Source: a virus
DNA: 30,120 nt
Reading direction: 5' to 3' (one strand)
Virus record (IMG/VR): IMGVR_UViG_3300021379_000029
Coordinates: 1 to 30,120 of that record
The position numbers were made by a program, and so were the translations under genes. Below the pieces are notes generated by a model that saw only the letters and a list, made by a program, of their open reading frames with translations, did no database searches and was not told where the DNA came from. Numbering within the stretch: position 1 is the first letter of the stretch; each line of letters starts with the position of its first letter. Positions 1 through 30,120 of the stretch are shown here, piece by piece.

Positions 1-19
1 CGGGGGCTTTTTTCTTTTT
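1..19 (+). terminator. 3' half of an upstream intrinsic terminator (partial)
   Basis: The window opens with CGGGGGC followed at once by six T, a C and five more T. This is what the right arm and U-tract of a Rho-independent terminator look like. The matching left arm (GCCCCCG) would lie just outside the window, so the hairpin cannot be confirmed. If real, it separates the terminase-led unit from whatever lies upstream. Confidence 0.5.
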
Positions 20-60
20 ATCTTCTAGGTTATATTACACAACATATAGACGCACCCACA

Positions 61-408
61 ATGGACGGTACTATGACAACAAACAGCGAACATTCCTCTA
101 AAGTAGAGGGAAGTGGCCGTAAGAAAGGCACACCAAACAAAACGTCAGGCTTGATGAAAAACAGCATCATCCTTGCCGCAGAACTAGCAGGTCAAGACTT
201 GGTAGAAGAAATGTATGGTGAGAACGCAGAGAACGCAGACCCACGGTTTGTAGAGCAAGCGCGCAAAGACGGCATGACAGCTTATCTCCGTATACAGGCT
301 AAAGCTAATCCGCAGTCGTTTATGACGCTGATGGGCAAAGTGCTACCAATGCAGGTCAATGCAGAAGTCTCAGGCGCTAAAAAGGTCGTCGTCGAATGGG
401 GCGAGTAA
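61..408 (+). CDS. Probable terminase small subunit
   Basis: This 115-residue protein lies directly upstream of, and overlaps by 13 nt, the large terminase gene, which is where phage small terminase genes usually sit. Near the N-terminus it has a basic GRKKGTPNK stretch (about residues 20-28), a motif often seen at the start of phage small terminase-like DNA-binding proteins. The remainder is predicted helical, with GMTAYLRIQAKANPQSFMTL resembling the helix-rich core. The role would be recognising the packaging site and loading the large subunit. No good ribosome binding site precedes the ATG at 61. An in-frame ATG at 73 has GGA 8 nt upstream and is a credible alternative start. Assignment rests mainly on position and the short motif. 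Confidence 0.65.
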   Translation: MDGTMTTNSEHSSKVEGSGRKKGTPNKTSGLMKNSIILAAELAGQDLVEEMYGENAENADPRFVEQARKDGMTAYLRIQAKANPQSFMTLMGKVLPMQVNAEVSGAKKVVVEWGE

Positions 409-1685
409 TTGACGAAGGCGACACGATCCGTGTGCGTACTGGATATGTTCCACGGGAACAAGCGATTGAGTTTCACAATAGGAAACAGCGATACGCTTGC
501 CTTGTGGCTCATCGACGGTTCGGCAAAACGGTTGCTGCTATCAATGATCTTATCAGAGCATGTTATACCACTCCCCTTGATAACGTGCGTGTCGCATACA
601 TTGCTCCTTACCTCAGCCAATCAAAAGCCATAGCGTGGGACTACCTGCTGGAATACACAGCCGCGATCCCTGACATCAAAGTAAACATCGCTGAATTACG
701 CATCGACTTCCCCAACGGTGCGCGTATTCGTTTGTTCGGCGCAGATAACTACAATGCTATGCGCGGCTTGTACTTTGATAGCGTCGTGGCTGATGAGCCA
801 GCAGACTTCCCTGCGTCCGCGTGGCCTACAGTCATCCGTCCAGCTTTGGCAGATCGAAAGGGCAAGGCAACATTCATTGGAACACCAAAGGGCAAAAATG
901 AGTTCTGGGAAATCTATAACAACGCAAAAACCGATCCCAATTGGTACTGTGCAATGTTCAAAGCGTCGGAAACAGGAATACTGGATCAAGAAGAACTTGA
1001 CGAAGCGCGACGGGCAATGGGCGATGACCGCTACGAGCAAGAGTTTGAGTGTTCTTTCGAAGCGGCGATCCAAGGGGCTTATTACGCAGTCGAAATGAAG
1101 GACGCCACAAGGGATGGCCGCATTGGTCGTGTGCCATACGATCCAGCGCTGGGCGTGGTCACTGCATGGGACTTGGGTATAGGCGACAGTACAGCGATCT
1201 GGTTTGCGCAATACACTGGTCAAGAGATACGCATAATTGACTACCATGAAAACAGCGGGGTAGGTTTAGACGCATATGCCAAGGTTCTCAAAGAAAAGCC
1301 GTATCACTACGAACAGCACATTTTGCCGCATGACGTGCAAGTCAAAGAACTGGGGACGGGCAAAAGCAGGCTTGAAACACTTGAGGCGCTGGGCGTACGG
1401 GACATTGAGATTGCGCCGAAACTAGCAGTAGATGACGGAATACAGGCCGCACGATCTATGCTTGCGCGGTGTTGGTTTGATGGCGGGAACTGTGAGCGCG
1501 GGATAGAGGCGTTGCGCCAGTACCGCAGAGACTTCGATGAAAAGCTAAAGACATGGCGGGGTCGTCCACTGCATGATTGGACATCGCACGGCGCTGATGC
1601 GTTTAGATACCTAGCGGTTGGCTATAGGCCAGCAGATAACTGGGGCAGTGGGCCGATAAGAAGGAATTTGCGCGGCATCGCCTAG
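396..1685 (+). CDS. terL: Terminase large subunit (ATPase and nuclease)
   Basis: The 429-residue protein has the standard large terminase architecture. The N-terminal packaging ATPase carries a Walker A-type P-loop HRRFGKT at residues 39-45, a Walker B strand SVVADEPAD with D133/E134, and the coupling motif TFIGTPKG around 159-166. The C-terminal RNase H-like nuclease shows the first acidic strand TAWDLGIGDS (D259, D264) and the last acidic position in HGADAFRY (D400). It cuts concatemeric DNA and drives it through the portal into the procapsid. Length is slightly short for the family but all motor and nuclease residues are present. It starts inside the end of the small subunit gene, so translation is probably coupled. 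The portal gene is not next to it but about 21 kb downstream. Confidence 0.96.
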   Translation: MGRVIDEGDTIRVRTGYVPREQAIEFHNRKQRYACLVAHRRFGKTVAAINDLIRACYTTPLDNVRVAYIAPYLSQSKAIAWDYLLEYTAAIPDIKVNIAELRIDFPNGARIRLFGADNYNAMRGLYFDSVVADEPADFPASAWPTVIRPALADRKGKATFIGTPKGKNEFWEIYNNAKTDPNWYCAMFKASETGILDQEELDEARRAMGDDRYEQEFECSFEAAIQGAYYAVEMKDATRDGRIGRVPYDPALGVVTAWDLGIGDSTAIWFAQYTGQEIRIIDYHENSGVGLDAYAKVLKEKPYHYEQHILPHDVQVKELGTGKSRLETLEALGVRDIEIAPKLAVDDGIQAARSMLARCWFDGGNCERGIEALRQYRRDFDEKLKTWRGRPLHDWTSHGADAFRYLAVGYRPADNWGSGPIRRNLRGIA

Positions 1686-1696
1686 TGTGCTATGTT
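1668..1696 (+). promoter_or_regulatory. Weak candidate sigma70-type promoter
   Basis: TTGCGC (1668-1673) and TATGTT (1691-1696) are 17 nt apart, and a TGC immediately before the -10 gives an extended -10 look. Matches to consensus are 3/6 and 4/6. It would start transcripts a short distance before the small gene at 1719. This is a pattern match only, partly inside the end of terL. Confidence 0.22.
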
Positions 1697-1718
1697 TGCC
1701 TCAACTAATGGGGTTATC

Positions 1719-1844
1719 ATGGCCAAGAAAACTACCAAGAAAAAAGGTGCGGATGGCAAAGCCTGCTGGAAAGGTTATCGCTATGCTGGCACCAAGGGCG
1801 GTAAAGACCGCTGTGTTCCTATGAAAAAGAAAAGGAAGAAATGA
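1719..1844 (+). CDS. Small Lys-rich protein with CWKGYR motif
   Basis: A 41-residue basic protein that starts at ATG 1719, with GGGG at 1710-1713 as a likely ribosome binding site, and ends in a 4-nt ATGA overlap with the next gene. Both ends are poly-Lys (residues 3-9 and 36-41). The middle is CWKGYRYAGTKGG followed by DRCVP, giving Cys16 and Cys32. From memory, similar CWxGY...NCVP peptides recur as tiny proteins in marine phage genomes, without known function. The charge suggests nucleic-acid binding or packing inside the capsid, which is inference. Length, ribosome binding site and tight coupling support a real gene. Confidence 0.65.
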   Translation: MAKKTTKKKGADGKACWKGYRYAGTKGGKDRCVPMKKKRKK

Positions 1845-2035
1845 TGCAGTGTCCTGTTACAGGTGAAGCATGTGAGAACCCGTTTTTGTGCAAGGGTGGA
1901 TGCATTCGTCAAAAGATACAGAAAACAAAAAGTACCATTATGGGTGACAAGCCGACTGCAAAGCAGACACGGCAGAACCTAAAGGGTCGCAAGATGAAAG
2001 ATGGTAGCATTCTTAGCAAGATAGGATGGAATTAA
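1841..2035 (+). CDS. Small four-cysteine protein
   Basis: A 64-residue unrecognised protein. Its N-terminus carries Cys4, Cys11, Cys17 and Cys21 in the order C-x6-C-x5-C-x3-C, ending in NPFLCKGGCI. This spacing could bind zinc or iron-sulphur, but no known finger family is recognised. The rest is basic (KTK, KQTRQNLKGRK). The same PxLCKxGCI core occurs in the gene at 2084-2257, so the two are probably paralogous in that segment. ATG 1841 lies in an ATGATG and overlaps the upstream stop, with GGAAG at 1834-1838 acting both as upstream Lys codons and as Shine-Dalgarno sequence. Confidence 0.7.
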   Translation: MMQCPVTGEACENPFLCKGGCIRQKIQKTKSTIMGDKPTAKQTRQNLKGRKMKDGSILSKIGWN

Positions 2036-2036
2036 C

Positions 2037-2087
2037 ATGGCTTGTGGTTATAAGAAAAAAGGCCGTAAAGGCGGGAAGAAGAAATGA
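2037..2087 (+). CDS. Possible 16-residue Lys/Gly peptide
   Basis: A very short frame begins one nucleotide after the previous stop and ends in ATGATG shared with the next gene. It has AGGA at 2023-2026 upstream. The product is MACGYKKKGRKGGKKK, nearly all Lys, Gly and Arg with one Cys. It fits the Lys-rich style of its neighbours, and the stop/start coupling suggests translation. At 16 codons it could equally be a translated spacer that passes ribosomes to the next gene. Confidence 0.4.
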   Translation: MACGYKKKGRKGGKKK

Positions 2088-2257
2088 TGCGGTACAGCAA
2101 ACGTGACCCAAACAGCGTACTTCGTGAAGGTGAAAAAGGTTACAAGCCTGATCCTAATAATGTTTTGAGAGAGGGCGAGCGTTGCTCTACATGCCCACAC
2201 CCATCGTTGTGTAAGAATGGTTGCATTTACACTAAAATTGACGGTAAGAAGAAATGA
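2084..2257 (+). CDS. Small four-cysteine protein with internal repeat
   Basis: A 57-residue protein starting at the ATGATG at 2084 (or 2087) and ending in an ATGA overlap with the next gene. It has two near-identical decapeptides, DPNSVLREGE at residues 8-17 and DPNNVLREGE at 23-32. These are followed by Cys34, Cys37, Cys43 and Cys47 within CSTC and PSLCKNGCIYTK. The last Cys pair and flanking residues match those of the gene at 1841-2035. A metal-binding knuckle is plausible but unproven. The C-terminus is DGKKK, again Lys codons that supply a purine-rich stretch before the next start. No family recognised. Confidence 0.65.
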   Translation: MMRYSKRDPNSVLREGEKGYKPDPNNVLREGERCSTCPHPSLCKNGCIYTKIDGKKK

Positions 2258-3003
2258 GCTTTTTTAAGAACTTATTCAAGAAGGACGAGGATGAGCGCGA
2301 AGCAGCTTACCAGCCTTCCAGTGACGACACAAAGGCGGTAGAGGCCAAGGGTTCTGGCAAGGCGTCTGGGAAGAATATCGAAAAGCCAGATGGCGGTTTT
2401 ACTGATACACAACAACAACGCATTACGCGCAGCCGCACAGACAGCAACTGGGGCTACTATGACCCGAACACTGGCAACTATGTTCCTTGGTATATTGACA
2501 TTCAAGACGGCGGCGGCCGAAATCAGTCGGGCGATACATTTGAGGGCGCTGGGCTGTATAGCATGGCGCTAAATGCAGCAGGCGTTGCGCCTTACGGTTA
2601 CAATCGCCCAAGGACATATGCACGGGCTGGGATGGTCGGTCGTCCAGACTTGCCACAACCATCAATACCAACACCGCCATCGCCACAGCTTAGTACGCCA
2701 ACGCCATCATCAACGCCAGCGCCATCAGGGAACATGGCAATCAATGCACCAAACCCCGCAGGTTTATCGTTTGGTGCGCCGATGCAGAACACGATGACAT
2801 ATCGTCCAGCAGACGTGCCTAACCAGTTAGGGTATCCGTCAGCGCAACCAACAAACTTTCAATTTAATACGTCGGAAGGAATGCAGCAGCGACTTGCAAC
2901 GATGCCTCTTGCTGTAGCGCCTCAAGTGGCTGAAGCGTACAAAAACTATTTGATGACAGGTGGAACATCAACTTTTGATGAATTTATGCAGGGCATGTAT
3001 TGA
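2254..3003 (+). CDS. Hypothetical protein, Pro/Ser/Thr-rich middle
   Basis: A 249-residue protein of unknown function. The N-terminus is a short amphipathic basic segment (SFFKNLFKK), followed by a polar charged region to about residue 65. An aromatic stretch WGYYDPNTGNYVPWYIDIQ comes next (residues about 66-84). Residues about 130-165 are a low-complexity linker rich in Pro, Ser and Thr. The C-terminal 60 residues look helical (VAPQVAEAYKNYLMTGG). Position between terminase and the adaptor and translational coupling on both sides suggest a virion-related protein. I cannot assign a role. Confidence 0.75.
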   Translation: MSFFKNLFKKDEDEREAAYQPSSDDTKAVEAKGSGKASGKNIEKPDGGFTDTQQQRITRSRTDSNWGYYDPNTGNYVPWYIDIQDGGGRNQSGDTFEGAGLYSMALNAAGVAPYGYNRPRTYARAGMVGRPDLPQPSIPTPPSPQLSTPTPSSTPAPSGNMAINAPNPAGLSFGAPMQNTMTYRPADVPNQLGYPSAQPTNFQFNTSEGMQQRLATMPLAVAPQVAEAYKNYLMTGGTSTFDEFMQGMY

Positions 3004-3215
3004 TGCCAGCAAAGAAAGTCCCAGCCTCTAAGAAGTACGCTAACGGCACAACCTATAAAGACAGCAAGGGTCGTACGCATAAACGCACCTCTGCTAAGGG
3101 TACAAAACGGGGCGATGCGTACTGCGCACGTTCCAGCGGTCAAAAGCAGACTGAGAAGGTCAAGGTGCGTCGCAAGGCGTGGGGCTGTCGTGGTAAGAAA
3201 TCTGTGAGGGGCTGA
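3003..3215 (+). CDS. Small basic protein with YCARS motif
   Basis: A 70-residue highly basic protein. The start is ATG 3003, overlapping the upstream TGA; an in-frame TTG at 3000 is less likely. It contains KGTKRGDAYCARSSGQ and near the end RRKAWGCRGKKS. A YCARS...W.C.GKKS signature recurs, to my recollection, in tiny basic proteins of marine phages and other large DNA viruses, with unknown function. The two Cys residues sit in the conserved parts. Together with the genes at 1719, 1841 and 2084 it forms a cluster of small Cys/Lys proteins, perhaps packaged DNA-binding proteins (inference). Confidence 0.7.
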   Translation: MPAKKVPASKKYANGTTYKDSKGRTHKRTSAKGTKRGDAYCARSSGQKQTEKVKVRRKAWGCRGKKSVRG

Positions 3216-3664
3216 TGGACCAACTTATGAACGCAATGCGTGACAAGTATGCGCGAGAGGCCGAAGATGATCGTAACGCGTACCGTGTGCGCGAAGATGG
3301 CCCAGAGGGCTATTATTACAGTGACGATGTGATCGCCCGTGCTTTGCGAGAGTTGGAAGCGCTAGGCATTGATGACAAAGACGTTCGCCAGCGTGAATAT
3401 ATGGAGCGCATGATGCGTGAATATGGGCCGCGTCATGGCGTTGGTCGGGGTTTGATGTATCCGCATAGCTACGAGCGAGGCCGTATGGACTTCATCGACA
3501 AGCTGAACGAAGTTAATCAGATGGACGACATTGGAAAGTTGCGCAAGTTTGGTATGATGTTGGGCGACAGCGCAGAGACGCTAATGCAACCACCTTCACG
3601 GCGTAGAGGTTATGCGTCAGGCTTGCTAACATATTTGTTTGGGGATCGTGATGAACTTTATTGA
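3215..3664 (+). CDS. Hypothetical acidic/basic helical protein
   Basis: A 149-residue protein that I do not recognise. It is rich in charged residues and Met and predicted mostly helical, with YYYSDDVIARALRELEALG at residues 33-52 and VRQREYMERMMREYGPRHG following. It overlaps the upstream stop by 1 nt and the downstream 817-residue gene by 14 nt. The tight linkage to the polyvalent-like gene suggests that the two are made together. No signal peptide, membrane segment or catalytic motif is visible. Confidence 0.75.
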   Translation: MDQLMNAMRDKYAREAEDDRNAYRVREDGPEGYYYSDDVIARALRELEALGIDDKDVRQREYMERMMREYGPRHGVGRGLMYPHSYERGRMDFIDKLNEVNQMDDIGKLRKFGMMLGDSAETLMQPPSRRRGYASGLLTYLFGDRDELY

Positions 3665-6104
3665 TTTTCTCACAATGGGCGGTCAAGAGCGCCGCCGCAT
3701 GTTGGATGATTACGTTGACGATTTAAACCTTGAACGGTTCTTGCCGCCGCAGTTTCGCCCAGCAGGTCAGTTTGTAAACGAAATGAACCCCGTCAATGCA
3801 ATGGGTAACGCAATGCAAGATGCGTCTGTTGTGTTTGATCCAGAGCAAACGAACGCAGCGCGTTTAGCTGCCGCCCGTGATATGGGCATGGAAATGGCAA
3901 TGACGCTTGCCCCAGCAGCTTTGGTGCGTATGGGCTATCTAGCAGCGCCAGCGGGGCTGGCAGAGACCTTTGCGTTGCCAGTGGGCGTTGACCAGCTTGC
4001 GACTGATGCGCTGTCTGATGTGAAGTACGCAGCCCGTTCTGTACGTGATGGAGACATGCAGGGTTTAATCGACGTACTTACGCCAAGTCGTGATCCGCAA
4101 TCGGTTGGCGCTGCAAGTGTGGGAGACAATGGTGGCCCGCCCCTTGACGATACGCCGCGCTTCGCCCGACAATTTAGCCCATCACGCCGCGCCGCCGAGA
4201 ACCTAAAGCAGAACAAAGGCACCTATAAGCAGATGCGAGCCATGCTGTTAAAAAACGGCGCGAAGGAAAACGAGCTAGAGTGGTCAGGGTTAGATGAACG
4301 CTTTAAGGATGATGATACAGTAACGAAAGACCAGATTGTAAAGTGGCTTACGGCATCAGACCCAAGACTTGATCGCCAAGTGCGCGAAAGTTTTGGAACT
4401 ATAGGAGCAGAACCGCCAAGCCACGAAGAAATGATTGAGCAGTACGTCGAAAGAAACTTAGAGGACGAGGCGTATTATTATTTGAATGAGTACGGCCCAG
4501 AGCGTCTGAATGAAGAATACCGCCCAATAACTGACTTGGATGACGATGATCTTTCGGATGTCGCTGGCTACGAAGGATACGACGAGGATCAGCTTGACGA
4601 CTTTCTTGCGGACTATGAGGGCTATTGGATTAGCGACATGCAGGAATTGTTTTCCAATGAGGAAGCAGCTTTGGCAGACGCGCTGGGTGGCTACAATACA
4701 GCGGCTGAAGGAGCAGAGGTTCTTGCGCGGGACGCTCTGGATGAAAACGCTAGATACAATATGGATTTTGATGAACTTCGAGAAAGCCTAGGGTTAGACG
4801 AGGTTGAGGAATTCTATGAAGATGAAACTCAATACGGCGCACAATACTTTCCATCAGGAGCTTCTAGCTATCGTGAAAACATATACAAGTTTGAACCAGA
4901 GGATGACAGCTTCCCCCCAGAAAGAATGACAGGTGCAAGCCACTTTGGAGAGGACGATGATTTTGCGCAATTTCACACCCGCACAGGTATTCTTCCTTTA
5001 AGCAACACAGGTGGGCAGCAACAGGCTTACTACGTTGGTGAAATACAATCAGATGCGCAGCAAAACCTGAATAAGAACAGCCTACTGTCATACTCCGAAG
5101 GCATGAAGCTAAAAGACTATGACGAGCTAGGCAATTCCTTGATGAACGACAGCAATCGCTTTAATATGGCAGCTATGTCAGGTGAGACAGAGTTGCGGCA
5201 GACTATGGTAGACATAATGACAGACGTTCAGGCAAATGTCTCAGGGGGAGAGGGCGCGCAGCGGCAAATTTACGATGCAGTTTATAGGCAAGCAGTGCTA
5301 GACGATCACAATGCGCGGATGGCGTCTTCTGGGCAAAGCACAATGCCGAGCAGAGTTTCAGAGTTGAATGCAGATCAACTGAACCAGATCAACAACCTAA
5401 TGATACAGCCAGCTATACAGTCAAAGATTGCTGGAGATGAATACATACTTACGCGAGCGATGCTGAACAACCCAGACATATTGCCGCCAGACAATCCAAT
5501 AACTGCGCAAATCTTGATGCCCAAAATCATAGATAGGACTAACAATCTTAACCGATCACGAGCTTATGCAAATACAGCCGCAGATCAAGAGCGCTTCTTC
5601 ATTGAAGACAACCCAGATTTAGAGGGCAGAATGCTTGGCGGCGTGGGCGGCCCCGTGATGGGTTCACAAAACCAGTGGCTTGATTACGCGCTACGCAGCG
5701 AATTGATAGAAGCTGTTAATGATCCATCAGTCGATTACTTTGCGTTGCCGTACAGTGAATATGCGATTGGTAAGGTCGGCGGGACATCCAGCCCCAAGCA
5801 AGGCACAATAGACTTTTACCGCCGCGATGTTCCGAACCGCTTAAAAAAGATACTTAAACAAAACAATTTGGACGTGAATATTGGGCCGCTGCGCTTGGAG
5901 GGTGAGGCTTACGGTGACAGTCCAATCAAAGCACAGGGCATTTGGTTGCGGCCAGAAATACGGGATCAAATAAAACGCAATGGTTTGCCGACATTCGCAG
6001 CGTTCGGCGCTATGCCTTTGCTAGGTGTGTTTGACTATCTACGCGATCAGAAAGAGAAACGAAACGAGCGCCTTGGCGGTTTGATGGGATACGGAGGCTT
6101 GTAA
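3651..6104 (+). CDS. Polyvalent-like large protein (possible injected effector)
   Basis: The start is ATG 3651, with GGGGA at 3641-3645; an in-frame TTG at 3639 lacks such a site. The product has 817 residues. Residues 158-167 are GDNGGPPLDD, a peptide common in alphaproteobacterial proteins. Residues about 189-232 (KGTYKQMRAMLLKNGAKE, ELEWSGLDE, then VTKDQI) match a segment I know from large polyvalent proteins of phages and mobile elements. Residues about 395-780 follow the order seen in those proteins: FPSGASSYRE, then SHFGEDDDFAQFHTRTG, GEIQSD (463-468), WLDYALRSEL, GTIDFYRRDVPNRLKK (718-733), and GIWLRPEIRDQIKRNGLP. Polyvalent proteins are thought to be injected with DNA and act early in the host. 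The middle (about 260-390) is very acidic. No standard effector enzyme domain is obvious, so the biochemical activity is unknown. Confidence 0.85.
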   Translation: MNFIDFLTMGGQERRRMLDDYVDDLNLERFLPPQFRPAGQFVNEMNPVNAMGNAMQDASVVFDPEQTNAARLAAARDMGMEMAMTLAPAALVRMGYLAAPAGLAETFALPVGVDQLATDALSDVKYAARSVRDGDMQGLIDVLTPSRDPQSVGAASVGDNGGPPLDDTPRFARQFSPSRRAAENLKQNKGTYKQMRAMLLKNGAKENELEWSGLDERFKDDDTVTKDQIVKWLTASDPRLDRQVRESFGTIGAEPPSHEEMIEQYVERNLEDEAYYYLNEYGPERLNEEYRPITDLDDDDLSDVAGYEGYDEDQLDDFLADYEGYWISDMQELFSNEEAALADALGGYNTAAEGAEVLARDALDENARYNMDFDELRESLGLDEVEEFYEDETQYGAQYFPSGASSYRENIYKFEPEDDSFPPERMTGASHFGEDDDFAQFHTRTGILPLSNTGGQQQAYYVGEIQSDAQQNLNKNSLLSYSEGMKLKDYDELGNSLMNDSNRFNMAAMSGETELRQTMVDIMTDVQANVSGGEGAQRQIYDAVYRQAVLDDHNARMASSGQSTMPSRVSELNADQLNQINNLMIQPAIQSKIAGDEYILTRAMLNNPDILPPDNPITAQILMPKIIDRTNNLNRSRAYANTAADQERFFIEDNPDLEGRMLGGVGGPVMGSQNQWLDYALRSELIEAVNDPSVDYFALPYSEYAIGKVGGTSSPKQGTIDFYRRDVPNRLKKILKQNNLDVNIGPLRLEGEAYGDSPIKAQGIWLRPEIRDQIKRNGLPTFAAFGAMPLLGVFDYLRDQKEKRNERLGGLMGYGGL

Positions 6105-6718
6105 TGCCAATAACAACATATGCAGAACTACAAACGGTGATCGCAGACTTTCTGGATCGTGATGACCAGACAGAACGGATTAAGACATTCATTACGCTTG
6201 CAGAGGCAGAAATGAACCGCAGGGTTCGTCATTGGCGCATGGAAAACCGCGCATCTGCTGTCGTAAATGGTCGATACAGCGCACTACCATCAGACTTTCT
6301 AGAGCCTATTCGCTTGCATTTAGAAGCAGATGATAGGCCAATCGAACTGATTTCTTCGATGGAAATGCAAACTTTACGTGGGCAATCTTCTACAGTGGGA
6401 AAGCCAACATCATTTGCAATTACGCAAGGCGAGATTGAGCTATACCCTGCGCCAGACGCAGACTATGATCTAGAAATGTACTACTATGGCGAGATACCCG
6501 CTTTAAGCGCCATCCAGACAACAAATCCTATACTTACATACTTTCCTGATGCGTATTTGTACGGCTCACTGATACACTCAGCGCCGTTCTTGGGTGAGGA
6601 TGCGCGTATGCAAACATGGGCGGCATTGTTTCAGAGCGCAATAGATGGTATAAACGCAGACAACGAGAAAGCTAAAACAGGTTCCGCTGGTCGTCGGATA
6701 AAGATTAGGTCGTACTGA
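6104..6718 (+). CDS. Head-tail adaptor protein (SU10/P22 gp4-like)
   Basis: A 204-residue protein with the pattern of the short-tailed phage adaptor family. The N-terminal helices read TYAELQTVIADFLDRDDQ and FITLAEAEMNRRVRH. A strand then contains ALPSDFLEPIRLHLEADDRP, followed by GKPTSFAITQGEIELYPAPD and a YYYGEIPAL strand. C-terminal helices include DAYLYGSLIHSAPFLGED. Such adaptors form a ring beneath the portal and carry the nozzle and tail. Length is normal for the family. An SU10-type capsid protein and a nozzle-like gene in the same window agree with this call. Confidence 0.8.
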   Translation: MPITTYAELQTVIADFLDRDDQTERIKTFITLAEAEMNRRVRHWRMENRASAVVNGRYSALPSDFLEPIRLHLEADDRPIELISSMEMQTLRGQSSTVGKPTSFAITQGEIELYPAPDADYDLEMYYYGEIPALSAIQTTNPILTYFPDAYLYGSLIHSAPFLGEDARMQTWAALFQSAIDGINADNEKAKTGSAGRRIKIRSY

Positions 6719-7638
6719 TGGCAACAATTACTCTACGTGACACCAAGGGCGCACCTCTTACGCATGATGAGGTGGACAACAACTTTACCAATCTCAATGA
6801 CGACAAGCTAGACAAGAAAACTGGCGGGACTGTCAGAGACAACATTCAGGTCAACTTTGGTGATGACGATGATTTGCAGGTCTATCACGATGCGGTAGAC
6901 ACATATATCAAGAACGTCACAGGTGAGCTATATATTCTTGGCGACAACATCACGATTGGTGCTGATGATCCAAACAAGCCGACATTCTTGGCAATGGATG
7001 AAAACGGGTCAGTTGAGCTATACTTCAACAACACTAAGAAGCTAGAAACCACAAAAGATGGCATTACAGTCTTTGGTCAGATCAACGCTACAGAGACTGT
7101 AGAATTGCAGGGTGATCTTGTAGCTGAGGGTTCTATCGAAGCGGCGGGCTTGACGGCTACAGAGGGCGTTACAGCGGCTGGTACGTCAGGTTTTGGCAAT
7201 ATTCAGGTGTCAGGCTATCTGAGTGTCAACGGAAACATTATTTCGCAGGGTGAAATCGCCACAGAGGGCGGGATTACTTCTGACGGTGATGTGACAGTAA
7301 ACGCAAATGCTACAGTGTCAGGATCAGTTACCGCATCGCAGTTTATCGGCGGTGATATATTTGGTTCTACGCTAACAACAACAGGCGTGATTACGTCTGG
7401 ATCAGATGTCAACGTAACTGGTGGTGTGAATGCTACTGGTGACGTGACTGCAAATGGTTCCATCAACGGTGGGGCTATAACATCATCTGGGACAATAGTA
7501 TCGCAAGGTGCTATAACAGCAGGTGGTGACGTAACCGTAACGGGTGCGCTAAACGTAACTGACGCGGAAACAACTAGGGCCAACCTCAACGTCGATCAGG
7601 CGGGTGAGGCTCTGGCCTTTGCTATAGCCTTGGGATAA
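6718..7638 (+). CDS. Tail fibre-like protein with beta-repeat body
   Basis: A 306-residue protein opening with LTHDEVDNNFTNLNDDKLD, a module common at the start of marine phage fibre proteins. DDLQVYHDAVDTYIKN follows, another recurring fibre element. From about residue 115 onward it consists of short repeats such as VELQGDLVAEG, TSDGDVTVNANATVSGSV and GDVTVTGALNVTD, rich in Gly, Thr, Val and Ala. This pattern fits a stacked beta-helix or triple beta shaft. It starts the receptor-binding region, 1 nt overlapped with the adaptor gene. It may be a shaft that attaches further fibres. Confidence 0.8.
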   Translation: MATITLRDTKGAPLTHDEVDNNFTNLNDDKLDKKTGGTVRDNIQVNFGDDDDLQVYHDAVDTYIKNVTGELYILGDNITIGADDPNKPTFLAMDENGSVELYFNNTKKLETTKDGITVFGQINATETVELQGDLVAEGSIEAAGLTATEGVTAAGTSGFGNIQVSGYLSVNGNIISQGEIATEGGITSDGDVTVNANATVSGSVTASQFIGGDIFGSTLTTTGVITSGSDVNVTGGVNATGDVTANGSINGGAITSSGTIVSQGAITAGGDVTVTGALNVTDAETTRANLNVDQAGEALAFAIALG

Positions 7639-7650
7639 AGGAGATTAAAC

Positions 7651-8103
7651 ATGGCTGATGCAGCAAAATGCACAATGGAAGTTACCGTTCTTCCAGACGA
7701 GATTGCAAAAACATTCTCAGCAACCACAACGGTTACACCTGAAGATGTGAATGACAAGTGGTACTACAAGCTATCATCTGTTGACAACACAAGTTCAGAT
7801 TTGATCGCTGGTACGTTTTTAGACTACACAGCGGTAGATAGCTCAACAGCGCCTACAGCAATTGACGTAGCTGACACAGTAAAGTTCTTGTACATCAAGA
7901 ACGTCGATACGAACAGCGGTTCAATCTATGTTACTGTTGACGGCACTGCGGCGACATCAAGCGTTGCTGGTGCAGTTGTCATTGGTCCAAACGAAAGCTT
8001 TGCAGCACGTTTGCCAAACTCAACAATCGCAGACATCAACGCAATTTCCTCAACAGGTACAGTTGAAGTAATTGTTGCTGCGCTAATCGACGACGTAGCG
8101 TAA
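7651..8103 (+). CDS. Putative virion structural protein
   Basis: A 150-residue protein with GGAG at 7640-7643 upstream of ATG 7651. The sequence is all-beta in character, with alternating Val/Thr/Ser strands, for example VKFLYIKNVDTNSGSIYVTV and FAARLPNSTIADINAIS. It resembles small beta-sandwich proteins often present beside fibre genes in marine phage genomes. No enzymatic motif is visible. It may be a fibre-attachment or decoration protein (inference from neighbours). Confidence 0.7.
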   Translation: MADAAKCTMEVTVLPDEIAKTFSATTTVTPEDVNDKWYYKLSSVDNTSSDLIAGTFLDYTAVDSSTAPTAIDVADTVKFLYIKNVDTNSGSIYVTVDGTAATSSVAGAVVIGPNESFAARLPNSTIADINAISSTGTVEVIVAALIDDVA

Positions 8104-8118
8104 TAGGGGCAGGTCACA

Positions 8119-8427
8119 ATGGCTAATACATTTAAGAACTACACGGCTTCCTCTGTTGGTCAATCAGAAGAAACCGTTTACACGGTGCCAGCAGGTACGA
8201 CTTCGGTGGTTATTGGATGTAACCTAGCCAATGTGACTTCCTCGACAGTAAATGTTTCTGTTAAGGCCGCGCACGTACATATCGTGAAAGATGTAGCGAT
8301 ACCAAGCGGTTCGGCCTTATCAGTCCTCGATGGCAAGGTTATTCTGTTGGAGAGTAACCCTGTAACCATCGAAAGCGACACGGATGAAAGTGTCGATGTT
8401 ATTCTAAGCGTACTGGAGCAGACATGA
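8119..8427 (+). CDS. Small beta-sandwich structural protein
   Basis: A 102-residue protein with strand-rich composition: SEETVYTVPAGTTSVVIGCN, STVNVSVKAAHVHIVKDVAI, LLESNPVTIESDTDES and VDVILSVLEQ. The layout is like the small phage proteins that form a single jelly-roll or Ig-like domain. It follows the similar gene at 7651-8103 and ends in an ATGA overlap with the next gene, so all are co-translated. A role in the tail or capsid surface is inferred from location only. Confidence 0.7.
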   Translation: MANTFKNYTASSVGQSEETVYTVPAGTTSVVIGCNLANVTSSTVNVSVKAAHVHIVKDVAIPSGSALSVLDGKVILLESNPVTIESDTDESVDVILSVLEQT

Positions 8428-8633
8428 GCAAATACATTGGTCGAGTTGTAACTACTGCGCAGAACAACAAGCAGTTGACTGTCACTGGCGATGTGAACTT
8501 TGACGGTGTGCTTAATAACGACGATAGCATTGACGCGCCTGTAACAATCGCATCAGGTCGTAATGCAATGGTGATTGGTCCTGTAACTGTAAATGCAGCT
8601 ATCACGATTAACGGAACCTTTACGGTGGTATAA
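8424..8633 (+). CDS. Small fibre-tip-like protein with GPVTV module
   Basis: A 69-residue protein starting in an ATGA overlap. Its C-terminal half (residues about 38-69) reads PVTIASGRNAMVIGPVTVNA and then ITINGTFTVV, a beta-turn module seen at the C-termini of many phage fibres. The same module closes the gene at 10616-11086 (NAMASGPVTVDTGVTLTV). The small size suggests a detached tip or clip domain that assembles with another fibre. It ends in a 1-nt overlap with the next gene. Confidence 0.7.
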   Translation: MSKYIGRVVTTAQNNKQLTVTGDVNFDGVLNNDDSIDAPVTIASGRNAMVIGPVTVNAAITINGTFTVV

Positions 8634-9196
8634 TGGCTAGTGAATTAACAGTACAAACGCTTAAAGGTCCACTGTCAGGTCCGAATGCTAATAAGATACT
8701 GATAGCAGATGGTCACAGTATCGAGGGCGTTGGTGGTGTTTTGCAGGTTGTTAGTGCAAAATTAACATCAGCTCTAACAATCAGCACAACGACAGAAACA
8801 GATACAGGTTTACAGTGTTCGATAACGCCGACATCAACAAGCAGTAAAATATTAATTCTTGCACAAATTAATGTTAGTAGTGGTAGCCCATCGTTTGGCG
8901 AACTAAACTTAACCCGTGGCAATACTGCAATTTATCAAGGCGATGCTTCGACAAACAGACAAAGCGCATCCGCAATGTTTTACACTTATATAGCAAGTAA
9001 CTCTGGTGTAATTATAAGCTACCCAATAAACTACATGGACAGTCCCGCAACGACTTCTGCGACAACTTACAAAATCAGAGCAAGCGCAGTGTCGTCTGGT
9101 TCAGTAATGATCAACAAATCATACCGTGATAGTGCATCTACTGATTATGACCACAGAGTGCCATCATCTATAACCCTAATGGAGATTGCAGGATGA
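8633..9196 (+). CDS. Fibre/appendage protein, paralogue set A, member 1
   Basis: A 187-residue protein, first of three consecutive paralogues. It has an N-terminal segment ending GGVLQVVSAKLTS, followed by the shared core CSITPTSTSSKILILAQINV. It ends ITLMEIAG. The core is a beta-strand pair with a hydrophobic KIL step. A variable middle (residues about 90-170) holds the differences among the paralogues. Such families are common as receptor-contact or decoration proteins in marine phages. The gene ends in ATGA overlap with member 2, and the end codons double as its ribosome binding site. Confidence 0.75.
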   Translation: MASELTVQTLKGPLSGPNANKILIADGHSIEGVGGVLQVVSAKLTSALTISTTTETDTGLQCSITPTSTSSKILILAQINVSSGSPSFGELNLTRGNTAIYQGDASTNRQSASAMFYTYIASNSGVIISYPINYMDSPATTSATTYKIRASAVSSGSVMINKSYRDSASTDYDHRVPSSITLMEIAG

Positions 9197-9198
9197 CG
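9181..9198 (+). repeat. Fibre junction repeat B, copy 1
   Basis: GGAGATTGCAGGATGACG encodes the C-terminal EIAG-stop of one gene and supplies the Shine-Dalgarno sequence and ATG of the next. Copies occur at 9669-9686 and, between unrelated genes, at 12637-12654. Confidence 0.6.
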
Positions 9199-9684
9199 AG
9201 TACACTCTACGTTGATAATCTTCAGCCTAACTTGGGTAGCAGAGTTGAGATACCTAGTCTGAAGCCGATCGCTGGGTCTGTGGTGCAGGTCGTGCAAGTG
9301 GATGATGCAGAGTTTAGCACTCGGTTTACAACAACATCTTCTAGTTATGTATCATCGGGCTATGACCTTGTAATTACACCTACAAGTACGAGCAGCAAAA
9401 TATTAATAACATGTAACTTTTCGGTTCACTCTACTTCAGGCTATGCGTATGGGCTTATTGCTCGCAACGGCACTCAGTTGGCTAACACTCAGTTTGCTTT
9501 TGGCGGCGGCGGGCAACCTTGGGGTATGGCTGGATCGACATTCTTAGACGAGCCAAACTCAACCTCGGCGGTCACATATACTTTGTATGGCTTCACCAAC
9601 AGTGGCACTGCATACTATGGATGGAACTCCTCGACAACTAACAATAACTTTTGTTATTTTATTGCACAGGAGATCGCACAATGA
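9193..9684 (+). CDS. Fibre/appendage protein, paralogue set A, member 2
   Basis: A 163-residue protein. The N-terminus is TSTLYVDNLQ, the STLxVxxI-type leader found in several neighbours. VVQVVQVDDAE, then YDLVITPTSTSSKILITCNF, matches the core of members 1 and 3. It ends YFIAQEIAQ. The middle contains a glycine-rich loop (FAFGGGGQPWGMAG) and aromatic strands not shared with the others. It starts within the upstream stop (ATGA). A variable surface on a fixed scaffold is the likely design (inference). Confidence 0.75.
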   Translation: MTSTLYVDNLQPNLGSRVEIPSLKPIAGSVVQVVQVDDAEFSTRFTTTSSSYVSSGYDLVITPTSTSSKILITCNFSVHSTSGYAYGLIARNGTQLANTQFAFGGGGQPWGMAGSTFLDEPNSTSAVTYTLYGFTNSGTAYYGWNSSTTNNNFCYFIAQEIAQ

Positions 9685-9686
9685 CC
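9669..9686 (+). repeat. Fibre junction repeat B, copy 2
   Basis: GGAGATCGCACAATGACC encodes EIAQ-stop of paralogue 2 and the Shine-Dalgarno and ATG of paralogue 3. It matches copy 1 (9181) and copy 3 (12637) with few changes. Confidence 0.6.
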
Positions 9687-10208
9687 AGCATAATAAAAGT
9701 CGATGAAATCCAGAAAACAGACGGTTCTAGCTTTGACTTTGGAAAGGTGTTGCAGGTAGAGCAGAAAGTGATGACATCTACAGCCAGTGTTTCATCAACA
9801 TCTTTTACAGAAATAGCAGGATTGACAACATCAATCACGCCATCAAGCGCAACTAGTAAAATACTGGTTGACGTAAACATGAATGTAAGTGCCTACGCAC
9901 ATTATGATATAAAACTGCAAGCTGACGGAACAGATATTTTAATTGGGGATGCAGCTGGTTCAAGAATAAGATCAACGTATCATGGTTATTTAGACACTAC
10001 CTACAATGGGTCTTATAACCAAATACCTGTAAGTATAAAATTCTTACATAGTCCGAATACTACTTCTGCTGTAACTTACAGACTTGTCACGGCATCACCA
10101 TACGGTTCATCATATACTATTACAGTAAATCGTACATTCTATGATACTGATGCTGCGTACACGGGTAGAACAGCATCTACTGTGACACTTACAGAAATCG
10201 CTGGCTAA
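9681..10208 (+). CDS. Fibre/appendage protein, paralogue set A, member 3
   Basis: A 175-residue protein. The ATG at 9681 overlaps the upstream stop and has AGGAG 8 nt upstream; an in-frame TTG at 9651 would add ten residues from inside the previous gene and is unlikely. The leader TSIIKVDEIQ precedes FGKVLQVEQKVMTST, then LTTSITPSSATSKILVDVNM, the paralogous core. It ends VTLTEIAG like member 1. The middle carries DIKLQADGTDILIGDAAG, and the SVKFLHSPNTTSAVTYR-like region resembles MDSPATTSATTYK of member 1, so members 1 and 3 are closest. Confidence 0.75.
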   Translation: MTSIIKVDEIQKTDGSSFDFGKVLQVEQKVMTSTASVSSTSFTEIAGLTTSITPSSATSKILVDVNMNVSAYAHYDIKLQADGTDILIGDAAGSRIRSTYHGYLDTTYNGSYNQIPVSIKFLHSPNTTSAVTYRLVTASPYGSSYTITVNRTFYDTDAAYTGRTASTVTLTEIAG

Positions 10209-10222
10209 AGGAGGCCAACACA

Positions 10223-10606
10223 ATGACAACAATAGCAAACGCATTAAGCGAACTAGGCGTCACAGAGTGGGTACTCCGTGGCGAGCCAACAACGGAAGCG
10301 GAGTTCAACGAGATGTTCCGCAAGGTCACTGGCAGTGATGCCAATGGCACAGCAATCGAAAGCAGCGATCCTTCTGACTGGGGTACAACATGGGCAGCGG
10401 TATCAGCTAAGAAGGACGAGCTTGTAGCTGCACAGCCTTTGAAAGAATTGCGTGAAGAACGTAATCGCTTAATCGCCGAGACAGACTGGTGGGCATCATC
10501 AGACCTAACAATGACCGCAGAGCAGACAGCATATCGTCAGGCGTTGCGTGACATCACAAATAGCTATTCATCGCTTGATGATGTAGTATGGCCTACAAAA
10601 CCATAA
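10223..10606 (+). CDS. Tail fibre assembly chaperone-like protein
   Basis: A 127-residue protein with a strong ribosome binding site, AAAGGAGG, upstream of ATG 10223. The C-terminal half has LREERNRLIAETDWWASSD, then YRQALRDITN and VVWPTKP. This arrangement (R..RN.L...DW...YRQALRD...WP.KP) is the hallmark of the phage tail assembly chaperone family related to T4 gp38-like and Mu-like fibre chaperones. It would help fold or attach one of the adjacent fibres. Length is normal. It sits between the paralogue set A and the next fibre gene. Confidence 0.8.
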   Translation: MTTIANALSELGVTEWVLRGEPTTEAEFNEMFRKVTGSDANGTAIESSDPSDWGTTWAAVSAKKDELVAAQPLKELREERNRLIAETDWWASSDLTMTAEQTAYRQALRDITNSYSSLDDVVWPTKP

Positions 10607-10615
10607 GGACATGAA

Positions 10616-11086
10616 ATGTCAGGATACATCGGCAGCATCCCAGTTCCACAGGCTACGCAGGTAAGCCAGAAGTTCGAAGCAACTGCGGGGCAGACAAGTT
10701 TTACCACAGTAGGGTTTACCTCTGGTTTTGTTGTTGTTTGGCTAAATGGGGTCAAGCTGGTTCCGTCTGTTGATTACAGCGACACTGATGGCGTCAATAT
10801 TGTTCTCACGAGTGGGGCCGCTGCTGGTGACACACTTGAAATACTTGCCTTTGAGACATTCCAAGTAGCCAATGTTGGTGGCGGTGGATCGTTCTTCAAG
10901 GGTGACAACGGGGATGTCGGTGATGCGAACACAGGACGTGGAGACATCTTCCGTGTGCATAACCAGACACTAACGGCAGACGTTACGATTGATGCAACTG
11001 AGAATGCAATGGCATCAGGTCCAGTAACCGTTGACACAGGCGTTACCTTGACCGTCACAACTGGGGGGAACTTGGCAATTGTCTGA
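10616..11086 (+). CDS. Tail fibre protein with NGVKL and GPVTV modules
   Basis: A 156-residue protein whose N-terminus, SGYIGSIPVPQATQ followed by FEATAGQTSFTTVGFTSGF, VVWLNGVKLVPSVDY and GDTLEILAF, is a well-known marine phage fibre module. A Gly-rich linker leads to FRVHNQTLTADVTIDATENA and a terminal GPVTVDTGVTLTV. The latter is shared with the 69-residue protein at 8424. AAGGAC lies just upstream of ATG 10616. The last 8 nt overlap the next gene, which uses a TTG start. Confidence 0.8.
   Translation: MSGYIGSIPVPQATQVSQKFEATAGQTSFTTVGFTSGFVVVWLNGVKLVPSVDYSDTDGVNIVLTSGAAAGDTLEILAFETFQVANVGGGGSFFKGDNGDVGDANTGRGDIFRVHNQTLTADVTIDATENAMASGPVTVDTGVTLTVTTGGNLAIV
11063..11070 (+). promoter_or_regulatory. 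Ribosome binding site for a UUG start
   Basis: GGGGGGAA lies 8 nt before TTG 11079. No ATG or GTG occurs in that frame for a long way downstream, and the translated N-terminus matches that of its paralogues. The site therefore supports UUG as the true start. Confidence 0.6.
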
Positions 11087-11480
11087 GATTAGAGCAACAA
11101 CAATTAGTGATAGTGCTGGTACTGGGCCGATTACGCTGACGGGGCAAAGTGCTGCGAAGGCTTGGTGTAACTGGAATGGAACTGGGACGGCTGCGATTAG
11201 AGACAGTTTTAATACTACATCAATAACCGACAACGGCATAGGCGACTATACGTTTACCATAACTAATAACCTAAGTGATACAAACTATTCTGTCACTACT
11301 TGCTCTCAATACTACCAAGGCGGCGCAACTGCGTCTGCTGCCTTAATGGGCTTAGAAATAAAACACACTACAACGGCAATGCAAGCTGGAAACATTACTT
11401 TTTGGCATAGGTATGGTCCAAGCACAACTTTGTATGATTGCACAACTGGATGCTTTACCATTAACGGAGACTTAGCATGA
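11079..11480 (+). CDS. Fibre/appendage protein, paralogue set B, member 1 (UUG start)
   Basis: A 133-residue protein, first of three tandem paralogues. The leader SEIRATTIS corresponds to STLKVTNIQ and STLNVSNIT of the next two. The core is SAAKAWCNWNGTGTAAIRDS, then FNTTSITDNGIGDYTFTITN, and it ends INGDLA. The start codon is TTG, supported by GGGGGGAA upstream and by the paralogue alignment. Four Cys residues in the second half may pair. Such KAWxxF...S(I/F)TDNGTG proteins are frequent in marine phage fibre regions. Confidence 0.72.
   Translation: MSEIRATTISDSAGTGPITLTGQSAAKAWCNWNGTGTAAIRDSFNTTSITDNGIGDYTFTITNNLSDTNYSVTTCSQYYQGGATASAALMGLEIKHTTTAMQAGNITFWHRYGPSTTLYDCTTGCFTINGDLA
11466..11480 (+). 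repeat. Fibre junction repeat A, copy 1
   Basis: GGAGACTTAGCATGA encodes GDLA-stop and, in the other frame, the Shine-Dalgarno and overlapping ATG of the next gene. Exact copy at 11870-11884 and one-base variant at 12235-12249. Confidence 0.75.
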
Positions 11481-11884
11481 GTACTCTAAAGGTCACAAAT
11501 ATTCAGGCCACAGGCGAAACAGCTAGTCGTGCAGTCTCAGGGGTTGCGGCGGCTTGGTATCACCTAGATAATGATTATACGGCATCACTTAGTCCTAATG
11601 GTGGAAATGTAAGTATTCAGGATAGTTTCAATACTTCTAGCATTACTGATAATGGAACTGGAAATTATTCCATGGCGTGGACAAACTCTTTTGATAATGC
11701 CCTTTATTCTAATTCTTTACTAGGTCAATATCTCAGTGACAGTGCTGCTTATGAATACGGATTTATGGCTAGTATTATTAATGCACCAACAGCAAGTGGG
11801 TACAGCTTTACTTGGCGATATTATAGTAACTCTTATTACGACCCATCTAAGTTTTGGGCAGTAGCGCACGGAGACTTAGCATGA
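11477..11884 (+). CDS. Fibre/appendage protein, paralogue set B, member 2
   Basis: A 135-residue protein. Leader STLKVTNIQATGE, core AAAWYHLDNDYTAS, then SIQDSFNTSSITDNGTGNYS, and end WAVAHGDLA. Here KAW is AAW and the Cys of members 1 and 3 is replaced by Tyr. The C-terminal half is aromatic (FTWRYYSNSYYDPSKFW). The gene is visibly AT-rich. It starts by ATGA overlap within the repeated junction that also ends it. Confidence 0.75.
   Translation: MSTLKVTNIQATGETASRAVSGVAAAWYHLDNDYTASLSPNGGNVSIQDSFNTSSITDNGTGNYSMAWTNSFDNALYSNSLLGQYLSDSAAYEYGFMASIINAPTASGYSFTWRYYSNSYYDPSKFWAVAHGDLA
11870..11884 (+). repeat. Fibre junction repeat A, copy 2
   Basis: GGAGACTTAGCATGA, identical over 15 nt to the copy at 11466. 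It encodes the end of paralogue 2 and the Shine-Dalgarno and start of paralogue 3. Confidence 0.75.
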
Positions 11885-12249
11885 GTACACTAAACGTTTC
11901 CAACATCACCGATGGCACAGATACAGTAGAGACTAGCTATGTCCTGAATGGGTCGGCTAAGGCTTGGTGTTTGAATGAAACACTTGTAGATGCTTCTGGT
12001 TGGACAAATGAAAGTTTTAATGTTTCATCGTTTACCGATAATGGAACAGGTAAGCTTTTTATAGATATGACTACTTCTTTTGCTTCAACAAATTATGCTT
12101 GTATTGGTTGTGCAAGTACAAATTCATCTAATGATAATATCTTAACAAAGGTTTCTGGATTTACTGCAAGTAGAGATCATGTTTATATTTATGACAACGC
12201 TCTTGTAGACGGCCCAGTTTCATGGCTGGCATTAGGAGACCTAGCATGA
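11881..12249 (+). CDS. Fibre/appendage protein, paralogue set B, member 3
   Basis: A 122-residue protein starting at ATG 11881; an upstream in-frame ATG at 11854 lies inside member 2 and is less likely. The leader is STLNVSNITDGTDTVETSYV, the core GSAKAWCLNE, then SFNVSSFTDNGTGKL, and the end SWLALGDLA. The middle region (TSFASTNYACIGCASTNSSN) aligns loosely with NNLSDTNYSVTTCS of member 1, so members 1 and 3 share Cys positions. It is AT-rich like member 2. Confidence 0.75.
   Translation: MSTLNVSNITDGTDTVETSYVLNGSAKAWCLNETLVDASGWTNESFNVSSFTDNGTGKLFIDMTTSFASTNYACIGCASTNSSNDNILTKVSGFTASRDHVYIYDNALVDGPVSWLALGDLA
12235..12249 (+). repeat. Fibre junction repeat A, copy 3
   Basis: GGAGACCTAGCATGA differs from the other copies by one silent base. 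It links paralogue 3 to an unrelated downstream gene. Confidence 0.75.
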
Positions 12250-12653
12250 CGCATCTCTGGGAACGCCTACTAGAAGCTAAGTCACGCTTGAAGCCAGTGC
12301 AGTCTAAGTATCGTGTGCTATTTGAAGACCCGAATGCACCTGACGAACCTGCCAAGGTACTTGTGCCTGATCCAAACTGGATGGCTGCGGCACTAGAGGG
12401 CGACATCTTGCCACCTATTGACACCTACCAGCGTGATCGTTTGGTGCCTGACGGAGAGCCAAAGGAACACCCCTACGCAGAACCTATCGGTGCTATGACT
12501 GAAGAAGAAGCGATAGAGTATCTGGTAATGAAAGACATAGACCCTGCCGTGTGGCGGGACTACAAAGGAAACAGAACGATCATGAAGATTGTCCCTGTTG
12601 AAATGATCCCTAGTGATCGGTCATTTAGAAACGCATGGAGAATTGCACAATGA
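12246..12653 (+). CDS. Conserved phage protein with PSDRSFRNAW motif
   Basis: A 135-residue protein (ATG 12246, overlapping the previous stop). The C-terminal half is EEEAIEYLVMKDIDPAVWRD, then GNRTIMKIVPVEMIPSDRSF and RNAWRIAQ, a block I recall as strongly conserved in marine phages next to fibre genes. Middle residues include KVLVPDPNWMAAALEGD. Function is not established. Position and the shared DRxFRxAW motif with the next gene suggest a fibre-assembly or attachment role. Confidence 0.72.
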   Translation: MTHLWERLLEAKSRLKPVQSKYRVLFEDPNAPDEPAKVLVPDPNWMAAALEGDILPPIDTYQRDRLVPDGEPKEHPYAEPIGAMTEEEAIEYLVMKDIDPAVWRDYKGNRTIMKIVPVEMIPSDRSFRNAWRIAQ

Positions 12654-12654
12654 C
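12637..12654 (+). repeat. Fibre junction repeat B, copy 3
   Basis: GGAGAATTGCACAATGAC resembles the 9669 copy but joins genes unrelated to paralogue set A. It encodes WRIAQ-stop read in frame and provides Shine-Dalgarno and ATG for 12650. Confidence 0.5.
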
Positions 12655-12997
12655 AACTTACATCAATATCAACGGCGATGTTCGTGATGCGGCATCTCTA
12701 ACAGTTCCAACAGACCGCACATTCCGTGGGGCTTGGTCATTCAATGGCGATGCTGTCGATGTAGACATGGAGGCTGCACGTGAAATACACAAGGACAACT
12801 TGCGGGCAGAACGTAAGCCACGCCTAGATCAGCTAGACATTGATTTTATGCAAGCGTTGGAAGCTGGCAACAGCACAACACAGATTGCGACTGACAAGCA
12901 AACACTGCGTGACATCACAGACGATGCCCGTATTGCTGCGGCAGCAGACCCAGATGCACTAAAGGCGTTGGACTTAGCAACCCTTCTAGGAGAGTAA
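12650..12997 (+). CDS. Tail-associated chaperone-like protein
   Basis: A 115-residue protein. ATG 12650 overlaps the upstream stop and has GGAG at 12637-12640; an in-frame ATG at 12635 would lie too close to that site. It begins TTYININGDVRDAASLTVPT, then DRTFRGAWSFNGDAVDVDME. The second half is helical and charged (DNLRAERKPRLDQLDIDFMQ, ALEAGN, LRDITDDARI). The Arg-rich 'LRAxRKPRLDxLDxxFMxA' helix is typical of small phage tail-fibre assembly or chaperone-like proteins. The DRTFRGAW motif echoes the preceding gene. Confidence 0.72.
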   Translation: MTTYININGDVRDAASLTVPTDRTFRGAWSFNGDAVDVDMEAAREIHKDNLRAERKPRLDQLDIDFMQALEAGNSTTQIATDKQTLRDITDDARIAAAADPDALKALDLATLLGE

Positions 12998-13000
12998 CAC

Positions 13001-14029
13001 ATGAGCAAGGCACGTCAGTTAGCAGACTTAGGTAACGTCTATGACGATGGTGCCTTGTCACACCGCCGCTTGACGTATAACGGCGCAATGAATGTTTGGC
13101 AGCGTGGCACTTCGGCTGACACTGCGGCATCAGGCGATTATATGTGTGACCGTTGGAGAATACAACACAACGGAACAGATGGAAATGTAGACTGGGACCA
13201 AGAAACATCTAGCACACCAGACGGCTTTGCGTATGCACTTAAAGTTTCAATGGATGCTTCGGAAACGTCTTTGGATGCGGGGGACTACGTTTACATTACT
13301 CAGCGATTTGAAGGGCAAGACTTACAGCATTTAGAAAAAGGTACTGCTAATGCAAAAAAAGTAACTTTGTCTTTTTGGGTTAAATCATCGGTAGCTTCAA
13401 CGTACACTGCATCACTTACAGATGATGACAATACAAGAATAATTGGAAAATCTTACACTATTTCTACGGCAAACACATGGGAAAAGAAAGTAATTGTTTT
13501 TGATGGAGATACATCAGGTGCATTAGATAACGATGCAAACCGTAGTTTAGACGTAGACTTTTGGATTGACGCAGGGACAACATTTACAAGCGGCACATTT
13601 TCCACGGTATGGGCATCTGAAGTTAACGCAGATCGTGTCTACGACACCACAGGCTGGCTAGAAAGCTCAACCCCTACGTTCTACATCACAGGCGTCCAGC
13701 TAGAAGTAGGCGACACAGCCACCCCCTTCGAGCATCGGTCATACGGAGATGAACTGGCGAGGTGCCAGAGGTATTTTTATTCAAGAAGATTTGATAGCCG
13801 TGGTTATAATGGACATGGTGGTAACATGACTTACTATATGGATATGTCTTGGCCTACCACAATGAGGGCTGCTCCATCTGCTACTCTTACATCTAGCACA
13901 GCAATCACTAATAGTAACGGCAGTAGTATAGACAAGTTGTCCGCAGATTATTGTATTTACAGCGCTCAAATAACCGTCACAGGAAACTGGACAAGAGCTG
14001 ATTATTACAACTTGGATGCGGAGCTTTAA
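13001..14029 (+). CDS. Receptor-binding tail fibre/adhesin (QLEVG hinge)
   Basis: A 342-residue protein with GGAG upstream of ATG 13001. Residues 26-36 are TYNGAMNVWQR, the typical opening of a large phage adhesin family. A carbohydrate-binding-like jelly roll follows (DRWRI, YITQRFEGQDLQHLEKGT, VTLSFWVKSS, about residues 50-215). ITGVQLEVGDTATPFEHRSY and GDELARCQRYFYSRR (about 230-262) form the conserved hinge of this family, after which the C-terminal 80 residues are variable and probably the receptor-contact tip. The DNA around the hinge is GC-rich compared with both flanks. This is the best candidate host-range determinant. Confidence 0.85.
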   Translation: MSKARQLADLGNVYDDGALSHRRLTYNGAMNVWQRGTSADTAASGDYMCDRWRIQHNGTDGNVDWDQETSSTPDGFAYALKVSMDASETSLDAGDYVYITQRFEGQDLQHLEKGTANAKKVTLSFWVKSSVASTYTASLTDDDNTRIIGKSYTISTANTWEKKVIVFDGDTSGALDNDANRSLDVDFWIDAGTTFTSGTFSTVWASEVNADRVYDTTGWLESSTPTFYITGVQLEVGDTATPFEHRSYGDELARCQRYFYSRRFDSRGYNGHGGNMTYYMDMSWPTTMRAAPSATLTSSTAITNSNGSSIDKLSADYCIYSAQITVTGNWTRADYYNLDAEL

Positions 14030-14030
14030 A

Positions 14031-14228
14031 ATGGAAGCCATGAATATCACATCAGCACAATATAGACATAGTAGGTCTGGAGATGAAATTGTAGAAGAAA
14101 ATTCTACGATCATTGCTTCAATTGATGGAGTAGAAATGACAGTTCCAGTATCAGAAGCCAACCGCCACTACGCAGAGATCATGCGTCAGGTTGAGGCTGG
14201 CACACTAACCATACAGGATGCAGAATGA
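14031..14228 (+). CDS. Small fibre-associated protein
   Basis: A 65-residue protein. ATG 14031 has GGAG at 14020-14023 with a 7-nt spacer; ATG 14016 is in frame but inside the fibre gene. The C-terminal half is IDGVEMTVPVSEANRHYAEI, then MRQVEAGTLTIQDAE. This pattern (VP...N..Y..I...V..G.LTI..A) is frequent in tiny proteins following adhesin genes in marine phages and may act as their chaperone or attachment clip (inference). Confidence 0.7.
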   Translation: MEAMNITSAQYRHSRSGDEIVEENSTIIASIDGVEMTVPVSEANRHYAEIMRQVEAGTLTIQDAE

Positions 14229-14437
14229 GCGATCCGATTTACGTTGAGAAAGATGCGTTAGCAACGGGTGCTAACTCCGTATTCGGCGGCAGACGTTATT
14301 GGCTTGCAGGCTACTGCGAGGGCGATGGTATTTGGAACGATGACAAAGCGCCCACATCTTCTTGGTCAAGTGATGCATCTGTGACTAGCATTTGGATTGA
14401 TGATGCCACGGCAAGCGGAACGTGGACGGACGACTAA
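14225..14437 (+). CDS. Small protein with tandem Trp-Asp decapeptides
   Basis: A 70-residue protein of unknown function, overlapping the previous stop by ATGA. Residues 1-36 include FGGRRYWLAGYCEGDGI. The C-terminal half is built of exact 10-residue steps with Trp37, Trp47, Trp57 and Trp67: WNDDKAPTSS, WSSDASVTSI, WIDDATASGT, WTDD. Each repeat has Asp at position +3 (DD in three of four). Such a spacing fits a repeated beta-hairpin or a metal-coordinating stack. It may be a fibre tip component given the neighbours. Confidence 0.7.
   Translation: MSDPIYVEKDALATGANSVFGGRRYWLAGYCEGDGIWNDDKAPTSSWSSDASVTSIWIDDATASGTWTDD
14333..14434 (+). repeat. 30-bp periodic coding repeat (Trp decapeptides)
   Basis: TGG codons recur every 30 nt at 14333, 14363, 14393 and 14423. 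The protein repeat is clear, whereas the DNA has diverged, so this is an old duplication under protein-level selection. Confidence 0.7.
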
Positions 14438-14475
14438 TAAACTGATATGATGCGACTAGCAAAGGAAGCGTAATT

Positions 14476-14907
14476 ATGGCGATTAGCATTACAAAACCAA
14501 CAGTTGGTGGCTCTGAGGATAGTTGGGGCGATCAGATCAATGACGCTCTGGACACCATTGTAAACACGGTGAACGGTGCGGGTGGTGGACCTGATCTGAG
14601 TGCGGTGACATCGACTGCTGCGGAACTTAACGTGCTAGATGGTGTAACATCAGACACGACAGAACTTAATCTGCTAGATGGTGCGACAGCAGGTACGGTA
14701 GTGAACAGCAAGGCGGCTGTATATGGCGCAGCGGGAGAGATTGCTGCTACCACGGTAGAGGTTACAACAGTCGATTTGGGTGATTGGACAATTACGCAAA
14801 GTGGAAGCGATTTAAAGTTTGCATATCAAGGGGTCGATAGATTTAAGCTGACATCTGCGGGTGCGCTAACAGTTGAAAATGACATCACAGCTTACGGAAG
14901 TGCATAA
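14476..14907 (+). CDS. Tail fibre protein with AELNxLDG repeats
   Basis: A 143-residue protein with AAAGGAAG upstream of ATG 14476. The N-terminus AISITKPTVGGSEDSWGDQI, then NDALDTIVNTVN, is a typical fibre start. It is followed by the repeated TAAELNVLDGVTSD and TTELNLLDGATAG motifs, a trimeric shaft element in many phage fibres. The end (DWTITQSGSDLKFAYQGVDR, FKLTSAGALTVENDI) is a beta-repeat block also common in marine phages. The gap before it (14438-14475) is the longest in the fibre region and shows no clear promoter. Confidence 0.8.
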   Translation: MAISITKPTVGGSEDSWGDQINDALDTIVNTVNGAGGGPDLSAVTSTAAELNVLDGVTSDTTELNLLDGATAGTVVNSKAAVYGAAGEIAATTVEVTTVDLGDWTITQSGSDLKFAYQGVDRFKLTSAGALTVENDITAYGSA

Positions 14908-15713
14908 TGGCGATAAAGTCATCAGGTTCACTCAGTTTCAATACTGATATTGTGGGTGAGTTTGGCGGCTCTGCCCCGCACTCTTTGTCAGAGTATATTA
15001 GGGGTGGTTCATTAGTCCCGAATGCGACTGCAAACAATGGCATCCCCACTACAACTAGCAATATCAGCATGAATGGGTTTTATGGCGCAGTCAAAGGCGT
15101 TTCAATGACCTATGAGATCATTGGCGCGGGCGGCGGCGGGGGTGCAGGTCGATCAGGAAGCGCAGGTTCAGCGGGTGGTTCGAGTACGCTTACATATAAC
15201 GATGCATCAAGCGGATCATCCGTCACGGTTACGTCTTCAGGCGGTGCAGGTGGCGCGGCGACATACAACACTGGCATGAGTAGGGGTGAAAGCTCATATT
15301 ATGGTTCTGGGGGCGCAGGTGGCGCGGATAGTGACAGCAATAATGATACTGGAGGCTACCCACCAGCAAGTAATGCTTATGGCGCTGGCGGTGGCGGCGG
15401 GGGTGCAAACACCTTCAACGCACGAAACGGTGGTCTAGGTGGATACTCTGGCGGCACCGATGGTGCTTCTTACCGTCAGTACGCTTGGAACTCTAGTACT
15501 TACATCACTCGATATATTGGTCAACCCTCTACAGGCACTGTGCTTGTTGTCCCAAGTCAGACTGTTACGATTGTGATAGGTACTGGTGGCGCAGGTGGTA
15601 GTGGCACAAACAACGGTGCAAGGGGTGCGCATGGTTATTGCAAGTTGACCATAGGCGGGGTTAACTACACCTTCACTTCAACTGGAAGTCATACATTTAC
15701 GGTGCCATCATGA
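14907..15713 (+). CDS. Glycine-rich tail fibre tip/adhesin
   Basis: A 268-residue protein. Residues 1-62 hold the module SLSFNTDIVGEFGGSAPHSL, then SEYIRGGSLVPN and SMNGFYGA, common at the head of marine phage tips. The remainder has many Gly-rich blocks (IGAGGGGGAG, GAGGADS, GAGGGGGGAN, GTGGAGGSG) separating aromatic and Ser/Thr loops, ending LTIGGVNYTFTSTGSHTFTV. Gly-rich cores with variable loops are known from polyglycine-sandwich adhesins such as S16 gp38; that comparison is by analogy. Both ends overlap neighbouring genes. Confidence 0.78.
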   Translation: MAIKSSGSLSFNTDIVGEFGGSAPHSLSEYIRGGSLVPNATANNGIPTTTSNISMNGFYGAVKGVSMTYEIIGAGGGGGAGRSGSAGSAGGSSTLTYNDASSGSSVTVTSSGGAGGAATYNTGMSRGESSYYGSGGAGGADSDSNNDTGGYPPASNAYGAGGGGGGANTFNARNGGLGGYSGGTDGASYRQYAWNSSTYITRYIGQPSTGTVLVVPSQTVTIVIGTGGAGGSGTNNGARGAHGYCKLTIGGVNYTFTSTGSHTFTVPS

Positions 15714-17692
15714 CATTATTGCCCTTAGATATACCTGCTGGCTTTTACCGAAATGGGACAGAATATGAGCAATCTGGTCGCTGGCGTGAAGGTTCGCTTG
15801 TTCGGTGGAGAGACAATTCGCTTCGCCCAATTGGTGGATGGCAAGAGCGTAAAACGTCATTTTGTACTAACCCTGTCCGTGGGATGCATACATGGGAAGC
15901 CCTAAACTCAACTGCTTGGGTAGCTGGTGGTTCGCACGATCAACTTGTTTCTATGACGGGTGCGGGTACTTTATACGACATCACGCCACATGATTTGGCT
16001 ACAGGCAGGGAAGATGCCGCTGTAGGGTCTGGTTTTGGTAGTGGATTTTACGGCGTTGGTTACTTTGGTACGCCCATTCAACAGTTCAGTGGATCAGTTC
16101 CAGAGGAAGCCACAACGTGGGCGTTAGACAACTTTGGCGAAGACCTACTTGGTGTTCATTATGATGATGGTCGTTTGCTGCAATGGGACTTGGATACAAC
16201 CGTAGGTTCGGAAGAAATCCTCACAGGTGACTTTGCGGCAGATCAGGATTGGACAAAAGGTGTTGGCTGGGCGATTTCTACGGGAGTAGCAGAGTGGACG
16301 GGGACTACTGCTACAAACCTTGAGCAAACCGTTGCGGGTCTAACAAGTGACGACACGTATGAAGTTAAGATCACAGTAGTTGATCCAGATGCAGATGCTG
16401 ACCCTGCGACAATCCCTGTTGCTAAAATTAAAGTGGTAGGAACAACCACGACTACGGTTTTGTTAGACGAAGAACTGGCTATAGGCGACAATGAATTTAG
16501 ATTGAAAACAGATGATACGTCTGTGGAGGTGCAAATATATGCAGCCACAAACGCGGAACCTGCTTTCAATGTAGATAATGTTTCAATGATACGCCGCCCT
16601 GTTGCTAAACCTGTAACAAATGCGCCGATAAACAACCGCACTATGCTTGTTACTGAGGAGCGTTTTATTTTCTGTTTAGGTGCAGGTGGAAACAGCCGCA
16701 AGGTGCAGTGGTGTGATCGTGAGGACTTAACTAATTGGACCCCAGCGGCAACCAATGAAGCTGGTGATATTGAATTGCAAACTGCGGGTCAAATTATGCA
16801 GGGCATTCGTACACGGGGTCAGACGCTCATTATAACGGACACAGACGCGCATACAGCACGTTATCTAGGCCCACCATACGTTTATGGCTTTGAGCGCGTA
16901 GGCACGTCATGCGGGGCAATTTCAAGAAAGGCTGCGGCTGACGTTGATATGGGCGTTTTCTGGATGGGCCAGAAAGGCTTTTTCAGATTTGATGGTAACT
17001 CTGTGCAAGAAATACCATGTGACGTTCACGACTATGTTTTTGGCGACATCAACACGGCGCAGCAAACAAAAATCTGGGCAGTTGCGAATGGTCAATTTGG
17101 TGAAATTTGGTGGTTCTATTGTTCAAGTAGCAGCACAGAAATAGATCGCTATGTTGCTTTGGATTATAAAGAAAATCACTGGTTGATCGGTGATTTATCC
17201 CGCACGTCTGGTGTCGAGCGTGGTGTTTTCCGTTATATGTTCATGTCTGGTCACGACGAAGATACAGACATTTATGAGCATGAGGTTGGGCTAAACTACC
17301 AAGATAAACTTGTATTCGCTGAGACTGGCCCAGTTTCGATTGGCACAGGTGAGCAAATTGCGCGGGTTAAAAAAGTTATCCCTGATGAAAAAACGCAGGG
17401 ACAGGTCAATCTGAAGTTCAAGTCACGCCTCAATCCAAATGTCAGTCGCAAGCTAACAAAGAGTGCTGTCTTAGCCTTTAATGCTGCTGGCGCACCCATT
17501 GATTATGGCACTGAAAACGATGAAATTGAACATGGTCCATTTGACCCTAAAAACGAAACAAGCGTCAGGTTTTCAGGCAGACAAATTCGTATGCGGGTAG
17601 AAACCGACACGAATGAAGACGGTGACAAAATATACAGTCAATGGCGCGTAGGAACGATGCGATTAGATGTAACTGCTGGGGGTAGACGCTAA
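15710..17692 (+). CDS. Nozzle-like tail protein with inserted beta domain
   Basis: A 660-residue protein with the opening LLPLDIPAGFYRNGTEYE and GRWREGSLVRWRDNSLRPIG, which I recognise from large tail proteins in short-tailed marine phages. The strands FDGNSVQEIP, KVQWCDREDLTNWTP and YLGPPYVYGFERVG suggest a beta-propeller like the nozzle proteins of SU10 and P22 gp10. Residues about 170-296 read like an inserted jelly roll (GDFAADQDWTKGVGWAISTG, then TYEVKITVVD and FNVDNVSMIRRP), resembling carbohydrate-binding modules. It would form the tail below the adaptor. Starts in an ATGA overlap. Confidence 0.75.
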   Translation: MTLLPLDIPAGFYRNGTEYEQSGRWREGSLVRWRDNSLRPIGGWQERKTSFCTNPVRGMHTWEALNSTAWVAGGSHDQLVSMTGAGTLYDITPHDLATGREDAAVGSGFGSGFYGVGYFGTPIQQFSGSVPEEATTWALDNFGEDLLGVHYDDGRLLQWDLDTTVGSEEILTGDFAADQDWTKGVGWAISTGVAEWTGTTATNLEQTVAGLTSDDTYEVKITVVDPDADADPATIPVAKIKVVGTTTTTVLLDEELAIGDNEFRLKTDDTSVEVQIYAATNAEPAFNVDNVSMIRRPVAKPVTNAPINNRTMLVTEERFIFCLGAGGNSRKVQWCDREDLTNWTPAATNEAGDIELQTAGQIMQGIRTRGQTLIITDTDAHTARYLGPPYVYGFERVGTSCGAISRKAAADVDMGVFWMGQKGFFRFDGNSVQEIPCDVHDYVFGDINTAQQTKIWAVANGQFGEIWWFYCSSSSTEIDRYVALDYKENHWLIGDLSRTSGVERGVFRYMFMSGHDEDTDIYEHEVGLNYQDKLVFAETGPVSIGTGEQIARVKKVIPDEKTQGQVNLKFKSRLNPNVSRKLTKSAVLAFNAAGAPIDYGTENDEIEHGPFDPKNETSVRFSGRQIRMRVETDTNEDGDKIYSQWRVGTMRLDVTAGGRR

Positions 17693-18351
17693 TGCCCACA
17701 CCTATTCTGCCACCAATTGGACCAGACTTGCGGCAGTGGGGTAGACAGCTTACAGCTTACCTACAGGGCAATCTAGCTAAGTTGGGCTTCAAAACGGCAG
17801 ATGATAACCCGTCTGAAGACGGTGTGTTTTTGTGGGATAGTGAAAACGGCTATCCAGTAGTTTCTAAGAACAATGAGTTTGTGCAGGTCATTTTAGAAGA
17901 TGGACATTGCTCATTGTACCGCACGACAGATGTTAATGCGGCATCAGCGGATACAGCGTATGCAATTCAGTACGACGCGCCTGTTGGGAACAAAAGCATT
18001 TCTTTAGATGCAACGGATGCAACTAAGATTGTCTTTGAAGAAGCAGGTGAGTATTTAATTATGTTTTCCGCGCAAATTAGTTCGTCATCGGCGGCAACGG
18101 TAAATTTTTATTTTTGGCCCCGCTTAAACGGTACAGATGCACCTAACAATACGATGGTTAGTTCTTTGCATAACAATGGGGCGACTTTTGTTGCATCTCG
18201 AAGCGCAAAGTTTGATGTACAATCTAATGATTACTTACAAGTCATGTGGGCAACATCCAGCACTTCTGGTTTTTTGGACGCGACATCGGCAACAGCGTTT
18301 TCCCCCGCAGCGCCAGCTTCTACGCTGCACATAACGAGGTTACACGGATGA
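17692..18351 (+). CDS. Tail appendage protein with C1q-like beta domain
   Basis: A 219-residue protein. N-terminal helix PDLRQWGRQLTAYLQGNLAK probably attaches it to the tail. Residues about 85-219 form a beta-sandwich: AYAIQYDAPVGNKSISLDA, IVFEEAGEYLIMFSAQIS, NFYFWPRLNGTDAPNNTMVS and DYLQVMWATSSTSGF, ending STLHITRLHG. The pattern is like the trimeric C1q/TNF-type domain found on phage appendages. Host attachment or tail decoration is the likely role. It ends in ATGA overlap. Confidence 0.72.
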   Translation: MPTPILPPIGPDLRQWGRQLTAYLQGNLAKLGFKTADDNPSEDGVFLWDSENGYPVVSKNNEFVQVILEDGHCSLYRTTDVNAASADTAYAIQYDAPVGNKSISLDATDATKIVFEEAGEYLIMFSAQISSSSAATVNFYFWPRLNGTDAPNNTMVSSLHNNGATFVASRSAKFDVQSNDYLQVMWATSSTSGFLDATSATAFSPAAPASTLHITRLHG

Positions 18352-18731
18352 AAGATTTTGTTCTATCAGACGATCTAGAAAGATGTAGGCCGTGGATTGA
18401 GGCTGCATTGGAATACACAGGCGGCACACATGAGTTCGCAGATATAGTAGACAGCATCTCGAAGGGACACATGCAGTTGTGGCCCGCACCAAGGGGGTGT
18501 ATTGTGACCGAAATTGTGGTATATCCTAGAAAGAAGGTTTTAAACATTTTTCTTGCGGGTGGCGAGTTGGACCAGATTTTAGACATGGATCACGATGTCA
18601 AAGAATGGGCAAAGTCACATGGGTGTACAGCCGCAACAATGACAGGACGCATGGGCTGGAAGAAACCACTAGCCCCGTTAAATTGGAAACAACAGCATGT
18701 CAGTTTCCTGAAGGAGTTTGAAGATGGCTAA
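18348..18731 (+). CDS. GNAT-like protein in the virion gene block
   Basis: A 127-residue protein starting at ATG 18348. It contains RPWIEAALEYTGGTHEFADI, GHMQLWPAPRGCIVTEIVVY, VLNIFLAGGELDQILDMDHD, WAKSHGCTAATMTGRMGWKK and LNWKQQHVSFLKEF. The strand order and the GRxGW...GW-type end resemble a compact N-acetyltransferase-fold protein; the acetyl-CoA loop (R/Q-x-x-G-x-G/A) is not clear, so activity is doubtful. I have seen this sequence type as an unnamed gene before ejection proteins in podoviruses. It overlaps both neighbours. Confidence 0.7.
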   Translation: MKDFVLSDDLERCRPWIEAALEYTGGTHEFADIVDSISKGHMQLWPAPRGCIVTEIVVYPRKKVLNIFLAGGELDQILDMDHDVKEWAKSHGCTAATMTGRMGWKKPLAPLNWKQQHVSFLKEFEDG

Positions 18732-19164
18732 AGGCGGTCAGACAGTTGACGAAGCAACGCTTCCAGCGTGGCAAGAGAAAGCATACCAACAAGGCATAAA
18801 CTTAGCGACGGATGCATCTGCCACAGGTTATGTACCATATACGGGTCCAGAGGTTGCAGCTTTTAGTCCACTGCAACAAGCAGCGTTTGCTGGGACAGAT
18901 CAAATGGCGGGTGCGTTTGGAATGCAGGGGACAGGTGGTCAGCAGTACATGCCTCAAGCGGAAACATTCGGTAACGGTGTTCAGGGTTATTCTTCAATTG
19001 GTCTATACGATGATGCGGTTCAGGGGCTTCGCCAAAGAGCGCCAGCACAAGCAGACTACATAGCAAGTTTTGGAATTGATCCCGTCACGGGGGCGGTTGG
19101 CTCACGTCAAGCCTCACAGCAAGATTACACATTAGAAATGCAGCCACGCGGCGGCGGTAAATAG
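18724..19164 (+). CDS. Putative ejection/internal virion protein
   Basis: A 146-residue protein. ATG 18724 has AAGGAG at 18710-18715; the in-frame TTG at 18718 is not needed. The sequence TLPAWQEKAYQQGINLA, then YVPYTGPEVAAFSPLQQAAF, is rich in Ala, Gly and Gln. It resembles the small proteins that precede internal virion proteins in marine podoviruses and often start with a 'P.....F...Q..A' motif. No transmembrane segment is visible. Grouping with the next three genes suggests part of the DNA-ejection apparatus. Confidence 0.68.
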   Translation: MAKGGQTVDEATLPAWQEKAYQQGINLATDASATGYVPYTGPEVAAFSPLQQAAFAGTDQMAGAFGMQGTGGQQYMPQAETFGNGVQGYSSIGLYDDAVQGLRQRAPAQADYIASFGIDPVTGAVGSRQASQQDYTLEMQPRGGGK

Positions 19165-19173
19165 GAGTTAGTT

Positions 19174-19818
19174 ATGGCAGGTGGTGCAAACCCAAATATG
19201 GTTCAGGCAGCAGCCAATCCATACACGCAAGCCTCACAAGCGCAGCAGGGCGCATTGGCTACATACGCAAATCCAGCAGCACGAGCGCAGCAGATGATGA
19301 ACCCCTACCAACAGGCGGTGGTGAACAAAACGCTTCGTGATGTCGGCGGTGCCGCACAAATGGGACTAAACACGTTGGACGCGCAAGCATCGCAAGCTGG
19401 CGCTTTTGGCGGTTCACGACATGGGATTGCGATGGCAGAGGCAGCGAAAGGTTATCAACAGCAAGCTCTAGACGCCGTGGGAGCGCTGAACCAGCAGGGT
19501 TATAACCAAGCCATGAATGATGCCTTCCGTGCAGCACAGGGCTTGCAGAGCGCAGGTCAGCAATCATTTGGGTACGGACAAGCAATCCAGAACCAGCAGA
19601 TGCAACAGGGCGCAATGCAGCAACAAATGATGCAGAACCTTATAAACGCGGGTAAACAGCAATTTGCTGGTTATGCGGGACAGCCACAGGCGGCACTTGC
19701 GCCATTTGTCAGCGCTGTACACGGAACGCCAGCAATGATGGGTCAAACGTCTTCGTTCAACCCTGGGTTGTTTAACTATATGCAGATGGGCGCACAGGTA
19801 GCAGGTGGTATGCAATAA
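19174..19818 (+). CDS. Ala/Gln-rich internal virion (DNA ejection) protein
   Basis: A 214-residue protein with AGGAG upstream of ATG 19174. NPYQQAVVNKTLRDVGGAAQ and AFGGSRHGIAMAEAAKGYQQ match the conserved core (NPY...V...L.D......GA.AG..GGSR.G.A......) seen in internal/ejection proteins of podoviruses infecting marine bacteria. Residues about 130-160 are Gln/Met-rich helix (QNQQMQQGAMQQQMMQNL). The C-terminus has many Gly and Met. It probably packs in the capsid and is released through the tail with the DNA. TAATG couples it to the transglycosylase. Confidence 0.75.
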   Translation: MAGGANPNMVQAAANPYTQASQAQQGALATYANPAARAQQMMNPYQQAVVNKTLRDVGGAAQMGLNTLDAQASQAGAFGGSRHGIAMAEAAKGYQQQALDAVGALNQQGYNQAMNDAFRAAQGLQSAGQQSFGYGQAIQNQQMQQGAMQQQMMQNLINAGKQQFAGYAGQPQAALAPFVSAVHGTPAMMGQTSSFNPGLFNYMQMGAQVAGGMQ

Positions 19819-21140
19819 TGGATCAGAACACGCGCGCATACTACATGAACTTAGCGCGTGAAGCGGCACGTCGTTATGGTGTTCCAGAGGATTTGTTTAT
19901 ATCACTGATTGAGCAAGAAAGCGGCTTTAATCCGACAGCGCAAAGCCCAAAAGGTGCGTATGGTTTAACCCAGTTAATGCCAAACACGGCGGCAGAATTA
20001 GGTGTTGATCCGCGCGACATTGAACAGAACTTGGCGGGTGGTGCGCGTTACCTTAACCAGATGATGACGCGGTTTCCTGATCTAAACATGGCGCTTGCCG
20101 CGTACAATGCTGGGCCAACCCTAGTTTCTAGACTTGGGCGTGTTCCGAATTACCCTGAAACGCAAAATTACATCAAAAGTGTTTTGGGCCGTCTACCAGA
20201 TGGACGTCCGCGCAACATGCCGCTAGAGGCGAAGATGACAGAAAGGAAGCCAAACATGATTGGTGGCAAAATGGGTGGATTGTTTGGTCGGATGATGAAG
20301 CGCGATGAAGCAACAGGCTTAAATTTCTTGGAAAACCTTGCGGCATCCTTTGATCCGCTTATTCATCCAGAGATGCGCGCAGGTGCTGATATTCGCAAGC
20401 AAGGCGCGATGAGGGCAGCGAGTATGCGCGGCAATCGTACTGCCGATATGCTGGATAAAATGCCAAACGGCAAGATGTATGCGGACGCAATTCGTAACGG
20501 CGCAGATGCAAGCGCCGTTTACATGCAGTACATCAAAGACCAAAAGGCGGGAGTTGTTGATGCAAAAGACTTAACAAAAATGCGCGGTGATTTGCGTAAA
20601 GAGTTCACTGGCTTGGGTCAGGTCAAAGACTTCGGCAATATCGTTGCAGCTTATACGCGCATCCAAAAAAGTGTTGAACAACCATCAGCGGCAGGTGATT
20701 TGTCATTGATCTTCAACTACATGAAAATGCTTGATCCACAGTCGGTGGTTCGTGAGGGCGAATTTGCGGCAGCAGCGGCAGCAGGCGGCTACGGTGAGCG
20801 TATTGCCGCGATGGTACAGAAGTTAAAAGACGGTACATTGCTTACAGCATCGCAACGCGCTGACTTTGTTGATCGCGCAACACGTTTGTATAAAGGCGCA
20901 GAGGGAACGTTCGATGAGCGCAGGGCAGAGTATGAAGGGTTTGCCGAACGGGCAGGTTTGCCAACAGATATTTTCCCCGATTACCGTTACAAAGGTGAAT
21001 TGCCGCAGCGTCCAACTATTTTAATGGTGCCGCCAAGGCCAATAGATGACGCGCGCTTCCCTACCGACAAAGAGTGGATAAAGTTTTGGCAAGAACAAAC
21101 TGAAGAATGGCGCAGAGAATATTTGGAGGCAGATGACTAA
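19818..21140 (+). CDS. Virion lytic transglycosylase / ejection protein
   Basis: A 440-residue protein. Residues 11-124 are a soluble lytic transglycosylase (SLT) domain: YGVPEDLFISLIEQESGFNP with catalytic Glu34, SPKGAYGLTQLMPNTAAELG, NLAGGARYLNQM and LAAYNAGP, all in the usual order. The remaining 315 residues are a helical, virion-like extension (RAASMRGNRTADML, LIFNYMKMLDPQSVVREGEF) unrelated to known peptidoglycan enzymes. It cleaves glycan strands locally to open the cell wall for DNA entry. It is encoded within the internal virion block and coupled on both sides, not in the lysis region. Confidence 0.88.
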   Translation: MDQNTRAYYMNLAREAARRYGVPEDLFISLIEQESGFNPTAQSPKGAYGLTQLMPNTAAELGVDPRDIEQNLAGGARYLNQMMTRFPDLNMALAAYNAGPTLVSRLGRVPNYPETQNYIKSVLGRLPDGRPRNMPLEAKMTERKPNMIGGKMGGLFGRMMKRDEATGLNFLENLAASFDPLIHPEMRAGADIRKQGAMRAASMRGNRTADMLDKMPNGKMYADAIRNGADASAVYMQYIKDQKAGVVDAKDLTKMRGDLRKEFTGLGQVKDFGNIVAAYTRIQKSVEQPSAAGDLSLIFNYMKMLDPQSVVREGEFAAAAAAGGYGERIAAMVQKLKDGTLLTASQRADFVDRATRLYKGAEGTFDERRAEYEGFAERAGLPTDIFPDYRYKGELPQRPTILMVPPRPIDDARFPTDKEWIKFWQEQTEEWRREYLEADD

Positions 21141-23035
21141 TGGCTACGAAAAAAGATTTGCTGAACCAAGCGCTTAATAAGCCGCCAGTTGAAAAGCAGC
21201 GCTTACGAACCGCAGCGCAAGGATTAACAATAGGTGCGGCTGATGAGATGGAAGCATATATGCGGTCGGCTGTAACGGGTCAGCCAGTAGAAGAAATACT
21301 AGAAGATATACGCGGCGGCTTGTCAGCGTATAGCGAAGCATACCCATATGAGAGCATGGCGTATGAAGCGGGCGGCGCGATTGCGCCCGCAGTTTTTACG
21401 GGAGGCGGTAGCGCACCAGTTAGTTTGACGCGCGTTGGTCTAAAGTCTGCGTTGGGTGGCGCAACGTATGCATTTAACACTGGCGAGGGTGACTTCTACA
21501 ACCGATTGACACGCACACCCTCTGGCGCGATTGCTGGGGGTATCGGTGGCCTGTTGGGCTTCAAGGCTGGGGAGTATGCTACCAAAGGCTTTGAGGCTCT
21601 TATTGATGCTGCAAGACGTTCAACGGGTCGCAAAGGTGCAAGCGTGGTGGAGCGTGAAATTCAAAGGCTTGTTGAAAAGACAGGTGAAAGCAAAGAGCAA
21701 ATTATCAAAGACTTGATTGACGGTAAGCTCTTAGCTGAAAATCGCACTCTGGCTGGGGCGGTTAGAAGCTTGTATAACCAAAGCGGCCCAGCGGCGGGTA
21801 TCATTAAGAAGGGATTAGAGCGCAGGCCGCAGACTGCCCGCACAGCAACAATGGAGCAAGTAGAAGAATATCTCTCTGGGCCAAATGTTGCTACGACTGC
21901 TGGTCAAGCTGAAAGCGAAGTAAGAAAACGCGCTGCCTCCGATCAGCTAACGCAAGAAAAGATCACAGAGGCTTATTCCCGTGTTAAAGGCGTACAAGCT
22001 GATAATGAAGTATTTATTGCTCTAGCATCTGCATTAGAAGGTGTTCCTGAAGCTGGCGCATCCTTGATAAAGCGCGACAAGCGATTGAAGGGTAAAAACC
22101 GAAACTACAAACCGCTGTTCAAAATGAATGATGATGGCATCCCAGTATTTGCGCGACGACCAACTTTAGAAGAAGCTGAAATTGTGCGCAGGGCTGTTCG
22201 TGACATTGCGAGAAAAGAAGGTAAAGATGAGATAAGAGATGTCGCTTCGGCAACCAAAGACTTGGAATTGTATTTGAAGGGTAAGCTGGACGATGCAAGC
22301 ACAGATTTGATGGATGCAAGAACGCAAGCGGCAGCTGTAGCGTTAAACCGTGATGCGTTTGAAGATGGTCGCAAAGCGTTATCAGGTGATGTCAATATAA
22401 ACATTATGAAGCTAGAGGACGAATATCTTGGCAATCCAGATGCTGTAGCTGCCTATAAAGCGGGTTTACTGACAGCTATGCAGCGTATGATGAAGGGCGA
22501 ACAGCGACGAGCTTTAATGCGTAAACTAGCAAACGAAGAAAGCGGTGAGCGGGCCGTTTTTGCTACGCTCCTCACTGACGCTGAAATTGAAAAAATTGTA
22601 CGCAAGGCTTCAATTGCAGAGGATGCCGAGTTAGCGAAGCAGCGTATTACTGGCGGCTCTATCACGTCAGACGCACAGCAAGCCGCACGAGATGAGGGCA
22701 GGGCAGGTTTAGGTGATCTGCTGTCTGTTGGTGCGTATGGCGATCCTAATGCTGTGCTACGCATTACGCGGTCTATAGTAGATAGCATGGGTCGTGGCTT
22801 GACCGATGCAGAGCGGGCAAAGGTTGCTCAAATATTGGTAAGCGATGACCCAGAGTTCGTGCGCCGAGCAATCAGCGACGAGCGTTTAATTGCAGAATTG
22901 CAGCGGCGCATCAATGTGCTTATTCCGCGAGTGGCAGAAGGTAGCCGTAGAGCGGGATCGCGCGTAGTTTCTGATGACGTATCAAATGTCATTGGGCCAG
23001 CTATCGGTGAACCTTTGCGCGGACTAATTCAATAA
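21140..23035 (+). CDS. Large internal virion / DNA ejection protein
   Basis: A 631-residue protein. The N-terminal segment LRTAAQGLTIGAADEMEAYM, then EEILEDIRGGLSAYSEAYPY and AYEAGGAIAPAVFTGGG, is conserved in large ejection proteins of alphaproteobacterial phages. Residues about 125-150 have a Gly-rich hydrophobic stretch (GAIAGGIGGLLGFKAGEYA) that may insert into membrane. The rest is long charged helix. It likely forms part of the channel crossing the host envelope. It ends 9 nt before the portal gene. Confidence 0.75.
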   Translation: MATKKDLLNQALNKPPVEKQRLRTAAQGLTIGAADEMEAYMRSAVTGQPVEEILEDIRGGLSAYSEAYPYESMAYEAGGAIAPAVFTGGGSAPVSLTRVGLKSALGGATYAFNTGEGDFYNRLTRTPSGAIAGGIGGLLGFKAGEYATKGFEALIDAARRSTGRKGASVVEREIQRLVEKTGESKEQIIKDLIDGKLLAENRTLAGAVRSLYNQSGPAAGIIKKGLERRPQTARTATMEQVEEYLSGPNVATTAGQAESEVRKRAASDQLTQEKITEAYSRVKGVQADNEVFIALASALEGVPEAGASLIKRDKRLKGKNRNYKPLFKMNDDGIPVFARRPTLEEAEIVRRAVRDIARKEGKDEIRDVASATKDLELYLKGKLDDASTDLMDARTQAAAVALNRDAFEDGRKALSGDVNINIMKLEDEYLGNPDAVAAYKAGLLTAMQRMMKGEQRRALMRKLANEESGERAVFATLLTDAEIEKIVRKASIAEDAELAKQRITGGSITSDAQQAARDEGRAGLGDLLSVGAYGDPNAVLRITRSIVDSMGRGLTDAERAKVAQILVSDDPEFVRRAISDERLIAELQRRINVLIPRVAEGSRRAGSRVVSDDVSNVIGPAIGEPLRGLIQ

Positions 23036-23044
23036 GGAAACGAC

Positions 23045-25144
23045 ATGAAACTTGAAAAACTTGGTCGCACAGAAATTGAGGGCATCGTTTCCAAAGCAAT
23101 CATGGACGCGGTAGACTTCATCGAAGGAGAGATTTCACCGCAACGTGTTAAGGCCCAGCGCTACTTTGATGGCGAGGTTGATATCGGATACGAAGAAGGC
23201 CGCAGCCAAGTTGTTGCGACAAAGTGCCGTGAAGTTGTGCGTGGGATCAAGCCTAGCATCCAGCGTATCTTTTTGACCAATGACAAGTTTGTAGAGTTCC
23301 AGCCGCGTAACGCAGAGGATGTTGCACTTGCCGAGCAGATGACCAGCTACATCGGTTATAAGTTTCAGCAGCAAGACGGATACCGCATCCTGAATGACGT
23401 ACTGCAAGACGCTATGGTTAAAAAAGCTGGCATTGCAATGGCGTACTTCGATGAGCGCGAAGAACAGGAAACGCACACATTTACTGGTCTAACGCAAGAT
23501 GCGTTTGAATTGCTTGTAAATGAGGATGATGTTGAGGTTGTACAGCACACCGAATACATGACTGTAAGCGTTGACGAAATGGGCGTTGAGGTTGATCTGC
23601 CGCTGCATGATGTAAAGATTGCACGGACAATGACCGACGGCGACATCAAGGTTGAAAGCATCCCGCCAGAAGATTTCTTCGTAGATCGCAACGCGCGTTC
23701 CGTCGATGACTTCTATGTGATCGGCCACACCACAGAAATGCGGATCGCAGACTTGTTGGCGATGGGCTTTGACCTAGACGAATTACACGATGTTGACGGT
23801 GGCCGTTATTCAGCAATGGATGACGAGGCAGAGTTTGAGCGTCGCGGCTACACTGTTGACGAGGATGACGACGAAAACACATCAGCAGCATCTAAGAAAG
23901 TTAGCGTTACAACAGCATACATGGAACTGGACATTGACGGTACTGGTAAGCCACGTTTGTATCAATTCCTATGTGCAGGTGCTGGATACAAGCTATTGAA
24001 CTTCTATGAAGCTGATATGGCCCCATACGCGATCTTTGAGGTTGATCCAGAGCCACATGCGTTCTTTGGTACATCATTGGTCGATCTGGTGATGCACGAT
24101 CAGGACGCAGCCACATCTATGCTGCGCGGTGTTCTGGATAACGTGGCACTGACAAATAACCCAGCGCTACAAATCGTTGATGGGCAAGCTAATATTGATG
24201 ATTTGCTCAATAACGAGATTGGGCGCATCGTCAGAGTTAAACAAATGGGGGCTGTTGGTGAAATGGCCGTACCATTTACGGCAGGTCAAACATTACCAGC
24301 ATTGCAGTATTTTGATCAGCTTGTGGACAACAAGACAGGCGTTTCTAAGATGGCGCAGGGTCTTGATCCAGACGTACTCAAAAGCGCGACAGCAACGAGT
24401 GTTGCGGCGTCTATTGAAGGTCAGGCGGGTCAAGCGGAGGTTATCGCACGAAACATTGCAGAGGGCGGTATGCGTCGCTTGTTCCGTATTATCTTGGAAT
24501 TGGCAATGAAGAATATTGACGGTGAAGAAATTGCCAGATTGAACAATCAGTTTGTGCCAGTAAACCCAGCCAACTTTGATCCTGAAATGGACTTGATTGT
24601 AAACGTAGGTATCGGCACAGGGCGCGAACAAGAGCGCGCAGCAGCGTTGATGCAGGCGTTTACGATCCAGCAGCAGGTTTACCAGACTTACGGACCTATG
24701 AATGGCGTTGTGACGCTTACACAGATGCGAAACACAATGGCTGATTTGTTGGCGCTGGGCGGTGTGCGAAATTCAGAGCGTTACTTCTTGCCAATCACAC
24801 CAGAGATCGAGCAGCAGATGTTGATGCAGCAACAGCAAGCAGCAGCACAACAGCCGCCGATGCCCGATCCAAATGCAGCGTTAGTGCAGGCCGAAGCGAT
24901 GAAAGCACAGACACGCGCGCAGGTAGACATGGCGAAGGCACAGATGGATCAACAGTATAAGATGCACAAGTTAGCTATGGATGACGACTTGGCGCGTGAT
25001 GACATGGTTCAGGACTTGGCAGTTAAGGTTGCTGAGATACTGGGCAAGTACGGTACAGCAGTTGATGTTCAGCAGGTCAAAGAAGAACAAGCCGCGATCC
25101 GCGAACACAATGCAAACATGATGGGAGCAATGGGTGGATATTGA
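23045..25144 (+). CDS. Portal protein (P22-type)
   Basis: A 699-residue protein with AAGGAAAC upstream of ATG 23045. It has the conserved core of P22-like portals: RSQVVATKCREVVRGIKPSI, then KFVEFQPRNAEDVALAEQMT, VKKAGIAMAYFDERE, ESIPPEDFFVDRNARSVDDF and MAPYAIFEVDPEPHAFFGTS. A long C-terminal tail (about residues 590-690) is Gln-rich helix with MLMQQQQAAAQQPPMPDPNA, like the barrel of P22 portal. It forms the dodecameric ring for DNA entry and exit. It begins the head module and overlaps the GTG-started gene by 11 nt. Confidence 0.92.
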   Translation: MKLEKLGRTEIEGIVSKAIMDAVDFIEGEISPQRVKAQRYFDGEVDIGYEEGRSQVVATKCREVVRGIKPSIQRIFLTNDKFVEFQPRNAEDVALAEQMTSYIGYKFQQQDGYRILNDVLQDAMVKKAGIAMAYFDEREEQETHTFTGLTQDAFELLVNEDDVEVVQHTEYMTVSVDEMGVEVDLPLHDVKIARTMTDGDIKVESIPPEDFFVDRNARSVDDFYVIGHTTEMRIADLLAMGFDLDELHDVDGGRYSAMDDEAEFERRGYTVDEDDDENTSAASKKVSVTTAYMELDIDGTGKPRLYQFLCAGAGYKLLNFYEADMAPYAIFEVDPEPHAFFGTSLVDLVMHDQDAATSMLRGVLDNVALTNNPALQIVDGQANIDDLLNNEIGRIVRVKQMGAVGEMAVPFTAGQTLPALQYFDQLVDNKTGVSKMAQGLDPDVLKSATATSVAASIEGQAGQAEVIARNIAEGGMRRLFRIILELAMKNIDGEEIARLNNQFVPVNPANFDPEMDLIVNVGIGTGREQERAAALMQAFTIQQQVYQTYGPMNGVVTLTQMRNTMADLLALGGVRNSERYFLPITPEIEQQMLMQQQQAAAQQPPMPDPNAALVQAEAMKAQTRAQVDMAKAQMDQQYKMHKLAMDDDLARDDMVQDLAVKVAEILGKYGTAVDVQQVKEEQAAIREHNANMMGAMGGY

Positions 25145-25385
25145 GATACGGGCAGCACGTTCTAAAGCACTGCTAGATCACGAACACTTTATTGAGACTA
25201 TGAAGGATTTGCGGGAACGTCAGAAAGACATTTTCGCAGATAGCGCTGCCTCAGACGTTGAGGGGCGAGAGGAAGCACACGCAATCATTCGTGCGCTAAA
25301 TGCAATCGAGGTTAGTCTAAAGGCTGATGTAGACGCCGTGACGATCCTCAAGAAACGGAAGGAACAGCACCGTGGAAACGACTGA
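25134..25385 (+). CDS. Small coiled-coil protein between portal and scaffold
   Basis: An 83-residue protein starting at GTG 25134 with GGGAG at 25122-25126. It is charged and helical (ALLDHEHFIETMKDLRERQK, then VEGREEAHAIIRALNAIEVS, and AVTILKKRKEQHRG). No family recognised. It overlaps the portal gene by 11 nt and the scaffold gene by 14 nt, so its production is tied to both. It might be a head-assembly factor. Confidence 0.7.
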   Translation: MDIEIRAARSKALLDHEHFIETMKDLRERQKDIFADSAASDVEGREEAHAIIRALNAIEVSLKADVDAVTILKKRKEQHRGND

Positions 25386-26364
25386 ACCGATCAACGGTAA
25401 CGATATAGGCGCAGTTGCCGAAAACTTGATTATGGACGCGCCAGTTAATTCTGACGAAGCACCTGAAGATGTTGTCGATCAGGTTGTTGACGAACAGCCA
25501 GAGGCGATAGAGGCAGAGGCCGAGGGTCAGGATGACGTCGATACATTGTCCGACGATGACTTAGAGTTTGATGACGATGTTGCGGATGTTGAGAACGAAC
25601 AACCCGAAACCGAACGAGAGCCTGTTTATACTGTCAAAGTTGATGGTAAAGAAAAGCAGGTACCCTTGGACGAGTTACTGCGTGGTTATTCAGGGCAAGA
25701 GTACATCCAAAAGGGTATGGCAGAAAATGCCGAAGCCCGTAAGCAGGTTGAGGCGCTAGTACAGCAAACCAACCAAGAACGCCAACAATTGCAATCTATG
25801 ATGCAACAGTTGCAGCAAGAGGGTATCCCCCCTGTACCAGAATATCCATCCGAGGAACTACGCGCTAGTGACCCTCTGGGCTATTTGGAAGCAGAGGCAG
25901 AATACCGTCGTGCAGTAGACAAGCGGAGAGCATGGGAGCAGCAAGCGCAAGCACTGTCTCAGCAGCAACAGCAACAACAGCGCCAACAGCAAGCACAACG
26001 CCTTGAACAAGAGGCTGCGCGTTTAGCTGAATGGATGCCAGAGTTCGCTGATCCGCAAAAGCGTGATGCCGTTATGATGGACATTACGACAAAGGCTAAG
26101 AAGCATTACAAACTAACGGATGAGATGCTTTCTACAGTCCAAACCGCAGAGGAAGTCGCAATCTTGCGTGATGCACTACGCTATCGTGAAGCAGTCGCGC
26201 GCAAAGATCAGGCTAAAGCAAAGGTAGCTGATAAGCCACCTGTTGCTAAACCATCTGCAAAAAAGTCTACGCAAACTGACAAGCAGCGTCAAAGAAAGCA
26301 AGCGAAGGCACGAATGCAGAAGAACGGTGGCATTGATGATGTCGCTAACTTTTTGCTCTCTTAA
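25372..26364 (+). CDS. Scaffolding protein
   Basis: A 330-residue protein starting at GTG 25372, with AAGGA a short way upstream. The N-terminal 85 residues are very acidic (Asp/Glu), followed by VYTVKVDGKEKQVPLDELLR, then GYSGQEYIQKGMAENAEARK, a pattern common in P22-like and marine podovirus scaffolds. A coiled coil with long Gln runs (about residues 125-225) follows, then a basic Lys/Arg-rich C-terminus (KKSTQTDKQRQRKQAKARMQ) that would bind the capsid. Position between portal and capsid gene supports the role. Confidence 0.88.
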   Translation: METTEPINGNDIGAVAENLIMDAPVNSDEAPEDVVDQVVDEQPEAIEAEAEGQDDVDTLSDDDLEFDDDVADVENEQPETEREPVYTVKVDGKEKQVPLDELLRGYSGQEYIQKGMAENAEARKQVEALVQQTNQERQQLQSMMQQLQQEGIPPVPEYPSEELRASDPLGYLEAEAEYRRAVDKRRAWEQQAQALSQQQQQQQRQQQAQRLEQEAARLAEWMPEFADPQKRDAVMMDITTKAKKHYKLTDEMLSTVQTAEEVAILRDALRYREAVARKDQAKAKVADKPPVAKPSAKKSTQTDKQRQRKQAKARMQKNGGIDDVANFLLS

Positions 26365-26391
26365 AACTTTTGCTTTGAAAGGATCAGTCCA

Positions 26392-27348
26392 ATGGCTGTA
26401 AATGCAAATACCAACCAGACGTATGACGTCACTACAATTCGTGAAGACCTCGATGCGGCATTAGCCTCAATCAGTCCCGTTGAAACCGTTTTCATGAGTA
26501 CAATCGGCACACGCAACGTCGATAATACTTACTTCGAGTGGAGTGAAGTGGATTTGGCGGCAGCGACAGACAACCGTGCAGTTGAAGGCGATGCGGCGAC
26601 AAACTCAGCGCCAACAAACGCGGTTCGCAAAGGTAACTACACACAGATTTCTACAAAAACAGTAGAAGTTTCATCCACTAACCAAGCGGTTAATGGTGTT
26701 GCTGATGCGCAAACTGTTGCAAAGCAGATTGCTTATAAGCTGTCAGAAATGAAGCGCGACATGGAAAAAATGTTGTTGGACAACGTAGCTGCGTCAGCAG
26801 GTTCAGCGTCAACAGCACGTCAAACAGCGGGTCTACCTGCGTTCTTGACAACCAACACAGCGCGCGGCGCTGGCGGTGCAGATGGTACAACATCAGGCGC
26901 AGGTTCAGCAGGCTACCCAGACGCAGCGGCGACAGACGGTACACAACGTGCGATCACAGAAACTATCCTAAAGGGTGTTATTGCTGATTGTTGGGATGAA
27001 GGCGCAGAGCCAAGTGTTGTTCTATGTGGATCATCGCAAAAGCAAACTATTTCTACCTTCACAGGTAACGCGACACGTTACAAAGAAGCAGAAGATAGCA
27101 AGCTGAACGCAGCAATCGACGTCTATATCTCAGACTTCGGTGAATTGCAGATTGTTCCAGCGCGTCACATTCGTTCACGCGATGTGTTCGTACTTGATCC
27201 AAACTACGCAGCGGTTGCGTATCTACAGACTGCAAAGCAAGAACCACTTGCGAAAAACGGTCTGTCAGAGCGTCGTTTGATCTCTGCTGAATATGGCCTA
27301 CAGGTCACATCAGAGAAAGCACACGGCGTTATCGCAGACGTTAGCTAA
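26392..27348 (+). CDS. Major capsid protein (SU10-type, HK97 fold)
   Basis: A 318-residue protein with AAAGGATC upstream of ATG 26392. It shows the SU10 major head protein pattern: TIREDLDAALASISPVETVF, RNVDNTYFEWSEVDLAA, VRKGNYTQISTKTVEVSSTN, then QIAYKLSEMKRDMEKMLLDN and the C-terminal strands VYISDFGELQIVPARHI and VFVLDPNYAAVAYLQTAKQE. Between residues about 150-185 lies a Gly/Ala-rich loop (TARGAGGADGTTSGAGSAG). It makes the icosahedral or prolate shell. The gene ends at a strong hairpin. Confidence 0.92.
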   Translation: MAVNANTNQTYDVTTIREDLDAALASISPVETVFMSTIGTRNVDNTYFEWSEVDLAAATDNRAVEGDAATNSAPTNAVRKGNYTQISTKTVEVSSTNQAVNGVADAQTVAKQIAYKLSEMKRDMEKMLLDNVAASAGSASTARQTAGLPAFLTTNTARGAGGADGTTSGAGSAGYPDAAATDGTQRAITETILKGVIADCWDEGAEPSVVLCGSSQKQTISTFTGNATRYKEAEDSKLNAAIDVYISDFGELQIVPARHIRSRDVFVLDPNYAAVAYLQTAKQEPLAKNGLSERRLISAEYGLQVTSEKAHGVIADVS

Positions 27349-27354
27349 TAGATT

Positions 27355-27374
27355 GGGGGCTACGGCCCCCTTTC
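27355..27374 (+). terminator. Intrinsic-type hairpin after the capsid gene
   Basis: GGGGGC (27355-27360), loop TACG, GCCCCC (27365-27370), followed by TTTC. The closing pair and loop form C(UACG)G, a member of the exceptionally stable UNCG tetraloops. The U-tract is short (three), so it may stop only part of the transcription, or serve to protect the 3' end of the capsid mRNA. Confidence 0.75.
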
Positions 27375-27393
27375 ACAAACACAGGGGTTTGAT

Positions 27394-27567
27394 ATGAAAA
27401 TTAAAATTACGACAGACCGCAAGCCTTGGGTCGAAGGTCGCAAGACTGAAAAGGGCGAAGTGGTAGAAGTTACAGCAGCAGAAGCCAAAGTGATGATTGC
27501 TAATGGTTTTGCAGAAGAAGTAAAAGAAGCACCTAAGAAGCGCGGTAGGCCAAAGAAAAATGACTGA
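27394..27567 (+). CDS. Small protein with AT-hook-like C-terminus
   Basis: A 57-residue protein beginning at ATG 27394 with AGGGG at 27383-27387. Sequence features are KIKITTDRKPWVEGRKTEKG, EVVEVTAAEAKVMIANGFAE and a C-terminal KKRGRPKK. The last has the RGRP core of AT-hooks, a minor-groove binding motif. The remainder resembles short phage proteins after the capsid gene. It may bind packaged DNA or the head (inference). An 8-nt overlap joins it to the next gene. Confidence 0.72.
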   Translation: MKIKITTDRKPWVEGRKTEKGEVVEVTAAEAKVMIANGFAEEVKEAPKKRGRPKKND

Positions 27568-27844
27568 TACTATTCTAAACACAAATTACGCTGTTGAAGA
27601 TGGGAAGGTTATCGTCAATCGTCAGCAAGACATTCAGCGTATTTTGGACTGGAACAAAGAGCGTAACATTGAGGGTCACAACGTGCGATCTGACATGCGC
27701 TTGGCGGGTCGTATCCCGTTTGTTGTGGTCGAAATGTGGTTGAATGAAAGCGGTTTGAAACTGGGGTCGCAAGAGTTCGCAGAATATGTTAAAAAGAAGT
27801 TAATGTCGGGTGATTACGGCAAGTTGATTGCAAATGGTTACTAG
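27560..27844 (+). CDS. Conserved small head-region protein
   Basis: A 94-residue protein with the pattern VNRQQDIQRILDWNKERNIE, then RLAGRIPFVVVEMWLNESGL, and YVKKKLMSGDYGKLIANG. From memory, short proteins with '...vepiLe.NK....asIPlvvveqW...g' occur next to capsid genes of many podo- and myoviruses; the function is unknown. It is probably a virion-related protein. It begins inside the end of the AT-hook gene and ends just before the first membrane protein gene. Confidence 0.72.
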   Translation: MTDTILNTNYAVEDGKVIVNRQQDIQRILDWNKERNIEGHNVRSDMRLAGRIPFVVVEMWLNESGLKLGSQEFAEYVKKKLMSGDYGKLIANGY

Positions 27845-27851
27845 GGTTCGG

Positions 27852-28067
27852 ATGATGAAATTCATACAGGATTATACGGCATTGTTTATTGCAATGGTTG
27901 GCGCAGTAATCGGCGCGGTATGGTGGGTATTGAATAACATTTTGACCAACCAATCCAAGGTTCAGCTATTAGAGCAAAAGACTGACATGATGATAAAGAT
28001 GATGGAAGAAATGCGCAGCGATCAGAAGGAAATGCGCAAGGACATTCATCAGCTAATGACAAAGTAG
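27852..28067 (+). CDS. Small membrane protein with coiled coil
   Basis: A 71-residue protein. ATG 27852 (or 27855) follows AGGG at 27843-27846; extended starts at 27828/27834 would run inside the upstream gene. Residues about 8-28 (YTALFIAMVGAVIGAVWWVL) form one membrane helix, followed by a helical tail KTDMMIKMMEEMRSDQKEMR with heptad spacing. This fits a short membrane-anchored coiled coil in the lysis region; it might be a pinholin-type or accessory lysis protein, but no family is recognised. Confidence 0.65.
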   Translation: MMKFIQDYTALFIAMVGAVIGAVWWVLNNILTNQSKVQLLEQKTDMMIKMMEEMRSDQKEMRKDIHQLMTK

Positions 28068-28071
28068 CGTT

Positions 28072-28437
28072 ATGGAAAATATGAAGCTGCCAATAACTGT
28101 GATCGGCGTGATCCTTTTGCAATGTGGTGGTTTCGTGTGGTGGACTGCCCAGCAAGCCGCCACGATTGCCGATTTAGAAGAAACAGTTTCTCAGCTTGGA
28201 TCGCGCATGGCAATTGAGGATAATGTTAATCTTCGCCGTGATGTTACAGAAAACAGCGATGACATAGATGAGATTTGGGACGAAGCTGATGACATCTGGG
28301 ACAGCATTGATGGCATGATGATGAGCATTGGTGCGATCAATGGCATCAAGCAGCGTATTGCTGTGGTTGAAAACGAACTTAAATATATCCATCGTGATCA
28401 CGATAATGTGTTGGACATGAAGGGCGGCATGAAATGA
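28072..28437 (+). CDS. Membrane-anchored coiled-coil protein (possible spanin-like)
   Basis: A 121-residue protein. Residues 5-25 (KLPITVIGVILLQCGGFVWW) are one N-terminal membrane helix. The rest is a periplasmic-type coiled coil with ADLEETVSQLGSRMAIEDNV and an acidic repeat DDIDEIWDEADDIWDSIDG. This organisation is like inner-membrane spanins (Rz), but the sequence does not clearly belong to that family and no outer-membrane partner with a lipobox is seen. It is followed by an ATGA overlap. Confidence 0.65.
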   Translation: MENMKLPITVIGVILLQCGGFVWWTAQQAATIADLEETVSQLGSRMAIEDNVNLRRDVTENSDDIDEIWDEADDIWDSIDGMMMSIGAINGIKQRIAVVENELKYIHRDHDNVLDMKGGMK

Positions 28438-28910
28438 TTGACCCTGCGACAGCCATAGGCATGGCGACTGTCGCGTTTAACGGGATCAAGAAAGCTGTTT
28501 CTGTTGGCAAAGAAATAAGCGAACTAAGCGGTGATCTATCACAGTTTGGTAAAGCCATTTCTGATCTAAACTACCTTGGAGATAAAGCTAAAGACCCGCC
28601 TCTGTGGAAAAAGCTAGACCCTAAATTTGACACTACTGCTATTGAAATATGGGCCGCACAGCAACGCGCGGAGGCTATGCGTGAGGAGTTGCGTCAGTAT
28701 ATTTCTCTTTATTACGGGCCTTCGGCGTGGGAGCGCATTGTTCAGATTGAAGCAGAACAACGCAAAATGCAAAAAGAAGCTGTGTATCGTCGGCAGGAAA
28801 AAATCGACAACTTAATCAACACTTTCGTAATGATTGGTTTAGGAATTGCCTCTATTGGTGGTGTGACATTGTTTGTTTATTTGATGGGCAAAGCAAAAGG
28901 TAAGTGGTGA
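28434..28910 (+). CDS. Conserved marine-phage protein with C-terminal TM helix
   Basis: A 158-residue protein opening DPATAIGMATVAFNGIKKAV, then SGDLSQFGKAISDLNYLGDK, KDPPLWKKL, AEAMREELRQYISLYYGPSA and WERIVQIEAEQRKMQKEAVY. I recall this pattern as a frequent unnamed gene of marine T7- and T4-like phages. Residues about 130-151 (TFVMIGLGIASIGGVTLFVY) are a membrane helix, with a short basic tail inside. It may act in lysis or be a virion-membrane protein. Confidence 0.7.
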   Translation: MIDPATAIGMATVAFNGIKKAVSVGKEISELSGDLSQFGKAISDLNYLGDKAKDPPLWKKLDPKFDTTAIEIWAAQQRAEAMREELRQYISLYYGPSAWERIVQIEAEQRKMQKEAVYRRQEKIDNLINTFVMIGLGIASIGGVTLFVYLMGKAKGKW

Positions 28911-29086
28911 TGCTGTATATACTTGTATTCATACAGTACATCCCAGCAGCTTCACTGAAGTATTATCAAATTGGCCCTTCATTTGGTACGTTACAAGAAT
29001 GCGAACAGGAGCGGAGAAAGGCACAGGAGGGTTTGGTTGTACACAACAGCCAGACTGTTGCTTGCCTTGAAGTTAGTGGAGCTTAG
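28910..29086 (+). CDS. Small secreted-type protein with two cysteines
   Basis: A 58-residue protein starting in a TGATG overlap. The N-terminus MLYILVFIQYIPAAS is hydrophobic and could be a short signal or anchor. The rest is YYQIGPSFGTLQECEQERRK, then VACLEV, giving a Cys pair that could form a disulphide outside the cytoplasm. Proteins of this type ('F.tl..Ce......C') are common in marine phage lysis regions. No lipobox, so it is not a clear outer spanin. Confidence 0.62.
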   Translation: MLYILVFIQYIPAASLKYYQIGPSFGTLQECEQERRKAQEGLVVHNSQTVACLEVSGA

Positions 29087-29192
29087 GCGCAATAGGTGGG
29101 CGGTTTTGACGCATGACAATAAGATCGCTATTATCACTTCAGATCGTCGTATAGCAAAAGGTTACATGGAATGGTTGATGACTACGATTTAA
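29076..29192 (+). CDS. Possible 38-residue protein (GTG start)
   Basis: A short frame from GTG 29076 to TAA 29192 bridges two firm genes. It encodes ELRRNRWAVLTHDNKIAIIT, then SDRRIAKGYMEWLM. Part of this (RWAVLxxDNKIAIITSD) looks like the small phage proteins with one beta-hairpin and helix. It overlaps its neighbours by 11 and 22 nt, and only a weak ribosome binding site is visible. Coding status is uncertain. Confidence 0.4.
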   Translation: MELRRNRWAVLTHDNKIAIITSDRRIAKGYMEWLMTTI

Positions 29193-29473
29193 ACAAGAAC
29201 GGCAAGATTGATCCTGACGAACGTGAGATCATGCTGGAAGATCGTCGGCGCCTAATGGAAGATGCAGACGCGAAAAGGGACGCACAGAGGCGCATGACGT
29301 GGTTTGCGCTATCTGGGATGGTTTTATACCCTTTGGCTATTCTAGGGGCGTCTGTAGCGGGTCTAAGCACCGCCGCAGGCCTAATCGCAGACATAGCAAA
29401 CATCTATGTGGTGTCTGTGAGCGCTTTGGTGGGTGCTTACTTTGGATTTAGCAACATGGGAGCTAAGAAATGA
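29171..29473 (+). CDS. EF-hand membrane protein (holin-like)
   Basis: A 100-residue protein. Residues 6-17 are DLNKNGKIDPDE, a complete EF-hand calcium loop (D6, N8, N10, G11, I13, D14, E17). A charged helix EREIMLEDRRRLMEDADAKR follows. Two membrane helices span about 43-65 (TWFALSGMVLYPLAILGASV) and 71-94 (LIADIANIYVVSVSALVGAY). I recall similar EF-hand plus two-helix proteins in cyano- and other marine phages. A holin or anti-holin role gated by calcium is possible but only inferred. AAAAGG at 29156-29161 precedes the start. Confidence 0.75.
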   Translation: MVDDYDLNKNGKIDPDEREIMLEDRRRLMEDADAKRDAQRRMTWFALSGMVLYPLAILGASVAGLSTAAGLIADIANIYVVSVSALVGAYFGFSNMGAKK

Positions 29474-29856
29474 TACAGGCACTAATAGGCCCATTGACTG
29501 AACTGGCGGGTGGCTGGTTGAAAGGCAAGGCTGACAAACAAGCCGCCGAAAGTCGCATCAAACTAGCCGAAGCTGAAAGCAAAGCAGCTATCATGCTGTC
29601 AAAAGAAACGTCCGTTGCGGATTGGGAACGGATTATGGCGCAAGGTACGCAGTCAAGTTGGAAAGACGAATACTTAGTTTTGCTATTTTCAGTGCCTTTA
29701 ATACTGTGCTTTACGGGCGAATGGGGCCGTACAGCCGTTGCAGAGGGGTTTACAGCGCTGGAAACGATGCCTGAGTGGTATCAGTACACTTTGGGTGTTA
29801 TCGTCGCCAGCAGCTTCGCTGTGCGTTCTGCAACTAAATTCTTTGGGAGAAAATAA
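29470..29856 (+). CDS. Holin-like protein (GTA three-helix type)
   Basis: A 128-residue protein. An amphipathic N-terminus IQALIGPLTELAGGWLKGKA and a helix KLAEAESKAAIMLSKETS precede WERIMAQGTQSSWKDEYLVL and two clear membrane segments at about 67-84 (EYLVLLFSVPLILCF) and 104-122 (YQYTLGVIVASSFAVRSA). This matches the 3TM holin family tied to gene-transfer-agent release in alphaproteobacteria. It lies directly before the endolysin gene, overlapping it by 1 nt, which supports a role in timed membrane permeabilisation. Confidence 0.8.
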   Translation: MIQALIGPLTELAGGWLKGKADKQAAESRIKLAEAESKAAIMLSKETSVADWERIMAQGTQSSWKDEYLVLLFSVPLILCFTGEWGRTAVAEGFTALETMPEWYQYTLGVIVASSFAVRSATKFFGRK

Positions 29857-30120
29857 TGGCTAGAGGTGACGCACTAAAACTGCTGCAAAAGACATGCGGG
29901 GTAACACCTGATGGCGCGTTTGGTCCTAATACAGCCCGTGCCATTGCAGAGCATTACGGATTGAACGCCAATCGTGGCGCACACTTGCTTGGACAGGCCG
30001 CGCACGAAAGCGGCAACTTTATGATCTCGGAAGAAAACCTAAACTACCGCGCAGAAACAATGTGCCGTGTGTGGCCTTCACGGTTTAAGTCAGAGGCAGA
30101 TGCAGAGCCGTATGCGCGTA
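29856..30120 (+). CDS. Endolysin, GH19 chitinase-like (partial)
   Basis: The first 88 residues are present; the gene runs past the window. It starts in a TAATG overlap with the holin gene. LQKTCGVTPDGAFGPNTARA resembles a short peptidoglycan-binding element fused at the front. GAHLLGQAAHESGNFMISEE, then NLNYRAETM, is the catalytic region of glycoside hydrolase family 19 lysozyme-like endolysins, with the expected acidic residues Glu51 and Glu59/60. It would hydrolyse cell-wall glycan during lysis. Confidence 0.88.
   Translation, partial: MARGDALKLLQKTCGVTPDGAFGPNTARAIAEHYGLNANRGAHLLGQAAHESGNFMISEENLNYRAETMCRVWPSRFKSEADAEPYAR

Follow-up and report, generated by a model that had tools for sequence, protein, structure and literature searches.

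The stretch of DNA described here, referred to below as the window, is a 30,120-base virus contig whose portal protein has, among the phage records searched, its nearest match in Octadecabacter Antarctic DB virus 2 (47% identity). It carries a tail-fibre gene followed by a small open reading frame (ORF), and the segments of both are listed in Table 1. The product of the fibre gene is matched by the profile phrog_4492, tail fiber protein, over residues 19–342 (E 1.8e-60).

Table 1. Features of the fibre gene and of the ORF that follows it, in window coordinates.
Feature	Position	Strand	Description	Basis
Tail-fibre gene	13001..14029	+	342 aa, divided into a stub, a jelly-roll body, a hinge, and a tip	
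N-terminal DNA island	13001..13114	+	residues 1–38; second exchange point	codons, haplotype sharing, change points
Body module	13115..13670	+	AT-rich middle part, without DNA-level conservation	GC3, codon divergence, haplotypes
Hinge	13685..13777	+	~93 bp; probable left homology arm	DNA identity, codon consensus, break points, model
Variable tip domain	13778..14026	+	83 aa; exchanged	entropy, tip-swap pairs
Small ORF	14031..14228	+	65 aa; putative partner gene of the tip	ORF near-constant 3′ of fibre genes
Right arm	14157..14226	+	70 bp, 3′ part of the small ORF; probable right homology arm	identity, codon consensus, right ends of exchanges

In the AlphaFold2 model of the fibre (46 family members; mean pLDDT 85, pTM 0.83), the last strand of the jelly-roll body comprises residues 226–236 and is followed by a helix (248–256) and by the strands of the tip, which run from residue 259 to 339. 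The hinge is thus predicted to consist of the final strand of the body plus a linker helix, placed at the border between the body and tip domains. The tip is modelled with lower confidence (pLDDT of 58–86 in 10-residue blocks). Structures of CBM4 carbohydrate-binding modules are among the best fold matches of the body, and most of the length of the protein resembles in its fold phage tail fibres in BFVD. The predicted model has the jelly-roll body and separate tip domain that mark modular receptor-binding proteins with a CBM4-like body, and the annotation, fold, position, and variability of the tip suggest that it would bind the host receptor. A search with the tip of the window gene gave a single weak relative and no donor.

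The proteins encoded by 162 of 198 fibre genes, among the matches listed, end with AEL, most commonly coded by GCG GAG TTA (14015–14029 here). The last codons (GAT GCG GAG TTA) are also biased; they were discounted as a further arm, since the GGAG just 5′ of the next start resembles a ribosome-binding site, and it probably doubles as that of the next ORF. An ORF of at least 40 aa starts no more than 70 nt after 191 of the 198 fibre genes (among the matches listed). The ORF that follows the fibre gene of Melnitz is annotated as a tail assembly chaperone, and one might guess at a similar role for the small ORF of the window, the profile matches of which were weak and gave no confirmation of a chaperone.

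Other groups of ORFs are present elsewhere in the window. Three successive ORFs within 8633–10208 (8633, 9193, and 9681) are mutually paralogous (28–36% identity, E 1e-8 to 1e-23), with low GC3 of about 0.3 in 8633 and 9681, and are probably another tandem set of fibre parts. The members of a second trio of paralogous small ORFs (11079–12249, 33–39% identity), which start with MSTLKV or similar, are GC-richer in their first third and AT-rich in the remainder, as in the alternation found in the fibre gene. The ORF at 10223–10606 matches 388 bp of another locus (L188) at 82% identity; its homologue there lies directly 5′ of a hinge-bearing fibre gene, whereas in the window it is ~2.4 kb away, so that the order of genes around the fibres appears to be shuffled.

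Base composition and DNA-level conservation of the hinge

The comparisons are based on a sample of relatives, among the matches listed, comprising at least 255 fetched loci (L numbers) plus the window. They yielded at least 241 distinct hinge-bearing ORFs, at least 218 of them with a body and a complete tip; identical and contained ORFs were dropped, some contigs having been fetched repeatedly. Relatives with an upstream identity of at least 0.8 were excluded from the codon scan and from the analyses of haplotypes, exact runs, downstream ORFs, and flanking GC, and those with at least 0.9 from the codon-usage test of GC3. Searching by means of the hinge biases protein conservation and not third bases, and entropy was calculated in a set of 49 ORFs collected without hinge peptides.

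The original prediction described a GC-rich hinge within an AT-rich fibre gene, and its figures are reproduced here. The G+C content is 60.0% at 13681–13740, 31.7% at 13321–13380, and 40.0% at 13801–13860, with a window mean of 48.0%; among all 60-base segments of the window, these are at the 95.7th, 0.6th, and 10th percentiles, respectively. The longer region 13630–13775 has 55.5% (92.5th percentile). Within the window, the AT-rich 13321–13380 is the rarer extreme, and the hinge taken by itself stands out only moderately. GC3, calculated per 20 codons, is 0.50–0.65 in 13001–13120, 0.15–0.45 in 13241–13600, 0.5–0.6 in 13601–13780, and 0.25–0.45 in the tip, thus alternating twice between high and low along the gene and falling to 0.15 in the body.

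In the family, the GC peak of the hinge is a common trait and not a product of chance. In 182 of 199 relatives, among the matches listed, GC3 of the hinge is higher than the codon usage of the respective gene would give for these amino acids (median 0.457 vs 0.275 expected), which excludes amino-acid composition as the cause of the peak. Two control blocks of this test had undefined medians because of missing data; one of the two, residues 19–53, showed an excess in 162 of 199 relatives (among the matches listed), since the N-terminal island falls there. GC3 is also higher than in the flanking genes in 151 of 186 loci for the hinge, in 36 for the body, and in 37 for the tip (among the matches listed). 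Across loci, GC3 of the hinge tracks flanking GC (r 0.79), which argues that the arms are not shared freely across all phages and leaves a hinge pool freely common to all of them unsupported.

The hinge had also been proposed to be the most conserved part of the family and the tip to be variable. Both statements hold for the 49 ORFs, in which the mean entropy is 1.35 in the hinge vs 1.47–2.07 upstream and 2.93 in the tip (2.9–3.6 for the tip across the entropy analyses). Conservation of the hinge extends beyond the protein to DNA, with 85–95% identity to many loci that have unrelated flanks. Its codons are position-specific: CTA accounts for 51% at L234 (background 10%), GCC for 65% at A240 (10%), and AGG for 69% at R254 (16%), and GTC is favoured at V232 and GTA at V236. 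Along the gene, codon consensus is found at residues 1–38, at 225–259, and in the last few codons, with a mean divergence of 0.20–0.24 vs 0.035–0.09 elsewhere. A similar island occupies the last ~25 codons of the small ORF, where the consensus starts at residue 40.

Sharing of haplotypes was compared with permutations in which third bases were shuffled only between sequences matched for codon box and GC3 quintile. Identity of at least 80% at four-fold sites of the hinge is found in 346 of 19,360 pairs in which neither the bodies nor the tips are related (among the matches listed) vs a permutation mean of 110 (maximum 162), and identity of 90% in 106 pairs vs 13.5. Whole hinge haplotypes are thus common to otherwise unrelated genes. 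Residues 10–40 are shared in 83 pairs vs 15 by permutation, and two body blocks show no excess in the 19,360 pairs (47 vs 45.5 and 25 vs 26). Exact runs of at least 23 nt, looked for in the 19,360 distant pairs among the matches listed, are present in 941 pairs for the hinge, in 423 for the gene start, in 0–51 for each body block, and in none for two tip blocks; 170 of 198 genes (among the matches listed) have at least one hinge partner with such a run. Averaged over all distant pairs, four-fold identity differs only slightly (0.395 in the hinge vs 0.352 upstream), and the signal of sharing in the hinge sits in the tail of recent sharing.

The islands of the window gene are shared in the same manner. 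Its nearest relative (L002) has an identity of 0.77 upstream, 0.95 in the hinge, and 0.33 in the tip, which is unrelated; identical four-fold sites number 15 of 16 in the hinge vs 44 of 70 upstream. Two genes with unrelated bodies and tips, L071 and L188, share with it the start, hinge, and right-arm islands: 13001–13059 is 90% identical to L071, the hinge is 94.6% and 93.4% identical, respectively, and the right arm 95.7% and 95.2%, with 80–96% in many loci.

Break points and exchanged segments

When 23,653 gene pairs, among the matches listed, were scanned for change points without supervision, 151 proved to be mosaic, with one strongly similar and one dissimilar side. The change point falls at residues 19–51 in 132 of them and in the hinge, at residues 226–262, in 19; none of the 151 has it between or beyond these two regions (among the matches listed). 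The scan was run with minimum segments of 45, 60, and 90 nt, the figures quoted being those of the 60-nt run; an earlier scan with a minimum of 120 nt had pinned the start-proximal change points to that limit. Counted from the list of the 120-nt scan, the 19 pairs with a break in the hinge represent 13 unconnected gene groups.

Exchange is seen in both directions, with similar upstream parts joined to different tips (L074/L079, L178/L210, L012/L014, the group of L044/L045/L048/L050, and others) and similar tips joined to different upstream parts (L098/L116, L121/L221, L167/L190, L163/L184, L170/L239, L085/L129, and L189/L210). In L098/L116, identity is 1.00 in the tip and 0.47 upstream. Among pairs aligned one by one, which were hand-picked and not sampled, L210 is nearly identical to L178 until 21 nt before the end of the hinge, resembles L189 from 5 nt before that end, and resembles L178 again in the ORF 3′ of the fibre gene; it is evidently a chimera of an L178-like gene with an L189-like tip. 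In swap pairs, synonymous differences set in already within the hinge, over codons that specify identical residues, as predicted for a crossover within the hinge. In pairs with the same tip, the inferred change point tends to be placed at the hinge's left boundary, since the hinge travels with the tip. Of 13 such pairs, two (L217/L251 and L244/L185) had change points close to the end of the gene and were discounted; the upstream part is truncated in L251 and appears to be so in L185.

The same pattern is observed between complete genomes of isolates. RB11-B and S-B43 have identities of 0.98 upstream, 0.96 in the hinge, and 0.45 in the tip. In turn, the corresponding values are 0.48, 0.74, and 0.97 for S-B05/RN05-S, 0.53, 0.82, and 0.99 for RN05-S/RB11-B, and 0.55, 0.76, and 0.98 for S-B28/7B11-B. 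Two fibre genes within RB11-B share hinge DNA at 0.87, with 0.53 upstream and 0.48 in the tip, which indicates that exchange within one genome is also possible. The genomes of the Synechococcus phages RN05-S and RB11-B (L265 and L266) contain 4 or 5 hinge-bearing fibre genes in ~20 kb, several of them with a small ORF after the gene; these sets are a possible internal stock of tips.

The right ends of exchanges were located in 13 hand-picked pairs, a small ORF being defined for 11. The end of the exchanged tract, or the point at which the two sequences become similar again, lies in the right island in 9 of the 11 (in one case 8 nt before it) and at the fibre stop codon in the other two. The exchanged unit thus consists of the hinge and the tip and usually reaches into the next small gene.

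Divergence among relatives is not uniform along the gene: for swaps in either direction, break points are concentrated in the hinge, and isolates show this as well. The proposal that homologous recombination at the hinge swaps tips is supported by these sequence comparisons, including the change points that an alignment of relatives was expected to place at the hinge. It is modified in that the unit is larger than the tip and in that another exchange point lies at the gene start. Since its hinge is shared with L002, and its three islands with L071 and L188, despite unrelated tips, the window gene has itself participated in this exchange.

Two contigs (L049 and L060) stop, at their 3′ ends, exactly at the end of the hinge. 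A population containing more than one kind of tip would produce such breaks on assembly, and they could serve for finding tip variation. In a hinge scan of genome_contigs, the hinge was rare in cellular genomes, with 8 relatives (L257–L264) confirmed of 90 candidate stretches, the closest in a Roseovarius metagenome assembly; with these counts, prophages were rejected as a main reservoir.

Proposed mechanism of tip exchange and alternative explanations

Very probably, the GC-rich hinge is a DNA homology arm for the exchange of tips among the fibre genes of many aquatic phages. GC mosaicism alone is no proof of this, and the break points together with the sharing of synonymous sites are decisive. 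Two fibre genes would meet, either in two co-infecting phages or within one genome, and homologous recombination in the hinge, requiring a phage or host recombinase, would join the stub and body of one gene to the tip of the other. A second crossover, most often in the ~70 bp island of the next small ORF, would close the cassette, with the tip and the front of the small partner gene replaced together and the attachment end of the fibre left undisturbed. The third island, at the gene start, would allow body modules to be exchanged too. New tips may alter the receptor and host range, and their exchange probably lets phages change the host to which they attach.

A broader reading, in which several aquatic phage families keep the three short coding islands (gene start, hinge, and end of the small ORF) alike as DNA partly as recombination arms, with body and tip as separate cassettes of a shared gene pool, is possible but rather doubtful. 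Besides exchange, selection on DNA or RNA may help to keep the DNA alike and could be a source of position-specific codons, a possibility that the permutation test weakens.

It is improbable that a functional nucleic-acid element (a translation pause, an RNA structure, an internal start, or a protein-binding site) fixes the codons of the hinge, with recombination as a by-product. In favour of such an element, codon choice is strongly position-specific (CTA at L234 or AGG at R254, for example), and the 3′-terminal GCG GAG codons do resemble a ribosome-binding site for the next ORF. However, entire haplotypes are shared and not the consensus alone, similar islands that are also break points exist at two other places, and in-frame start codons are not enriched after the hinge; an internal translation start was rejected, ATG, GTG, and TTG being rare in frame among the 12 codons with which the tip begins in 198 genes (among the matches listed).

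Less probable still, and refuted as a full explanation, is constraint at the level of the protein only, under which the last strand and linker helix are conserved, G+C follows the amino acids, and tips merely evolve fast. The hinge is indeed the most conserved protein segment, at the domain border of the model, and its pair-averaged four-fold identity is barely raised. Against these features stand the GC3 excess that persists after correction for amino acids and codon usage, haplotype sharing at three times the permutation mean, and identical tips on unrelated bodies, as in L098/L116; such constraint would still contribute.

Random illegitimate recombination, with selection retaining only joins at the domain border, would account for the agreement of break points with the body–tip border of the model, but it is very unlikely, since donor hinge DNA replaces the hinge of the recipient at synonymous sites, haplotypes are shared in the hinge and not in the body, and the right end is inside another gene in 9 of the 11 picked cases. 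Assembly chimeras, in which metagenome assemblers fused different genomes via the conserved hinge, are scarcely credible: L049 and L060 stop at the hinge as contigs do when an assembler meets alternatives, but the same swaps between complete isolate genomes refute this origin in general, joined hinges often differ from each other, and similarity on the far side resumes at the same place in different pairs.

The preferred reading, with the hinge as a homology arm, bears on the question of why DNA that favours recombination persists at module borders, whether for the sake of recombining or only through protein constraint. Here, synonymous sites and break points jointly speak for recombination as a force that may have shaped the border.

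Comparison with known systems

It is already known that phages can swap receptor-binding parts by way of conserved DNA. For T-even phages, Tetart et al. in 1998 reportedly described swapping of this kind at the locus of the distal tail fibre, with motifs that are said to lie inside the gene 37/38 adhesin region. In the system described here, one arm is a strand–helix linker, and the other lies in a small downstream ORF. Diversity-generating retroelements, in turn, have template and variable repeats, adenine-directed changes, and a reverse transcriptase; their pattern is one of point changes, whereas the fibre tips are replaced by unrelated sequence. As in exchange of the T-even and coliphage tailspike type, the same upstream part occurs with different tips and the same tip with different upstream parts, and break points are concentrated in a conserved DNA segment.

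According to the accessible text of PMC10408124, DNA motifs of 44, 95, and 20 nt are located before and after the receptor-binding domain of tailspikes in six lytic coliphage genera, and its authors suggest that they are recombination hotspots. The class of protein and the host are different, and the downstream motif is described in that text as noncoding, a predicted terminator, whereas the fibre arms consist of coding sequence, the right one within the gene that follows, and contain mapped break points. The available part of PMC3945230 reports that Rad52-like recombinases of temperate phages need no more than short, imperfectly matching borders to generate mosaics, puts the minimal length for pairing at 23–27 bp for Red-beta and 31–34 bp for RecA, and includes two test regions that span side tail fibre genes; it concerns temperate coliphages and defective prophages, unlike the mostly uncultured aquatic phages considered here. 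In the accessible portion of PMC10684548, recently emerged mosaicism is found in tail fibres and spikes, some of it across families; this is a protein-level survey of domain shuffling, and shared DNA arms do not appear in that portion. Pelagimyophages, which are marine, have a hypervariable region that includes tail fibres, the host recognition cluster (PMC7029224); it is treated in the available text in terms of whole-island variation and gradual divergence, and that text contains no hinge break points.

A text search of the literature for the hinge peptide found no paper, and no description of these arms was recognised in the literature searched, most subscription journals being outside its scope. 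What appears to be new is that the arms are coding, that the right one sits in the next gene, that there is a third arm where the fibre gene starts, and that aquatic phages share them widely. These features turn the general idea of tip swapping into joints recognisable from the sequences of uncultured aquatic phages, as a left arm, a tip, a partner gene, and a right arm. Joints marked in this way would allow tips to be catalogued from metagenomes and linked to hosts, and natural rates of exchange to be measured.
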